DNA of 64,000 nt from a bacterium (GTDB lineage Bacteria; UBA8248): contig JAJEJD010000008.1 in NCBI GenBank assembly GCA_022828125.1, forward strand, positions 248,001 to 312,000, given 5' to 3'. The notes under the pieces are model-generated. The model ran no database searches. It saw only the letters and a program-made list of their open reading frames with translations, and was not told where the DNA came from. The translations under genes were made by a program, and so were the position numbers. This document shows positions 1-64,000 of the stretch, piece after piece. Each line of letters opens with the position of its first letter. Within the stretch, counting starts at the first letter, position 1.

Positions 1-687
1 GTCGCCATCGCCATCCCTCTGGGAATACTGGCGGCCACGCGGCCCAACTCGTTCGTCGATCACCTCTGCCGGATCGTTGTGACTATCGGGGTCTCGCTGC
101 CTACCTTCTTCACCGGGTTGTTCCTCGTCTATATTTTCTATTTTCTGCTGGGACTCTCGCCCGCTCCCCTCGGACGCCTGAGCATCATCCACATCTCTCC
201 CGACCACGTAACGGGTTTCTACCTGATCGACAGCCTCATCGCGGGTGATTTGGAGGTCTTTCGCGCAGCCCTCTCCCAGATGATTCTCCCCGCCTCGACA
301 CTGGCGATTTTTGCCCTGGCCCCGCTCGCGCGGATGACGAGAGCCGCGATGCTGGGGGTGCTGTCGAGCGACTACGTGCGCACGGCGCGGGCGAGCGGCT
401 TATCAAGCCGGACGGTGCTCTGGGTCTATGCCTTTCAAAACGCCATGCTTCCCGTTCTCACCACGCTCGGGATGGTGTTCTCATTCCTGCTGGGGGCAAA
501 CGTTCTGGTCGAGAAAGTCTTCGCCTGGCCGGGCATCGGCTCGTTCGCCATCGAGGCCCTCATCGCCTCGGACTACGCCGCCGTGCAGGGGTTCGTTCTG
601 GCCATGGCGTTGATGTACGTGCTCCTGAACCTGGCGATCGACATCCTCTATACGGTGGTCGATCCGCGTATCGGGCTGGAAGGCTGA
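1..687 (+). CDS. Dipeptide/oligopeptide ABC transporter permease (DppB/OppB type), 5' truncated
   Basis: Inner-membrane permease of a peptide-type ABC importer. The frame is open from base 1 (reading VAIAIPLGILAA) and no start lies in the window, so the N-terminal part, including the first membrane segment, is missing. The visible 228 residues hold several hydrophobic segments and the EAA-type loop (RTARASGLSSRTVLWVYAFQNA) that docks on the ATPase. It ends 2 bp before the second permease and heads a four-gene operon with dppC-, dppD- and dppF-like genes. The substrate-binding protein is not in view and was probably upstream, so the substrate (peptide, nickel, glutathione, opine) cannot be stated. 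Confidence 0.92.
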   Translation, partial: VAIAIPLGILAATRPNSFVDHLCRIVVTIGVSLPTFFTGLFLVYIFYFLLGLSPAPLGRLSIIHISPDHVTGFYLIDSLIAGDLEVFRAALSQMILPASTLAIFALAPLARMTRAAMLGVLSSDYVRTARASGLSSRTVLWVYAFQNAMLPVLTTLGMVFSFLLGANVLVEKVFAWPGIGSFAIEALIASDYAAVQGFVLAMALMYVLLNLAIDILYTVVDPRIGLEG

Positions 688-689
688 AC

Positions 690-1535
690 GTGAGCGCCCA
701 TCTCCGGCACCTGCGCTACGTGATGGGGGAGAATCCCGTCACGCTTTTCTCGTTCGTCCTTTTCTTTTTGCTGTTGGTTCTCGGTTTGTTCGGCCCCTGG
801 CTTGCGCCCTATGATCCCCTCGCCAGCGACACGGCCAACGCTCTCAAGCCGCCTTCTTGGGCGCACCCGTTCGGCACCGACAATCTGGGGCGAGACGTTT
901 TCAGCCGCGTGATCACGGCCACGCGGCTCGACCTCGCGATATCCGTGGCGGCCGTTTCGCTCTCCTTCGTCGCGGGGAGCGTCGCCGGCGTTTGCGCAGG
1001 CTATTTTGGAGGGGTGACGGACAAGCTCATCAGTCGTCTCACCGACACCATCATGGCGTTTCCCCTTTTCGTGCTGGCCATGGGTATCGTATCGGCTCTG
1101 GGAAACACGATTGAGAACATCGTCTACACGACGGCGGTCATCAACTTCCCCTTCTATGCGCGCGTGGCGCGGGCCGAGGCGAATTCGCGCCGTGAAGCGG
1201 GGTTCGTGGAAGCGGCGCGCCTCTCGGGGAATGGACACGGCCGGATCCTGCTCTTTCACATGGGACCCAACATCATGCCGCCGATGATGGTCCAGATATC
1301 GCTGAACATGGGTTACGCCATACTGAACGCGGCGGGACTCTCCTTCATCGGCCTCGGCGTCCGGCCCCCGACTCCCGAGTGGGGCATCATGGTGGCCGAG
1401 GGAGCCAAGTTCATCGTCTCGGGCGAGTGGTGGCTGGCCATTTTCCCGGGAGCTGCCCTGATGCTCGCCGTGCTGTGCTTCAACCTCCTGGGCGACGGCC
1501 TCCGCGATCTGATCGACCCGAGAATGAGGACGTGA
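690..1535 (+). CDS. Dipeptide/oligopeptide ABC transporter permease (DppC/OppC type)
   Basis: Second inner-membrane permease of the importer, 281 residues, the usual length for the family. A GTG start at 690 follows a GGAAGG ribosome site by about 8 nt. The N-terminal cytoplasmic stretch leads into a long first membrane segment (residues about 17-40), followed by the family hallmark HPFGTDNLGRDVFSRV, which precedes the BPD_transp domain. The EAA loop (EAARLSGNGHGRILLFHMGPN) is clear. It overlaps the next ATPase start by one base (TGATG), showing translational coupling. Confidence 0.95.
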   Translation: MSAHLRHLRYVMGENPVTLFSFVLFFLLLVLGLFGPWLAPYDPLASDTANALKPPSWAHPFGTDNLGRDVFSRVITATRLDLAISVAAVSLSFVAGSVAGVCAGYFGGVTDKLISRLTDTIMAFPLFVLAMGIVSALGNTIENIVYTTAVINFPFYARVARAEANSRREAGFVEAARLSGNGHGRILLFHMGPNIMPPMMVQISLNMGYAILNAAGLSFIGLGVRPPTPEWGIMVAEGAKFIVSGEWWLAIFPGAALMLAVLCFNLLGDGLRDLIDPRMRT

Positions 1536-2506
1536 TGGAATCCCGGAACCCTCTTCTCGCCGTCGATAATCTCTCGCTCGAATTCCGCACGCGCACAGGC
1601 GTCGTCAAGGCGCTCGAGAACGTCAGCTTCGAGATCAAAAAGGGGGAGACGGTCGGCGTCGTCGGCGAGAGCGGCTCGGGCAAGTCCGTGATGTCTTACG
1701 CCATCATGGGCATTTCCGATCCGGCGGCGAGAATCACCTCGGGCCGGATTGTCTTTGGGGGTATTTCTCTGTTCGAAAAATCCGGGCAAGAACTGCAGGA
1801 GATGCGCGGGCGCGAGATATCCATGATCTTCCAAAGCCCGAGAACTGCGCTGAACCCCATCCGGACCATCGGCAGTCAACTGGAGGACGTCATCTATCGC
1901 CACAGCAGCTTCCGCGGCCGGCAGATTCGCGGGCGAGCGCTCGATCTGCTCAACCAGGTCCACATCCCCGACCCGGAAAAGCGCTACCGCGCCTATCCGT
2001 TCGAACTCTCCGGCGGCATGTGCCAGCGCGTGATGATTGCGATCGCCATCTCCTCCAACCCCTGGCTCCTGATAGCGGACGAACCCGTAACGGGTCTGGA
2101 CGTAACGACCCAGGCGTCGATCATGGACCTTATCAAGGACGCCGCGCGTGAGAGAAACATGGGAACGATCCTCATCACTCACGACCTCGGCCTCGCCGCG
2201 GAATACTGCGACAGGATAATCGTCATGCACTCGGGACACGTGGTCGAAGTGGCCGATACCGAACGCTTGTTCATGCGTCCGCGGCATCCCTACACGGCGA
2301 AACTCATCGGAGCCACGCCGAATGCGAGCAGAGACCTCGCCGAGCTTTCTTCGATTCCCGGCAACCTGCCGGATCTGCGCGCGGAACTCCCAGCTTGCCG
2401 CTACAGCGAGCGGTGCGAACACCTCAAAGAGGATTGTCTCGAGCCGCCGCTTCCTCGCCTGGAGACCGAAGCGGGCCATCTCGTCGCCTGCCGGTACCCT
2501 CTCTGA
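1535..2506 (+). CDS. Peptide ABC transporter ATPase, DppD/OppD type
   Basis: Cytoplasmic ATPase of the importer, 323 residues. Visible motifs are Walker A GESGSGKS (44-51), Q-loop Q100, signature LSGGM (158-162) and Walker B LLIADEP (178-184). The C-terminal extension has the cysteine-rich peptide-ATPase signature (CRYSERC, then two more Cys). The ATG at 1535 is chosen because it overlaps the upstream stop in TGATG, although the frame is open further upstream. It overlaps the next gene in the same way. It should form a heterodimer with the following DppF-like ATPase. Confidence 0.95.
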
Positions 2507-3564
2507 TGGCCTTGCTCCAAACCGTCGACCTCCTGAAGAAGTTCCCGATCCGCCCGAGCGGCGCGATGGGAAGGGTCTGGAATTCGCTGCGGGGCATGGG
2601 GGCCGATGAACGAGACGAAGCGGGATATCTTCACGCCGTAGACGGCGTGACTTTCACGATCGAAGCGGGGGAGAGCGTCGGCCTCGTCGGCGAGTCCGGC
2701 TGCGGGAAGTCCACCCTCGCCCGCTTGATCGCCCGCCTGCAGGACCCGACATCGGGCGCCATCGCCTTCGAGGGCAGGAACATCGGAGGGATTCCGGCGA
2801 GCCGTTTCATCCAGGGCGAGAAGCGCCGGAAAATCCAGATGGTTTTTCAGGACCCCACGGAAAGCCTGAATCCCGGGTTCACCACTTTTCGGGCGGTTGC
2901 CGACCCGCTCTTGCGCCTGGGGGGGATGCGCAGCGGCCCTGAGCTCAGAAAGCGCGTGGAGGAACTCTGCGCTCTGGTGGGTCTCGCCCCCGAATTTCTG
3001 ACCCGTTATCCGCATCAGCTCTCAGGCGGTCAGAAGGCGCGGGTCGGTATCGCACGAGCGATAGCGCTCGAGCCATCGCTCCTCATTCTGGACGAGCCCA
3101 CCTCGGCCCTGGACGTTTCGGTTCAGGCGGTCATCCTGCATCTTCTCGAAGATCTGAAGAACCGCCTCGGGATGAGCTACCTGTTCGTCTCCCATGACCT
3201 GAACGTCGTCCGGCTGCTCTGCCAACGGGTGCTGGTGATGTATCTCGGCAAAATCGTGGAGGCCGGGCCCACCCGGGAAATCCTGCGTCATCCCCGCCAT
3301 CCCTACACCCGGGCGCTCCTCTCCGCCATACCCGCCATCAACACGAACGAGCGCACCGAACGGGTGCGATTGACCGGCGAGCCGATGAGTCCCATCGATC
3401 CTTCCCCGCACCTTTGCCGTTTTTACAGCCGTTGTCCCCAAAGAGAAGAGAGGTGCCGAGTGGAAATGCCGATGCTGACGCCTTACCCCGGCGGAATCGA
3501 GGCTGCCTGCCATTTTCCATCGGAGAAACGGGAAAATATCGGGACACAAACGACTGTTTCCTGA
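2506..3564 (+). CDS. Peptide ABC transporter ATPase, DppF/OppF type
   Basis: Second ATPase of the importer, 352 residues. Walker A GESGCGKS is at 62-69, with signature LSGGQKARVGIARA and Walker B LLILDEPTSALD downstream. The C-terminal oligopeptide-ATPase domain carries the expected spaced cysteines (CRFYSRCPQREERC). The ATG at 2506 overlaps the previous stop by one base. An insert at residues 15-40 between the first strand and the Walker A region is slightly longer than in DppD, as usual for DppF. It is the last gene of the operon; the next gene starts about 190 bp downstream. Confidence 0.95.
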   Translation: MALLQTVDLLKKFPIRPSGAMGRVWNSLRGMGADERDEAGYLHAVDGVTFTIEAGESVGLVGESGCGKSTLARLIARLQDPTSGAIAFEGRNIGGIPASRFIQGEKRRKIQMVFQDPTESLNPGFTTFRAVADPLLRLGGMRSGPELRKRVEELCALVGLAPEFLTRYPHQLSGGQKARVGIARAIALEPSLLILDEPTSALDVSVQAVILHLLEDLKNRLGMSYLFVSHDLNVVRLLCQRVLVMYLGKIVEAGPTREILRHPRHPYTRALLSAIPAINTNERTERVRLTGEPMSPIDPSPHLCRFYSRCPQREERCRVEMPMLTPYPGGIEAACHFPSEKRENIGTQTTVS

Positions 3565-3755
3565 GAAACGCTCGACGAAACCGGTGCAGACGATGATCTC
3601 CCCCTGCGCGGCTGCGTCTGCCGTCAAGACATGCCGCGCTCGCCCGTATCCGATCCGCCCATATCATGCGGCCTCCCCCGAGAGAGTCGTTGCCCGCCCG
3701 TGCGCGTTGCGCGTATACTGCGGGCGTCGGAATCCCCCAACCGTGAGGCTGAGCC

Positions 3756-4559
3756 TTGAGCGAGAACAAAAGCGGTTTCGAGCGCGCGGTAGAGGTCATG
3801 GCCCGCCTCAGAGCGCCGGACGGCTGCCCCTGGGACAAGGAGCAGGACCACCAGAGCCTCAAGCCCTACCTCATAGAGGAAGCCTACGAGGTGATGGAGG
3901 CCATCGAGGCGGGCGACCCCGCCATGCTCAAGGAGGAGTTGGGCGACCTCCTGCTTCAGGTGCTCTTCCACTGCCGACTCGCCGAGGAGAAGGGCCTCTT
4001 CGACGCCGACGGGGCCGCCCGCGCCCTCGCGCAGAAGATGATCGACCGCCACCCCCACGTGTTCGAGGACGCCCTGGCCGAAACCAGCGGCGAAGTGCTC
4101 AGGAACTGGGAGATCAGCAAGAGAAAGGCGCGCGCGGTGGATGAGAACGGCGCGGCCTCCATCCTCGACGGCGTCCCCGCCGCCATGCCCGCGCTCCAGC
4201 GCGCCCAGAGGCTTCAGGGAAAGGCCTCGCGGGTAGGCTTCGACTGGCCGGACGCGGCCGGCGCGGCGGAGAAGGTGGAAGAAGAATGGGCGGAGCTCAA
4301 GGCGGCGATGCGGAAAGGAGACCGAGAAGCGCTGGAGCAGGAGGTGGGCGATCTTCTCTTCGCCGCCGTGAACCTCTCCCGAAAGCTCGAGGTGAGCGCC
4401 GAGGGAGCGGCCCGCGCCTGCATCGCGCGCTTCACCGAGCGGTTTCACCATATGGAACAAGCGCTGCGCGCCCAGGGACTCTCGCCCGAGGACGTGACGC
4501 TCGAAGAGCTCGAAGCGCTTTGGAATGAAGCGAAAAAAGCCGGGAGGAGCCAGGGCTGA
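3756..4559 (+). CDS. mazG: Nucleoside triphosphate pyrophosphohydrolase MazG
   Basis: Hydrolyses (d)NTPs to NMP and PPi, a house-cleaning and stress role in the cytoplasm. Its 267 residues match the tandem-domain MazG of E. coli in length. The first MazG domain has GCPWDKEQ, the EEAYEVMEAIE motif and the ELGDLLLQVLFH metal-binding helix. The second repeats this as EEEWAELKAAM and EVGDLLFAAVNL. An in-frame stop just upstream (3744) leaves TTG at 3756 as the longest possible start, and its ribosome site is weak. It stands between the transporter operon and recD2. Confidence 0.94.
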   Translation: MSENKSGFERAVEVMARLRAPDGCPWDKEQDHQSLKPYLIEEAYEVMEAIEAGDPAMLKEELGDLLLQVLFHCRLAEEKGLFDADGAARALAQKMIDRHPHVFEDALAETSGEVLRNWEISKRKARAVDENGAASILDGVPAAMPALQRAQRLQGKASRVGFDWPDAAGAAEKVEEEWAELKAAMRKGDREALEQEVGDLLFAAVNLSRKLEVSAEGAARACIARFTERFHHMEQALRAQGLSPEDVTLEELEALWNEAKKAGRSQG

Positions 4560-4638
4560 ACTGACCCTCGCCCGAACTTCGGCCCTGCGTATCCGGTGAC
4601 AACCGCCCCGCCCGCCCGGACGAAACCAGGATCGACCC

Positions 4639-7119
4639 ATGACGCGCAAACCGAGAACACCGCGCCCCGGAAGAAGGACCCCTCCTCCCCAGGCGGGCCT
4701 CTTCCCGCAAGACGGCACCGAACTGACCGGCGCGGTGGAGCGGGTCCGCTTCCGCGCGGAGGACACCGGCTACAGCGTCCTGCTCGTCCAGCCGGACAAC
4801 GAGGATTTCCCGCGCGTGGCCGTTGTGGGTTATCTTTCATCCATTCGCGAGGGCGAGCGCGTCCGCTTCGAGGGCGCCTGGAAGGATCATCCCAGGTTCG
4901 GCCGCCAGTTTCACGCCGAACTCGCCCGCCCGCTGGCGCCCACGACAATCGAGGGTATCGAAAAGTACCTGGCATCGGGCATCGTGAAGAACATCGGCCC
5001 CGCGCTGGCCAGGAGAATCGTGGCGCGCTTCGGCGAGAAATCCCTCGATATCCTCGACAGCCACCCCGAGCGCCTCATGGAAGTCGCCGGCTTGGGTGCG
5101 AAGAAGCTCGAAGCCATCGTCGAGAGCTGGAAGAGCCAGAGCGAGGTCAAGGAGATCATGCTCTTCCTGCGTCAATACGACATCCCGCTTCATCTATCGG
5201 AGAAGATTCTCAGAACCTACGGAGAGGCGTCCATACGGATTCTGCGAGAAGACCCCTACCGACTGGCGTCAGAGATTCACGGCGTGGGCTTCAAGAGCGC
5301 GGATCGCATTGCGCAGAAACTGGGAATCCCCGCGGACTCGCCCAAACGCCTCGCGGCGGGAGCCGTCTACGTACTCAACCAGCTCGCCGAGCGCGAGGGC
5401 CACTGCTTTCTGCCCTATGGGGATCTGATGGAGACCGCCGCCGAGATGCTCGAAACCGAAGCCGATGCCCTCACCCCGGTTCTCGAGAACCTGGGCCAGG
5501 GCGGCTCGGTGGTGATCGAATCGGCGAACATGGTCGAGAACCTCGCTTCTGCAGAGGGCAAGCGCGTCTACGCGCGTCCGCTCTATGCCGCGGAATGCGA
5601 GGTCGCCCGCCGGCTCGCGGCGCTCATACGTACGCCGCGCGACGATGCGCGTCTCGAGGCCGCCATGCGGGGACAGGGAGCACCCGGAACCACGACGGAA
5701 GAGCGCCTCGGCCATCTCGCCCGGCGTGCGCTCGAAGGCGGCAAGGCGACGAAGGATCAGGGTGCGGCCATCGAGGGCGCGCTCACGCAGAAGGTGCTCA
5801 TCGTCACGGGCGGTCCCGGCACCGGCAAGACGACCATCGTGAGCGCCGTCACGAACCTCTATACGAAACTGGGCCTCCAGGTCATCCTCGGCGCGCCCAC
5901 GGGCCGGGCGGCCAAGCGCCTCTCAGAAGTCACCGGCCACGAGGCGGCCACCATCCACAGGCTGCTCGAATACAGCTGGCACTCGGGCGGCTTCACCCGC
6001 GACGCGGAAAACCCGCTTACGGGCGACATCGTGATCATCGATGAGGCCTCGATGCTCGACGTGCACCTGACGGCCCATCTGCTGCGCGCGGTGCCCGATC
6101 AGGCGACGCTCGTCCTGGTGGGCGACGTGGATCAGCTTCCCTCCGTGGGGCCCGGGAACGTCCTGAGTGACGCCATCACCTCCGAGACCCTGCCCGTGGC
6201 GCGGCTTACGGAAGTCTTCCGCCAGGCGCAGGAGAGCCTCATCGTCGAAAACGCCCACCGCGTGAACCGCGGCGAGATGCCCCGAAACGGCAAGGGGGAA
6301 AAAGAAGACGCGCCGCTCGATTACTACTTCATCGAGGAGAGCGAGGCGGAGCGCTGCGCTGACCTCATCATCGAACTGTGCCGCGAGCGCATTCCCGAGC
6401 GGTTCAGAATCGACGCCATCGCCGATCTCCAGGTCATCTCCCCCATGCAGCGCGGCGTGCTCGGCGTGCAGAGCCTGAACGCGCGCTTACAGGAGGCGCT
6501 CAACCCAGCCGGAAGCGCGCCCGCGCTCCAGAGCGGAGGCCGGACGTTCCGCACCGGCGACAAGCTCATCCAGGTTCGCAACAACTACGACAAGGACGTG
6601 TTCAACGGCGATATCGGCGTCGTCAAGAGCGTCGCGCCCGAGGATGGGAGCATTCGCGCCGCTTTCGATTCGAACATCGTCGAATATACGCGAGGCGCGC
6701 TCGATGAGGTGATGCACGCCTACGCCATCACCGTCCACAAGAGCCAGGGGAGCGAATACCCCGCCGTCGTCATCCCGCTCCACACCCAGCACTTCCCGAT
6801 GCTGCAGAGAAACCTCGTCTACACCGCCCTCACGCGGGCGAAGCGTCTGGCGGTATTCGTCGGGGCGAAAAAGGCGCTCGGCATGGCGGTAGGAAACGCG
6901 CGCGTGAGGAGGCGCTGGAGCGGTTTGCCGGAAAGAATCCGCCGCGAGGCGAAACTCGCCCCGCTTCTCAAGGAGGCCTCCCCCGCCCCGCAGGATGCGG
7001 ACGCGGACGAGGCGAAATTCGCAGAAGGCGCCCCGCCGGATGCTCTTTATGAGGACGAAGCGATCGAGAGCGATTCCCCGCCCGAGAGTGAACTGACCTA
7101 CCACCCCTTGGATGAGTAA
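4639..7119 (+). CDS. recD2: RecD2 family ATP-dependent DNA helicase
   Basis: 5'-3' superfamily 1 helicase of the RecD2 type, which works outside RecBCD. It has 826 residues. After a basic, Pro-rich leader (1-25) comes an OB-like region (25-95), then tandem helix-hairpin-helix motifs (about 112-165; NIGPALARRIV and VAGLGAKKLEA). Walker A GGPGTGKT is near residue 392, the DEAS Walker B near 470, and the C-terminal helicase motif YAITVHKSQGSEYP near 694. An acidic tail (about 775-826) is likely unstructured. No recB or recC is adjacent, consistent with RecD2. It ends 67 bp before the convergent microprotein gene. Confidence 0.95.
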   Translation: MTRKPRTPRPGRRTPPPQAGLFPQDGTELTGAVERVRFRAEDTGYSVLLVQPDNEDFPRVAVVGYLSSIREGERVRFEGAWKDHPRFGRQFHAELARPLAPTTIEGIEKYLASGIVKNIGPALARRIVARFGEKSLDILDSHPERLMEVAGLGAKKLEAIVESWKSQSEVKEIMLFLRQYDIPLHLSEKILRTYGEASIRILREDPYRLASEIHGVGFKSADRIAQKLGIPADSPKRLAAGAVYVLNQLAEREGHCFLPYGDLMETAAEMLETEADALTPVLENLGQGGSVVIESANMVENLASAEGKRVYARPLYAAECEVARRLAALIRTPRDDARLEAAMRGQGAPGTTTEERLGHLARRALEGGKATKDQGAAIEGALTQKVLIVTGGPGTGKTTIVSAVTNLYTKLGLQVILGAPTGRAAKRLSEVTGHEAATIHRLLEYSWHSGGFTRDAENPLTGDIVIIDEASMLDVHLTAHLLRAVPDQATLVLVGDVDQLPSVGPGNVLSDAITSETLPVARLTEVFRQAQESLIVENAHRVNRGEMPRNGKGEKEDAPLDYYFIEESEAERCADLIIELCRERIPERFRIDAIADLQVISPMQRGVLGVQSLNARLQEALNPAGSAPALQSGGRTFRTGDKLIQVRNNYDKDVFNGDIGVVKSVAPEDGSIRAAFDSNIVEYTRGALDEVMHAYAITVHKSQGSEYPAVVIPLHTQHFPMLQRNLVYTALTRAKRLAVFVGAKKALGMAVGNARVRRRWSGLPERIRREAKLAPLLKEASPAPQDADADEAKFAEGAPPDALYEDEAIESDSPPESELTYHPLDE

Positions 7120-7133
7120 CCGAGGTTAGACGC

Positions 7134-7162
7134 AAAAAGCCCCCGTCCCGAAGGACGGGGGC
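7134..7162 (-). terminator. Rho-independent terminator of the first microprotein gene
   Basis: A perfect 10-bp stem (gcccccgtcc / ggacgggggc) with a CGAA loop. Read on the minus strand it is followed by a T run (complement of aaaaa at 7134-7138). It lies 25 bp beyond the stop at 7187. Confidence 0.85.
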
Positions 7163-7186
7163 GGAGCAGCCGGTGGGAGGCCGGGG

Positions 7187-7402
7187 TTACTTTGCCGTCC
7201 GCTCGATAAGCGTCCTGAGCGCAGTCATCGACTCATCGTGCTTTTTCATGACCTCCTCATGCCGTCTTGCGCTCTCTCTTTCCCTGAACTCCGAGGCGCG
7301 GCTCATCTGCTTCAAGCCCATCAGGATGAGGGCGCATTGCGCCAGGCCGATGAGGGACTGCACCGCGTAGAACCCGAGCGTCGCGATTTGAAAAGTCGTC
7401 AC
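7187..7402 (-). CDS. Membrane-anchored coiled-coil microprotein (short paralogue)
   Basis: A 71-residue protein of unknown function. The N-terminal half (residues 3-30) is one hydrophobic segment (FQIATLGFYAVQSLIGLAQCALILMGL). The C-terminal half is highly charged and helical, with two HE/DxxM heptad units (RRHEEVM, KKHDESM). It starts with GTG in the frame VTTFQIATL. A near-identical design follows upstream at 7651-7932, so this is one of two tandem copies. Each copy has its own terminator, so they look like independent transcription units. I recognise no named family; the design suggests an inner-membrane protein with a cytoplasmic or periplasmic coiled coil. Confidence 0.75.
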   Translation of the reverse strand: MTTFQIATLGFYAVQSLIGLAQCALILMGLKQMSRASEFRERESARRHEEVMKKHDESMTALRTLIERTAK

Positions 7403-7596
7403 TTGTCTCTCTCCTCGGGTCTTTTGTACTCATCCTGCGAACTCCACGGCCTCGCGTTCCATGGCCCGCAATCCTGACTATAACACTATCCCCTTTCGCG
7501 CTCCCCCGCAAGATTCGGCTCTTCGCGCGACTCAAGGCCTAACCGCCACCTGGAGAGATTCCCAAAACAGATGATGGTCAGAGAACCATCAAGCAA

Positions 7597-7625
7597 CAAA
7601 AAACCCCCATCCCGGAGGACGGGGG
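7597..7625 (-). terminator. Rho-independent terminator of the second microprotein gene
   Basis: A 9-bp stem (cccccatcc / ggacggggg, one G-U pair on the minus strand) with a CGGA loop, then six T on the minus strand. It is nearly identical to the hairpin at 7134-7162, so the duplicated unit includes the terminator. Confidence 0.82.
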
Positions 7626-7650
7626 CGGAGTAGCCGACGGGAAGTAGAGG

Positions 7651-7932
7651 TTACTTCCCTGTCCGCTCGATGAGCGTCTTGAGTGCGGTCATCGACTCCT
7701 CATGTTTTTTCATGTTTTCCTCATGATTTTTCATGGTCTCTTCGTGCCGCCTCGCCCCCTCCCTCATGACTTCCTCGTGCCGTCTTGCGCTCTCTCTTTC
7801 CCTGAGCTCCGAGGCGCGCTCCATCTGTCTCAAGCCCTTCCATATCAGGAGACACTGAACGCTTCCTACACCGAGAGCTATTGCGCTCTGAATGCCCAAT
7901 GCCACCAGCGTCGCGATTTGAAAAGTCGTCAC
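7651..7932 (-). CDS. Membrane-anchored coiled-coil microprotein (long paralogue)
   Basis: A 93-residue paralogue of the 7187-7402 protein, unknown function. A GTG start at 7932 is preceded by AAGGAGGAA, and both copies share the VTTFQIATL start. The hydrophobic N-terminus (3-32) is followed by a charged helix in which the H-E-E-x-M unit occurs four times (HEEVM, HEETM, HEENM, HEESM) against two in the short copy. Both end with almost the same TAL-TLIERT-K tail. The frame is open further upstream to 8052, but that extension is not shared with the paralogue and I exclude it. Confidence 0.75.
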   Translation of the reverse strand: MTTFQIATLVALGIQSAIALGVGSVQCLLIWKGLRQMERASELRERESARRHEEVMREGARRHEETMKNHEENMKKHEESMTALKTLIERTGK

Positions 7933-8067
7933 TTCCTTCCTCCTTGCGAGTCCACCAACAAAAAATCGAACAACCTCGTGGACCCAGAGCGCCCTGCCCT
8001 GCGTTGCTCGCTTTCCCAGAAAAATACTAATCTCTTTCGCGCTCGACCGCAAGATTCGGGTTTGTGA

Positions 8068-9102
8068 TCAGGGTTTGAGCACAACTTTCAGTGATTCGCC
8101 CGCCTCGGCGACGAGGCGGAAGCCCTCTTGCGCCTTTGCGAGCGGGAGCCTGTGGGTGATCATACCCTCGACATCGATGCGGCCGACGCGTATGAGCGCG
8201 AGCGCTTCTTCCAGATCGAGCGGGGCTGCGCCGTAGGTGGTGGTGACGGCGATCTGCTCGCTCCAGATGCGGTTCAGGTCCATCTCGGGGCGATGACCCG
8301 GCGGCGTGGGAGCGAAAAGCTGCAAGACGCCGCAGGTCGCGACGCACGCGAGGGCCGTCTCAAGAGCTTCGGGCGCCCCCGCGCACAGGACGACGCGGTC
8401 CGCCAGGCGGCCCTCGTTCGCCTCACGCAAGGCCTCGGCCATATTTTCGCACGGGGAAAGCGCGCGCGCCCCGAACCGCTCGGCGGCCTTGAGGCGCCAG
8501 GGATGGATATCCGCCGCGAAGACGGCTCCCGCTCCCAGGAGGCGCGCCGCCTGCACGTGCAGCAGTCCCGACATACCGCTTCCCACCACGAGGACGGAGA
8601 GGCCCGGCGTCATACGAAAACGCCGCCAGCCGCGCAGGACGCAGCCCAATGGCTCGACGAAAACGCCCGCATCGTCGGACACCGCATCGGGCAGGCGGAA
8701 CGTCCCCCGTTCCACGTTGACGGCGGGCAGACGGATGAACTCGGCGAAACCGCCCGGGTCGAAATTTGTAGCTTTCAGCATCTCACAAGCCGTGTGGTCG
8801 CCGCGCAGGCAGAGTGCGCAGCGGTTACAGGGCACGTGATGGGTGACGCAGACGCGATCGCCTGCGCGGAAGCCCTCCACCCCCTCGCCGGCTTCTACCA
8901 CGACGCCCGTCACCTCGTGGCCCAGAACGCGCGGCGCGCTCCTGACACGGTACCACTCCATGACGTCGCTGCCGCAGATGCCGCTTGCGCGCGTCTCGAC
9001 CAAAAGCTCGCCCGCTCCGGCGCGGGGCTTTTCCACTTCTTCGATCCGCACGTCGTCGTTTCGGTAATACACCGCCGCTCGCATGATTTCCGCCATGTTC
9101 AT
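8068..9102 (-). CDS. Zinc-dependent medium-chain alcohol/polyol dehydrogenase
   Basis: NAD(P)-dependent oxidation of a secondary alcohol or polyol; 344 residues, the family's usual length. Catalytic zinc ligands are Cys43 and the GHE motif at 61-63. The structural zinc site is complete (Cys92, 95, 98, 106 in CNRCALCLRGDHTAC). The Rossmann glycine motif (VVGSGMSGLLH) lies near 172. It resembles sorbitol/threonine dehydrogenase and galactitol dehydrogenase types; the exact substrate is not visible. ATG codons at 9102 and 9096 both fit the GGAAG ribosome site. It lies 28 bp downstream of the aldolase gene, likely in one operon, suggesting a sugar-alcohol or keto-sugar substrate. Confidence 0.92.
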   Translation of the reverse strand: MNMAEIMRAAVYYRNDDVRIEEVEKPRAGAGELLVETRASGICGSDVMEWYRVRSAPRVLGHEVTGVVVEAGEGVEGFRAGDRVCVTHHVPCNRCALCLRGDHTACEMLKATNFDPGGFAEFIRLPAVNVERGTFRLPDAVSDDAGVFVEPLGCVLRGWRRFRMTPGLSVLVVGSGMSGLLHVQAARLLGAGAVFAADIHPWRLKAAERFGARALSPCENMAEALREANEGRLADRVVLCAGAPEALETALACVATCGVLQLFAPTPPGHRPEMDLNRIWSEQIAVTTTYGAAPLDLEEALALIRVGRIDVEGMITHRLPLAKAQEGFRLVAEAGESLKVVLKP

Positions 9103-9130
9103 ACTTCCTGCGTCGCGAGCCGAAACTCAA

Positions 9131-10018
9131 TCATACACGGGCTTCCGCGCTCAAATCCTCGAACATCTCATAGGCCGCATCGGGGCTTAAGTCTTCATGC
9201 ACGACGGCGCGCACCGCCCGGATCATGGCGACCGGATGCTGGCTCTGGAAAATGTTGCGGCCCATGTCCACGCCCGCGGCGCCCTCGTCAATCGCCCGGC
9301 GGCAGAACGCGAGCGCCTCGCGCTCGGGAATCTTCTTGCCGCCCGCGATGACGATGGGCGCGAAACAACCGCGCACCACCCGCTCGAACCCCTCGCAGTA
9401 ATACGTCTTCACGACGTCCGCCCCGTGCTCGGCCGCGATGCGCGTCGCAAGACCCAAGTAGCGCGCGTCGCGCGTCATCTCCTTGCCCACCGCCGTGATG
9501 CCCAGAACGATCAGGCCCTCCCGGCGGCCCTCATCGCTCATGCGCGCCAAGTTCAGGATGGATTCTTTCTGGTAGCGCGCGCCCACGTAGACCGAAACCG
9601 ATACGCCCGCCACGCCCAGGAGCGCCGCCTCCGCCGCCGAGACGGTGATGGCCTCGTTCGAGAGCTCTCGGTTCACGATATCATCGGCGATCTGTTCTCT
9701 CAGCGCCTCGCGCGCCTCCTCATCCTCCATCCCCGCCGCCCGGATGCTGAGTTCGCGCTCGAGTTCCACGGGATCCGAATAGACGATGGCGTTTCCGCCC
9801 GAAGCCCTGAGGATTACGGGCGTCTTGCTATCCGGCGGCATGCAACGCAGGAAGACGCCCTTCGTGGGACTCACCGCGTCGCACCAGGGCAAAAGGGGTT
9901 TCATGGTCTTCGCGGGCTCTTCCAACCCCGAGGTAGGCCCCTGGAAATAGCCGTGGTCCACCGCCAGCATGACGATGCGCCCCGTCTTCTCGTTCATGAT
10001 TTTCATATGGCTAGACAT
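9131..10018 (-). CDS. LsrF/DhnA-like class I aldolase
   Basis: A TIM-barrel Schiff-base enzyme of the DeoC/FbaB superfamily, 295 residues. It resembles LsrF, the thiolase of autoinducer-2 breakdown (VMLAVDHGYFQGPTSGLE near the N-terminus, MGRNIFQSQHPVAM near the C-terminus, TYYCEGFERVV in the middle). The start at 10018 has GAGGA about 5 nt upstream; the frame is open further but that extension is unlike the family. About 35 residues (roughly 83-120, rich in Glu/Arg) appear to be inserted before the SNEA motif relative to LsrF as I recall it. No other lsr gene is nearby, so an AI-2 role is doubtful. The neighbouring dehydrogenase suggests a sugar pathway. Confidence 0.88.
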   Translation of the reverse strand: MSSHMKIMNEKTGRIVMLAVDHGYFQGPTSGLEEPAKTMKPLLPWCDAVSPTKGVFLRCMPPDSKTPVILRASGGNAIVYSDPVELERELSIRAAGMEDEEAREALREQIADDIVNRELSNEAITVSAAEAALLGVAGVSVSVYVGARYQKESILNLARMSDEGRREGLIVLGITAVGKEMTRDARYLGLATRIAAEHGADVVKTYYCEGFERVVRGCFAPIVIAGGKKIPEREALAFCRRAIDEGAAGVDMGRNIFQSQHPVAMIRAVRAVVHEDLSPDAAYEMFEDLSAEARV

Positions 10019-10101
10019 TTTCCTCATTCTCCGGCAGTAGCCCGGGGCGAGCCGCGTTGGGGAGCACGCAGGAGACGAGAATGGCCTCACGAGCAAACAT
10101 T

Positions 10102-11082
10102 CTATGAATTCTCCGGCGGGAGCGGCGGGCCGCCCTTGTAGAAGACGCGCGCCATCACGTGGTTTCTGGCCGTGAACTCCTCATCTCCGGTGTCCTCGGC
10201 CACCGCGCGCTTCAGGATGTTGAACTTCGCGTCCATGTCGTCCGCGTAGTGGAGCAGGAGCGCCTCCGCCGACATGGGCACCTTCACCGTGCCCCAGTCG
10301 GGCTGTCCCTGATGCGAGAGGATGAGGTGTTCGAGATGCAGCAGAAAATCATCCGGCAGCGCGTCTCCTTCTGCGAACACGCCCTCGCGACCCGCCCACT
10401 CGCGAGCGATGTCTCGCCCCAACACGATGTGGCCGAGGAGGCGGCCGGCAGGCGTGTAGTGCGTCGCCCCCTCAGTGGAGAGTTCCTCCAGCTTTCCGAT
10501 GTCGTGCAAGAGCGCGCCCGCGACGAGCAGGTCTTTCGAGACGTCGTATTTATCCGCGAGATACAGACACGTTTTCGTGACCGAAAGAGTGTGCTCCAGC
10601 AGGCCGCCGAGATAGGGATGGTGAATGCGCTGGGCGGCGGGCCACTCGCGGAATTTCTCCTCGTAGGCGTCCAGGATGGCGGTGAGATAGGCGGCCACGA
10701 GCGGGTGGCAGCCGCCCGCGATGCGCTTCGCCTCCTCCCACATGACGTCGATGTCATAGGGCGTCCGCTGCACGCAGTCCTCGGGCTTGAAGCCGCTCTC
10801 GTAATCCTGCTCGTTCACCCGGCGGACGCGCTCCACCCGGAGCTGCATTCGGCCCTGGTAGTTCTCCGCCATGGCGCGCACCTTGATGAAATCGCCCGCC
10901 CCGATTTCGCCCTGCACCTGCGTCGCGGGTTCCCAGACCTTGGCGGGAACCTCGCCCGTGGCGTCCTCCAGGGTCAAATCGAGATACGCCCGGCCCGCGC
11001 GGCTCTGGCGCGCCTCGTATTCGCGGATCTTGAAGAAAGCGTCGAACCGCTCGCCCTCTTTCAGCGTCGCTACGTCGGCCAC
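10102..11082 (-). CDS. OB-fold/HD-domain protein, YhaM-like 3'-5' exonuclease
   Basis: Probable 3'-5' exoribonuclease or phosphohydrolase, 326 residues. An N-terminal OB nucleic-acid-binding domain (about 8-90: DLTLEDATGEVPAKVW) precedes an HD metal-dependent domain with GLLEH (164) and LLHDIGK (His193-Asp194). A third metal-ligand region, HLILSHQGQPDWGT, lies downstream. This order is that of YhaM/CBF1 of Firmicutes, which trims RNA and single-stranded DNA. Its start is at the divergent end of the three-gene minus-strand group; about 80 bp separates it from the aldolase. Confidence 0.88.
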   Translation of the reverse strand: MADVATLKEGERFDAFFKIREYEARQSRAGRAYLDLTLEDATGEVPAKVWEPATQVQGEIGAGDFIKVRAMAENYQGRMQLRVERVRRVNEQDYESGFKPEDCVQRTPYDIDVMWEEAKRIAGGCHPLVAAYLTAILDAYEEKFREWPAAQRIHHPYLGGLLEHTLSVTKTCLYLADKYDVSKDLLVAGALLHDIGKLEELSTEGATHYTPAGRLLGHIVLGRDIAREWAGREGVFAEGDALPDDFLLHLEHLILSHQGQPDWGTVKVPMSAEALLLHYADDMDAKFNILKRAVAEDTGDEEFTARNHVMARVFYKGGPPLPPENS

Positions 11083-11735
11083 GAACCTGCGCTCCCAAAC
11101 GAATTACGAACCTGTCCGGCGATATGAATCACGCAAACCCTCCTTTCTCAGTCGGGTTTGACATTGTAGGGGCAAGGAGGGGTGAGCCGCAATGAAGAGG
11201 GCTTTCATAAGGGCGGGCAGGGCCGAGGACCTGTAGGGACAGGTCGCGACCTGTCCCTACCGTGGGTTCCTTCTCAGCCTTAAATTCACGGTATCGTCAT
11301 TCCGGCAATCAATACCGACCGAGGAGGGAGGGATTGCCCGGAATCCATTTTGACTTTTCACCGGGCGGGGCGGCCACGACCTTGTTGTTGCGCGGCGTCC
11401 GGATGCGGAATTCAGAGAATTCGCTTTTCGTTTTTGTGTTCGATTCCGATCCTCCCCGCCCGGGAGTAAAGACGTCCGAACGAGGAGGTGAAAAGGCAAA
11501 GGCGAAAATGGATTCCGTCGAACCCTCCCGCCTTGGTCGGCTTCGACACCGGAATGACGGCGGTGTGGTTCGTCTCGACCGATGAGGGAAGTTTTCCAGC
11601 GGACGAGGTAAACATCGGCGCGCCATTCCTCCCCACCCGGTCGGAATTTGTCCCCCAAAGGCGCATCGCCCCGCTCCCTGTGCTATAAAGAAGCACCGGA
11701 GAAAATTTTTATCCTGATACTCATGGAGAAGACGC
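11083..11735. other. 653-bp gene-free interval
   Basis: No credible gene. Short open frames on both strands overlap one another and lack ribosome sites. It holds a perfect 28-bp palindrome at 11233-11260 (listed separately). A run of short imperfect repeats rich in GGGAGG and GGAATGACGG between 11300 and 11640 looks like decayed sequence. The promoter of the amidohydrolase gene should lie in the last 100 bp but has no clear boxes. Confidence 0.5.
11233..11260. repeat. REP-like perfect palindrome
   Basis: A perfect 28-bp inverted repeat, 14 bp per arm (gtagggacaggtcg and its complement), no loop. No T run follows, so it is not a simple terminator. A related but shorter palindrome with the same GTAGGG-C core (complement strand) is at 29820-29846. 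Confidence 0.8.
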
Positions 11736-12422
11736 ATGGCCATCCTCAAGGCGCGGCCCCGGGAGGTGGAGATCGACCTGTCCCGAACCGCTTTCATCGT
11801 GGTCGACATGCAGAACGCTTATGCGAAGAAGGGCGGAATGCTCGATTTGGGAACGGGCATCGACGAGGCCCGCACGAACCCCGTCATCGCGGCCCATCAG
11901 CGCCTGCTCGCTGCGGCGCGCGCGGCGGGCGTGAAGGTCATCTATCTCCAGTTCGGCTACAAGCCCGACTTGAGCGACGCGGGCGGGCCGCAATCGCCCA
12001 ACGTCCGCAAGCACATGGCGTTCAAGATGATCGAAGAGCGCCCTGCGGACCGCGACAAGCTCATCATCGAGGGAACGTGGGGGTGGGAGATCATCGACGA
12101 GCTCAAACCCGAACCGGACGACCTGGTGGTGAAGAAGGCCCGCTACAGCGGCTTCGCGGGAACGACGCTGGAAAACCAGTTGAACGGCCTCGACATCCGG
12201 CACATCCTCTTCACCGGCGTGGCCACGAACGTCTGCGTGGAGAGCACGGCGCGCGAGGCGTATTTCCGCGAATTCTGGCCCATCCTCGTCGAAGACGCGA
12301 TGGATCACACCGGCCCTGACTTCACCCGCGAGGCGACGCTCTACAACTTCGAATCGAAATTCGGCTGGATAACGCAAACCGACGACGTGCTGGACATGCT
12401 GGAGCGCAACCAGGCCTCGTAG
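11736..12422 (+). CDS. Cysteine amidohydrolase, isochorismatase superfamily, RutB-like
   Basis: Hydrolyses an amide such as ureidoacrylate or a carbamate; 228 residues. The catalytic triad is visible as Asp24 (VVDMQNAY), Lys133/134 (VKKARYSGF) and Cys167 (TNVCVEST). The stretches GGPQSPN and KARYSGF and the C-terminal FGWITQTDDV align well with RutB of pyrimidine breakdown. No other rut gene is nearby, so the substrate is open. ATG at 11736 follows GGAGA by about 7 nt. It is monocistronic; the symporter genes start 318 bp downstream. Confidence 0.9.
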   Translation: MAILKARPREVEIDLSRTAFIVVDMQNAYAKKGGMLDLGTGIDEARTNPVIAAHQRLLAAARAAGVKVIYLQFGYKPDLSDAGGPQSPNVRKHMAFKMIEERPADRDKLIIEGTWGWEIIDELKPEPDDLVVKKARYSGFAGTTLENQLNGLDIRHILFTGVATNVCVESTAREAYFREFWPILVEDAMDHTGPDFTREATLYNFESKFGWITQTDDVLDMLERNQAS

Positions 12423-12739
12423 CGTATTCCCCGCATCACGCAACCCGTGCAGGCGAACAAAAATATTTACGAACGGCCCGAAAATCGGCTGTTTTCCCGG
12501 AGCATTTTTAACTATTTTCACTTCTCTGCACCGGGCGACATCCAGAAACTCGCATCCAGGCGATTTACCCTTCTCTTGACATTTCATTATTTTCATATCA
12601 AAGTTTCTTAGACATTTCGTTGAAAGCAGAGGCTTCTGCCTCTCCGCCAGAAGAGTTCGGAGGGGGGGAAGTGGCTTTCCCCTTCCGAGGCGGCACATCG
12701 GGCGCCGCACACCCGGCGCACTCCAGGGGGGGAAACGCC
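12423..12739 (+). other. 317-bp intergenic region with possible promoter
   Basis: No gene. A consensus TTGACA lies at about 12576-12581 in an AT-rich stretch, the best candidate -35 for the symporter pair, but the -10 is weak (TATCAA at 14-bp spacing). A ribosome site AGGGGGGGA precedes the start at 12740. Confidence 0.4.
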
Positions 12740-12928
12740 ATGCTCAAGGACGGCAAGCCTACGACAAACGGATGGTTGTTCATCGCTTTCCTCGTTCTCG
12801 TCCTGACGACAACCATCAATCCCATCATCAACAACAAGTACTTCACGATCCTGTGGTATCCGCTGGTCGCCCTCTACGGGCTCTGGGTGCTGATTCGTGT
12901 GGTGAACGAAGAGGAGGACACGTCATGA
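12740..12928 (+). CDS. Small membrane subunit of a sodium:solute symporter
   Basis: A 62-residue protein with two hydrophobic segments (about 12-28 and 36-54) and an acidic end (EEEDTS). The start at 12740 is set by the AGGGGGGGA ribosome site 7 nt upstream. Its stop overlaps the start of the transporter gene in ATGA, which argues strongly for a partner protein. Small subunits of this layout accompany several SSS and TRAP-like carriers. The exact family is not recognised. Confidence 0.78.
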   Translation: MLKDGKPTTNGWLFIAFLVLVLTTTINPIINNKYFTILWYPLVALYGLWVLIRVVNEEEDTS

Positions 12929-14394
12929 ACTGGTCCTCGCCGTACTTCATCTTCGGGTCGGTCGTCGCCTACCTGATCGTTACGATCCTGGTCGTTTACC
13001 GTTATCACGCCGAAAAGGCGACAGAGGAAGATTATTACGTGGCGGGCCGCAACGTCGGCTACATTCCCAACTCGTTCAGCATCGTGGCCACGCTCATGTC
13101 GGGCGGGATCTACCTGGGCACGGTGGGCTGGTTCTACCTGAAGGGCGTGGGCTTCGTGGGCTACGGGTTCGCTTACGCGTTCATGGCGTTCCCGCTCTGG
13201 TACATCGGCAAGCGCCTCTGGCCGGTGGGCAAGAAGTTCAACTACGTCACCGCACAGGATTTCTACGGGGATTTCTACCAGAGTGAGCTTCTCCGGATCT
13301 GCGGGGCCGTCGGGACCATCATCTTCCTGGTTCCCTATTTCGCCTCGAACGCCGTCGCCATGGGCACCGTCCTCGAACGGTTCGCGAACATTCCTTACGT
13401 ATGGGGGGTACTCCTACTGCTCGTCATCGGCGTGGGCTACACCATCTACGGAGGGATGCGCGGGGTCATCTATACCGACGTCCTACAGGGCGTGCTCTCC
13501 CTGTCTTTCGGGGTTGTGGCCCTTTCGTATCTCTTTTACGCCGTGGGCGGCTACTCCACGATGATCGACAAGCTGCCCGAGTCGCATACCCTGTTCACGC
13601 CCGACGCCATATCCTTCGGGCTCTTCCTCGGCTGGTTCGTGTTCATGGCCGCCCATCCCCTTACGATGGGAGACCGCATGACGCGCATGTACACCATCCG
13701 CAGCCTGGACGAGTATCGCCGAAACGTGATTCTGACGGCGGCGATGCTGCTCGTGATGGTCGTGATCTTCCTCTTCCTGGGGATGATCAGCCGCGTCTTC
13801 GCCGGCCCCGGCCTGAACATGGACCAGGCCATTCTCGTGACCATCCAGAAGCAGGCCCCCTGGCTGATGGCCTGGCTGGTGGTGGTCGTCTGGGCGTGCG
13901 GCATGTCCACCCTGGACTCCGGCCTCGTGGGCGCGAACGCCATCCTGTCGAAGGACATCGTCCGGGGCTTCATCAAGAAGGACGTCTCCCAGGAGCAATC
14001 CGTCCTGATCGGCAAGTGGGCCATGCTGGTCTTCGGGTTTCTGGCCGTGTGGATCGCCCTCGCCCGGCCGCCCTACATCTGGGCCCTGGTCAAGCTGGTG
14101 GTGATGTTCCACATGCAGTTCCTGCCCCTGCTGATCGGAGGCCTCTACTGGAAGCGGGCCTCGAAGCTGGGGGCCGAGGTGGGATGGATCGTCGGGGTGG
14201 CGCTCGGCACCTACTACACCTTCTTCGCCTCGGGGCCGCCGCCCATCAACGTGGGCAGCGCGCCGGCGCCGGGTTTCTTCGGTCTGCTGGTGAACACGGT
14301 GCTCTTCATCGCAATCTCGTATTTCGCCTCCCCGCTGCCCGAAGAGCATAGAGCGAAGTACGAGGAGGCCTGGAACGGGGAAAATACGGCGTAA
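12925..14394 (+). CDS. Sodium:solute symporter (SSS family)
   Basis: Na+-coupled uptake carrier in the inner membrane, 489 residues with about 13 hydrophobic segments. SSS features are the early EEDYYVAGRNVGYIPNSFSIVATLMSGG region (split here only by the reading) and YTIYGGMRGVIYTDVLQG in the fifth/sixth helix area. ATG at 12925 overlaps the preceding stop. The substrate is not evident; PanF/PutP-like carriers take pantothenate, proline, acetate or other carboxylates. The RutB-like amidohydrolase upstream could supply a hint of amide or pyrimidine metabolism but is not co-transcribed with certainty. Confidence 0.92.
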   Translation: MNWSSPYFIFGSVVAYLIVTILVVYRYHAEKATEEDYYVAGRNVGYIPNSFSIVATLMSGGIYLGTVGWFYLKGVGFVGYGFAYAFMAFPLWYIGKRLWPVGKKFNYVTAQDFYGDFYQSELLRICGAVGTIIFLVPYFASNAVAMGTVLERFANIPYVWGVLLLLVIGVGYTIYGGMRGVIYTDVLQGVLSLSFGVVALSYLFYAVGGYSTMIDKLPESHTLFTPDAISFGLFLGWFVFMAAHPLTMGDRMTRMYTIRSLDEYRRNVILTAAMLLVMVVIFLFLGMISRVFAGPGLNMDQAILVTIQKQAPWLMAWLVVVVWACGMSTLDSGLVGANAILSKDIVRGFIKKDVSQEQSVLIGKWAMLVFGFLAVWIALARPPYIWALVKLVVMFHMQFLPLLIGGLYWKRASKLGAEVGWIVGVALGTYYTFFASGPPPINVGSAPAPGFFGLLVNTVLFIAISYFASPLPEEHRAKYEEAWNGENTA

Positions 14395-14480
14395 GAAACT
14401 GTCTGTTGAAGCAGTAAGGAAGACTCGGCAGGTCATGAGGATTGGTCGGCCGAAGCGAGCAGACCAAGGCGGTCTGGTTT

Positions 14481-14520
14481 CCACGGCCTCAACCATGCGA
14501 ACACACGGTTGAGGCCGTGG
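14481..14520. repeat. Intergenic inverted repeat between convergent genes
   Basis: A perfect 14-bp stem (ccacggcctcaacc / ggttgaggccgtgg) with a 12-nt loop. It lies between the converging symporter and msrA genes. There is no T run on either side, so it may be a factor-assisted bidirectional terminator or an mRNA-stabilising hairpin. Confidence 0.7.
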
Positions 14521-14605
14521 GGAAGAGAGGGACTACGAGGCTTTCATTCCGGCGTATGAAAATCTGCGTTCATTCAGCACAAATCGGATTTTACGCGACG
14601 CGTCT

Positions 14606-15217
14606 TCAGTTGAGTTTCGGGATGCCCTTGAAGGCGTTCTCGCCCCAGATGTTCTTAATCTTTCTGTCCCGTCCGCACGAGAAGCGGTAGTAACGGTAGC
14701 GGATCGAGTTGTTCTGGTAATAGTTCTGGTGATAATACTCGGCGGGGTAGAACGTGGCGGCGTCGAGGATCGGGGTGACGATCGTTTTGCCCAGAGTCTT
14801 TTGCGCCGCCTTCTTGGAGGCCTCGGCCGCGGCGCGCTGCTTCTCGTTCAGGGCGAAGACGGCGGTCTTGTAGGAATCGCCCCGGTCGCAGAACTGGCCG
14901 CCGTCATCGGTCGGGTCGACCGAATGCCAGAAAACGTTGAGCAGCGCCTCGTAGCTGACCTTCGCCGGGTCGTAGGTGATCTCCACCGCCTCGTAATGCC
15001 CCGTGTCGCCGTAGGTGACTTGCTTGTAGGTCGGGTTCTTGGTCCTGCCGCCGGTATAGCCCGAGGTCGTCGATACCACGCCCGGCACCTTGTCGAAATC
15101 AGACTCCACGCACCAGAAGCAGCCGCCGGCGAAGATCGCCTTTTCGAGCTTCTGCGCGCTCGCGGCGTGTGCGAAGAATATAAGCGACGCGGCAAGCGTC
15201 AGGATGGTCCATTTCAT
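14606..15217 (-). CDS. msrA: Peptide methionine (S)-S-oxide reductase MsrA, exported
   Basis: Repairs oxidised methionine in proteins, here probably in the periplasm. It has 203 residues from the ATG at 15217. A clear signal peptide (1-21, ending AHAASA) precedes the catalytic motif GCFWC (Cys33). Other MsrA signatures are GYTGG, YKQVTYGDTGHYEAVEI and EYYHQNY. A C-terminal Cys (YRFSCGRD) could act in recycling. No msrB is adjacent. The frame is open 13 codons further upstream, but that would bury the signal peptide. Confidence 0.95.
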   Translation of the reverse strand: MKWTILTLAASLIFFAHAASAQKLEKAIFAGGCFWCVESDFDKVPGVVSTTSGYTGGRTKNPTYKQVTYGDTGHYEAVEITYDPAKVSYEALLNVFWHSVDPTDDGGQFCDRGDSYKTAVFALNEKQRAAAEASKKAAQKTLGKTIVTPILDAATFYPAEYYHQNYYQNNSIRYRYYRFSCGRDRKIKNIWGENAFKGIPKLN

Positions 15218-15382
15218 GATTCGTCTCCGTTCCGGCGGCTCGTCTGATGCAGGCAACGCCGACGCAGTGATGAGTCGTGCGCCGACTGTCCTTGCAAGAT
15301 TATCACACTTAAGTCCCCGGAGGGCGACTCTCGGGGCGGGTTTTTACGGGGCTGACGCCAGGGCGCACCCTCGCATTATCCT

Positions 15383-15604
15383 TCACTCTGACTTGCGGGG
15401 GTTCCGCTCGCGCGGGTCCCGACCGGTGTAGTAGAACCAGTGTATCTCGCCCAATTCGTGTTCCACGCCACCGGCCGCGGCGGCTCTGTCCGCCTCCGCC
15501 GCCCGCCTGCGCGCGCGCTCGGCGGCCCTGCGCATCGCCGCCTCTGCGCCGATGAAATCAGGATCACGAGGCTTTCGAGACGGTTTGTGCTCCGGTGAGG
15601 TCAT
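15383..15604 (-). CDS. Small basic Ala/Arg-rich protein coupled to the zeta-like kinase
   Basis: A 73-residue protein of unknown function. The centre (20-45) is an Ala/Arg-rich helix (AAMRRAAERARRRAAEADRAAAAGG), followed by HWFYYTGRDPRERNP. Its ATG overlaps the stop of the upstream kinase gene in ATGA, so the two are translated together. It is a candidate partner or antitoxin by position only; the classical epsilon antitoxin is encoded upstream of zeta, not downstream. Confidence 0.65.
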   Translation of the reverse strand: MTSPEHKPSRKPRDPDFIGAEAAMRRAAERARRRAAEADRAAAAGGVEHELGEIHWFYYTGRDPRERNPRKSE

Positions 15605-16131
15605 TCTCTCGACTCCTCCTCCAGCAATTCAGGCTCATCGCCAGAATTATCATACACTGCCCATCCATCGACCAACTCCCGATAGATTTGCTCGAAGTTG
15701 CGCCGGCCTGTGTCGAACCGTCTTCGGATCACCTCCTCGGGCACGTCATGGCCACCCTCCCGAACGCGCTGGGCGACGCGAGCGATCGCCGTCTCGGGCG
15801 TCGGCAGTTGCAGGAAGAACAGCTTGACACGGTAGCCCTGCTTCCGCCAATGGGGAATCCGGCGCGCATAGCCGCGGCCGCTCAACGTCGTCTCGAAGGC
15901 GAAACTCTCTCCTCGCAGCGCGTGTTCGCGGATTTGGTTCAGGACCAGCCTGCCGGCCCGCACGCCAACCCGGTCGGGACCGAACGGATTCAACCCGGCG
16001 GCGATCAGATCCGTGTTGATGAAATAAGGGCAATCCGCCTCGTTCGGCAGAAACTCAGTTGCGAACGTCGTCTTGCCCGCGCCGTTCGGCCCGGCGATGA
16101 TGAATATCCGCTTCTCGCTCGCATCGGCCAA
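15601..16131 (-). CDS. Zeta-toxin-like P-loop kinase
   Basis: P-loop NTPase of the zeta-toxin/UDP-N-acetylglucosamine kinase family, about 176 residues. Walker A GPNGAGKTT lies near the N-terminus, followed by FINTDLIAAGLNPFGP (family Asp) and FAFETTLSGRGYAR, both typical of zeta proteins. The start is uncertain: a TTG at 16131 has AAGGAG about 10 nt upstream, and another TTG at 16152 is possible; no ATG fits. Zeta proteins phosphorylate nucleotide sugars and can be toxic, but many chromosomal homologues have no proven toxicity. Confidence 0.82.
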   Translation of the reverse strand: MADASEKRIFIIAGPNGAGKTTFATEFLPNEADCPYFINTDLIAAGLNPFGPDRVGVRAGRLVLNQIREHALRGESFAFETTLSGRGYARRIPHWRKQGYRVKLFFLQLPTPETAIARVAQRVREGGHDVPEEVIRRRFDTGRRNFEQIYRELVDGWAVYDNSGDEPELLEEESRE

Positions 16132-16335
16132 TGCCGGCCTGCTCCTTTGCAAGTATCTCCATGCTCCGCGTCAATTTCCTGTACTCATTGTCCCCGCGCC
16201 CCGCCCTGCACGCAAGGTCGGCTCGAAGCGCACCGCATCGCCCTGTGATATAAACAAGCTCCCATGACGCGGATATTTCCATTGGAACGCGAGGGATTCC
16301 GGGGCTATCCCCGATAAAACACGAACGAGGCGAGG

Positions 16336-16818
16336 ATGAAAAAAACGACTCTCTTTCTGTGCGCGCTCGTCCTGATGACGCTCCCGTACGCGCCCGCGCC
16401 CGCCCGGGGGGCCGAGCCCCGGAAGCGCCTCAAGGCGCGCGTCACCAAGGTCTACGACGGGGCGAGCTTTCAACTCGGCGGCGGGCTGCGCTCCGCCCTG
16501 ATCGGCGTGTCCGCGCCTGCGCCCGGCGCGCCGGGCGCGGAACAGGCGCATGCGTACCTGAAACGCCTCATTGAAAACAGGACGGTGACTCTCGAAATCG
16601 ACGAAAAGCCCGTGGACGCCTCAGGACAGACGGTTTACTACGTCTTCCTCGAAGAAGGGGGTCTCGTGAACGCCCTCGTGGTGCTGCGTGGTCTGGGCCG
16701 CGCCCTGGTGAAACACCCCAACGTGCGCTACCGCAAAGAGTTGATAGAAGCCGAAAACCTCGCCAGGCGATACCGGCGGGGCGTGTGGGGCGACGAGCGC
16801 GACCCGATAGACAGGTAG
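16336..16818 (+). CDS. Secreted SNase-fold protein lacking catalytic residues
   Basis: A 160-residue protein with a signal peptide (1-25, cleavage near ARGA) and a staphylococcal-nuclease OB fold (about 30-152: VTKVYDGASFQL, ALIGVSAPA, GGLVNALVVLRGLGRALV, GVWGDE). The residues that bind calcium and cleave DNA in micrococcal nuclease are all changed. DGDT reads DGAS, the Arg/Asp/Glu set in RLLLVDTPE reads SALIGVSAPA, and the YGR arginine is Gln (SGQTVYY). It is therefore probably a binding protein rather than a nuclease. No partner gene is adjacent. Confidence 0.85.
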   Translation: MKKTTLFLCALVLMTLPYAPAPARGAEPRKRLKARVTKVYDGASFQLGGGLRSALIGVSAPAPGAPGAEQAHAYLKRLIENRTVTLEIDEKPVDASGQTVYYVFLEEGGLVNALVVLRGLGRALVKHPNVRYRKELIEAENLARRYRRGVWGDERDPIDR

Positions 16819-16978
16819 ACCATCGGGCGGGAAATTTCATGCGGGCGGAGCCGAGTGAGCAATCGAATCCGCAGGGGCGCTTCGCGAACTGCCCCTGCAA
16901 CAGATCAAAATCGCGGCAAACCCTCTCGCATTGGGGCTTGTTGAAAAAGCCCTCGTGGAGCGATTTTGGGAATTTAGG

Positions 16979-17190
16979 CAACTGACGAGAGAGAAGAAAC
17001 CACTCCCCCTTGAGGGGGAGTCACAGAGGCCGAGTCCTTAGCACGAGGGCCAATGTGGTAGTGGAATATGCCACAGAAAAAACTCCCCCATCGACTCGCT
17101 TGCGGGCTTAGCCCTTATCTCGTCGGCCGGCTTTCCCTTAGGGAAGCTTGACCGTCAAGGGGGAGGAGTTCTCTTCTCTCTCGTCAGTTG
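16979..17190. mobile_element. MITE-like element with long terminal inverted repeats
   Basis: The 212-bp segment begins CAACTGACGAGAGAGAAG and ends with its exact complement. With a few mismatches the inverted match runs about 35 bp, into the CTCCCCCTTGA blocks. It has no open frame, which fits a non-autonomous miniature element moved by a transposase elsewhere. I see no convincing target duplication. It lies in the otherwise empty interval 16819-17313. Confidence 0.72.
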
Positions 17191-17313
17191 GAAATGCCGC
17201 CCTGCAATCGATCGTGCCCCACACTGCCCGACATCCGCACCGGATGGTAATACGGGAGCCAGTGCGCCAGGGTCGCCCTGATACATGATACGGACGATGG
17301 ATGTGAATCGATG

Positions 17314-17625
17314 TTATCCGGTATCCCTGTCGGGTTCGGTGCTGCGTACCGGCGTCTTCATGTCTTCATGGCCCCCATGACATGACCTCCCCGTCAGACG
17401 ATGCAGCACGAAATGCATACCGAAACAGGCAAGCAGAGGCACAAGCAAAAGTAAATTATCGAGCAAACCGGATAACGTTCCTCCGCCTAGAAAATAGCCG
17501 CCTACCGGCAAAAGCATAACGACGCAACATGCCAACATACCGTAACGCATGAATAGGTTGCGCCTTGTGAGGTTGCCGTTCGTGGCAGTCGCATCCTTTG
17601 ATACGATGTTTGACGGTGTTTTCAT
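17314..17625 (-). CDS. DUF2933-family small membrane protein
   Basis: A 103-residue inner-membrane protein. It has two hydrophobic segments (about 26-48 and 55-76), then the family-like MHFVLHRLTGRSCHGGH tail, whose Cys and His residues may bind metal. DUF2933 proteins often sit with heavy-metal resistance genes, as here (copper ATPase, multicopper-oxidase fragment). ATG at 17625 follows GGAGG by 5 nt. It is downstream of the cytochrome genes on the same strand, about 100 bp away. Confidence 0.8.
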   Translation of the reverse strand: MKTPSNIVSKDATATNGNLTRRNLFMRYGMLACCVVMLLPVGGYFLGGGTLSGLLDNLLLLVPLLACFGMHFVLHRLTGRSCHGGHEDMKTPVRSTEPDRDTG

Positions 17626-17731
17626 TGCTGCCTCCACTGGTTGTTGTCGAAAGAGGGTTCCCAACGCCGTAACTGTGGTTACGTGAATGCCGGGAAACGC
17701 AGGTTTTTACGACAGGTGAATCGCGAATCGA

Positions 17732-18166
17732 TCATCGCTTCTGCCCCGGGTTTCTTCCGGCCTGTATGTTCTGGATACGCTCCGGCCAGGTGGAACGGAT
17801 GTAGGCAAGGATGTCATGGATCTCATCGTCGGCCAGAGCATTTCCGAAGCCGGGCATGCCGCTCTTGGCCACGGTCACGCCCCGAGCTTCCAGCAGGGCT
17901 TTGCCGCCACGTTTTGTGTAGTCGAAGAGAAACCGGGTATCGTGATGCCAGGTATGGCCGCTCGCATCGTGAGGCGGCGCGGGAAAAATTCCGTCCGGTC
18001 CGATTCTTTGCCAATTCGGTTGCCCTTCGAGATTCGTGCCGTGGCAGGAGGCGCACTGTTGTTTATATAAAATCCGTCCGTTTTTGATGTCCCGGTTGTC
18101 AAGTTCATATCCTACGAAAACCACAACTGGCACCAGGAGCAAAAGCAATACAACTAGATACTTCAC
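17732..18166 (-). CDS. Membrane-anchored monohaem cytochrome c
   Basis: A 144-residue electron carrier. A GTG start at 18166 overlaps the upstream stop in GTGA and has GGTGGA upstream. An uncleaved-looking signal anchor (1-20, KYLVVLLLLLVPVVVFVGY) is followed by one haem motif, CASCH, and an axial-Met candidate late in the protein (SGMPGFGNAL). The pattern GNALADDEIHDILAYIRSTWP is typical of class I cytochrome c domains. It is co-transcribed with the copper-oxidase-like gene and a second cytochrome c. Confidence 0.88.
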   Translation of the reverse strand: MKYLVVLLLLLVPVVVFVGYELDNRDIKNGRILYKQQCASCHGTNLEGQPNWQRIGPDGIFPAPPHDASGHTWHHDTRFLFDYTKRGGKALLEARGVTVAKSGMPGFGNALADDEIHDILAYIRSTWPERIQNIQAGRNPGQKR

Positions 18167-18504
18167 AGTACTTCCACCCATGTCTTCATGCCCGACGCCT
18201 GGTGCGCAAGAGTGTGGCAGTGCAGAAGCCATTTGCCGGGATTATCGAAAACGCAGAGAATTTGCCGGCTCCGGGCCCGATCAACCAGTGTCGTGTCCCG
18301 GTAGTGGCCGAGAGAGCCGTCGGTGTGGACCTCGTGAAAATGATGGCCGTGAATGTGGATGCCCTTGGTAAACGTCAAGACGATATGGGAAGGAGCCTTC
18401 ACCAGCACGGCGCCGTTCTGCGGCGTGGTCGTGTCGAAGCCGGAATGCCCAAACGTTGCTGTTACTGTCAGGGCAAGAATGACAGCTAACAGGAATGGCT
18501 TCAT
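18163..18504 (-). CDS. CopC-like/multicopper-oxidase C-terminal chimera
   Basis: A 113-residue periplasmic protein from the ATG at 18504. After a signal peptide (about 1-19) comes the beginning of a CopC-like copper-binding domain (HSGFDTTTPQNGAVLVKAPSHIVLTFTKGI). This joins directly to the last part of a multicopper oxidase (HIHGHHF, then DNPGKWLLHCHTLAHQASGM). The HCHxxxHxxxxM copper motif is intact, but the other cupredoxin domains are absent. It may be the product of an in-frame deletion between copC and an oxidase gene, or a genuine small copper protein. Its stop overlaps the cytochrome start, so the operon structure is kept. Confidence 0.75.
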   Translation of the reverse strand: MKPFLLAVILALTVTATFGHSGFDTTTPQNGAVLVKAPSHIVLTFTKGIHIHGHHFHEVHTDGSLGHYRDTTLVDRARSRQILCVFDNPGKWLLHCHTLAHQASGMKTWVEVL

Positions 18505-18514
18505 ATCTGCTTTC

Positions 18515-18955
18515 TCATTGGATACCGTTGGCCCGCTGAAGTTCCCTGACGTAGGCCACGAGCCCGGTGACTTCGCGACGGGTGAGCCCCTTGACAGGTG
18601 GCATGTTTCCGAAACGCCAGTGGTGGGCCCGCACGCCAAAGACAACTGCTCGATGAAAGGACTCATCGCCATGGTGGCCAGGTTCATAAATGACATGGAC
18701 CAGTGGCGGAGCGATCCCTGCCTGTCCGGCGGCATTCCGGCCATGGCAAGCCGCACAGTTCGCTTCATAAGTTTGTTGTCCGAGTTGCGCCCCTGTCGAG
18801 AAAGTTGCCGGTAAATTGACTTTCGCAATCGGCGGCCCATTACCCGTGACGATACTGTCTCCGGTACCGTTGCGAAAACGACCCACATAGAGATATCCGC
18901 CAAGGCCGAAGGCAAGGACCAGGACAAACAGAATCGCGGTCCGCTTCACGGACAT
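18515..18955 (-). CDS. Monohaem cytochrome c
   Basis: A 146-residue periplasmic or anchored cytochrome. The N-terminal segment (3-22) is a signal anchor (TAILFVLVLAFGLGGYLYV). One haem site, CAACH, is followed by a class I domain ending GLTRREVTGLVAYVRELQ, with Met in FGNMPPVKGL as likely axial ligand. ATG at 18955 has a GAGGA ribosome site. It lies 10 bp upstream of the copper-oxidase-like gene. Its 5' end overlaps the preceding open frame. Confidence 0.88.
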   Translation of the reverse strand: MSVKRTAILFVLVLAFGLGGYLYVGRFRNGTGDSIVTGNGPPIAKVNLPATFSTGAQLGQQTYEANCAACHGRNAAGQAGIAPPLVHVIYEPGHHGDESFHRAVVFGVRAHHWRFGNMPPVKGLTRREVTGLVAYVRELQRANGIQ

Positions 18956-19344
18956 GCTGTCCTCAGCCGCCGGTATTTGCAGGTATGTGGTGTGACGAAA
19001 CCGACAGGCAGCACGATCGGCAATATCCACCAAACCAGCTTGCCGCCGCCGGGCCGTGTCCAATCCCCCGGTTCATCACTGTCCCCATGGAAACCATAGG
19101 GATGAGCAGCATTCCTCTCAATTTCACTGAGGGCGGTACCGAAATCCAACTGGGGAGGGGCAAGAGGGAACGTTTCAGGAGCGTTCGGGGTCAGCAACCT
19201 GTTCACGAATACGATGATAATGATCGCCATCAACCGCCAAGGTATCCCGGTGAACTGGACTAAAGGGACTGTGCTGAAATCACCGATATCACAGTCCAGG
19301 GGACTCCAAGGCACCTTCTTCAACTTCCCAAATTCCATCATCAT
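18946..19344 (-). CDS. Hypothetical small membrane protein
   Basis: A 132-residue reading frame beginning MMMEFGKLKK, directly upstream of and overlapping the cytochrome c gene by 10 bp. Two hydrophobic segments are visible (about 37-51, LMAIIIIVFVNRLL, and 103-118, LVWWILPIVLPVGFV), separated by a polar, Pro-rich stretch. No family is recognised. Position and membrane segments argue for a real first gene of the cytochrome operon; the weak ribosome site argues against. Confidence 0.45.
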   Translation of the reverse strand: MMMEFGKLKKVPWSPLDCDIGDFSTVPLVQFTGIPWRLMAIIIIVFVNRLLTPNAPETFPLAPPQLDFGTALSEIERNAAHPYGFHGDSDEPGDWTRPGGGKLVWWILPIVLPVGFVTPHTCKYRRLRTACP

Positions 19345-19730
19345 ATCAACATCTATCTAATCTTCGGCAGCATATACAACCTATCACGAGGCGGCCGGTC
19401 GCGACAATCATGTCTGCACCTGTTGATTCGATGTGGTTTGCAATAAAGCAGTATATATTTCTGACAGAAGAGTGGCGCACTATGGAAAATCTGCTCGAAA
19501 TGCTCCTGCATGATGCCCGAAACCAGCCCGAAGACGCTCCGGTGATCGCCATGGGGCTGTTGTATCCCGGCAGCCGCATAGAAGGTCATAGCGGATTTGA
19601 AAAAATTCGGTTGTGAAGAAACAGATATTGATAGTAATATTTCCTCTTGCAGGTGCCTAACCTGGATCGCTCTAGGATGCGGGAAGTCGAAAGATAAGCT
19701 GTGCCGCCTATGGTGATGAGGTTAAATGCG
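19345..19730. other. 386-bp interval between divergent cytochrome and Rieske genes
   Basis: The region is less GC-rich than its surroundings and should hold promoters for both directions. Short open frames on both strands (for example MENLLEMLLHDARN on the plus strand from 19482) have no ribosome site and I do not call them. No clear operator was found. Confidence 0.4.
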
Positions 19731-20285
19731 ATGAACACACTCTTAAAAGCCCCTCCAATCAAGTTGCCCGCCGATTACGAATCGGAGGCGAAAAAGAAAA
19801 AGCCATCCATCGACCGCAGGCGGTTCATGAACTACGCGGGGTGGCTCGGCGTCCTGGGCGCCATGAACGTCGCGCTGCTGGGATTTCTGCGCTTCATGTT
19901 CCCTCGCGTTCTGTTCGAACCGCCCACCGAGTTCAAGGCGGGGGATCCGGCCGGCTACGCCGTCGGCGTGGTGGACACCCGCTACGTCAACAGCGAGCGC
20001 TGTTGGATCATCCGCGAGCAGGACGGCTTCTACGCCCTGAGTGCGATATGCACCCATTTGGGATGCACGCCGAAATACCTGGCTTCCGAGGACAAGTTCA
20101 AGTGCCCGTGCCACGGGAGCGGGTTCTGGAGATCCGGCATCAATTTCGAGGGTCCGGCCCCGCGGCCGCTCGAGAGACACAAAATCGTACTCGCCGAGGA
20201 CGGGCAGTTGCTTATCGACAAGAGCAAGGTTTTCCGCCATGAAAAGGGGGAATGGGGCAACCCGGGGTCATTTCTCTTTCTCTGA
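19731..20285 (+). CDS. Rieske 2Fe-2S protein, membrane-anchored
   Basis: A 184-residue electron-transfer protein. RRRF at 29-32 followed by a hydrophobic segment (36-58) suggests Tat export with an uncleaved anchor. The cluster boxes CTHLGC (107-112) and CPCHGS (125-130) are complete: ligands Cys107, His109, Cys125, His128, disulfide Cys112-Cys127. It resembles QcrA of bc1/b6f-type complexes, yet no cytochrome b or c1 gene follows within 360 bp. ATG at 19731 has GAGG about 10 nt upstream. It could serve the copper/cytochrome cluster or be a remnant of a bc operon. Confidence 0.9.
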   Translation: MNTLLKAPPIKLPADYESEAKKKKPSIDRRRFMNYAGWLGVLGAMNVALLGFLRFMFPRVLFEPPTEFKAGDPAGYAVGVVDTRYVNSERCWIIREQDGFYALSAICTHLGCTPKYLASEDKFKCPCHGSGFWRSGINFEGPAPRPLERHKIVLAEDGQLLIDKSKVFRHEKGEWGNPGSFLFL

Positions 20286-20648
20286 AAGTTTTCTTTTCAT
20301 AACATGTTGGATGGATAAAAGTATTAGCTCTTGGTTTATCGGTTTTCAGGGTTTTCATGAATTCGCACGGCCCCGGACAAGTCTCGCCGCCCCGCTGCCA
20401 TGCCCAACCCCGCACACCTGTAAGCCGGACCTGCTGATGCGGGCAAACGCGCGCACGTCATGAGACGGGCACGCCGCAAGGAGCAAACCCAAAAGGAGAA
20501 GGAGTGCTTGCCGAGCTGGAAAATGATGGTTCTCCCTGATGCCGGAGCGGACCTGCCTCGCGAATTCGCCGCGCGCGTCACAGCGGAACAGCCCGTCTGC
20601 CGGGCGCCTGAATATCCCTCACGGGCGACGCGGGGGCTGGCGCAGGAA
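20286..20648. other. 363-bp gene-free interval
   Basis: Between the Rieske gene and the converging P-type ATPase gene. No cytochrome b remnant, terminator with T run, or other structure could be recognised. The sequence shifts from AT-rich to GC-rich near 20360. Confidence 0.4.
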
Positions 20649-22985
20649 TCAGAAGCGCAAGTGGCGCAGACGCAAAGAGTTCAGGACTACCGAAATCGAG
20701 GATGCGGTCATCGCGAAGGCCGCGAACATGGGGCTGATAAGGATGCCGAAGAAAGGAAAGAGCAACCCGGCCGCCACCGGCACACCCGAGGCGTTGTAGA
20801 CCAAGGCGAAGAACAGGTTCTGGCGAATGTTGCGCATGGTGGCGGTCGCCAGCCTTCGGGCACGGACGATGCCGTCGAGGTTCCCCTTGACCAGCGTGAT
20901 ACCGGCGCTTTCGATAGCCACGTCCGCACCGGTACCCATGGCGACCCCGACATCAGCCTGGGCGAGCGCGGGTGCATCGTTGACCCCGTCGCCCGCCATT
21001 GCGACAGTCCGGCCCTCTGCCTGGAATTCCCTGATGATGCGGGCCTTGTCTCCGGGCAGCACGTCGGCGCGGATATCGTCGATGCCCAGACGGGCCGCCA
21101 CCGCCGTTGCCGTTCGCTCGTTGTCGCCGGTGGCCATGATGATGCGAAAACCGAACCGCTGGAGCGCCTCGAGAGCGTCCGGGGTGGAGTCCTTCACGGG
21201 GTCGGCGACGCCAATCAGGCCGGCGAACTTCCCATCGAGCATGACGAACATCACCGTCTCGCCCTCGTCGCGCCGGCGGTCGGCCTCTTCGGCCAGCGCT
21301 TCGACCTCGAACCCGAGGTCCTGTGCCAGCTTCAGGTTGCCGATCGCGACGGCCTTGCCGTCGATCGTGCCTCTGACCCCCTTGCCGGTCACCGCTTCAA
21401 AGTCCGCTGCCTCAGCCAGCGTGACGCCACGGTCCTCTGCTCCCCGAACGATTGCCTCGGCCAGCGGGTGCTCGGAGCCCTTCTCCAGGGTCGCAGCCAG
21501 CTTCAGTACCGTAACCTCGTCGTAGCCGGTTGCGGGCACGACGGCCACGAGCTGGGGCTCCCCCTTCGTCAGCGTACCTGTCTTGTCGACGATGAGAGTA
21601 TCGACCGTTTCGAACCGCTCCAGAGACTCGGCGTTCTTGATGAGCACCCCCATCTGCGCGCCGCGCCCCGTCGCCGTCATGACCGACATGGGGGTCGCGA
21701 GACCCAGTGCGCAGGGACACGCGATGATCAACACCGCCACCGCCGCAAGCAGCGCATATGACAGCGAGGGTACGGGGCCCCAGATTGCCCAGACGATGAA
21801 CGCGCAGGCCGCGACCAGGATCACCACAGGCACGAAGAAGCCCGCCACCTTGTCAGCGTATTGCTGGATGGGTGCGCGGCTCCGCTGCGCGGTTTCCACC
21901 ATATCGACGATTTGGCTCAGCACCGTGTCGGCGCCGACTCGCGTGGCCTCCATGACCAGGCTGCCGGTGCCGTTGATGGTCGCGCCGGTGAGTGGATCGC
22001 CCGGCGTTTTCTCCACGGGTACCGGCTCGCCCGTGATCATGCTCTCGTCGACGAAAGAGCGGCCTTCGACCGCCACGCCATCGACCGGCACCTTGTCGCC
22101 CGGCCGCACCCGCAGCCGGTCACCGAGTTGCACGTCGTCAAGCGGGATCTCTTCCTCCCGTCCGTCCTCGCGGACTACGAGTGCGGCCTTGGCCGCCATG
22201 TCGAGCAGCGCGCGGATTGCCCTGCCGGTGCCCTGGCGGGCGCGGAGTTCCATGAGCTGACCCAGAAGCACCAGCGTCACGATCACGGCCGCCGCCTCGA
22301 AATAGACCCCGACATGGCCCTCCGCGTCACGGAAGCCGTCGGGGAAGATGCCGGGCGCCAGTACGGCCACCATGCTGTAGAGCCAGGCGGCCATCACCCC
22401 CATCGCGATCAGGGAGAACATGTTGAGGTTCATCGTGCGGAACGAGGTCCAGCCGCGCGCGAGGAACGGCCACCCGCACCACAGCACCACCGGTGTGCCC
22501 AGCAGCACTTCAATCCAAAGTGCTCCGCGTTCGCTGAAAGCCTCACGCACGCCTCCGAAGCCCAGAAAGGGCCCCATCGCCAGGACCAGGAGCGGAATCG
22601 TCAACACCGCGCCGACGCGGAACCGCCGGGTGAAGTCCACCAGTTCAGGGTTCGGACCGTCCTCGGCCATCGCAGCGGACTCAAGCTCCAGACCCATGCC
22701 GCAGATCGGGCAGGATCCGGGCTGCGTCTGGCGCACGGACGGATGCATCGGGCAGGTATAGACCACACCCGCATGCCCGGCCGGAACCGTGTCATGGCTC
22801 CCGCTTTCGCCGCTGTCGTCAGGCTCTCGATGGGAGTGAGTCCCGTGGCCGTGGTCGGCATGCGCCACGGCCTCTTGCCCGGCGACCAGGTGCATGCCGC
22901 ACTCCGGGCATTTCCCTGGCCGGTTCGAACGTACTTGGGGGTGCATGGGGCAGGTATGGATCACCACAGTCTCCGAGATGGACAT
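20649..22985 (-). CDS. copA: Copper-exporting P1B-type ATPase
   Basis: Pumps Cu(I) (or Ag(I)) out of the cytoplasm; 778 residues from the ATG at 22985. Two heavy-metal-binding domains of the YTCPMHP...PGxCPxCGM type lie at about 10-33 and 76-99, joined by a His-rich linker ([11 protein letters not shown]). There are eight membrane segments with the CPC ion site in helix 6 (about 421), the phosphorylation motif DKTGTLT (about 464), the SEHPLAEAI histidine and the GDGVND hinge. This layout is that of CopA/SilP-type pumps with N-terminal HMBD rather than HMA domains. The copper-oxidase fragment and cytochromes nearby fit a copper island. Confidence 0.95.
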
Positions 22986-23469
22986 GGCCCTCGTTGCCCT
23001 CGGGAAAACACGGTAGTCAGGATATCGCTGCCTGTCAACGGGTGTCGTAGACCTCGGGGTTGTGGATTGCGGTAACGTCCGGGTCCGATAGATGTCCTGC
23101 GGAGGGAACGAAGCGACCGGCGACGGACGGCTGGCCGGTCCACTTCGCTCCAGCACCCCGGCGGGGGCCTCGGCGAGTGAGATCCGCCCGGGCAACCTGC
23201 TGCGGCTTTCCGGACCAGGCGCTGATCTCCCTGTCGAATCGAGGGCCGCGTCCGTATCTCGTCAGGCTGCTCCTTGCTCAATCAATCCCGAAGTGTCAGG
23301 GTGAGAGGCGATACGGCCCCGGAGTTCAGCGCAGGGCGAGACCGGGAAGGAACCTCCGAACGACACCGGTTTCTGCGGGGGCGTGCTTAGGCGCGAATCC
23401 CGCTGTGCCTGACCGCGCGAGCGAGCGGCGGGGAGATGCGGGACCGGAGGGGTCTTCAGGGAGGCGGTC
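22986..23469. other. 484-bp divergent intergenic region
   Basis: Separates copA (minus) from the SDR gene (plus). It contains the candidate copA promoter near 23010-23038. The rest has several overlapping open frames without ribosome sites and very high GC on the SDR side; no regulator gene was found. Confidence 0.4.
23010..23038 (-). promoter_or_regulatory. Candidate promoter of the copper ATPase gene
   Basis: On the minus strand TTGACA (23038-23033) is followed after 17 bp by TACCGT (23015-23010), about 20 bp before the start codon. A GAGGG ribosome site follows. The 17-bp spacing is that of an ordinary sigma-70 promoter, not the 19-20 bp of CueR-type sites. Confidence 0.45.
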
Positions 23470-24264
23470 ATGGCGGGCTTCGAGGAGGTTTCGATCGAGG
23501 CGCTGTTCCGCATCGACGGCGACAGCGCGCTGGTCACCGGGGCGGGCGGCGGGCTGGGACGAATCGCCGCGCTCGTGCTCGCCGGCGCGGGGGCGCATGT
23601 CGCTGTCACCGATATCGACGCGGCGGCGGCCGAGCGGGTCGCGGCGGAGATCCGCGATGCCGGCGGGACCGCCGAGCCCTGGCGGCTCGACGTCGCCGAC
23701 CGCAAGCGCATCGACACCGTGATCGACGAGGCGGCCGAGCGGTTCGGCGGGCTTCACATCCTGATCAACAATGCCGGCATCATACGGCCCGGCCCGGCCG
23801 AGCAGTATCCCGACGAGGACTGGGACGAGGTGGTCGAGGTCAACATGACCGCCCCGTTCGTCTGCGCGCGCCGGGCGGCGAAGCACATGCTGGCCCGGGG
23901 GGAGGGGCGGATCGTCTCGATCGCCTCGATCATGGGGTTCCGGGCGAACCCGATGGTTCCCCACATCCCCTACCAGGCGACCAAGGGGGCGCTCGTCAAC
24001 ATGACCCGCGCGCTCGCCGTCGAATGGGCGGGCCGGGGGGTCCGGGTGAACGCCATCGCGCCGACCTTCTTCTACACCGAACTCGGCGCCGACCTGCGCC
24101 GGCGCCGGCCCGAGCTCGTGGACGAGATCGAGGCGCGCACGCCGCTCGGCCGGCTCGGCGAGCCCGAGGAAATCGCCGGCGGCATCCTCTACCTCGCGAG
24201 CCCCGCCTCCTCGATGGTGACCGGCCACACGCTGGCGATCGACGGCGGCTGGCTCTCGATCTAG
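23470..24264 (+). CDS. Short-chain dehydrogenase/reductase (KduD/FabG-like)
   Basis: NAD(P)-dependent oxidoreductase, 264 residues. Cofactor motif TGAGGGLG (23-30), NNAG (100-103), catalytic Ser153, Tyr168, Lys172, and the C-terminal VTGHTLAIDGGW seen in gluconate-type SDRs are all visible. It could be a 2-deoxy-D-gluconate or 3-ketoacyl reductase; the substrate is not evident. The gene is extremely GC-rich compared with the island on either side. A frameshifted open frame of similar length covers the same region and is a shadow. Confidence 0.92.
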   Translation: MAGFEEVSIEALFRIDGDSALVTGAGGGLGRIAALVLAGAGAHVAVTDIDAAAAERVAAEIRDAGGTAEPWRLDVADRKRIDTVIDEAAERFGGLHILINNAGIIRPGPAEQYPDEDWDEVVEVNMTAPFVCARRAAKHMLARGEGRIVSIASIMGFRANPMVPHIPYQATKGALVNMTRALAVEWAGRGVRVNAIAPTFFYTELGADLRRRRPELVDEIEARTPLGRLGEPEEIAGGILYLASPASSMVTGHTLAIDGGWLSI

Positions 24265-24486
24265 CCTCCTGATTCGGGAGTTTTCATTCCACTCTCCCCT
24301 GGACGCCGAGCGTCATTCGGCGGAAGCGTTCGATGGCGGCCTTAAGCTCCGCGCTGAAGCGACGGCAGAGGGGGGCCGAATCCCGGTGGATTCGGGGTAC
24401 TGAGGGATGACGGGGGCCTGGAGTTTTGTAGGGGCGTCGAGCTTCCCGAGGAAGAGAAGCTCGAAAGTGTCCGCCCGCGCCGGGCG

Positions 24487-24669
24487 TTACGGCGATGACG
24501 AATCGTCGGGTATTGCGGCGACGCGGCGTGCTGGATGGCGGACGTATTCGGAACCGGATGCGTCCTGCATGGCCCGAATGTCCCGGAAAATCTCCGCCAC
24601 GTCGTAACCGAAGCGCGCCGTGTGCGCATCCCGCGCGGCCCGGACTCCGGCGATTATCGGGTCATCCAT
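24487..24669 (-). CDS. Small acidic/basic protein of the DPII-VRAAR type
   Basis: A 60-residue protein starting MDDPIIAGVRAARDAHTARF. This pattern (D-P-I-I-x-x-V-R-x-A-R, R-F-x-Y-D, I-F-x-D-I) resembles a widespread family of tiny hypothetical proteins found in cyanobacteria and environmental Proteobacteria, often in accessory regions. ATG at 24669 follows AGAGGGCG. It lies 17 bp downstream of the HEPN-like gene on the same strand, so the two may be a pair. Function unknown. Confidence 0.62.
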   Translation of the reverse strand: MDDPIIAGVRAARDAHTARFGYDVAEIFRDIRAMQDASGSEYVRHPARRVAAIPDDSSSP

Positions 24670-24686
24670 TTGCCCGCCCTCTAAGT

Positions 24687-25217
24687 CTATATGTGTCGGC
24701 CTGCTCCCGGCCAAATTTCATGATCCTTAGGGTTTTCCTCTATTCTTTTTATTGCGAAATCAGAAAGCTCCTTGTGCAATTTCTTGAGAGCATCCATACC
24801 TTTTCGTCCGCCGGAGTTGAATACTACTTTCGCATTTCCGCCTTTCGGGGGGCGCATCCAGTATTTGCGATCCCCATGGCAGAGATATTCGTCAAGATAT
24901 GCCAAGAACTCACTGGAGCCATTCCACCCGTGACTGGCGATTATCCGGTCTACCACAACTCTATCTTCCGGCGTGAGACGCTCATAGGCGATGCTCGGTT
25001 TGTGTACCGATTTGGGTTCATTGTCGCCCGCTCTCGCCAGAACTTTGAATATCAACTCAAACGCGTAGCCTGCACACACGGTTGCTACGTTCAACTTGTT
25101 CGTGTGTGGATAACCTGCCCGCGGCAAAGGTTTTTGTGGGTTCCCAACGCTGCGCAGGTACAGCGCCTCCGCCGTTTTCATCCATATCTGCGCGTCGCCC
25201 CAGTCCAGTTTTAGCAT
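24687..25217 (-). CDS. Hypothetical protein, possible HEPN-like domain
   Basis: A 176-residue protein with no firm family match. Residues 40-60 (KLNVATVCAGYAFELIFKVLA) and the following charged helix with KSVHKP resemble the ELLLK...H pattern of HEPN-type helical bundles, which occur in toxins and phage-defence proteins. The HEPN RNase motif RxxxxxH is not evident. Base composition is clearly lower in GC than that of the housekeeping genes. Its position in a cluster with restriction-modification suggests an accessory or defence role, but this is inference. Confidence 0.5.
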   Translation of the reverse strand: MLKLDWGDAQIWMKTAEALYLRSVGNPQKPLPRAGYPHTNKLNVATVCAGYAFELIFKVLARAGDNEPKSVHKPSIAYERLTPEDRVVVDRIIASHGWNGSSEFLAYLDEYLCHGDRKYWMRPPKGGNAKVVFNSGGRKGMDALKKLHKELSDFAIKRIEENPKDHEIWPGAGRHI

Positions 25218-25273
25218 TGCATATGTCCATCTTGGTTAAAGATTAGCTGACTGGATTGCCGCGTCCAGACGCA

Positions 25274-25402
25274 TCATCCGTCAACATTAAAGTCCCCCGC
25301 AATCTTTCTCGCCGCGTCGGTGAAATGCCAGACTTCTTCCGGCTTTAGGGGACGCCTATGGATCACCAGTTCGTGGCAGGAGAGCCACTTCTTATCAATC
25401 AT
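25274..25402 (-). pseudogene. Duplicated C-terminal fragment of the restriction-modification gene
   Basis: Forty-two codons that repeat, with substitutions, the end of the enzyme at 26402-29752 (KKWLS, RPLKPEEV, HFTD-AR-IAG in both). An ATG at 25402 overlaps the stop of the upstream 25399-26361 gene in ATGA, so the fragment might still be translated. It is most simply a remnant left by a duplication that placed the 25399-26361 gene between two copies of the 3' end. Confidence 0.72.
25282..25393. repeat. Direct repeat copy A (R-M 3' end)
   Basis: About 112 bp that match 26423-26533 in the same orientation with scattered differences and few gaps (for example GTCGGTGAA-TGCC-GACTTCTTCCGGCTT in both). 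The copies bracket the 25399-26361 gene. Confidence 0.78.
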
Positions 25403-26361
25403 AGAACGACAATTTCTGAAATCTGTTCGAGCGAACCAAGTTCCACAAAAAACGGTTCTAGAAGAGTGCGCCCTCCTCTCTTGGGAAGCCAAGCAAACCG
25501 ATATTCTTGTTGGTACCAAAATCGAAAATGCTTGGAAAAAATCAAATCAATATTTTTTTCTGTATGCAAATAAGGATCAATGTAATCAACGGACTGGTTC
25601 CAATCGAGCCAATCTGGAATTAGAGTTTGTACAGCATCCTGAAGTCGGGTGCTGAACGCGGCTGGTTCACGGATAATCACACACGAATCCGCTTTAAAAT
25701 CATCAAATAACCTATAATCCAATGTGCTAGACACGCAATAGATATAATAATTTGTTTCCAGGCTAATAGTATTGGTTACTTCACCAATTGGCTTTACGTT
25801 TTTCGGTTCACCGGTTTTTTGATCCACGAATGTTATGGTTACTTCAGATCTAGGTATGACTCGATCAAATTTTAGTTCATCGTCATTTACGGCATAATTG
25901 AGAGAAGGGTCAGAATAGGAACTGGCCGGAGCGATTCTGATTCGTCCGTGTTCATATAATTCTTGCATGTGAGTACGTTTGCCGAACTTAATCAAGGTCT
26001 GTCCCGGATTAGGCATCTTGATCTTCTTTAAGGCTATTACTGACTTTGGCAAATCCGGGGCTGTAGGCTGTGGAAACGGCATATCTTCTGAAAGAGTCGG
26101 CAACTTATTTCCACGTGATTCATATTCTTCTAGTATGTGGGTGAATAGTATCATCCACCGTTTTCCGTCTGGCACTATTGGCAAAAACCCGATTTTTCCT
26201 TCCGACGTCAGTGTTGAGAAGTTGTTCATTACATCCTTTAGACGCTGCGCCAAAGCATCATCGCTTGAATCTCTCAAATATGGCCTTTGTCTGTACTGCA
26301 ATCGCCAAGCTTCATGCCGTGGGGGAGTAGTTTTTTCGTCAGAGGTCATTCCAGTTTCCAT
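25399..26361 (-). CDS. DUF2971-like protein inserted beside the restriction-modification gene
   Basis: A 320-residue protein. An N-terminal helical part (1-110) with PDGKRWMILFTHILEE precedes a region reminiscent of DUF2971: the early QELYEHGRIRIAPASSYSDPS, a central YIYCVSSTLDYRLFDDFKADSCVII, and near the end FWYQQEYRFAW. The gene is AT-rich compared with its flanks and is bracketed by direct repeats of the neighbouring R-M gene end. DUF2971 proteins occur in bacterial immunity loci; no direct evidence of function is visible here. Start at 26361 is the longest open form; an in-frame ATG follows at codon 5. Confidence 0.7.
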   Translation of the reverse strand: METGMTSDEKTTPPRHEAWRLQYRQRPYLRDSSDDALAQRLKDVMNNFSTLTSEGKIGFLPIVPDGKRWMILFTHILEEYESRGNKLPTLSEDMPFPQPTAPDLPKSVIALKKIKMPNPGQTLIKFGKRTHMQELYEHGRIRIAPASSYSDPSLNYAVNDDELKFDRVIPRSEVTITFVDQKTGEPKNVKPIGEVTNTISLETNYYIYCVSSTLDYRLFDDFKADSCVIIREPAAFSTRLQDAVQTLIPDWLDWNQSVDYIDPYLHTEKNIDLIFSKHFRFWYQQEYRFAWLPKRGGRTLLEPFFVELGSLEQISEIVVL

Positions 26362-26401
26362 TGCTTTCGGTTTATTGCATCCTGTCCGGCTGATCGGTCG
26401 G

Positions 26402-29400
26402 TTATAAAACCTTTGGAACCACCAACATCAATATCCCCGCAATCCGTCTTGCCGTGTCGGTGAAGTGCCGGACTTCTTCCGGCTTAAGGGGGCGTTCGAG
26501 GATGGTCTTCTCCCGGTAGGAGAGCCATTTCTTCAAGACCTGGTAGCCGCCGAGCTTGTAGTTCCAGACGGCGGCAGGGACGCCCCGCAAGAAGGCGCGC
26601 TCGTTCAGATACACGTCAAAGGTCGTCTCGCCGAGTATCGGCAAGGCGTCTCCAAGAGCCGAGCGTTCCTCATCCGTCCAGGCCCGCTCGACGGCGCGGC
26701 CCGCGCCGGGCATCACGGCGTCCCCCGATCCGAAATGACCCCATCCAGCCGTTACGGCGAAATCATCGTCCATCATTTGGCTCCCGCGCTCCGTGGCAGG
26801 AACGGCGACGGCGTTCATCTCCGGCCTCAAGGGAGCTTGGGTTACACCCGGAACGGGCGTCTCGGAGTCAAGCAACGCCGCGAGTTTGCGGCCCCGCGCG
26901 GCGGATTCGCCTAAAATCTCCGTAGCGTTTTCCGCTCCGCCGTTCGGCCAGCCGGGGAGTGGGATGCGTGGCCACTCCATCCGCAGCGCGCCCGCGTTGG
27001 CCGCCCGGTAGGCGGGGTCGTGCAGCGTGGCGAGGACGTGGTGGAACAAATCCTCGACGGATGAGCCGGCGCGCCGCAGATAGCCTTGCGCCGCTTCGGA
27101 GAGATTCGGGCGGCGTTCAGAGTTCGCCGCGTCCAAAGTGTCTGCGCGAAGCCATGTTGGGAACATCGCTGCTCCCCTTTCTATCAGGTGAAAAGATCCT
27201 AGGTGTGACGTGACGCATGCTTGCGGTTCCAATTCACCCTTCCGCAGGTGCTGTGCAGCAGATAACCACAGGTTGTTGTTGAACACGTGCGGCTGGTAGT
27301 CAGGTGCAGGAGCAGTCAGTAGACGCCGATCTGCCTCCCAATAAAGCCAGCGATTATCGAAGGGTCGGTAGGTCAGGCGGATGAAACCCTGCTCGTTTGG
27401 GCCGCCACGTGCGAGTAATGCCTCCCGAACCTTGCGTGCATCGGAGACTTTGAACGCCGATGAGTTTCTCATTGCTGCTGAATAGCGCTGGGTGACCTGC
27501 TCGTTACTCCACATAGGATCGAAATAGTCAGCGATTCGACGTCTCAGATGCTCTTCATCAATATCGACGAGAAATCGGTCGCGTCCTGTGTGGACTCCAG
27601 GAAACGAAATCGGGAACAAATCAGGTAAAGTAGGCCAGTCGAACCAGCCTTCGCTCACTTGCGTCGGCTTGAAGGGCAGACCGAGAGGCAGAACAGGTTC
27701 GACACTTTGATACAGGGCATCCGGCTCGGCTTCGGAGGTTTCCAGCAATTCCTCGCGCTTGGCCCTTCCCCACAGATGGCGAAAGGCGACCTCCTCTGCG
27801 GGGGCGTGATCCCGCTTGCGCACCAGCGTCGCAATGGCGGTTCCCACCTGAATGCCCACCGGGTCGCCGGGCGTCGAGAAGATGCTGGGATCCGGCGAGC
27901 CGTCGGGCGCGACCTTGCCCGTCTTGTATTTGTCCCCGTTCAGGCAGTCGATGCGCACCGCGTCAAAGGCTTCGAGGTAACGTTCGCGCATTCCGGGGAA
28001 GGAAAGCCCGTCCAGCCAGGAATAGTTGGAGATGAAGCACACCACACCTTGTCGGGTCTTCTCGACGATGCGCCTCTCTGCTATGCGGAAAAAGCGCACG
28101 TAAAGGTCGTTCAGTGCCCTTGAATCGGTGAGTCGAGATCTCTCTGGCCTCCGGTATGCTTCTAACAGTTCGTGTTCTTCATCTACAGCCACGCCTGCGA
28201 AGCCGTTGTAGGGCGGGTTGCCGAGAATCACGAGAACGGGCGTCTCTTGCTTCACACGCTCCGCGCGGTCGCGCTCTTCCTCCAACTCTGGGAAAGGGAG
28301 TGTAGAGTTCGCTCTGGGCTCCCAGCCGGTGAGCGCATTGGTGAGAAAGACGCCTGCGCGCTCCTCATCGGCCAGCGGCGCGCCGAGTTCATCCAGGGCG
28401 AGGCCGACCTGCAAGTGCGCGACGACGAATGGCGCGGGCATGATCTCGAAGCCGAACACGCGCTCGGTTGCCGCTTGCTTGACCCGCGCGCCCGCGAGCG
28501 CACCCAGCCCTTGCCCCGCGAGATTGTCGGCGATTCGCTTAAGCACTTCGGCAAGGTAGGCCCCCGTGCCGCAGCAGGGGTCAAGCACATAGACGTTCTC
28601 CGCCGCAAGACCGTCTGCGATTTCGAGGTCGTCTTTTAACGCCTTGTCCACGCGGGCGACCATGTAGCGCACGACCTCGTTCGGCGTGTACCAGACGCCG
28701 AGTTGCTTGCGCAGCGCGGGGTCGAAGGCTTCCAGAAACGGTTCGTAGAAATAGGGCACCGCCTCGCCCTCGTTGAAACGGGCGAAGAAGGCCTCCCTGT
28801 CCACGCGATCCAGCGCGGCGGCGGTCCAATTCAACACTTCGACCAGATCGAGCAGTTGCAGGCGGTTGGGGGCAGCGACCTCCTGAAAGAGCGCGGCGAG
28901 CACGGGCGCGCGCAGATGCCAGACCGCCGTGCGCCAGTCAAAAGTAGCGGCAGGCGAGGGCAATTGCCGCGCCCAGAGCACCCATGCGGAGAAGACGCCG
29001 TAGAAGAGCGTCTGCACCAGCGTCGAATGGAAAAACCGCGTTCCGCGATCACCCTCGAAACTGACGCCCAGGCCCTCTTCCAGCGCGCCCCGCAGCGCGG
29101 CCAGCGCGTCTCCGTCAGCGTCGATGCGCTCGACACGCGAGAGGCCGTCGCGGGCGTAGGAGGCCAGAAGCCACGCCAGGTCCTTCGGCTCCGCGATGGC
29201 CGCCTGATGCGAGAGTGCGCGGGTGAGGTATTCCGCCAGTCCGGCTCCCATGCTGCGGGCGAAAGCGCGGGGATGCTCCAAAAGCCGCTCGAATTCCTCC
29301 GCGCTATCCGCCAAACGGAAGGATTCGAGTTTTACAGGTCGGCCCGCCCGCTCGCCCAAGAGGAGGAAATCGCGCGTGTTCGTCACCAGCACGAGGCGGT

Positions 29401-29752
29401 AGCGATCCCAATAGCGGCTTACCTGATCGGAGTCCGCCGTGAGCCAAGCGTCGTCTCCTGCGGGCTTCACCTCCACCACGCCGCGCTCCGGCGTCTGGCC
29501 CGCGCGGGGTTCGCCCCTTTGCACCTGCCGCGCCGCGTAGAGGCCGAAGTCGGGACGGCCCGCGCCTTGATCCGCAAGTTCGGGAACGCAGAATGCCTTG
29601 GGCCTGAGCGCGCCGCCAACGGCTTTCAGCAGGTTGGCGAGGGCGGCGTGGTAGGAGAGTTCGCTCGTCGCCCCGCCCGATGCGCGGATATTTGCGAGGT
29701 CGGAGAAATATGCCTCCACCACCGCCGTCAAATTTCGGTTGACCGGACTCAT
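26402..29752 (-). CDS. Single-chain restriction-modification enzyme (type IIG/ISP-like)
   Basis: One polypeptide of 1116 residues that should both methylate and cut DNA. The N-terminus has a PD-(D/E)xK nuclease signature (RPDFGLYA with Asp68; EVK at 94-96). The middle has N6-adenine methylase motif I DPCCGTGAYL (about 388) and motif IV NPPY (about 511). The C-terminal part is the target-recognition region. No helicase motif is visible, so it is nearer to type IIG or the helicase-free one-subunit enzymes than to full type ISP. The specificity cannot be read from the sequence. The sequence is uninterrupted and appears intact. Confidence 0.9.
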   Translation of the reverse strand: MSPVNRNLTAVVEAYFSDLANIRASGGATSELSYHAALANLLKAVGGALRPKAFCVPELADQGAGRPDFGLYAARQVQRGEPRAGQTPERGVVEVKPAGDDAWLTADSDQVSRYWDRYRLVLVTNTRDFLLLGERAGRPVKLESFRLADSAEEFERLLEHPRAFARSMGAGLAEYLTRALSHQAAIAEPKDLAWLLASYARDGLSRVERIDADGDALAALRGALEEGLGVSFEGDRGTRFFHSTLVQTLFYGVFSAWVLWARQLPSPAATFDWRTAVWHLRAPVLAALFQEVAAPNRLQLLDLVEVLNWTAAALDRVDREAFFARFNEGEAVPYFYEPFLEAFDPALRKQLGVWYTPNEVVRYMVARVDKALKDDLEIADGLAAENVYVLDPCCGTGAYLAEVLKRIADNLAGQGLGALAGARVKQAATERVFGFEIMPAPFVVAHLQVGLALDELGAPLADEERAGVFLTNALTGWEPRANSTLPFPELEEERDRAERVKQETPVLVILGNPPYNGFAGVAVDEEHELLEAYRRPERSRLTDSRALNDLYVRFFRIAERRIVEKTRQGVVCFISNYSWLDGLSFPGMRERYLEAFDAVRIDCLNGDKYKTGKVAPDGSPDPSIFSTPGDPVGIQVGTAIATLVRKRDHAPAEEVAFRHLWGRAKREELLETSEAEPDALYQSVEPVLPLGLPFKPTQVSEGWFDWPTLPDLFPISFPGVHTGRDRFLVDIDEEHLRRRIADYFDPMWSNEQVTQRYSAAMRNSSAFKVSDARKVREALLARGGPNEQGFIRLTYRPFDNRWLYWEADRRLLTAPAPDYQPHVFNNNLWLSAAQHLRKGELEPQACVTSHLGSFHLIERGAAMFPTWLRADTLDAANSERRPNLSEAAQGYLRRAGSSVEDLFHHVLATLHDPAYRAANAGALRMEWPRIPLPGWPNGGAENATEILGESAARGRKLAALLDSETPVPGVTQAPLRPEMNAVAVPATERGSQMMDDDFAVTAGWGHFGSGDAVMPGAGRAVERAWTDEERSALGDALPILGETTFDVYLNERAFLRGVPAAVWNYKLGGYQVLKKWLSYREKTILERPLKPEEVRHFTDTARRIAGILMLVVPKVL
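26423..26533. repeat. Direct repeat copy B (within the R-M gene)
   Basis: The parental copy of the 25282-25393 repeat, coding for the C-terminus of the enzyme. Confidence 0.78.
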
Positions 29753-29819
29753 GCGTTATCTTTTCGCCGATTGCGCGGGGAGAAGCAAGGGGGGATGGTG
29801 CTCGATTGACGAACCTTGC

Positions 29820-29846
29820 GGGCGGACACTCAGGTCCGCCCCTACG
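29820..29846. repeat. REP-like palindrome
   Basis: Arms gggcggac (29820-29827) and gtccgccc (29834-29841) with a 6-nt loop, followed by CTACG. The complement reads GTAGGGGCGGACC, close to the arms of the palindrome at 11233. Confidence 0.6.
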
Positions 29847-29984
29847 GTATAATTCGCCTCTAACACGAAAGGGCGGAGGCGGTCGAACTTCTCTTCCTCA
29901 GGAAACCCGACCCCCCTTCGAAAGGGAATTATTTACAATAGTGCCCTAAATTTTTATTTTTTAAGAAATCTCCAAATTCCGAAG

Positions 29985-30563
29985 CTATGATGGAAACTCC
30001 TTTGTGAGAGCTTTTGCAGTGTCATGACCAATTTCAGGGGCTACTCTCATTAAGTCTTCGTAAGTAATATCACATATACGAATTTTCTCTTTTCTTAGTT
30101 GTCTGACTTTTTCTGGCAAGTATCCATTTCCCATAAAACCTGAAACTAAATCAAAAGCTGCAATATATGCTTCTCCATTATTCCCAGACCCAAAAGATAT
30201 ATTCGGTTCAATTTGATATTGAAATCTTGTAGCAAGGCTTTCTTCAAGGACAATGGTGTTTCCTTCTTCAAAGCGAGGATCAAGCAAATGGATGCATTCA
30301 TGTGCTAATTGCCATGCCGCTCTTTGGGGTTTGTTATTTTGCCATTCTTTAAGAGCTTCTTGGGTTAGTATGATTACGATACCCTGCGTATGACGATCAT
30401 CAATTATAGTTGGGCTACATCTTCTTACCGCAAAGCATTTACTCAAATTGTAGCTTGTATCTCTAGTTCCATAAATAAGTTTAATTTCCTGTAAGTATTT
30501 ATCTCTTTTCTTTCGAGCCCAATCATTAAAATCCTCGTCATGACAATATAAAATTGTTCCCAT
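29985..30563 (-). CDS. AT-rich HExxH putative zinc metallopeptidase
   Basis: A 192-residue protein with the zinc-peptidase motif HECIH (His88, Glu89, His92) and a possible third ligand Glu in TIVLEES about 16-17 residues on, a gluzincin-like spacing. No signal peptide; cytoplasmic. The gene is strikingly AT-rich for this window, a sign of recent transfer. It stands alone on the minus strand upstream of the R-M gene, separated by 232 bp. It might cleave a regulator in the manner of ImmA/IrrE-type peptidases, but this is inference. Confidence 0.72.
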   Translation of the reverse strand: MGTILYCHDEDFNDWARKKRDKYLQEIKLIYGTRDTSYNLSKCFAVRRCSPTIIDDRHTQGIVIILTQEALKEWQNNKPQRAAWQLAHECIHLLDPRFEEGNTIVLEESLATRFQYQIEPNISFGSGNNGEAYIAAFDLVSGFMGNGYLPEKVRQLRKEKIRICDITYEDLMRVAPEIGHDTAKALTKEFPS

Positions 30564-31256
30564 GTTTTTTACTTCCTCTTGATCTTGTACTTTTCTCGCA
30601 GTCTAGGTTGTGGTTCTTCGACTTCACTCACTTCAACGATACAACCTATATTATACAAGATTGTTATCCCCTAATTTAGCATCAATTTTTTGGGTAATTA
30701 CGTAGCCTCCCTCCTCGGGATTGTTGAAAAATCCCTCATCACTCACGTTCGATTACGCATTTCCCCGCAATTGCCGTTATCCCCGCAATCCCGGAATCCG
30801 CTATCGTGCGCGCGGCGCGGGGGAGCATGGCCCGCATCAGACGGAATCGATCATCAGGAGAGGGAGCTGTCTCATGGAATCAGTCGTTGGGGTGAGAGTG
30901 AAGACGGCGATTTCGGAAGAACACGGGCGGACTCGTTCGAACTCCCCCTCTCCGGGGAATTTCGACACCCTCTACAAAAGCGTGAACCTGCTCTCCTCGC
31001 TCTGGTCCGATTATTTCGGAAAGGGGATTGACGCTCGTGGTTTCCAGGACAGCGCAGAAATGCAAATAATCATATTTCCCGTAAATATCGATAAATTCAC
31101 GGGGTTTTTCGATAAATTTCTGAAAACCGTTTCCCGTCTAACTAGTTGTAATACAAATAGTTATCATACAAATTTGAGCGCCGCGCACTCAGATATAGCC
31201 GCAAAAAAAGTTTTTCGGCTCCACCGCATTTCCCCGCAACTGCCCGCATTTGCGCG
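30564..31256. other. 693-bp gene-free interval with a short direct repeat
   Basis: Open frames here overlap in several phases and have no family resemblance. A 20-bp sequence, cgcatttccccgcaaytgcc, occurs at 30756-30775 and again at 31225-31244 (one mismatch). An AT-rich stretch (31050-31170) between them could hold a promoter or decayed mobile element. The motif TTGTTGAAAAA-CCCTC at 30721 also occurs at 16938. Confidence 0.45.
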
Positions 31257-32045
31257 CTATGCGCCGCCGGCCTCTATCTCTCCTTTGGGCGCGCCGCCGC
31301 CGCTCGGCGCATCCACGAAGGGCTTGAGCAGGTCGAGCGGCAAGGGGAAGACGATGGTCGAGTTGTTCTCGGTGGCGACTTCCGAGAGCGTCTGCAGGAA
31401 GCGGAGCTGGAGCGCGCCCGGGGCCGTGGCGATGGTGGCGGCGGCCTCGGAGAGCCGCTCGCTCGCCTGGTATTCGCCCTCGGCGTGGATGACCTTGGCG
31501 CGGCGCTCGCGCTCGGCCTCGGCCTGGCGGGCGATGGCGCGCTGCATCTCGCCGGGAAGGTCCACGTGCTTGAGCTCCACGTTGGTGACCTTGATGCCCC
31601 AGGGGTCGGTGGCGTGGTCGAGGAGCTCCTGGAGCTGGGTGTTGATCTTCTCGCGCTCCGAGAGCAGATCGTCGAGCTCCATCTGGCCGAGCACGCTCCG
31701 GAGCGTCGTCTGGCTCAACTGGCCCGTGGCGTAGAGGAAATCCTCCACCTCGATGACGGCGCGCTCGGGCGTCAGCACGCGGAAGTAGACCACGGCGTTC
31801 ACCTTCACCGACACGTTGTCCTTCGTGACGATATCCTGCGGGGGCACGTCCATCGTCACCAGCCGCAGGCCCACGCGGGTCATGCGGTCGATCACCGGAA
31901 GCACGATGATGAGGCCGGGCCCTTTCGTGGAATGGAAGCGCCCCAGCCGGAAGATGACGCCGCGCTCGTATTCGTTCAGCACGCGGATGGCGCTCGCCAG
32001 GAACAGCAAGATGATGATGGCGGCGATTATCAAACTCCAATTCAT
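31257..32045 (-). CDS. SPFH/stomatin-like membrane protease regulator (slipin)
   Basis: A 262-residue protein with an N-terminal membrane hairpin (4-20) and a Band-7/SPFH domain ([29 protein letters not shown]), then a helical oligomerisation region ([21 protein letters not shown]). Slipins form membrane rings and pair with NfeD-type proteases. Its ATG directly follows the stop of the upstream NfeD gene (TAA ATG), so the two are coupled. Likely role: membrane quality control and lipid-domain organisation. Confidence 0.94.
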
Positions 32046-33374
32046 TTATCCACCCTCCTTCTCGACGCGGAGCCTGAGGCCCTCCACAGAGACCACGCGG
32101 ACTTTGTCCCCGACTTCCAGGGGTTCGCCTGAGTCCGCCATCCATATCTCGCCGTGCACCCGGACCTGGGCCGGCGACCCCTCCCCGGATAATGCGCTCA
32201 CGACGCCGGACTGGTCGAGCATTCCCTCAGAACCCGAAACAGGCCGCGTCCGCTGGGCGCGAAAGCCCATCCCCACGAGCCAGACGAAGAAAAAGGCCGT
32301 TCCGGCGACCGCGGGCAGGATCACCTTCAGGCTGATTTGCAGGTAGGGGTCCGGCGAATCGATGAGCATGACCGAGCCGAGCGTCATGGCGATGATTCCG
32401 CCGATGGTCAGACCCCCGTAGCTGACCACCTGGATCTCCAGCAGAAACATGATGACGGCAAGTCCCATCAGGAGAAGCCCCACGTAGTTCACCGGCATGA
32501 CCTTGAGGGCATAGAGCGCCAGGAGCAGGCTGATGGCCCCCACCACGCCGGGCAGTATGGAGCCGGGATTCGAAAGCTCGAAGAACAGCCCGTACATCCC
32601 CAGGAGCATCAGGATGTAGGCGATGTTGGGGTCGCTCAAAAGGGTGAGCACTTTCTGGCGCCAGCTTCGCTCGAGCACGATTTGCGCGGCGCCCCTGGTC
32701 GAGAGGGTGACGGTGTCGCCGCTCGCGAGTTTTATCTTTTTCCCGTCAACCGCCAGCAGCAGCGACCGCACGTCCGCCGCCACCAGGTCGATGACCTTTT
32801 GCTTCAGGGCTTCGGCCTCATCCACGGATATCGCCTCGCGGACCGCGCTCTCCGCCCACTCGGTATTGCGTCCGGTGCGAGAAGCCACCGCCCGCGCGAA
32901 TGCGGCCACGTCGTTCATCGCCTTCTTGCGCATATCGCCCTGAATCTGCTTCCCCCCGCCCGAAACGGGGGAGGCGGCGCCGATGTTCGTGCCCGGCGCC
33001 ATGGCGGCGATGTGGGCCGACATGGTGATGAACGTGCCGGCGGAGGCGGCCCGCGCGCCCCCCGGAGCGACGTATACCGCCACGGGAACGCTCGCGCCGA
33101 AAATCGCCTTCACGATATCGCGCGTGCTGGTCACCAGACCGCCGGGGGTATCGAGGCGAATGACGAGAAGCTGCGCCCCCCTCCTGGCAGCCTCCTCGAT
33201 ACCGAATGCGATGTACTCGGAAGTGCCCGGCGATATGGCGTCGGCCACGTCCAGCACCAAGACGGGAGGCGTCTTCTGCGCGGCGGTGGCATGGTAGAGC
33301 GTCAGCATCGCTCCGGCCGTCACCAGAGTGAGCAGAACCGCCAAATGAATTCGTTTGTAGAGCTTCCTTCGCAT
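32046..33374 (-). CDS. nfeD: NfeD-family membrane serine protease (long form)
   Basis: A 442-residue membrane protein. A signal segment is followed by a ClpP-like serine-protease domain with RLDTPGGL, the nucleophile Ser in AASAGTFI, and the Lys base candidate in MRKKAMND. Then come four to five membrane segments (about 225-350) and a C-terminal OB-fold NfeD domain (about 385-442, VHGEIWMADSGEPLEVGDKVRVV). This is the full-length STOPP form that cleaves the tail of partner slipins. ATG at 33374 has GAGG 6 nt upstream; a longer open frame is less likely. Confidence 0.94.
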   Translation of the reverse strand: MRRKLYKRIHLAVLLTLVTAGAMLTLYHATAAQKTPPVLVLDVADAISPGTSEYIAFGIEEAARRGAQLLVIRLDTPGGLVTSTRDIVKAIFGASVPVAVYVAPGGARAASAGTFITMSAHIAAMAPGTNIGAASPVSGGGKQIQGDMRKKAMNDVAAFARAVASRTGRNTEWAESAVREAISVDEAEALKQKVIDLVAADVRSLLLAVDGKKIKLASGDTVTLSTRGAAQIVLERSWRQKVLTLLSDPNIAYILMLLGMYGLFFELSNPGSILPGVVGAISLLLALYALKVMPVNYVGLLLMGLAVIMFLLEIQVVSYGGLTIGGIIAMTLGSVMLIDSPDPYLQISLKVILPAVAGTAFFFVWLVGMGFRAQRTRPVSGSEGMLDQSGVVSALSGEGSPAQVRVHGEIWMADSGEPLEVGDKVRVVSVEGLRLRVEKEGG

Positions 33375-33455
33375 CCCATACCTCAAAAGCGGCTGGAACA
33401 TTGGGCGCATCTTAACACAAAGTGGTACGTTGGTATCGCCCTCTGCCCCAAGCCG

Positions 33456-34832
33456 TTATTCATCCAGTTCGAGCAACACCTCATCCACGATGCCCACGGC
33501 CGTATCGACCTGTTTTTTATCGATAATCAGAGGAGGCAAAAACGCCAGGACGTTCCCGTGGTGTCCACCCGGATAGATAAGAAGGCCCTTTTTCAGGGCC
33601 ATGGCACTCGCCTTCTTGGCGACGCTCAAGGGTTCGCGCGTCGTCCGATCGGAAACCAACTCGGCCGCTACCATCAGCCCGCGCCCGCGAACCTCGCCGA
33701 CGATGGAATGTCGCTCGGAGAGTTCCTCGAGCCTTCTCAGGAAATAAGAACCCATCTCCAGGGAGCGTTCGGCGAGGTTTTCCTCCTCATACACCTCGAT
33801 GGAAGCCAGGCCGGCGGCGCACGCCATGACGTTTCCCGCATAGGTGCTGCTCTCGGTCCCGGGATTCGAGGCGTCGGCTATCTCTTTTTTCGCAACGCAG
33901 GCGGCGAGGGGCAAGCCGCCCGAAATCGATTTTCCCATCACGGTCAGATCGGGCTCGACGTCTTCATATTGGTAGGCGAACATTTTTCCCGTACGGCAAA
34001 ACCCGCTCATCACCTCATCGATGATGAGAAAGACCCCGTGACGGTCGCATACCTCGCGAAGCGCCTTCAAAAATCCGATGGGGGCCGGAATCATGCCGCC
34101 GTTTCCCTGAACCGGCTCGATGATGACGGCCGCCACCTCACCCCAGCCGCTCACGGGATTATCGAGAAACTCGTTGATGTAGCGAATCGTCCCCTCGGCG
34201 CATTTTTCCGGGCCATCACCGAAGGGGTTACGATAGGGGTATGGATATGGGATGTGATGAATACCCGGAACGAGCGTCCCCAGCCCTTCGCGCTGGTTTT
34301 TCCTGCCCATCAGGGCCACGGCGCCCAGGGTTCTGCCGTGGAACGCGCCCGTGAAGGCGACGATTTCATCGCGCCCCGTCGCCCGGCGGGCCATCTTGAG
34401 AGCGATTTCGGCCGCTTCGCTGCCCGAGGAGCCGAGGATCATGCTTTTTGGTGTGGCACCAGAATGAAGGGAGAGAACTTTGTCGAATAGTTCGTTCCGC
34501 ACTTTTGAGCCCAGCGACATGGCCTGGTGTACCTCTCCGGCCTGTCGTCGCAACGCCGAGACGACCCTGGGATGGCAATGACCCGCGTTCAGAGAACCGA
34601 AACCGGCGACAAAATCCAGAAAGAAATTGCCGTCGACGTCCTCGATCACCGCCCCTTGCGCACGCTCGACCACGACGGTTTCGGGGCTCATACCGAAGCT
34701 GAGGGCAGCGCGGCTCTCCGCCTTCCTTAAGCGTTCAAGTTCCGCCCGGGTTTTGGGACCGGGGTGGGGAACCACGAATTTCGGCGCTTCCAATGGGAAA
34801 CCCTCCTCGTTATTCGGCCATATCTCCGCCAT
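33456..34832 (-). CDS. Class III PLP aminotransferase
   Basis: A 458-residue aminotransferase of the ornithine/GABA/acetylornithine group. PLP-binding features include GSSGSEAAEIALKMA, FHGRTLGAVALM, the aspartate in FLIIDEV and the Schiff-base Lys in VMGKSISGG. The start is uncertain (ATG 34832 or 34898); the first fits the family length. The amino donor is not determined. Immediately divergent is an MFS carrier, which may import its substrate. Confidence 0.92.
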   Translation of the reverse strand: MAEIWPNNEEGFPLEAPKFVVPHPGPKTRAELERLRKAESRAALSFGMSPETVVVERAQGAVIEDVDGNFFLDFVAGFGSLNAGHCHPRVVSALRRQAGEVHQAMSLGSKVRNELFDKVLSLHSGATPKSMILGSSGSEAAEIALKMARRATGRDEIVAFTGAFHGRTLGAVALMGRKNQREGLGTLVPGIHHIPYPYPYRNPFGDGPEKCAEGTIRYINEFLDNPVSGWGEVAAVIIEPVQGNGGMIPAPIGFLKALREVCDRHGVFLIIDEVMSGFCRTGKMFAYQYEDVEPDLTVMGKSISGGLPLAACVAKKEIADASNPGTESSTYAGNVMACAAGLASIEVYEEENLAERSLEMGSYFLRRLEELSERHSIVGEVRGRGLMVAAELVSDRTTREPLSVAKKASAMALKKGLLIYPGGHHGNVLAFLPPLIIDKKQVDTAVGIVDEVLLELDE

Positions 34833-34963
34833 GTTCAGAAAAACATGAAGACCCCGCGGCACATTTCGTGTATATGCGCTCCGGAGCGTGTCTTTCATCC
34901 GTGAATGTTATAAACTCTAGCGCAAATGCAAACCACCCACACCTTACGGATATCGAGGCCCTT

Positions 34964-36217
34964 GTGAACCAAGACTCTGCTCCCAAAAAGATATATTACG
35001 GCTGGTACATTCTCGCCGGCTGTTTCTTCATGATGTTCCTGGGTCTGGCGACCAGAAATTCATTCGGTCTTTTCCTGAAACCGATGATTGCGGATTTCAA
35101 CATCAGCCGCGCTTCATTGTCTCTTCCCTTTTCTCTTTGTCTGATTCTCTACGGCGCGTCCCAACCATTGGGCGGGCTCATGATGCGCCGCTGGGACCCC
35201 AAAACGGTCATCATCTGGGGGTCGGCATTAACGACTATCGCCATGCTGGGAATCTACTATGTCGACTCCCTGTGGGGCGTCTATCTGTTTTTCGGCATTT
35301 TGCTGGGAATGGGAGGTATCGGCAACAGCGTGACCGCCTTCACCCCCCTGGTGTCGAACTGGTTCCCGGACAGGCGTGGGCTGGGCATGTCCATCATCAG
35401 CGCAGGCTCGAGCATGGGCCAGCTCATTTTGCTTCCCGTCTTCGCGTATATGATCGGCTATCTGGACTGGAGAATGACCTCGTTCGTCATCGGCGTCATT
35501 TTCGTGTTCACCCTGATGCCCATATCGATCTTCCTCATCAAAAACGCTCCCACGTCCAGGGACGTCCCCCCGAGCGCGCCCACGTCCGGCAACGGCGTCA
35601 AGATGGTCGTCCCCTACGATGTGCACTGGGTGCAGTGCCTTCCCAAGATGCCGTTCGTCCTCCTGCTCACGAGCTTTTTCACCTGCGGCTTCACCGTAAC
35701 GGTCGTCTCCGTCCACTGGGTTCCGTTTGCGACGGACGTCGGATTTTCCGCAGCCGTCGCGGCCACTTCCTTCGCCCTGGGCGGCGGACTCAACACCGTG
35801 GGCGTTCTGGCAGTCGGCCCGCTATCGGACAAAATCGGCAGAAAAATCCCCTTGAGCCTGATCTACGCCTTCCGGGGGCTCGGGTTCATCCTGTTCATTT
35901 TCTTCAAGAACGATTTCACCGTATGGGCCACGCCGATGATGATCGGCCTCTCCTGGATTGCGACCGTCCCGCTCACCTCTGCGTTGACGGGGGATTTCTT
36001 CGGCTCCAGAAATGTGGCGATTCTCTTCGGACTCATTACGTTCAGCCACCAGCTCGGCTCGGGCCTGAGCGCCTGGCTGAGCGGATATATCTATGACGTG
36101 ACGGGCAGCTACAACCTCGCGTTCGCGCTGGCGGCCTACCTTTGTTTCCAGGCGGCCGTGCTCGTCTCTTTCATCAACGAAAAAGAGGTCCGCGTCCCGC
36201 AAGTGGCCACGACGTAG
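34964..36217 (+). CDS. MFS transporter (monocarboxylate/oxalate-type)
   Basis: A 417-residue carrier with 12 hydrophobic segments. A GTG start at 34964 follows GAGG by about 5 nt. It resembles the OxlT/MCT-like MFS branch (KIYYGWYILAGCFFMMFLGLATR start, PLGGLMMRRWDPK in loop 2-3). The amino-acid genes downstream could mean that it takes an amino-acid precursor or carboxylate. The charged loops are short and no extra domain is present. Confidence 0.88.
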   Translation: MNQDSAPKKIYYGWYILAGCFFMMFLGLATRNSFGLFLKPMIADFNISRASLSLPFSLCLILYGASQPLGGLMMRRWDPKTVIIWGSALTTIAMLGIYYVDSLWGVYLFFGILLGMGGIGNSVTAFTPLVSNWFPDRRGLGMSIISAGSSMGQLILLPVFAYMIGYLDWRMTSFVIGVIFVFTLMPISIFLIKNAPTSRDVPPSAPTSGNGVKMVVPYDVHWVQCLPKMPFVLLLTSFFTCGFTVTVVSVHWVPFATDVGFSAAVAATSFALGGGLNTVGVLAVGPLSDKIGRKIPLSLIYAFRGLGFILFIFFKNDFTVWATPMMIGLSWIATVPLTSALTGDFFGSRNVAILFGLITFSHQLGSGLSAWLSGYIYDVTGSYNLAFALAAYLCFQAAVLVSFINEKEVRVPQVATT

Positions 36218-36348
36218 CACGGAATGAATGGAATCCGAAAACCCCATACCGTGATATGAACGTGCGAATTTGCCACCAGGAGAAGCCTCTGCAATAATCC
36301 TTTTCTTTCGGGCGAGGCCGGGCTTCGCCTTTTGCTTTTGGTGAAGAG

Positions 36349-37692
36349 ATGGACTGCAACTGCTGGTTCCAATGTATAAATCCCGAATGCGGGGCAACAT
36401 ACTCCATTTTTGACTCCGTTTATCAGTGCCGCGAATGTGACAGCCTCCTCGACGTCACGCACGACCTGGAAACCCTGCGCATGAGAAGCGCGTCGGAGTG
36501 GCGCCATCTGTTCGACGACCGCTACCAGCGCAACATATGGCCGTACGGCAGTGGTGTGTGGGGCAAGAAAGAGTGGGTTTGCCCGCTGATAGACGATGAG
36601 AACATCATCTCGTTCTATGAAGGGGGGACGAACCTTTTCTGGGCGAATCGCCTGGGGCGCGAACTCGGAATCGCCGAGTTGTGGATCAAGCAATGCGGAA
36701 ACAGTCACACCGGCTCTTTCAAGGATCTTGGTATGACGGTCCTCGTGTCCGCCGCCCAGCAGATGATAGCCGACGGGAAAAAACTCCGCGCCGTCGCCTG
36801 CGCGTCGACGGGCGATACTTCCGCCGCGCTGGCTGCGTACGCAGCGGCGGCCGATATCCCGGCAATCGTTTTTCTGCCGCGCGAGAAAGTATCTGTTGCG
36901 CAACTCATTCAACCCATCACGAACGGCGCCATGGTGCTCGCCATCGACACGGATTTCGACGGATGCATGCGGATCGTGCGACAGGTGTGCGAAGAACAGG
37001 GGATATACCTCGCCAACAGCATGAATTCGCTTCGGATAGAGGGACAAAAAACCATCAGCATAGAACTCGTTCAACAGTTCGATTGGGAGGTTCCCGACTT
37101 AATCATCATACCTGGCGGCAACCTGGGAAACGTGAGCGCACTGGGCAAGGGTTTCATGCAGATGCGCGATTTGGGGCTCATCGACAAACTGCCCCGTATC
37201 GTTTGCGCCCAGACGGAAAAGGCCAATCCTCTGTACCGAAGTTTCATGACAGGCTTCCAGGAATTCCACTCCATCGAGGCCGAACCGACGTTGGCGACGG
37301 CCATCCAAATCGGAAATCCGGTGAGCATCGAGAGAGCCATAAGGACCCTGAAAGCATTCGAAGGTTCCGTGGAGCAGGCGAGCGAGGAGGAGTTGGCGAA
37401 CGCCGCCGCGCGCGCGGACAGAACCGGAATGTACAACTGTCCCCAAACCGGCGTGGCCCTGGCCGCTCTTGAAAAAATAATCGCGCGCGGAGAAATCAAC
37501 CCCCAAGACCGGGTGGTCGTCATCTCTACGGCTCATGGACTGAAATTCACCGAATTCAAAGTCAATTATCATCAAAAAGCGATTCCGGGCGTCGACAGCC
37601 GTTTCGCCAATACTCCCATCGAGCTCCCTGAAGACATCGACATGGTTCGAGGCGCCATCGAAAAGAGACTCGGCGCATTGTCCGTAAGCTAG
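36349..37692 (+). CDS. thrC: Threonine synthase-like PLP enzyme
   Basis: Converts O-phosphohomoserine to threonine; 447 residues. A zinc-ribbon-like N-terminus (Cys9, 14, 27, 30) precedes the PLP fold. The Schiff-base Lys125 sits in [12 protein letters not shown], and the phosphate-binding loop is GGNLGNVSA. Threonine synthases with an N-terminal zinc finger are common in several phyla. It is 34 bp upstream of a trans-sulfuration gene, and both use homoserine-derived esters. Confidence 0.9.
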
Positions 37693-37746
37693 CGTCCGCT
37701 CGATTTTCATTGTTTCGCTCTGCCGATGAAACAGGAGTTGAGTTCA

Positions 37747-38901
37747 GTGTCGAAAAACATGAGAAGAGACGAGCGAAAACAGACGAAGAAGTCACTTGCG
37801 CCGCCTATCTTCCAGACTGCGACGTTCACCTTCGACAGCTCTGACGATCTGGAAGCTTTCCACAGCAGCGAGACGGACGCGTTTTTCTATACGCGATACG
37901 GAAACCCGACCAACGAGGCCGCCGAACGCAGACTCGCTCTCCAAGAAGGCGCGGAAGCCTCCCTACTCTACGCCAGCGGCATGGCGGCCGTCTCTTCGGT
38001 ATTCCTCTCGCTCCTGGCGCCGAATGCGCGAATCGTCATCCCTCAGGAGAGCTACAGACACACGAGGGACATCGCAGAGGGCCTCCTCACCCGCTACGGG
38101 GTACGCGTCGAAATTCCGGTGGAGAATACAGCGGAATCCCTCGAAACCCTCCCGGAGGGGCCGGTTCGCGTGTTGTTCGCAGAAATTCCCTCGAACCCCA
38201 CGCTCCGCATACCGGATATCGAAAAAATGGCTGAATGGGCTCAAAACAGAAGAGCCAGATTCGTCGTGGACTCGACCATCGCATCTCCCGCCTTGTTTCG
38301 CCCGTTGGAGCACGGAGCCGATTTAGCGGTTCAGAGCGCGACGAAATACATCGGCGGCCACAACGATGTCGTAGCGGGTGCGGTTTCGGGGAATCTGGAT
38401 ATCATCGAGGCGCTGCGCGAACAACAAGCATTGCTAGGCTCCATTCTCGGGCCGCAGGAGGCGTTTTTGGTGGAGAGGGGCCTCAAAACGCTCGAATTGC
38501 GCGTTCGGCGCATCAGCGACACGGCTCTCAAGCTTGCCGAATTTCTCGTGGGCCACTCCGGGGTTTCCCGTGTTCATTACCCCGGTCTGGAGTCCCACCC
38601 GGATCATCGCAGAGCCCAAAAATATATGTCGGCGTTCGGTGGGATAATCAGCTTTGAGCTTGATGGCAATCACGAAAAAGCCGACGAGTTAGTGAACACC
38701 CTTCAAATTCCTGTACTCGCCCCCGGATTCGGTGGAACGGAAAGTCAGGTGGAGCATCACGTGAAGATGGCATATGCGGACATCGGGATAGAAGGCGCGG
38801 AGAATCGGGGCGTTCCTGCCGGACTGGTTCGATATTCGGTGGGACTCGAGGATTTCGAGGTGTTGAGAGACGACCTCGGCGAGGGACTCAAAAAACTATA
38901 G
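37747..38901 (+). CDS. Cystathionine gamma-synthase/lyase-type trans-sulfuration enzyme
   Basis: PLP enzyme of the Cys/Met metabolism family, 384 residues from the GTG at 37747, which follows AGGAG by 9 nt; an ATG at 37726 is the alternative. Features are FYTRYGNPTNEAAERRLA, YASGMAAVSSVFLS, and Lys200 in SATKYIGGHND. It could be cystathionine gamma-synthase, O-acetylhomoserine sulfhydrylase or methionine gamma-lyase; the sequence alone does not separate them. Co-directional with threonine synthase. Confidence 0.9.
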   Translation: MSKNMRRDERKQTKKSLAPPIFQTATFTFDSSDDLEAFHSSETDAFFYTRYGNPTNEAAERRLALQEGAEASLLYASGMAAVSSVFLSLLAPNARIVIPQESYRHTRDIAEGLLTRYGVRVEIPVENTAESLETLPEGPVRVLFAEIPSNPTLRIPDIEKMAEWAQNRRARFVVDSTIASPALFRPLEHGADLAVQSATKYIGGHNDVVAGAVSGNLDIIEALREQQALLGSILGPQEAFLVERGLKTLELRVRRISDTALKLAEFLVGHSGVSRVHYPGLESHPDHRRAQKYMSAFGGIISFELDGNHEKADELVNTLQIPVLAPGFGGTESQVEHHVKMAYADIGIEGAENRGVPAGLVRYSVGLEDFEVLRDDLGEGLKKL

Positions 38902-38903
38902 AG

Positions 38904-39536
38904 TTAACTTTTGCCGCCCATTGCGCGCTTCGGGGCCTGCTTCGTAAGCCAGCGGGTGCGCACCCACATTTTTTTTCCAGACCAGCGCCCCGATCTGACC
39001 TCCACTTGCGTGAAACCACGTCGGTCACCGGAAACAACAGCTACGCGTGTTCCCGGTTTGAGTCTGTAGCGATAACGGGAGCCGCGCGGCTCATCATAGC
39101 CTCCGGCATAACTCAGCGAGAACCCCCGATATGTACGGCGGATGTATCTGGTACCCACATACGTTTCGCTTTGATTGGCAGGTTTTACAGCGGATTCTTT
39201 TTTGCGCTCCGGCTTTGGAAAAACCACCGACGCCTTAGGCTTCGCCTTCAATTCCTTCACCGTTTTCTCAACATTCGATACCGTATCTCGAAGCTGCAAT
39301 TTGAACTCGTTCAATGACTTCCCATGATTCGCCAAAATTTGCGTGTGCGCGAGAAGTTGGCCGCGGATCGACTCGACTTCTTTTTTCCCTTGCGCTTGAT
39401 CCTCCTGGTAGTCGGCTTGCAACACCACCAGGCTGCAACCGGAAAGCACCGCCATCAAACCGCCGATAAACATCATGCGAAATGCAAGAAGCTTTACACC
39501 CGGTGATTTGATTTTCCGCTCAGGCACCCAGTTCAT
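38904..39536 (-). CDS. SH3-like lipoprotein
   Basis: A 210-residue envelope protein. A lipobox (LSGC) ends a hydrophobic segment, so it is likely lipid-anchored. A coiled-coil-like region (about 55-95, GQLLAHTQILANHGKSLNEFKLQL) follows. The C-terminal part (about 125-205: GTRVAVVSGDRRGFTQVEV, GKKMWVRTRWL) resembles a bacterial SH3 cell-wall-binding domain. Its start overlaps the stop of the kinase-like gene in ATGA. It is the last gene of the envelope run. Confidence 0.8.
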   Translation of the reverse strand: MNWVPERKIKSPGVKLLAFRMMFIGGLMAVLSGCSLVVLQADYQEDQAQGKKEVESIRGQLLAHTQILANHGKSLNEFKLQLRDTVSNVEKTVKELKAKPKASVVFPKPERKKESAVKPANQSETYVGTRYIRRTYRGFSLSYAGGYDEPRGSRYRYRLKPGTRVAVVSGDRRGFTQVEVRSGRWSGKKMWVRTRWLTKQAPKRAMGGKS

Positions 39537-40366
39537 ACCGGATACCATCCTTCGATAGGCGGCATCACGACCAATTCGCTACTCAACTCGACGACCCCAT
39601 CGTATTCTCTGGCAATGGATTCGGCCAATTCTTTTTCTTCATCGCTGTTGACGCGCCCGTGCAAGAATAGTTCTCCCGGCCCGAGACACTCTACGACAAT
39701 GCCACTCGCATCGATTCGCTCATCCGTCATGATTGTTGCTTTGATCTTTTGCGCAAAAGCCAGATTCTGGAGCTTTTGAGATTCCGATGGTTCGAATTGG
39801 GAAAAATTTTCACTTTTCAATATGTTCACCAGCAAACGCACTGACATATCCTCACTGAACAACCCGGTGTTCAATATGATATCGAAGTGACTTGGCTCTC
39901 CCCACCTGACATCGAAAAAATGTCGCGTATAGGCCATTCTTTCATCATCGTTGTGACGTATGAACTGCTCCGCCATGGATGGGGTAATCCCCTCGTTCTT
40001 CACCAGTGTCCGTTGGCGATAATCTCTAGGCGCCACGATGCGGGCCCGGAAAACGCCCTCGATTCCCTCAAGGAGGATATGGGAGCCGCGGCCCAATATG
40101 ACGAAATTATTTTTCAAGGCCGATTCATAAACGATGGCGCGCATGATATCGAGGTACACGAGTTGCCTGTCCCGGAAAAAGCGGTCTATCAGACCGGGCT
40201 TCCTCTCATCCACTTGTTCGAGTTCGGCTCGAACATAACCATATGTTTGGGCCGCATCCGCAAATCCGTCGTTATCCAAAAGGGCCCATCCCAACTCTTG
40301 AGCCACTTTCTTCCCAATAGCGTCACCACCGCTTCCAAGCTCTCTCGAAATTGTCAGGATACCCAT
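39533..40366 (-). CDS. Cytidylate-kinase-like protein with C-terminal BON domain
   Basis: A 277-residue protein from ATG 40366 (GGAGGG upstream). The N-terminal two-thirds are a cytidylate-kinase-like P-loop fold (TISRELGSGGDAIGKKVA, VILGRGSHILL, IVAPRDYRQR). The Walker-type loop is SGGDAIG rather than GxxGxGKS, as in the 'cytidylate kinase-like' family whose substrate is unknown. The last 85 residues (about 190-277, LHGRVNSDEEKELAESIAREYDGV) form a BON domain, which binds envelope structures or phospholipids. It lies between the bactofilin-TPR gene and the lipoprotein. Confidence 0.85.
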   Translation of the reverse strand: MGILTISRELGSGGDAIGKKVAQELGWALLDNDGFADAAQTYGYVRAELEQVDERKPGLIDRFFRDRQLVYLDIMRAIVYESALKNNFVILGRGSHILLEGIEGVFRARIVAPRDYRQRTLVKNEGITPSMAEQFIRHNDDERMAYTRHFFDVRWGEPSHFDIILNTGLFSEDMSVRLLVNILKSENFSQFEPSESQKLQNLAFAQKIKATIMTDERIDASGIVVECLGPGELFLHGRVNSDEEKELAESIAREYDGVVELSSELVVMPPIEGWYPV

Positions 40367-40559
40367 TTCACAGCCCTCCAAACTAAGAGTGGCGACTACT
40401 AACCAACCAGATGGGGCGAATCACTCCTTACAACTCTTTCATATCATTTGTTTCCAACCATCTTATCCAACAAGCTTTCTCATGGTCGAACAAGTGCTTG
40501 GTTGCTCAACCCCATGAAGGTGCGGCGAGTATGAATATTTATCCGATCGTATTCGGGCA

Positions 40560-42302
40560 TCATTTGCGGCTCGCTCTTTTGAATTTTTCCAATTGCAGAC
40601 GAAAATAGCGATTTCCGGGGTCTAATTCAATCGCTCTTTGAATGAGCGGAAGCGCTTTCACCGATTCTCCGTTGCGAAAAAATAACTCCGCCAGTGTATC
40701 GAGATACGCCGGCGTATCGGGCTGGAGTTCCAGCGAGCGCTTCGAAAGCTTGATCGCGTGTACCAAACTTTCCTTATCCTTCCTGTGAAACCACGCCAAC
40801 CGATTCATCGCCGGCGCTGAATTCTTATCTATCTCCAGCACTTGCATGAACACCTTCTTCGATTCTTCAGGCTTCCCGGTTTCCCAAAGGAAAATGCCAA
40901 GCTCCACTAAAACGCGAGACGAACGGGGATTTTTCTCCAATAAATCCAGAAGTATTTTATGAGCGATTTTTTTCCGCTTCCTCGACTTGTGAAGATTGGC
41001 GATGCGAATTTTCATCTCGATGTTGTTCAAGTCCAGTTGGCCCGCTTTTTCATAAAGCGCGATCGCATCCTTATCTCGACCCTTGGATGCCAAAAGAGCG
41101 CCCAAACGTATATATCCATCCAGCCAATCGGGCGATAAAGAAACAACTTTCTCATAAGCGCGTATTGCTTCGTCCCTGCGGTTCATTTGAACTAGGGCGG
41201 CGCCCAACAAGAAATGGAACCTCACATTATCCGGTGTTTTTTCGATGGCGCCTCTGAGCAAGTCTACAGCCCTCGCCGGTTCTTTTCCGGATATGAAGCG
41301 CTCTGCATTGATTAAAACCTGGGTCGGGTCCAAAACCTCTTGCGCAGGCTCGGCCGATTCGGGCCGTACTGCTCTGACACGCGACTCAACAATCTGAAGC
41401 CGTCTTTTCAGAACAATGTCCTCGGGTTCACGAAGATAAGCCTCTCTGTATATTTCCAGCGCTTTTGAGAGTTGCCCACTGCGAACATACAAATCGCCAA
41501 GCAAGATCATTCCCTCGATATGCCTCGGAGTGCGTTGGAGCAAAGATTGAATTTCACGTATGGCCTCCGCCGTATGATTTTGCTGCGCCAGAATTTTCGC
41601 CAAGCGGTACCTGGTCACACTCTGGCGGCTTCCCTTGAACTTCAAAGCTTTTCTCAGACTGGCTACAGCCTTATCGAATTCTCCTTTACTTTCGTGCCGA
41701 GCCGCTTCTGCAATGTATCTTCTCTGTTGTTCTTCGAGCTTAAGTTTCAGGTTTTTCGACTGGCCGGACTCCAGCCATTCACCTACTCTCGCTTCCCAAA
41801 TCGCGTCGAGGCGTTTCCAGATATTGCGCAAGTAATCCGGAGATTCGCGAGAAATCGCCGTGGTGGCAACACCAGCGGCCAGAAACAGCACCAAGCCCGC
41901 CGCAATTTGCAGACGCCTTTTCGAAACTATCGCCTTGGGCGCCGGCGTCGGGACAACATCAGGCATGATCATTCTGCCCTCGAACTTCGCCTCCGGATCT
42001 ATATGTATTTTGGGAGCTGTCACATTCCCTTCGTGAGAGCATCCGGCCTTGAGTTCAACACGATCCGCCACAAATATAGAACCTTTGGTACGGCCGTGAT
42101 TCACTAATTCGCCCGTATAGATCTCGCCCTCGGCTTTTCCCGCCTCCGCAATCTCGAGATGCCCGTCGCCATGGAGTTCTCCTTTGAACTCGCCTTCCAT
42201 CAAAACTTTCCCTGCAAACCGCAGTGAGCCTTCCAAGCGCACATTCGCACCTATGAAAGAGAGATTCGACCGGGGCCTGGCATAGAGTCGTTGCTGTTGC
42301 AC
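40560..42302 (-). CDS. Bactofilin-transmembrane-TPR fusion protein
   Basis: A 580-residue protein. Residues about 10-115 form a bactofilin-type beta-helix (FIGANVRLEGSLRFAGKVLMEGEFKGEL, HGDGHLEIAEAGKAEGEIYTGELVNHGRTKGSI). A single membrane segment follows (about 132-150, LQIAAGLVLFLAAGVATTAI). The rest (about 185-575) is a solenoid of roughly ten TPR units. Bactofilins are small cytoskeletal polymers; a fusion to a membrane helix and TPR scaffold is unusual. The topology places the bactofilin part in the cytoplasm and the TPRs in the periplasm if the helix is a signal anchor. It follows kdsA by 265 bp. Confidence 0.85.
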   Translation of the reverse strand: MQQQRLYARPRSNLSFIGANVRLEGSLRFAGKVLMEGEFKGELHGDGHLEIAEAGKAEGEIYTGELVNHGRTKGSIFVADRVELKAGCSHEGNVTAPKIHIDPEAKFEGRMIMPDVVPTPAPKAIVSKRRLQIAAGLVLFLAAGVATTAISRESPDYLRNIWKRLDAIWEARVGEWLESGQSKNLKLKLEEQQRRYIAEAARHESKGEFDKAVASLRKALKFKGSRQSVTRYRLAKILAQQNHTAEAIREIQSLLQRTPRHIEGMILLGDLYVRSGQLSKALEIYREAYLREPEDIVLKRRLQIVESRVRAVRPESAEPAQEVLDPTQVLINAERFISGKEPARAVDLLRGAIEKTPDNVRFHFLLGAALVQMNRRDEAIRAYEKVVSLSPDWLDGYIRLGALLASKGRDKDAIALYEKAGQLDLNNIEMKIRIANLHKSRKRKKIAHKILLDLLEKNPRSSRVLVELGIFLWETGKPEESKKVFMQVLEIDKNSAPAMNRLAWFHRKDKESLVHAIKLSKRSLELQPDTPAYLDTLAELFFRNGESVKALPLIQRAIELDPGNRYFRLQLEKFKRASRK

Positions 42303-42567
42303 AGGTTCTTCTCATGAAATCGCGAGCGAAAAGTTTCAATCAATCCATATGACTCATATCTTACCAAAATGTTCAAAAATTACGCCAATCCATATTTTCC
42401 GCCAAATTCAGGACCCTCCATCACAAGGAAACTTGTAATTTCCCGACCTCGGCCACCATTGATGATACAGTGACCCGAGTGCGCCGCGGCAAGAATGCTC
42501 CAGAACCCATAGAGAAAAGAAGGGGAGTGAAACCGATGATGCAATGGTGAACAAATTTCTTGAAATA

Positions 42568-43398
42568 TTATTGTGCGCCGAGACGTGCAGAATCTATTGC
42601 GTGCAAAGAGATGAGAAGAGAATGGAGGTCCTCGATATCCATCATGTTTGGGCCATCGGATAATGCCTCATCCGGCCTTGGGTGACATTCGATAAAAAAT
42701 GCGTCGACGCCCACGGCAGCGGCGGCCCGAGAGAGATGAGGAACCATGCTCCTATCCCCTCCCGAACTTTCACCGAGTCCACCCGGCGACTGAACACTGT
42801 GCGTCGCATCGAAAACGACAGGATATCCCGATTCGCGCATCTTCACGAGCGAACGCATGTCCGAAACCAGGTTGTTGTAGCCGAAGCTGGTTCCCCTTTC
42901 GGTAAGAAGTATTTGCCGGCAATCCACTTCCTCAAGCTTTCCCACGACGTTTTTCATGTCCTCGGGAGCCATGAACTGCCCTTTTTTGACATTCACGGGC
43001 TTCCCGGTTCTTCCCGCGGCATGCAGGAGGTCCGTCTGGCGGCATAAGAAAGCGGGAATTTGAAGCGCGTCCAGTACATGTGCTGCGCTTTCGGCTTCTT
43101 CGGAGCTATGAACGTCCGACATCACCGGAAGTCCTGTCTCGCGTCTTACCATATCGAGTATTTTCAAACCCTTCTCGATGCCGGGTCCGCGCGGTGATTT
43201 TCCTGAACTGCGATTCGCTTTGTCATAAGAAGCCTTAAAAACTCCACCAATACCGCATTTTTCAGTCGCTTCCCTTACTTTTTCAGCACATTTTCTGGTT
43301 AATTCTTCACTTTCAATCACACAAGGCCCTGCGATGACGCATATCGCTCCCTGCTCTCCGAAGGCGACATCACCAATTCTTACTATTTTTTCCGCCAT
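42568..43398 (-). CDS. kdsA: 3-deoxy-8-phosphooctulonate synthase (KDO8P synthase)
   Basis: Condenses PEP with arabinose 5-phosphate, first committed step of KDO synthesis. It has 276 residues. Family motifs are [22 protein letters not shown], the metal-associated HSVQSPGG and the C-terminal [14 protein letters not shown]. It lies 49 bp downstream of pyrG and is part of the KDO/polysaccharide run. Confidence 0.95.
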
Positions 43399-43447
43399 TG
43401 TTATCTTTTCCAGACTTCATGCCGTATGAACGGTATGAGAGAACGCA

Positions 43448-45870
<2,423 letters not shown>

Positions 45871-45891
45871 TCTCTCCACCCATGACGCCGT

Positions 45892-47340
45892 CTAATACGC
45901 ATTTTTGTTTATCAGTCCCTTCCAGAGGGTGAGCCATAATATCTTGAAATCGAGACCCAGTGACCAGTTCTCGATATAGTGTAAATCGAATTCGATTCTT
46001 TTTTCTATCGACGTGTTTCCGCGCCATCCATTCACCTGCGCCCAACCCGTTATCCCGGATTTCATCTTGTGACGCAGCATGTAATCGGGAAAGGACGCTC
46101 GGAATTTCTCCACGAAAACCGGACGCTCGGGCCTTGGACCCACGAGGCTCATTTCACCGCGCAACACGTTGAACAACTGCGGCAACTCATCGAGACTTGT
46201 TTTTCTGAGGAAAGCGCCGAACCGGGTGCGCCGCTCATCCTCATTCATCGTCCAGACCGCTCCTGACTCCTTCTCCGCATCCACCCTCATGGAGCGAAAC
46301 TTGTACATGCGAAACCGCACGCCGTCCAGGCCCATTCTCTCCTGGTGATACAGAACGGGGCCCCGGCTCGTCCACTTCACCATGAGCGCAATGACCACCA
46401 TGAACGGACTCAAAACGAGCAAGGCCAAAACTCCCAGAAAATAATCCACCATTACTTTCACCCATTGATTCCAGCCCAGAAGGGGTGTCTGTGACAACAG
46501 GATCACAGGCAAACCGTCGAGTTCCTCGATCCCGGCGTTCAGCCGCATGTGTTCAACAATATCGGGCACCAGGCGGACATCGACGCTCGAGTCCGCCAGA
46601 GCGTTTAGCAACTCCTCCTGCGCGGCGTACGAATTCGGGGGAAACGCAACGTATATTTCATGGATTCTCTCGCGTGCCACGACTTCACGCACCTCCTCCA
46701 ACGTCCCCAGCACGGACGCGTCTTCTGCGGTATCACCCTCGCAGAGGTATCCCACGACCTGAAAACCAAGATATCGATACATCTCCAAATGAGCGGCAAC
46801 CCTCCGGGCAATAGGCGTTGTTCCTGCGATGAGGATACGCCGCATATCCATACCCCGCCGCCTCAAGCGTCGAATAAAGGACCAGACCAGACGCCGGACC
46901 GAGAAAAGAAAAACAGGCCCAAGCACAATGAAAAGAACAACCAACAATCGGCTGTAGCTTTGTTGGCGATAGAAAAACGTGAAGAAGGCAAACAACAGTA
47001 CCGTCCAGACAAACGTGCCGGTGAGCCGAATGACCTCTTGAGTATGATGAAGACCGGCCCGGTACTGGTACAAACGCGTAATGCCCGAAGCGATGAGCCA
47101 AATGAGCAATATCAAGAAAAGCGAAGCGAGATAAACAATGAAATCGGGATATCCGGAGGGAACGGGAACTATTTCCGCGACGAAACGAAACCAATACGCC
47201 ATGAACCAGGCCGCAATCAGCGCGATGACGTCTCCCCCTAATAGAAAAAGCACGTTCAATTGGCCGTATCTGCGCAACACGACATGATGTTCCTTGTCGG
47301 GTCTGGCCAAAAGTTCCTCGTGCAAGGCGCCGTCAAGCAA
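45892..47340 (-). CDS. Undecaprenyl-phosphate glucose/galactose phosphotransferase (polyisoprenyl sugar transferase)
   Basis: Adds the first sugar to undecaprenyl phosphate for exopolysaccharide or O-antigen. It has 482 residues: four N-terminal membrane segments (about 30-130), a CoA-binding-like Rossmann domain (IAGTTPIARRVAAHL), a fifth membrane segment (about 300-320), and the catalytic C-terminal domain with YKFRSMRVDAE, KTSLDELPQLFNVLRGEMSLVGPRPE and SGITGWAQVNG. This is the WbaP/EpsE-like polyisoprenyl-phosphate hexose-1-phosphate transferase layout. Confidence 0.94.
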   Translation of the reverse strand: MLDGALHEELLARPDKEHHVVLRRYGQLNVLFLLGGDVIALIAAWFMAYWFRFVAEIVPVPSGYPDFIVYLASLFLILLIWLIASGITRLYQYRAGLHHTQEVIRLTGTFVWTVLLFAFFTFFYRQQSYSRLLVVLFIVLGPVFLFSVRRLVWSFIRRLRRRGMDMRRILIAGTTPIARRVAAHLEMYRYLGFQVVGYLCEGDTAEDASVLGTLEEVREVVARERIHEIYVAFPPNSYAAQEELLNALADSSVDVRLVPDIVEHMRLNAGIEELDGLPVILLSQTPLLGWNQWVKVMVDYFLGVLALLVLSPFMVVIALMVKWTSRGPVLYHQERMGLDGVRFRMYKFRSMRVDAEKESGAVWTMNEDERRTRFGAFLRKTSLDELPQLFNVLRGEMSLVGPRPERPVFVEKFRASFPDYMLRHKMKSGITGWAQVNGWRGNTSIEKRIEFDLHYIENWSLGLDFKILWLTLWKGLINKNAY

Positions 47341-47368
47341 CCTTATCTTATCACTATTACTCTATTGC

Positions 47369-48565
47369 TCAGTATGTTTCACCCGATTTTTCCAAGCGTT
47401 CGCGGTGATTCAGCCAACCCCTCCGGAAACGCTCCGCTGCCGCTTTCTTGAAATTCTCACGAGCGAATCGCTTCGCCTGCCTGCGCGCGGCCTCAGGCGA
47501 GAACTGATCTTCCATTTTCTCGAACGCCACGACGGCTTCTTCGATATCTGCCGGCTCCGAACCGGAGAAAAACATTCCCGTAGGCGCAGCTTCCCCATCC
47601 CCTGCCTCATTCCACGGGATGAAACCCGGCGGCGCTTCATATTCCTGCGCATTCATACCCACGACGGTCTCGAGCGCGCCGCCCGCGCCCAGGGCGAGAA
47701 CCGGACGGCCGCACGCCTGCGCCTCGAGCGGAGTGATGCCGAAGTCCTCCTCGCCCGGCAGGATGAAGGCGCGGCATCCGGCGTAAAGCCGACGGATGGT
47801 TTCATCATCCTGGTGGCCCAAAAACTCCACGTTCGGTTTTCCCAATGCGCGAATGCGGTCGAAATCCTGACCCTCTCCCACCACCTTGAGCGGACGGCCC
47901 AGCCGCCCGAAGGCCTCGACTGCCGCATCGACACGCTTATAGGGTGCGAACGCCGTCACCATAAGGTAGTAATCCGATACGCGCTCGTTTCGGGAGCGGT
48001 AGAACTCCGTATCCACCGGCGGGTAGATCACCTCCGCCTGCCTGCCGTAGTAGTCGCGGATACGCTCCGCCACCGTATGGCTGTTGGCGATAAAATCGTG
48101 CACTCCCCTGTTGGCTTCGTTGTCCCATCTTCTCAGGTACTCGACGACGCGGGGAAAGAACCATCTGGCCACGCCATCCAGACACGCGAGATATTCCTTG
48201 TATCCGCTCCAGGCGTAGCGCATGGGCGTATGGCAATAGCTGAGGTGGTAGGTTCCATAATCTCCCCTTGCTCCTTTCGCAACGCAATGCGAACTCGACA
48301 AAATGAAATCGTACTCCTTGAGGGAGAACATCCGAACCGCCGTCGGCATGAGGGGAAGCATATAACGATAGCGCCGCCTGGCGCCGGGAATCCGCTGCAA
48401 GGGGCTGGTATGGATGCGATGCCGCTCGATGGCCTCAGAAACCGAACCCGGCTGGTGAAACAGCGTGAAGATATCCGCCTCCGGGTATATCTCGCAAAAC
48501 ACCTCGAGGCATTTCTCCCCGCCTCTCATACCCGTGAGCCAATCGTGCACGATCGCTACCCGCAT
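47369..48565 (-). CDS. Family 4 glycosyltransferase
   Basis: A 398-residue GT-B enzyme. The N-terminus IVHDWLTGMRGGEKCLEVF and the EDFGITPLEAQACGRPVLA motif identify a GT4 transferase of the MtfB type, which often adds mannose in polysaccharide clusters. ATG at 48565 has CAGGGGCAG upstream, so the longer open frame is rejected. It follows the next gene by 16 bp. Confidence 0.93.
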   Translation of the reverse strand: MRVAIVHDWLTGMRGGEKCLEVFCEIYPEADIFTLFHQPGSVSEAIERHRIHTSPLQRIPGARRRYRYMLPLMPTAVRMFSLKEYDFILSSSHCVAKGARGDYGTYHLSYCHTPMRYAWSGYKEYLACLDGVARWFFPRVVEYLRRWDNEANRGVHDFIANSHTVAERIRDYYGRQAEVIYPPVDTEFYRSRNERVSDYYLMVTAFAPYKRVDAAVEAFGRLGRPLKVVGEGQDFDRIRALGKPNVEFLGHQDDETIRRLYAGCRAFILPGEEDFGITPLEAQACGRPVLALGAGGALETVVGMNAQEYEAPPGFIPWNEAGDGEAAPTGMFFSGSEPADIEEAVVAFEKMEDQFSPEAARRQAKRFARENFKKAAAERFRRGWLNHRERLEKSGETY

Positions 48566-48581
48566 GTCTGCCCCTGAACTC

Positions 48582-49712
48582 TCACGATCTGAATACGGAC
48601 GGCGAGGCTGGAATCCTCCCAGGCGATTGAAAAAGGGCATCTCGGTAGGCGCGCTGCGTTTCGGCGGCGAGTTTTTCCCAGTGAAAAAAGCGCGCCCGCT
48701 CCTTCGACTTTTCAGCGAGGCTGTCCCGTAGACCCGGCTCCCTCAAGATGCGCAGCATGGCGTTTCGCAAGGCATCCTTATCTCCCCGGGGAACGATGAG
48801 GCCAGCGTTCCCAACCACTTCGGGCAAGGCTCCTGCATCCGACACGACCGGCGGCACGCCGCAGGCCATGGCCTCCAGGGGAGGATAGCCAAAACCCTCG
48901 TAATGGGAGGGAAATACCAGCGCCCGCGCGGGCCGATAGATGCCGGGGAGCGCTTCCTGAGGCATTTGCCCCAGAAACACCACCTCCTCACCCAGATTCA
49001 AAAAGCGCAAAACGCCATCAAGACTCTCCCGCTCACCCGTCATGACGAGGCGAACTCCACTCGCCTCCTTCCTCAAATCCGCAAAGGCATCAAGCAGCAG
49101 ATGCAGGTTCTTGTGGCGTTTGTGGTTTCCCACATACAGGAAATAAGGCGCATCGTCGATCTTTTTCAGGGCTTCGGGCCTGGGCGCGCGCCCATCCTCC
49201 CAGCCGGGCGGCAGAGCGTTGTGCGTCACGCGCACCTTTTCCTCCGCGACGCCCACGTGCTCCACGATGTCTCTTTTCGTGTGTTCGGAAACGGCGAGAA
49301 TAACACGCGCCCGCCGCACCGTTCTCGCGATCATCCATTTCGAAACGCGCCAATGCAGCGGCGAGGGGCAAAGCGCCGGAAACAATTGATGGATCAAGTC
49401 ATGAATCGTCGCCACCATGGACGTCTTGCCGAAAAAAGGAGCGAAATAATGCGGATGATGTATCAAGTCCAGACGTTCTCGCCCCAATAGCCGGGGCAGT
49501 TTCACCTGCTCGGCAAACGAATAAGGCGGCGCCGCGCAAACCACTCGCCGGAAATTACTACCCAGATCCGCACAGCTATCCATGTCCCTTTCCTGCAGGA
49601 ACACGACGTATTCCACATCGTCATCGCGCCTGTCCAGCCCGGCGAGCAAGCTTCTCAAATAGGTGCCGATGCCGCCCATCGATATCATCCGGGCGTCAAC
49701 GCCTATACGCAT
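48582..49712 (-). CDS. Family 4 glycosyltransferase
   Basis: A 376-residue GT-B enzyme. MRIGVDARMISMGGIGTYLRSLL at the N-terminus and SHYEGFGYPPLEAMACGVPPVVSD near the C-terminus are typical GT4 signatures. ATG at 49712 lies inside the end of the upstream GT9 gene (10-bp overlap), so the frame upstream of it is not part of this gene. Donor and acceptor cannot be read. Confidence 0.93.
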   Translation of the reverse strand: MRIGVDARMISMGGIGTYLRSLLAGLDRRDDDVEYVVFLQERDMDSCADLGSNFRRVVCAAPPYSFAEQVKLPRLLGRERLDLIHHPHYFAPFFGKTSMVATIHDLIHQLFPALCPSPLHWRVSKWMIARTVRRARVILAVSEHTKRDIVEHVGVAEEKVRVTHNALPPGWEDGRAPRPEALKKIDDAPYFLYVGNHKRHKNLHLLLDAFADLRKEASGVRLVMTGERESLDGVLRFLNLGEEVVFLGQMPQEALPGIYRPARALVFPSHYEGFGYPPLEAMACGVPPVVSDAGALPEVVGNAGLIVPRGDKDALRNAMLRILREPGLRDSLAEKSKERARFFHWEKLAAETQRAYRDALFQSPGRIPASPSVFRS

Positions 49713-51010
49713 CTCTTCACCGCTTCGTAGACGCGCTCGAGTTCCTGATTCTCTTTGTCCTTGTGAGTATCGCCAACGGAAGTGGGACTTTTTCGCAACA
49801 CCAACACATTCGGGCCGCGCGGCCCCCATACGCTCGGTTCGGCCGGCCCCTGAAAGATGCAAATCACGGGAAGGCCGAGCGCCGCGGCGATATGACTGGG
49901 ACCCGAGTCGTTGCCGATGAACAAGCGGCAGGCCTTCATCACCCCCATGAGCGAACGGAGATGCTGAACCTTCTCGCACATGTCAATAATCGTGCCCCGC
50001 ACACGGACACCCTTCATGGATTTGAGTGTCTCATCGACGACCTGCCGATCATCCGGCCCGCCCAGCAACAGGACCCGGACGGGAAGCGTGGAGACGACCC
50101 GGCTGATCAACTCCCCGTAGAGTTTCGGACTCCAGATTCTTTCCCTTCCTCCGGCACCCGGGTGGATTCCAATGAATGAGCCTGTGGGGTCCTCCGTCAG
50201 CGAGTCGATACAGGCGCGTCCCTCGGCCAGTTCTTCTTCAGAAAGCGTTAGCGCGGGGTTTTTCGTCTCGAATGGACCCAGCCCCGCATATTCGAGCATG
50301 TCTAAATTGAACTCTACCTGGTGACGATTGGGGAACTCTTCGGCCTCCACATCCAGAGCAAAGCCGAATCCCCTGATGCCCCGCCCGACCAGATAGCGCA
50401 CGCCGGCGAGCCTGGCTGCAATGATCGACTGAAAATCGCCCGCAAAATCCACCGCCAGATCGTATGGCCCGTCGATTTCCTCGGCTCTCATTCTGAGCAG
50501 GCGCCTCAGACGGCGCAGCGAGCGAAAGCCGAATTTCTTCCTCTTCGGCCTGTCGCGCCAGGACGCATTGAAAACGAGGAAATCCACCCCCGACAACTCT
50601 TCGTCGAACTCCCTGAACAAAGAACGGGCGGATGAGCGAATCAAGAGGTCGATTTGCGTATCCGGCAGACTGTCTCGGATCGCATGGATTGCGGGCAGCG
50701 TGCAGATGACGTCGCCGATATGGTCGGGGCGCACCAAAAGAACGCGGCGAATTGCCTGAGGCCGTTCTCTCGTCTTGCGAAAAAAAGTCTCCCCCAGCAG
50801 GTCGACCGCACGAAACGCCCATCTCGCCGGAAATCTCTTATAGTGATAGTTGCGCTCGAAAACGGAAAGTTTGCGGCTCCGTTCCAGCCTGAGCACCTCT
50901 TTCATCGAGGGCGCCGCTGTTTTGGGAGGCACGCGCAAGCGAGCCTCATCGATAAATTGCGCCACATCATGGGGCGGTTCGCGTATTCCTGCGTTTTCCG
51001 ACCTGTTCAT
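49703..51010 (-). CDS. Family 9 glycosyltransferase (heptosyltransferase-like)
   Basis: A 435-residue enzyme of the LPS heptosyltransferase family. Signatures are LLVRPDHIGDVICTLPAI, IGIHPGAGGRERIWSPKLYGEL and FIGNDSGPSHIAAALG. The N-terminal 85 residues are a basic extension not usual in WaaC/WaaF. ATG at 51010 is preferred; an upstream ATG at 51049 is possible. It may add heptose or another sugar to the LPS core. Confidence 0.9.
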   Translation of the reverse strand: MNRSENAGIREPPHDVAQFIDEARLRVPPKTAAPSMKEVLRLERSRKLSVFERNYHYKRFPARWAFRAVDLLGETFFRKTRERPQAIRRVLLVRPDHIGDVICTLPAIHAIRDSLPDTQIDLLIRSSARSLFREFDEELSGVDFLVFNASWRDRPKRKKFGFRSLRRLRRLLRMRAEEIDGPYDLAVDFAGDFQSIIAARLAGVRYLVGRGIRGFGFALDVEAEEFPNRHQVEFNLDMLEYAGLGPFETKNPALTLSEEELAEGRACIDSLTEDPTGSFIGIHPGAGGRERIWSPKLYGELISRVVSTLPVRVLLLGGPDDRQVVDETLKSMKGVRVRGTIIDMCEKVQHLRSLMGVMKACRLFIGNDSGPSHIAAALGLPVICIFQGPAEPSVWGPRGPNVLVLRKSPTSVGDTHKDKENQELERVYEAVKRCV

Positions 51011-51127
51011 CGTGCGCTCTCGAAAAAATTTCAACCCAACAGATATCAAAGAATATAGCGCGCTTCGCCCCCCGGCGGAAATTCCTCTCCTACATACTAC
51101 TCTCTCGATATTTGCATCCCGCTCGCA

Positions 51128-52243
51128 TCAACCCGCCAGAATGTTTTTATAGAGACGATGGGCCTTCCCGGCCAGCACATCCCAGGTGAATTCTTCGAGC
51201 ACCCTTTTCCGGCCCGCATCCACCAGCCGCTTGCGCTCACCGGGTTCGTTATTCAGCTTCTGGAGGATATCTCGGAGAGTCTCCACGTTATCTTCAGGAA
51301 ATACGAATCCCTCCGACCCAATGACGTTCGTGATTTCACCCGTGGCTGCTCCCACGGGAACCACGCCGCAGGCCATCGCCTCGATCAGTACCCGGCCGAA
51401 CTGCTCCCTCCAGTGCGCGGTCGTTCTCGACGGCAGCGCCAGCGCGTGCCAGCCACGCAAATATCCGGGAACATCTGAAGGATCGACCCAGGCGACGAAT
51501 TCCACTCGCTCCCAAATTCCGAGCACGCGCGCTAGCTGCTCAAGCGTCTCACGCTCATCCCCATCCCCTACGATCTGCGCTTTCCACTCCCCCGCAAGAC
51601 CGGCAAGCGCTCTTAGGAGAACGTCCGCTCCTTTCGAATAAACGAGCCTCCCAAGATACCCGATGCTGAACACATCGCCACGCTTACCCGGTTCGGGGGG
51701 TCGGAAAAGCTCCGGGTCCAGTCCGAACTGGGGGAGCGTTCGCACTTTCTGCGGCGGCGCACCGATGCGCAACAGCCTCGCCCGGGCAGTACGGGCAAAG
51801 ACCAAAAGCGCGTCCGCTCGGCGAAAAACGATCTTTTCGATCTTACGGGAGCGCCAAGGGAGAACGATATCAAAATTCTCCGAGTTGTTGACCATGAACT
51901 TCGGACGCGTTCTGAGCATAGACAGGTAAAGCAACACCTGGGCTGCGACGAAACTGTAGGACTCCTCTTCCATGTGGACGATATCGGGCCGCGCTTGCCT
52001 AAGCGCCTTCCATAGTCCATTGCCGTAGACGTGGCCGCCCACCCTGCCGTTGAAAATCAGAGAACCGGTGAAAATCCGGTAGCCGTCCTCTATGCCTTCC
52101 CGGCAGATGAGCGTCCGATCTCCTTCTTTCCACTCCGCAGGCGCGAGCAGAGAAACTTCCAGGCCGGGCCGCCGGGCGAGCGCGGCGATCTTCGCCCGAT
52201 AAACCGGCGACGCGCAGAAACGGGAAATGATTAAAACGCGCAT
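51128..52243 (-). CDS. Family 4 glycosyltransferase
   Basis: A 371-residue GT-B enzyme. MRVLIISRFCASPVYRAKI begins the protein, and REQFGRVLIEAMACGVVPVGAATGEI is the donor-binding EX7E region. Start at 52243 follows GGGCGGGTC. It lies about 118 bp upstream of the GT9 gene in the same run. Confidence 0.92.
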   Translation of the reverse strand: MRVLIISRFCASPVYRAKIAALARRPGLEVSLLAPAEWKEGDRTLICREGIEDGYRIFTGSLIFNGRVGGHVYGNGLWKALRQARPDIVHMEEESYSFVAAQVLLYLSMLRTRPKFMVNNSENFDIVLPWRSRKIEKIVFRRADALLVFARTARARLLRIGAPPQKVRTLPQFGLDPELFRPPEPGKRGDVFSIGYLGRLVYSKGADVLLRALAGLAGEWKAQIVGDGDERETLEQLARVLGIWERVEFVAWVDPSDVPGYLRGWHALALPSRTTAHWREQFGRVLIEAMACGVVPVGAATGEITNVIGSEGFVFPEDNVETLRDILQKLNNEPGERKRLVDAGRKRVLEEFTWDVLAGKAHRLYKNILAG

Positions 52244-52491
52244 GATGACCCGCCCATGTCGATAGCGCATGCCTCGCGTCATGCCCGTTTTCCAACTGTT
52301 ATATTTCGGAAACCCTGGAATTTCCGCTTGCTCTCATTCCAGAAAAATTGGTGGGTCCCATGAGCGCAGGCATTCCAGTAAAGCGGCCCCTCAAGAAAAG
52401 CGCAAGACGCCTGCGGCATCTTTATTGCCGCCAAGACTTCCACCCACGATGGTTCGCGTCCCACGAGCGGAGCCCGCCTTTCCATCTATCC

Positions 52492-53268
52492 TCACGACAG
52501 GCGCACAAAAACGCCTTCAACGACCCCGCTGAACCAGCAAACGGGAGGAATTTTGGATAGCCCGGCCTCGGCCCTGAGCCATATATGCGGATGCGCTCCG
52601 AGCAATTGCCTGAGTCTTTCCGGCAAAGGGGTGAAATTCTTCGGCAGGATATTCGAGTACCAAGTCTCGACCGCCTCGAACCCGTAACGAGTGAGGAGTT
52701 CCTGCATCTTTTTGATGGAATAGCACCGTTCGTGATCGCTCGCGCGGAAGACGTTTCTCGCCATGAATTCCGAATAACTCCACACGTTGGGAAGCATCAT
52801 CACGACGAACAGCCCCTCGGGGCGCAAGATGCGCCGAATTTCTGTGAGCGAACCGCTTTCGTCCTCCACATGCTCCAGAACGCCGCAGGACAAAACGATG
52901 TCGAACGATTCATCCCCGAATGGAAACCGTACGGGGTCTTCGCCGTAAACGACATCGAGGTCCTGCTCGCGAAGAAAGGAGTTCCAGGGAGAGGGTTCTT
53001 CCGACTCGATGGTATACGAGACGACTTCGAAACCCCGGTTTCTCATCAAAAAAGACATTTGCCCGTAGCCGCATCCCCAATCCAGCAGCCTGCCGCCACC
53101 CGGATTCAGGTGTTTCACGGTATCCGCCTTACGCAGGTAATTGGCGCGACCCAGCGGTGTGTCGAGGTGATAGAGACCGGCGCAGCCTTCGGCCAGCGAA
53201 CGCTCGACGGCGCGGGCGAGGACCGCCATCTCTTCGGACTCGGCTCGAGGAGAGCGTTTCGTCGGCAT
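52492..53268 (-). CDS. SAM-dependent methyltransferase
   Basis: A 258-residue class I methyltransferase. Motif I is LLDWGCGYGQMSFLM, and CGVLEHVEDESGSLTEIRRIL is motif II/III of the Methyltransf_11 type. It likely methylates a sugar or lipid intermediate in the polysaccharide pathway. A 249-bp gap separates it from the next glycosyltransferase, so an internal promoter is possible. It is the first gene of the minus-strand run. Confidence 0.9.
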   Translation of the reverse strand: MPTKRSPRAESEEMAVLARAVERSLAEGCAGLYHLDTPLGRANYLRKADTVKHLNPGGGRLLDWGCGYGQMSFLMRNRGFEVVSYTIESEEPSPWNSFLREQDLDVVYGEDPVRFPFGDESFDIVLSCGVLEHVEDESGSLTEIRRILRPEGLFVVMMLPNVWSYSEFMARNVFRASDHERCYSIKKMQELLTRYGFEAVETWYSNILPKNFTPLPERLRQLLGAHPHIWLRAEAGLSKIPPVCWFSGVVEGVFVRLS

Positions 53269-53411
53269 GGAATATGGACCCTGTTCTTTTCGTGGAGGCA
53301 GGGATTACTCTAACCCCGGGATCACGCGGAACACAAGGCTCGCTTGACACGGGGCCGGTGGTGGGAGAACTTCCGAATAACTTGATCTCCACATATTCGA
53401 GGGATAACGCC

Positions 53412-54278
53412 ATGAACGATCGTGGTGCGCGCCTCCGGGCGCTTCTGGAAGAGAACCGGCCCGTGCTCGCTCCCGCCTGTATCGACGCCTTCAGCGCGCG
53501 CATGGTGGAGCAGGCGGGGTTCGAGGTGAACTATCTGACGGGCAACGGCGCCTCGGCGGCTCTCCTCGGCAAGCCCGACGTGGGCTTCATGACGCTCCGC
53601 GAGGTGGCCGACGTTTGCCGCAACATCGTACAGGCGACTTCGATTCCCCTCATCGCGGACGCCGACACCGGCTACGGCAACGCCGTGAACATGATCCGCA
53701 CCGTCCGAGAACTCGAATCGGCGGGCGTCGCCTGCATACAGATCGAGGACCAGGTGACTCCAAAAAAATGCGGCTTCCTGCCCGGCTCGATCCCCGTCAT
53801 CTCGCTGGAAGAACAACTCGGCAAGCTGAAGGCGGCTCTCGATACACGCCAAAGCGAGGATTTCCTCATCCTCGCCCGCACGGACGCCGCCGCCGACCAC
53901 GGGCTGGATGAGGCGATCCGCCGGGCCGTCGCCTATAAAGAAGCGGGGGCCGACCTCACGTTCATCGAGGTGGAAGGCACGGAGGAGGAACTGCGAAAAA
54001 TCGGGGCCGAGGTTCCCCCGCCCCACGTCACGACGCTGGATGAATCGAGGCGCGAGGCGGCCCTCAGCGTGGATGAACTCGGAGAACTCGGCTTCGGCGT
54101 CATCATCTATCCGGGCATCGTGCGCTGCACGTACTTGAAAGCGGTGAACGACGTGCTGCGGATTCTGAAAGAGGAAGGCTCCACGCGCTCGGCGCGCGAG
54201 ATGATGGCCACTTTTCAGGAATACAACGACGCCCTGGGCATCTCGGAAATCCAGACGTGGGAACGTGAATATCTATGA
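53412..54278 (+). CDS. PEP mutase/isocitrate lyase superfamily enzyme
   Basis: A 288-residue TIM-barrel lyase. Signature elements are PLIADADTGYGNA (Mg-binding Asp residues), QIEDQ and KKCGFLPG with the loop Cys; the residue after Gly is Phe where lyases usually have His. It could be an oxaloacetate decarboxylase, carboxyphosphonoenolpyruvate enzyme or 2-methylisocitrate lyase relative. ATG at 53412 follows GAGG by 9 nt. It heads a plus-strand catabolic run. Confidence 0.88.
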   Translation: MNDRGARLRALLEENRPVLAPACIDAFSARMVEQAGFEVNYLTGNGASAALLGKPDVGFMTLREVADVCRNIVQATSIPLIADADTGYGNAVNMIRTVRELESAGVACIQIEDQVTPKKCGFLPGSIPVISLEEQLGKLKAALDTRQSEDFLILARTDAAADHGLDEAIRRAVAYKEAGADLTFIEVEGTEEELRKIGAEVPPPHVTTLDESRREAALSVDELGELGFGVIIYPGIVRCTYLKAVNDVLRILKEEGSTRSAREMMATFQEYNDALGISEIQTWEREYL

Positions 54279-54309
54279 CGCCGAAGCGGCGTCGCGCAAG
54301 GAGTGAAAC

Positions 54310-54609
54310 ATGATCACCGTGGGGATGTACTATGAAGTGCTGCCGGGCAAGGAGAAGGAATTCGAAGAGAAATTCGAGGCTGTGGCCGGCGCCCTCGAAG
54401 GACAGGCCGGCCACGTTCAGAGTCTTTTGTATCAACAGGTGAAAAACCCGAATTCCTACACCATCCTTTCGGAGTGGGATGCGCAGGAAGACTTCATGGC
54501 CTTCATCAGGAGCGATGCCTTTCGCGCCGTCACGGACTGGGGAAAGGCGGAGATTCTGGCGGGCCGGCCGCGCCACAAGCTCTACGGCCGCGAGGGCGAC
54601 CTCCACTAG
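54310..54609 (+). CDS. Antibiotic-biosynthesis-monooxygenase (ABM) fold protein
   Basis: A 99-residue dimeric ferredoxin-like fold protein (MYYEVLPGKEKEFEEKF, LLYQQVKNPNSYTILSEW). ABM proteins include haem- or quinol-type monooxygenases and small stress proteins; the substrate is not evident. ATG at 54310 follows AAGGAG by about 7 nt. Between the lyase and the amidohydrolase, with short gaps, it is likely co-transcribed. Confidence 0.88.
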   Translation: MITVGMYYEVLPGKEKEFEEKFEAVAGALEGQAGHVQSLLYQQVKNPNSYTILSEWDAQEDFMAFIRSDAFRAVTDWGKAEILAGRPRHKLYGREGDLH

Positions 54610-54620
54610 AGGGAAACTGA

Positions 54621-55499
54621 ATGCCGGATATGCTCCCCTGCCCGCCGCCCGATCCCCGGCCCAGAGCGCCCCGCTTCAAGCTTCCTCCCGGCGCCTGGGA
54701 TACCCACGGACACATCTTCGGTCCTGAGAGCAAATACGCTTACTCCCCCCGAAGGGGCTATACGCCCCCCGACGCCTCACTCGATGCCTACGAAACCCTC
54801 CACCGCACGCTCGGGGTGGCGCGCGGCGTCCTCACCCAGCCGAGCGTCTACGGGGTCGACAACGCCGCCATGCTAGACGCCATGGCCCGCTCCGGAGGGC
54901 GGCTCATGGGCGTGGCCTCCGTGGACAAGGAGGTGAGCGAGGCGGAGTTGACACGCCTTCACGAGGCGGGCGTTCGCGGCTTACGGATCAACCTGGCGGA
55001 CAAGGGCGGGAATCCCTTCGATTCGTTCGCAGACGTTCAGGCGATGGGCGAGCGCATCATGGACATGGGCTGGCACATGGAGTTTCTGATCCACGTGCAT
55101 GAGTTTCCCGATTTAAGAAAAACCTTCTCCGCCCTGCCCGTCCACAGCGTTTTCGGGCACATGGGCTACGTTCCTGCGAGCGAGGGTTTAGGCCCACTCC
55201 AGGAATTTATGGACTTGCTCAAAGAGGGCAGAACGTGGGTGAAGCTCACGGGCACATACCGCATCACGGGTCTTAAGCAAACCCCCTACTCGGACGTCGA
55301 CCCCATCGCACGCGCTCTCATCGAAACGGCGCCGGAGCGCATCATCTGGGGCACGGACTGGCCGCACCCCGTCTGCAAAATACCGATGCCGAACGACGGC
55401 GACTTGCTGGATCAACTGCTCGACTGGGCGCCGGATGAGAGCGTTCGTGAAAGAATACTCGTCGAAAACCCCCTGAAACTGCTCGGGCTCGAAAGATAG
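54621..55499 (+). CDS. Amidohydrolase 2 family hydrolase (LigI-like)
   Basis: A 292-residue metal-dependent TIM-barrel hydrolase. Early DTHGHIFGP (His29, His31), LIHVHEFPD and the late WGTDWPHP aspartate are the metal or catalytic positions. It resembles 2-pyrone-4,6-dicarboxylate lactonase and related lactone or decarboxylase enzymes of aromatic breakdown. The pathway here cannot be fixed. Start has AGAGGG upstream. Confidence 0.88.
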   Translation: MPDMLPCPPPDPRPRAPRFKLPPGAWDTHGHIFGPESKYAYSPRRGYTPPDASLDAYETLHRTLGVARGVLTQPSVYGVDNAAMLDAMARSGGRLMGVASVDKEVSEAELTRLHEAGVRGLRINLADKGGNPFDSFADVQAMGERIMDMGWHMEFLIHVHEFPDLRKTFSALPVHSVFGHMGYVPASEGLGPLQEFMDLLKEGRTWVKLTGTYRITGLKQTPYSDVDPIARALIETAPERIIWGTDWPHPVCKIPMPNDGDLLDQLLDWAPDESVRERILVENPLKLLGLER

Positions 55500-55508
55500 G
55501 AGAGAAAA

Positions 55509-56414
55509 ATGGCGCGCAAGGCAACGAAAAAAATCGCATTTCTAGGCTTGGGCCGAATGGGCGGGCTTATGGCGAAGCACCAGGTCGACGCCGGTTTCCC
55601 GGTCACGGGCTACGATCCCTCAGCGAAAGCCATCGCTACTGCAAAGAAAAACGGCGCCAAAACCGCCAGAACCGTCGCAGCGGCGGTGAAGGGCGCAGAC
55701 GTGGTGTGCAGTTCGCTCCCCTCGCCCGCCGTTGTGAGGGACGTCTACCTCGGCCCCAGGGGCGTGCTCGAGACCGCGCGGCGCGGCGTCGTCTGCTTTG
55801 AGCTTTCGACGAGCACCGTCAGCCTGGCGAAGGAGATCGCGGAGGCGGCGAAGAAAAAGGGAATCGCTTTTCTGGACGCTCCCGTCAGCGGAAGCATTCC
55901 CCACCTGGAGCGCAAGGAAGTCGCCGCCATCGTGGGTGGAGACCAGGCCGCTCTCAAGGAAAACCGCGACGTGCTCGACGCCTTCAGCAAGTCCATCACC
56001 TATATGGGGAAATCCGGCAACGGGCTGATCATGAAACTGGTGACGAACCACATCCTGAACATCCACCACTCCGGCATGGCCGAGGGCCTGGCGTTCGGGA
56101 TGAAAGCGGGGCTGACGGCTCCCAAAATGATGAAATTCCTTCAGGGCAGCGTGATTCCCCTGTTGATACATTACAAGGGCACGACGATGGCGGCGCGCGA
56201 TTATTCCGACGTCATCGCGAACCTGGGCATCAGCTTCAAGGACTTGGGGCTCAGCATCAACGAGGCGAACGATTTGGGCGCCCCCGTCCCCCTGGGCGCC
56301 GCCGCGCGCCAGCAATACACCTCCGCCATGGCGCTCGGCCTCGAAGATGCGGATTTCAACGCGGTATTCGAGTCGTTCCTGAACGCCATGGGAACGAGGC
56401 CGAAGAGAAAGTGA
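55509..56414 (+). CDS. Beta-hydroxyacid dehydrogenase, copy 1
   Basis: NAD(P)-dependent dehydrogenase of the 3-hydroxyisobutyrate/tartronate semialdehyde family, 301 residues. GLGRMG (13-18), substrate motif LDAPVSGS (about 120-127) and the catalytic Lys in MKLVTNH (about 176) are present. It starts 9 bp after the LigI-like gene, so it is coupled with the catabolic operon. It is closely similar to the next gene. Confidence 0.93.
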   Translation: MARKATKKIAFLGLGRMGGLMAKHQVDAGFPVTGYDPSAKAIATAKKNGAKTARTVAAAVKGADVVCSSLPSPAVVRDVYLGPRGVLETARRGVVCFELSTSTVSLAKEIAEAAKKKGIAFLDAPVSGSIPHLERKEVAAIVGGDQAALKENRDVLDAFSKSITYMGKSGNGLIMKLVTNHILNIHHSGMAEGLAFGMKAGLTAPKMMKFLQGSVIPLLIHYKGTTMAARDYSDVIANLGISFKDLGLSINEANDLGAPVPLGAAARQQYTSAMALGLEDADFNAVFESFLNAMGTRPKRK

Positions 56415-56487
56415 ATCTTATCGAGGCATCAGAAACGCCCGGATAGACGGTGTGCAACGGCGCATACGATTTCAGGAGTCTGAAGTT

Positions 56488-57393
56488 ATGGCGCGCAAGG
56501 CGACGAAAAAAATCGCGTTCCTGGGTCTGGGCCGCATGGGCGGGCTGATGGCGAAGCATCTGGTCGACGCGGGCTTCGACGTCACGGGCTACGACCCTGT
56601 GTCTCAGGCCACAGCAGCGGCGAAGAAAAACGGCGTCAAAATCGCCAGGAGCGTCGCAATGGCCGTAAAGGGGGCAGACGTGGTGTGCAGTTCGCTCCCC
56701 AAAACCGACATCGTGAGAGACGCCTACCTGGGCAAAGGCGGCGCGCTCAAGGCCATGCGGCGCGGCGCGGTATGCTTCGAGCTTTCGACGAGCAGCGTCG
56801 CACTGGCGAAGGAGATCGCCGCAGAAGCCAAAAAGAAGAGAATCGCTTTTCTGGACGCTCCCGTGCTCGGAAGCGTTCCGCACCTGGAGCAAAAGGGAGT
56901 CTCCGCCATCGTGGGCGGAGACGAGTCTGCTCTCAAGGAACACCGCGACGTGCTCGAAGCCTTCAGCAAGTCGGTCACTTACATGGGGAAATCGGGAAAC
57001 GGCCTGCTCATGAAACTGGTGTCGAACCACATCGTCTTCATCCAGCACGCCGGCATGGCCGAGGGACTCGCATTCGGGGTGAAAGCGGGGCTCACGGCCC
57101 GGAAAATGATGAAATTCCTGCAAGAGAGCGTGATTCCGGACCTGATGCACTACAAAGGCCCGGAGATGGCGGCGCGCGATTATTCCAAAGTCATCGGAAA
57201 CCTGGGGCTAAGCTACAAGGACATGGGAATCAGCATGAACGAAGCGAACGATCTGGGCGTTCCCGTTCCCATTGGCGCCGCCGCGCGGCAGCAGCATACC
57301 TCCGCCATGGCGCTCGGTTTCGAACACGCGGACTTGAACGCCGTCTTCGAGGCTTTCCTGAACGCCGCGGGAATGAAGCCGCAGAGAAAATAA
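56488..57393 (+). CDS. Beta-hydroxyacid dehydrogenase, copy 2
   Basis: A 301-residue close paralogue of copy 1 (identical start MARKATKKIAFLGLGRMGGLMAKH). It has GLGRMG, but the substrate motif is LDAPVLGS, with Leu replacing Ser, and the catalytic Lys is in MKLVSNH. The change in the substrate loop suggests a different substrate or reduced activity. ATG at 56488 follows AGGAG; an upstream in-frame ATG at 56452 is less likely. Confidence 0.92.
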   Translation: MARKATKKIAFLGLGRMGGLMAKHLVDAGFDVTGYDPVSQATAAAKKNGVKIARSVAMAVKGADVVCSSLPKTDIVRDAYLGKGGALKAMRRGAVCFELSTSSVALAKEIAAEAKKKRIAFLDAPVLGSVPHLEQKGVSAIVGGDESALKEHRDVLEAFSKSVTYMGKSGNGLLMKLVSNHIVFIQHAGMAEGLAFGVKAGLTARKMMKFLQESVIPDLMHYKGPEMAARDYSKVIGNLGLSYKDMGISMNEANDLGVPVPIGAAARQQHTSAMALGFEHADLNAVFEAFLNAAGMKPQRK

Positions 57394-57525
57394 TTTTCAT
57401 AGGAGCAGGCAATTACCCCACACGAGACGGGGGACGCCTCTCCTGATTTTATGAGGAATGAGTCTGTCCACCGATTCGCAAGCGTGGGCGTCGTATGACG
57501 CCATATTCAACAGGAGTGATTAGAA

Positions 57526-58416
57526 ATGGCGAAAGTGGTTGCTTTTCTGGGCCTCGGCAACATGGGCTCGGGCATGTCGGAGAACCTGGTGAAGGCGGGT
57601 TTCGAAGTACGAGGCTTCGACCCCGTCCCTGCCGCGAGAGAGAGGGCGGCATCGGCCGGTCTTACGGTCTTCGAGACGGCGGCCGAAGCCGCTACGGGCG
57701 CGGAAGTGATTTGCAGTTCGGTGCCCGAGGTCGAACACGCGAGAGAAGCCTACCTCGGCGAAACCGGCGCGCTCACAACGGCCAGGGAGGGCGCGGTATG
57801 CTTCGACCTGTCGACCCTTACTGTCGAGGGCAGCCAGGAGTTGGCGGCGGAAGCGGAAAAGCAAGGCGTCCGGTTTCTGGACACCCCCGTGAGCGGGAGC
57901 GTCCCCCACGCGAAGGCGGGCACTCTCGCCATCATGGCGGGGGGCGATGAGGCCTCGCTCGAAGCCCACCGCGACGTTCTGGAGGCCTTCAGCGCCTCCA
58001 TCCACTACTTCGGCCCGAACGGCGCGGGCCTGCAGATGAAGCTGGTGACGAACCACATCTTCGCGATCCACATCTCCGCCATCGCCGAAGCGCTCACCAT
58101 GGGCACGAAGGGGGGCCTCGACCCCGAGCATATGGTCGAGTTCCTGAAGGCGAGCGTCATCCCCAAAATTCTCGAATACAAGGCCTCGCCCATGATCGCC
58201 AAGGACTATTCGCCCACCTTCACGGTGAACCTGATGCTCAAGGATCTGCGCATCATCGCGGCGATGGCCGACGGCGTCGGGACGCCGATTCCGCTGGGCA
58301 CGATGGCGCGGCAGGTCTATATGGGCGCGGCGGCCCTGGGCCATGGCGACGCGGACCAGAACGCCATTCTGGAGTTTTTCGAAAAAGGCGCAGGGATGAC
58401 TCAGCGCGAAGCGTGA
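57526..58416 (+). CDS. Beta-hydroxyacid dehydrogenase, copy 3
   Basis: A 296-residue, more diverged third paralogue. GLGNMG (10-15), LDTPVSGS and the Lys in MKLVTNH are all present. It has its own ribosome site (AGGAG, about 10 nt upstream) and a 132-bp leader. The three genes appear to have arisen by repeated tandem duplication. Confidence 0.93.
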   Translation: MAKVVAFLGLGNMGSGMSENLVKAGFEVRGFDPVPAARERAASAGLTVFETAAEAATGAEVICSSVPEVEHAREAYLGETGALTTAREGAVCFDLSTLTVEGSQELAAEAEKQGVRFLDTPVSGSVPHAKAGTLAIMAGGDEASLEAHRDVLEAFSASIHYFGPNGAGLQMKLVTNHIFAIHISAIAEALTMGTKGGLDPEHMVEFLKASVIPKILEYKASPMIAKDYSPTFTVNLMLKDLRIIAAMADGVGTPIPLGTMARQVYMGAAALGHGDADQNAILEFFEKGAGMTQREA

Positions 58417-58530
58417 GCGTTCGTCGTGCAGTTGATTCCACAAGCTGTCGTGGGCGCGCCTCTTGCGGTATGGCGCATGGGCGCAATTTTCGGGATAATG
58501 ATTCGATTTTTCATGTTTCAAGAGGCGGAC

Positions 58531-58560
58531 TTGCAATTCTTGAGTAATTTAGTTTAGTAT
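58531..58560 (+). promoter_or_regulatory. Candidate promoter of the rhodanese-ThiF/MoeB gene
   Basis: TTGCAA (58531-58536), 18-bp spacer, TAGTAT (58555-58560), in an AT-rich stretch about 110 bp upstream of the start. Confidence 0.35.
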
Positions 58561-58668
58561 TCGAAAGAATTATGGGGGTGGGCTTTGCGCTCTCTTCCAT
58601 CCTGACAACTTACGATAATCAATTCCATATCCTTTTCAGCAAACGCTGGGAGCAAAGGAGAACAAGAA

Positions 58669-59868
58669 ATGTCGAAAACAGGACGGGACCTGCTCGATGC
58701 CGCGCGGGGCGATGTTCCTGAGATCACGGCGGAAGAATTGAAGGACGCAGTCGATTCGGGCGCTGAGGTGGCGCTCATCGACGTACGCGAACCGGACGAG
58801 TTCCGGGGCGGCTACCTGCCGGGCGCGGAGCACGTGAGCCGCGGATTCCTGGAACTCAAGATCGAGCAGGTCGTTCCCGACAGGACGACGCCCATCGTCG
58901 CCTACTGCGCGGGCGGCGTGCGCTCGCTGCTCGCGGGCCAGGTGCTCCAGTCCATGGGCTATCAGAACGTGAAATCCATGGCGGGCGGTTACGGCAAATG
59001 GAAGGATTTGGGCTTCCCCGTCCAGGTGGACAAGCAGATGAGCGCCGAGCAGCTGAACCGCTACAGCCGCCACTTCCTGCTCTCCCAAATCGGCGAAAAA
59101 GGCCAGGCCAAACTCCTGGACGCCAAGGTCGTCCTGATAGGCGCGGGCGGGCTGGGTTCTCCCACCGGGCTGTACCTCACCGCCATGGGCGTGGGCAACA
59201 TCGGCATCGTGGACCTGGACGTCGTGGACATGAGCAACCTGCAGCGCCAGATCGTCCACACGAACGACCGCGTGGGCACCTCCAAGGTCGAGAGCGCGAC
59301 GGCCACCCTCACCGCGCTGAACCCCGACGTGAACGTCATCGCGCACGAGGACAGAATCAACCGGGACAACGCGCTCGACATCCTGAAAGACTACGACGTC
59401 ATCGTGAACGGGGCGGACAACTTCCCGACGCGCTACCTCGTGAACGACGCGGCGGTATTTCTCGGAAAACCCATCGTCGACGCCTCCATCTTCAAGTTCG
59501 AGGGCCAGGCGACCGTCTACCACCCCGGCGAGGGCGGCCCCTGCTACCGCTGCCTCTATCCCGAACCGCCGCCTCCCGGCATGGTTCCCTCCTGCCAGGA
59601 CGCGGGCGTGCTCGGCGCGCTGTGCGGCACGATGGGCTCCATCCAGGCGACGGAGACGGCAAAGCTCATCGTGGGCTTCGGCGAACCGCTCATCGGCAAA
59701 CTGCTGATGTACGACGCGCTCAAGTCGCAGTTCCGGACGCTCAAGATCAGGCGCGACCCGGCCTGTCCGGTATGCGGAGACAGCCCCTCCATCACGGAGC
59801 TCATCGACTACGAGTTCTTCTGCGGCCTCACCGAAGCGCCCGCCGGCACCGCCGCCAACGGGCATTGA
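58669..59868 (+). CDS. Rhodanese-ThiF/MoeB fusion (sulfur-carrier adenylyltransferase)
   Basis: A 399-residue protein. Residues about 15-115 are a rhodanese domain with active-site Cys79 in AYCAGGVRS. Residues about 120-385 are an E1-like ThiF/MoeB adenylyltransferase (LIGAGGLGSPTGLYL, DNFPTRYLVND, CYRCLYPEPPP, zinc Cys pairs CYRC and CPVC). It probably adenylates and thiolates a small ubiquitin-like sulfur carrier for molybdopterin, thiamine or cysteine synthesis. The rhodanese is N-terminal here, the reverse of the MOCS3/Uba4 order. No carrier gene is adjacent. Start has AGGAG upstream. Confidence 0.93.
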   Translation: MSKTGRDLLDAARGDVPEITAEELKDAVDSGAEVALIDVREPDEFRGGYLPGAEHVSRGFLELKIEQVVPDRTTPIVAYCAGGVRSLLAGQVLQSMGYQNVKSMAGGYGKWKDLGFPVQVDKQMSAEQLNRYSRHFLLSQIGEKGQAKLLDAKVVLIGAGGLGSPTGLYLTAMGVGNIGIVDLDVVDMSNLQRQIVHTNDRVGTSKVESATATLTALNPDVNVIAHEDRINRDNALDILKDYDVIVNGADNFPTRYLVNDAAVFLGKPIVDASIFKFEGQATVYHPGEGGPCYRCLYPEPPPPGMVPSCQDAGVLGALCGTMGSIQATETAKLIVGFGEPLIGKLLMYDALKSQFRTLKIRRDPACPVCGDSPSITELIDYEFFCGLTEAPAGTAANGH

Positions 59869-59928
59869 TGAGAGCGACGCAAGCAGTCAATTTGATGTAG
59901 GGAAGCAACGAACAACGAGCCGTATGAC

Positions 59929-59957
59929 ACCCCCGGGGCATGAGCCTCGGGGGTTTT
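59929..59957 (+). terminator. Rho-independent terminator
   Basis: An 11-bp stem (acccccggggc / gcctcgggggt, one mismatch) with an ATGA loop, followed by TTTT on the plus strand, 60 bp after the stop of the rhodanese-ThiF gene. It also ends just before the stop of the converging 59959-60315 gene. Confidence 0.85.
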
Positions 59958-59958
59958 C

Positions 59959-60315
59959 CTATGAGATTTCTTCCAGCTCAGCCGCATCCATCACGGGCCG
60001 AATGGGATAGCGGCCCCGCAGGAGTTCGGCGAGAAAGCCCAAGTGTTCGGCGAGGGCCGACATGTGCGCGGCGGCGTAGCGCGAGGAGAGAGCGTCGGCT
60101 TGTTGCGCCAGAGCTTCGCGCGCATCGGCAGCGGGGTCATCCTGTGCGGCGAGGGCGTTATAGGCGTCGAGCAGGGCGCGCACGTCTTCATGCGCATCCC
60201 CATATTCGGTTTTGAGCGCGTAGGGACTTCTCAGGATGAGATGTACGGGGTTTTGCATGTTCGAGGACTGATCGAGCATGCAGCGGCTTCGCCTTTGGTC
60301 GTAGTTCTCTGGCAT
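59959..60315 (-). CDS. Hypothetical alpha-helical protein
   Basis: A 118-residue soluble protein with no recognised family. The central part (45-95) is Ala-rich and helical (DPAADAREALAQQADALSSRYAAAHMSALAEHLGF). No motif or signal peptide is visible. A GAGGA ribosome site precedes the ATG at 60315. It is only 11 bp downstream of the MBL hydrolase gene, so probably co-transcribed. Confidence 0.75.
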   Translation of the reverse strand: MPENYDQRRSRCMLDQSSNMQNPVHLILRSPYALKTEYGDAHEDVRALLDAYNALAAQDDPAADAREALAQQADALSSRYAAAHMSALAEHLGFLAELLRGRYPIRPVMDAAELEEIS

Positions 60316-60325
60316 GGCGTCCTCT

Positions 60326-61228
60326 TCAGCCTCCCCGCGCGTCGTGAAGCGATATCCCCTGCTCGCCCCTGCCCTTGAACTCGTTGTAGAGCTTCATCAC
60401 GGCCTGCTCCACGCGGTCGGGCTTCATCCACTCGGCATACACGCCAAGAGGAATCTCGCGCGCGGCGCGCTTGGGTGGCATCCCTTTCTCGAAGCGTTTT
60501 TTCGCCTCACGGCGCACGAGCCTCAAGTACCCCAAAGTCTTCTCCAGCGCGCGCTTGTCCCCCGGCGGCCCGTGGCCCGGAACGATAGTCTCGACGGGGA
60601 AGGTTTTGAGTATCTTGTCCGCAACCCGTATCCACCCGCCGACGTGTGCGTCGAAGGTGGCCGGCGTCACGTAGTGAAAGCAGATGTCGCCCGTGAAGAG
60701 GACACGCTCCTCGGGCAGATAGACGACCGTGTCGCCCTTCGAGTGCGCGTGGCCGAGGTGGTGGAGTTCCACGACGCGCTTGCCCAGGCGCAGCGTCATG
60801 CCGCCCTCATAAGTGACGTCGGGAAAACGCTGTTTGAGTCTTTTGAGTTCGTCCGCGTACTCGGGGTTCACGCCCCTGTAGTGCGCGAGGTCGAGGCCCG
60901 TCTCGATCATCCGCTCGCGCATATGGCGGTGCGCGATGACGGGGATATCCCGCTCGAACCAGGTGAGTCCCAAGGTGTGATCCGCATGGTGGTGGGTGCA
61001 GACGATCTTGCGCACGGGCTTTCTGGTCGCCTTGCGGATGGCTTCCTGAAACGCCTGCGTCATGGGCCGCACATAGAGAGAATCGACGACGAGCGCTTCA
61101 TCGTCCCCCACGATGAGGCCTGCGTTCGAGACGTTCAGCCCGCCCGCCTGGATGTAGGCGTAGACGCCCGGGGCCATGCGCTGAAGCCCTGTTTTCCAGC
61201 TTGTGGGCACTTTCCGGGTTCCGGCCAT
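60326..61228 (-). CDS. MBL-fold metallohydrolase
   Basis: A 300-residue metallo-beta-lactamase-fold hydrolase. The motif HHHADHT binds the metal pair. GHAHSKGD, FTGDICF and PGHGPPGD supply the other ligands. It resembles lactonase or quinoprotein-relay (SoxH-like) MBL proteins. ATG at 61228 follows AAGGAGG by 5 nt; a GTG two codons earlier would sit too close to it. Confidence 0.9.
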   Translation of the reverse strand: MAGTRKVPTSWKTGLQRMAPGVYAYIQAGGLNVSNAGLIVGDDEALVVDSLYVRPMTQAFQEAIRKATRKPVRKIVCTHHHADHTLGLTWFERDIPVIAHRHMRERMIETGLDLAHYRGVNPEYADELKRLKQRFPDVTYEGGMTLRLGKRVVELHHLGHAHSKGDTVVYLPEERVLFTGDICFHYVTPATFDAHVGGWIRVADKILKTFPVETIVPGHGPPGDKRALEKTLGYLRLVRREAKKRFEKGMPPKRAAREIPLGVYAEWMKPDRVEQAVMKLYNEFKGRGEQGISLHDARGG

Positions 61229-61352
61229 GCGCACCTCCTTTTCAGGCGCATCATTCTACACGATGGGAGCGATTGACCACACGCCCCCGGACGGGCGACA
61301 TTAGCGCGAATTCAAAGCCAGGGTTTCAGCCGTTCATGCAAAGGGGGAGCAA

Positions 61353-61763
61353 ATGCAATTATCGTTCGATCATGTGCACATCATCTGCAGGGATTTGGAG
61401 ACGATGGTCGCCTTTTTCGAAGACATCTTCGGCGGCGAGGTCATCTACAGCGAAGAGAATTTCCACGGCGCGCCCAACGCCGTCGTGCGGGTCGGTGAAG
61501 CGAGGCTTTTCCTGAGAGGCGTGCGGCCGGGCGAGCGCATCGGGGAGAACCACGAGGACGCCGTGATGGGCCTCGACCATTTCTCCTTCGCCGTGGACGA
61601 CATCCACGGACTCGCCGCGCAAATGAAGGCGGCGGGCGCGGACTTCATCCGCGACCCATCGCCCTCGGGCATGGGCGGCAGGACAACGGCCTACATCCGG
61701 GGACCAGAGGACGTGCGTATAGAGCTTTCGGAGCGCGCGGGAGAGACCTACGCCGGCGGTTGA
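61353..61763 (+). CDS. VOC-family protein (glyoxalase-like)
   Basis: A 136-residue vicinal-oxygen-chelate fold protein. DHVHIICRDLETMVAFFEDIFGG, then GLDHFSFAVDDI and the final IRGPEDVRIELSER, give the two beta-alpha-beta modules with His and Glu metal ligands. Candidate activities are methylmalonyl-CoA epimerase, glyoxalase or dioxygenase; none can be singled out. GGGGGAG precedes the ATG. Confidence 0.88.
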   Translation: MQLSFDHVHIICRDLETMVAFFEDIFGGEVIYSEENFHGAPNAVVRVGEARLFLRGVRPGERIGENHEDAVMGLDHFSFAVDDIHGLAAQMKAAGADFIRDPSPSGMGGRTTAYIRGPEDVRIELSERAGETYAGG

Positions 61764-61775
61764 TTCGGCGCGCCA

Positions 61776-61808
61776 ACAAAAAACCCCCGGGCGTCAAACC
61801 CGGGGGTT
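61776..61808 (-). terminator. Rho-independent terminator of the inositol-phosphate synthase gene
   Basis: A stem of aacccccggg / cccgggggtt around a 6-7 nt loop, followed on the minus strand by six T (complement of aaaaaa at 61778-61783), 22 bp beyond the stop of the minus-strand gene. Confidence 0.82.
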
Positions 61809-61829
61809 CAGTCTTACCAGACCTGAAAG

Positions 61830-62975
61830 CTATTTGTGGTCGTAGCGGGCGGGCAGACCGTTTCCGTTGAACTCGACCTGATCGCTCGCGCGCAGGTCGC
61901 CCGCGATGAACTCGTCGATCATCAGGCGCGAGACGGCGTCGGGCACCTGAACCGGGGGGTGCTTCATCAGATAGGCGCTCACCGGGTAGAGCGGCCCCGC
62001 CTCACCCCTGTCGCGCGCGACCCGCGCCAGGCGAATCGCGTCGATGACGACGCCGCCCGAGTTGGGAGAATCCTCCACCGAGAGGCGCGCCTCGATTTCG
62101 AGCGGCACGCCGCCGAAGCCCTCCGCCTCGATCCGCAGGAAACAAATCTTGTTGTCGTCCTGCCAGGGCACGTAGTCGGACGGGCCGATGTGGATGTCGT
62201 CTGAATCGAGCGGTTCGGGCAACTGACTCTGTACGGCGTCCGTTTTCGAGATTTTCTTGGATTTGAGACGCGAGCGCTCCAGCATGTTCAGAAAATCGGT
62301 GTTCCCCCCCGTGTTCAACTGGTAGGTGCGCTTGAGCTTCACGCCCCTGTCGGCGCAAAGCTTTGCGAGCGTGCGGTGCAGGATGGTGGCGCCGAGCTGG
62401 GCCTTCACGTCGTCTCCCACCACGGGGATGCCCGCATCGGTGAAGCGGGCCGCCCACTCGGGGTCCGAGACGATAAAGACCGGCATGCAGTTGATGAAGG
62501 AAACGCCCGCCGCGAGCGCCGCTTCGGCGTAGTGGCGCGCCGCCTGCTCGGAGCCCACGGGCATGAAGTTCAACAGAATTTCCGCCCCGCTCTCGCGAAG
62601 TTCCGCCGCCACGTCGCAGGGTTCGGCCTCGGCCGGCAGAAAAGAGCGATCGGAAGCGTATTCCGCCATGTGGGACGCAACGCCGTCGAGTATGGGGCCC
62701 ATCCGCACGTTCACGCCGTAGTCGGGCAGGTTCTCCCAGATGGTTTTCGTGCAGTTGGGCCTGGCGAAGGCCGCGGCGTGCAGCGGCTGGCCCACCTTGC
62801 GGACGTCGATGTCGAAAGCCGCGACAACCTCGATGTCCTCCGGCCCATAGCCGCCCAGATCCCGGTGCATGAGGCCCAGTTCTTCCTCGGGATGATGGCG
62901 GTAATACTCGATGCCCTGGAGCAGGGAACTCGCGCAGTTCCCCACGCCGGCGATGGCGATGCGAATCGGCGACAT
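61830..62975 (-). CDS. ino1: Myo-inositol-1-phosphate synthase
   Basis: NAD-dependent isomerisation of glucose 6-phosphate to inositol 1-phosphate; 381 residues, the short actinobacterial/archaeal type. AGVGNCASSLLQG (9-21) binds NAD, and later MPVGSEQAA, GDDVKAQLGAT and LNTGGNTDFLNML are family motifs. It may serve inositol lipids, inositol-based osmolytes or phosphosugars. ATG at 62975 follows AGGAAAGGAAA. Confidence 0.94.
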   Translation of the reverse strand: MSPIRIAIAGVGNCASSLLQGIEYYRHHPEEELGLMHRDLGGYGPEDIEVVAAFDIDVRKVGQPLHAAAFARPNCTKTIWENLPDYGVNVRMGPILDGVASHMAEYASDRSFLPAEAEPCDVAAELRESGAEILLNFMPVGSEQAARHYAEAALAAGVSFINCMPVFIVSDPEWAARFTDAGIPVVGDDVKAQLGATILHRTLAKLCADRGVKLKRTYQLNTGGNTDFLNMLERSRLKSKKISKTDAVQSQLPEPLDSDDIHIGPSDYVPWQDDNKICFLRIEAEGFGGVPLEIEARLSVEDSPNSGGVVIDAIRLARVARDRGEAGPLYPVSAYLMKHPPVQVPDAVSRLMIDEFIAGDLRASDQVEFNGNGLPARYDHK

Positions 62976-63206
62976 TTATGCGTTTCCTTTCCTGCCTTCG
63001 CAGTGGCTGCGGCCTCAACGGGCAAATCCGAAGCTGAACCCGGTGGTCAGGATTCTCGCCGTCGGCCACGCGCATACGGATTCAAAATCAGGTCAACCGG
63101 TGCGAACGCTTCCGTCCACAGAAAGGCGACTATATCCCAAAATCCACATTTTCTCCAAGAGGAGGAGAGAAAATGATTCGGGGCGGCCTCGGGGCGGGAG
63201 ACGCGG

Positions 63207-64000
<794 letters not shown>

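Follow-up and report, generated by a model that had tools for sequence, protein, structure and literature searches.

A bactofilin fused to a predicted transmembrane helix and a TPR array in a conserved bacterial locus

We find a bactofilin that is joined, within a single gene, to a transmembrane (TM) helix and an array of TPRs. The gene lies in a 64,000-nucleotide stretch of a MAG, which we call the window. It is followed by genes for a Cytidylate_kin2-like protein with a BON domain (CK-BON) and for a lipoprotein with an SH3-like domain. The fusion is a variant on known bactofilins. We found no description of a bactofilin–TPR fusion in the open-access literature that we searched, the coverage of which excluded most subscription journals and bioRxiv; the preliminary description of this DNA likewise knew of no account of such a three-gene set. 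The domain architecture itself will be listed in protein databases. The three genes are present as the preliminary description gave them, while its interpretation of them is partly supported. The reading is refined in three respects: the kinase-like protein is predicted to be cytoplasmic, the trio is the remnant of a five-gene locus, and the fusion is widespread.

Domains and predicted topology of the fusion

The fusion gene (40560..42302, minus strand) encodes 580 amino acids from a GTG start; its orthologues mostly begin at the same residue, with ATG. The bactofilin domain (residues 15–111; 41970..42260, minus strand) is matched by PF04519 with an E value of 1.2e-20 and 74 bits, against a cut-off of 27.9. 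TPR Pfam families match the same frame, with E values down to 6e-36. Hydropathy and charge place a single TM helix at residues 133–151 (41850..41906, minus strand), K/R-rich toward the bactofilin. An AF2 model (ten orthologues; mean pLDDT 82) predicts β strands over residues 14–108, with block pLDDT mostly 84–95, as in a β-helix, and a low-confidence helix at 128–148, the TM position. It also predicts 22 helices over residues 185–579 (40566..41750, minus strand), or about 11 TPRs. The earlier reading of the gene, as a bactofilin linked through a membrane helix to about ten TPRs, is thus upheld. Note that the pTM of 0.43 leaves the placement of the bactofilin relative to the TPR part unpredicted.

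Nearly all of the 24 fusions that we compared have one TM helix and a net positive charge on its N-terminal side. This positive-inside bias, together with the signal-peptide-like start of a homologous TPR array that has no bactofilin (genome G009, below), points to a cytoplasmic bactofilin and a periplasmic TPR array, which fits the membrane-spanning arrangement proposed before. LbcA was among the matches when the TPR part was used in a structure search (4e-11), although TPR matches are generic.

The fusion shares with canonical bactofilins (BacA/BacM/CcmA) a predicted β-helical domain of the polymerising kind, which scores over the Pfam cut-off, and a predicted cytoplasmic face. However, canonical bactofilins are short (open frames mostly 120–230 aa), without a TM helix, and bound to the membrane by an N-terminal peptide, whereas in the 580-aa fusion the same chain continues through a TM helix into about 11 TPRs. 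Among surveyed bactofilins, about 3.2% have a TM segment, which is at the N-terminus (PMC12448750). The genome of the window also has a separate, canonical bactofilin gene directly after parA and parB (L153, G000:C12:4000-9500, 2192-2632).

The locus and its variation within the phylum

Our phylum sample consisted of 18 genomes from one family and six genera. Relatives have been deposited as Nitrospinota (including isolate UBA8248), as Candidatus Tectomicrobia, or simply as bacterium. In our reading, this is a small phylum of UBA8248/Nitrospinota-type MAGs, several members of which come from sponges or groundwater, going by isolate names. The trio lies on the minus strand, downstream of kdsB (CMP-KDO synthetase; 45040..45879), pyrG (CTP synthase; 43448..45061), and kdsA (KDO-8-P synthase; 42568..43398, PF00793), all on the same strand. 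The first two were assigned from their ORFs and synteny; kdsB is present in 16 of the 18 genomes, and kdsA precedes the fusion in every genus whose contig extends that far. Across genera, the order runs from glycosyltransferases through kdsB, pyrG, kdsA, the fusion, CK-BON and the SH3 lipoprotein, and then to a convergent Cys/Met enzyme, threonine synthase and MFS gene.

Conservation of the trio, which the preliminary description had left to be checked, is high: CK-BON occurs in 17/18 genomes, the SH3 lipoprotein in 16/18, and the fusion in 15/18 (with a contig break inside one of the 15). Purifying selection acts on each of the genes, the within-genus dN/dS being 0.13–0.16 for the fusion, 0.03–0.07 for CK-BON and 0.21–0.48 for the SH3 lipoprotein. 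Misassembly of the fusion is ruled out by its intact state in 14 genomes of the phylum; conservation of the block across genera and purifying selection on all three genes lead to the same conclusion.

CK-BON (39533..40366, minus strand; 277 aa) combines matches to PF13189 (Cytidylate_kin2; E = 4.5e-35, 121.9 bits against a cut-off of 28) and PF04972 (BON; E = 5.7e-10, 39.8 bits against 27) in one gene, as previously noted. The start is probably the ATG at 40366, common to 12 relatives, rather than a TTG at 40381. No signal peptide was found on CK-BON, which opens straight into the kinase fold and is predicted to be cytoplasmic. By sequence, CK-BON is not the envelope protein that the preliminary description took it for. 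Its P-loop is degenerate: the Walker-A motif GxxGxGK[ST] is absent, the segment reading ISRELGSGGD against IDGPAGSGKST in the CMP kinase of the same genome. Because SGGD replaces SGKS, CK-BON should not be named a CMP kinase. The Walker-A lysine is likewise missing in PDB 3fdi. An alignment of distant CK-BON proteins contained no conserved stretch. Other Cytidylate_kin2 proteins (PDB 3fdi, 3hdt) and Cytidylate_kin2-BON fusions belong to the same Pfam family, but CK-BON differs from them in being tied to a bactofilin–TPR locus. Two Cytidylate_kin2-BON genes were also seen in an unrelated family (G037: L018, L025), the L018 copy near a trehalose-phosphate-synthase-like gene. A second Cytidylate_kin2 paralogue, of 190 aa and without BON or the Walker-A lysine, is found near a dnaN-like gene (L192:3464-4036, G000:C5).

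The last gene (38904..39536, minus strand) encodes a 210-aa lipoprotein, described earlier as having a coiled coil and an SH3-like domain; AF2 and Foldseek are in line with this, if weakly so for the SH3-like part. Its lipobox, LSGC, matches [LVI][ASTG][GA]C, and the GC is invariant in 13 orthologues, predicting lipidation. The orthologue alignment also contains a WVRTRWL motif. No Pfam family matched the lipoprotein. Its model has a long helix (residues 40–96) followed by a C-terminal SH3-like barrel (local pLDDT 82–87), for which nearly all of the best Foldseek matches were SH3 domains (probability 1.00, with a weak E value of 0.007). The reported ATGA overlap with CK-BON is real (ATG 39536-39534, TGA 39535-39533) and is kept within the genus; the fusion lies upstream across 193 bp.

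Most other genera have two more lipoprotein genes. One, between kdsA and the fusion, encodes a protein of 460–470 aa (P0007/P0008). It had no significant match in Pfam, NCBIfam or PDB, and we have left off an LpoB/CsgG-like name. No match to it was found genome-wide in genus g1, which includes the window. The other is an unannotated lipoprotein of 52–67 aa (..LTLLSGCTTMRKTMDSMIESRK..) within the gap between the fusion and CK-BON (40367..40559 in the window), its end often overlapping the CK-BON start (L112:9414-9608, L115:1413-1607, L082:4650-4844, L084:11493-11651, L113:5316-5519). Gap length is nearly constant across genera (182–193 bp). An RNA or regulatory element in this constant-length gap was set aside in favor of the mini-lipoprotein ORF of the other genera. 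Intergenic alignment and an ORF scan of 15 genomes found no comparable ORF in the g1 gap, where the gene has probably decayed; in two genomes of genus g3 (L116, L118), a stop lies inside the signal sequence. Since g1 lacks both genes, the trio of the window is a trimmed five-gene locus, with one lipoprotein neighbor rather than the three of most other genera. As a set, then, the trio is conserved, but it is not the whole of the locus.

A TPR protein separate from its bactofilin in close relatives, which the preliminary description had named as a sign of misassembly, occurs once. The genome concerned is G009, of 2.2 Mb, whose TPR array stays at the locus but opens with a signal-peptide-like segment instead of the bactofilin and TM helix. 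No bactofilin was detected in this genome, and the Cys/Met gene directly follows CK-BON, without the SH3 lipoprotein. This arrangement is a derived one. Given the signal-like start and the lack of a bactofilin, the TPRs would do their work in the periplasm and be separable from the filament.

Fusions outside the phylum

The fusion is not peculiar to the trio. Requiring a bactofilin match over the cut-off, one TM helix and TPRs in one ORF, we found it in at least nine GTDB families. In a second phylum, probably Nitrospinota, which has cultured members, 44 of the 60 sampled genomes carry it (E = 1e-40 or better, a few matches being partial), and in the inspected loci its neighbors are rph and a gene for a Na/Ca exchanger. 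The fusion also occurs in another five GTDB families (G269, G410, G144, G135, G261). A C-terminal cap, NRLAW...DTL.E...Y..QL.KF, is common to the fusions, with one instance of NRIAW and one of R for Q.

When bactofilin domains are placed in a tree, a branch with 96/97 support separates the fusions from canonical bactofilins; the latter come mostly from the same genomes and were taken as top PF04519 hits, a choice that may favor this separation. Support for this branch was 99/98 when the divergent group of the window was removed. With long branches dropped, a single fusion clade gave a p-AU of 0.64. A single origin of all fusions is supported in one tree; without the long branches, the data are compatible with it but do not demonstrate it.

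Outside the phylum, the fusion does not keep these neighbors. In G144, from a different GTDB family, the fusion (L184:8363-10162) is followed by the gene for a coiled-coil, YbgF/CpoB-like TPR lipoprotein (7451-8293). The likeness to CpoB/YbgF-type proteins, here and in the window, is that of a coiled-coil lipoprotein beside a fusion; however, the lipoprotein of the window is predicted to finish with an SH3-like barrel, whereas CpoB/YbgF end in TPRs.

A proposed periplasmic arm and competing readings

The ways in which cytoplasmic bactofilin filaments influence the periplasm are understood in part, and the known cases are weak contacts with client tails. BacA recruits bitopic LmdC (KD about 15 uM) and PbpC via their cytoplasmic tails (PMC10945521, PMC12448750). 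We lean, though not strongly, toward reading the fusion as a bactofilin filament with a built-in periplasmic docking arm that positions envelope proteins. The bactofilin domains would polymerise as a cytoplasmic filament at the membrane, one TM helix would take each subunit across, and the filament would display the 11-repeat TPR superhelices as an ordered row in the periplasm. There, the arm would capture periplasmic or outer membrane–anchored partners, probably the lipoproteins encoded alongside, which are its natural first candidate ligands. CK-BON, in the cytoplasm, would probably act as a sensor or regulator bound to the filament or the inner leaflet. In favor of this reading are the domains and the model, the single TM helix with its charge bias, the separable TPR array of G009, and the lipoprotein genes beside the fusion in this phylum and in G144; LbcA, with its 11 periplasmic TPRs, is a precedent for what such an array can do. 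Filament formation, partner identity, and any LPS/KDO or peptidoglycan role are what we infer here; fusion neighbors are not kept outside the phylum, and thus the partners that we name may be wrong. If filament and periplasmic arm are indeed one polypeptide, they offer a direct handle, with the binding partners of the arm as targets, and the conserved locus is a defined place to seek them.

As with BacA–LmdC and BacA–PbpC, a bactofilin would position a bitopic protein that reaches into the periplasm, but those are two chains in weak cytoplasmic contact, whereas the fusion is one covalent chain with no M23 or PBP domain. Against the docking arm, G009 does without the bactofilin and the SH3 lipoprotein, and the TPR matches lack specificity. 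In a bolder version, an ancient, widespread, paralogous bactofilin–TM–TPR subfamily would covalently join the filament to a periplasmic array, and in this phylum the array and three outer-membrane lipoproteins would form a trans-envelope structure directing LPS-type glycolipid assembly sites; this strikes us as a long shot.

The preliminary description also tied the trio to KDO and polysaccharide genes. The fusion and lipoproteins could organise lipid A–KDO synthesis or Lpt export at defined sites, with CK-BON handling CMP from CMP-KDO use, but we consider this unlikely. The evidence for a link is one of synteny: the order from kdsB to the SH3 lipoprotein, extra lipoprotein included, is kept across genera. 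However, pyrG-kdsA is a common housekeeping neighborhood, so the location of the trio may be incidental. In G011, a homologue of the extra lipoprotein lies directly upstream of lptD (PF04453, 5.6e-17), about 190 bp away on the same strand (L101:7878-9284 and 9477-11831), which is suggestive of an LPS link. This near-complete genome lacks kdsB and the trio, but we rejected their co-loss: pyrG is missing too, which indicates an assembly gap. In the second phylum, the fusion lies by rph, and no KDO gene was recognised beside it in the loci inspected outside the phylum. That CK-BON is a CMP-recycling kinase for CMP-KDO is improbable, given its missing Walker-A lysine and the presence of a true, canonical CMP kinase in the genome.

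Control of peptidoglycan hydrolases seems more doubtful still. Here, the TPR arm would be an inner-membrane, filament-anchored counterpart of LbcA/NlpI, gathering endopeptidases or their protease. In favor of this view, wall-binding proteins often carry SH3-type domains; so does speak the resemblance of the TPR part to LbcA, an 11-TPR periplasmic lipoprotein that forms a spiral and serves as a substrate adaptor, delivering substrate to its partner enzyme (PMC8764530). Bactofilins have, moreover, been tied repeatedly to M23 peptidases (PMC10945521). Yet LbcA (PA4667) and NlpI, for all their TPR arrays and, in LbcA, the same repeat number and compartment, are lipoproteins without a cytoskeletal domain; the fusion locus has no gene for a CtpA-type or other protease or for a peptidoglycan hydrolase, and the TPR similarity is unspecific. 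Finally, three unrelated genes might simply sit in a stable order, with the fusion acting elsewhere. The order of the flanking genes (Cys/Met enzyme, threonine synthase, MFS) is kept just as well, which makes order alone weak evidence, and about 185 bp separate the fusion from CK-BON. However, the lipoprotein genes either overlap CK-BON or lie directly against it, the adjoining genes mostly encode envelope lipoproteins, and G009 is without both the bactofilin and the SH3 lipoprotein; we hold mere chance to be very improbable.

Elsewhere in the window, a slipin/stomatin-like ORF adjoins an NfeD-like ORF (31257-33410, minus strand), a known pair. Two adjacent, closely similar ORFs with MARKATKKIAFLGLGRMGG at 55509-57393 are 3-hydroxyacid dehydrogenase–like and apparently represent a tandem duplication.
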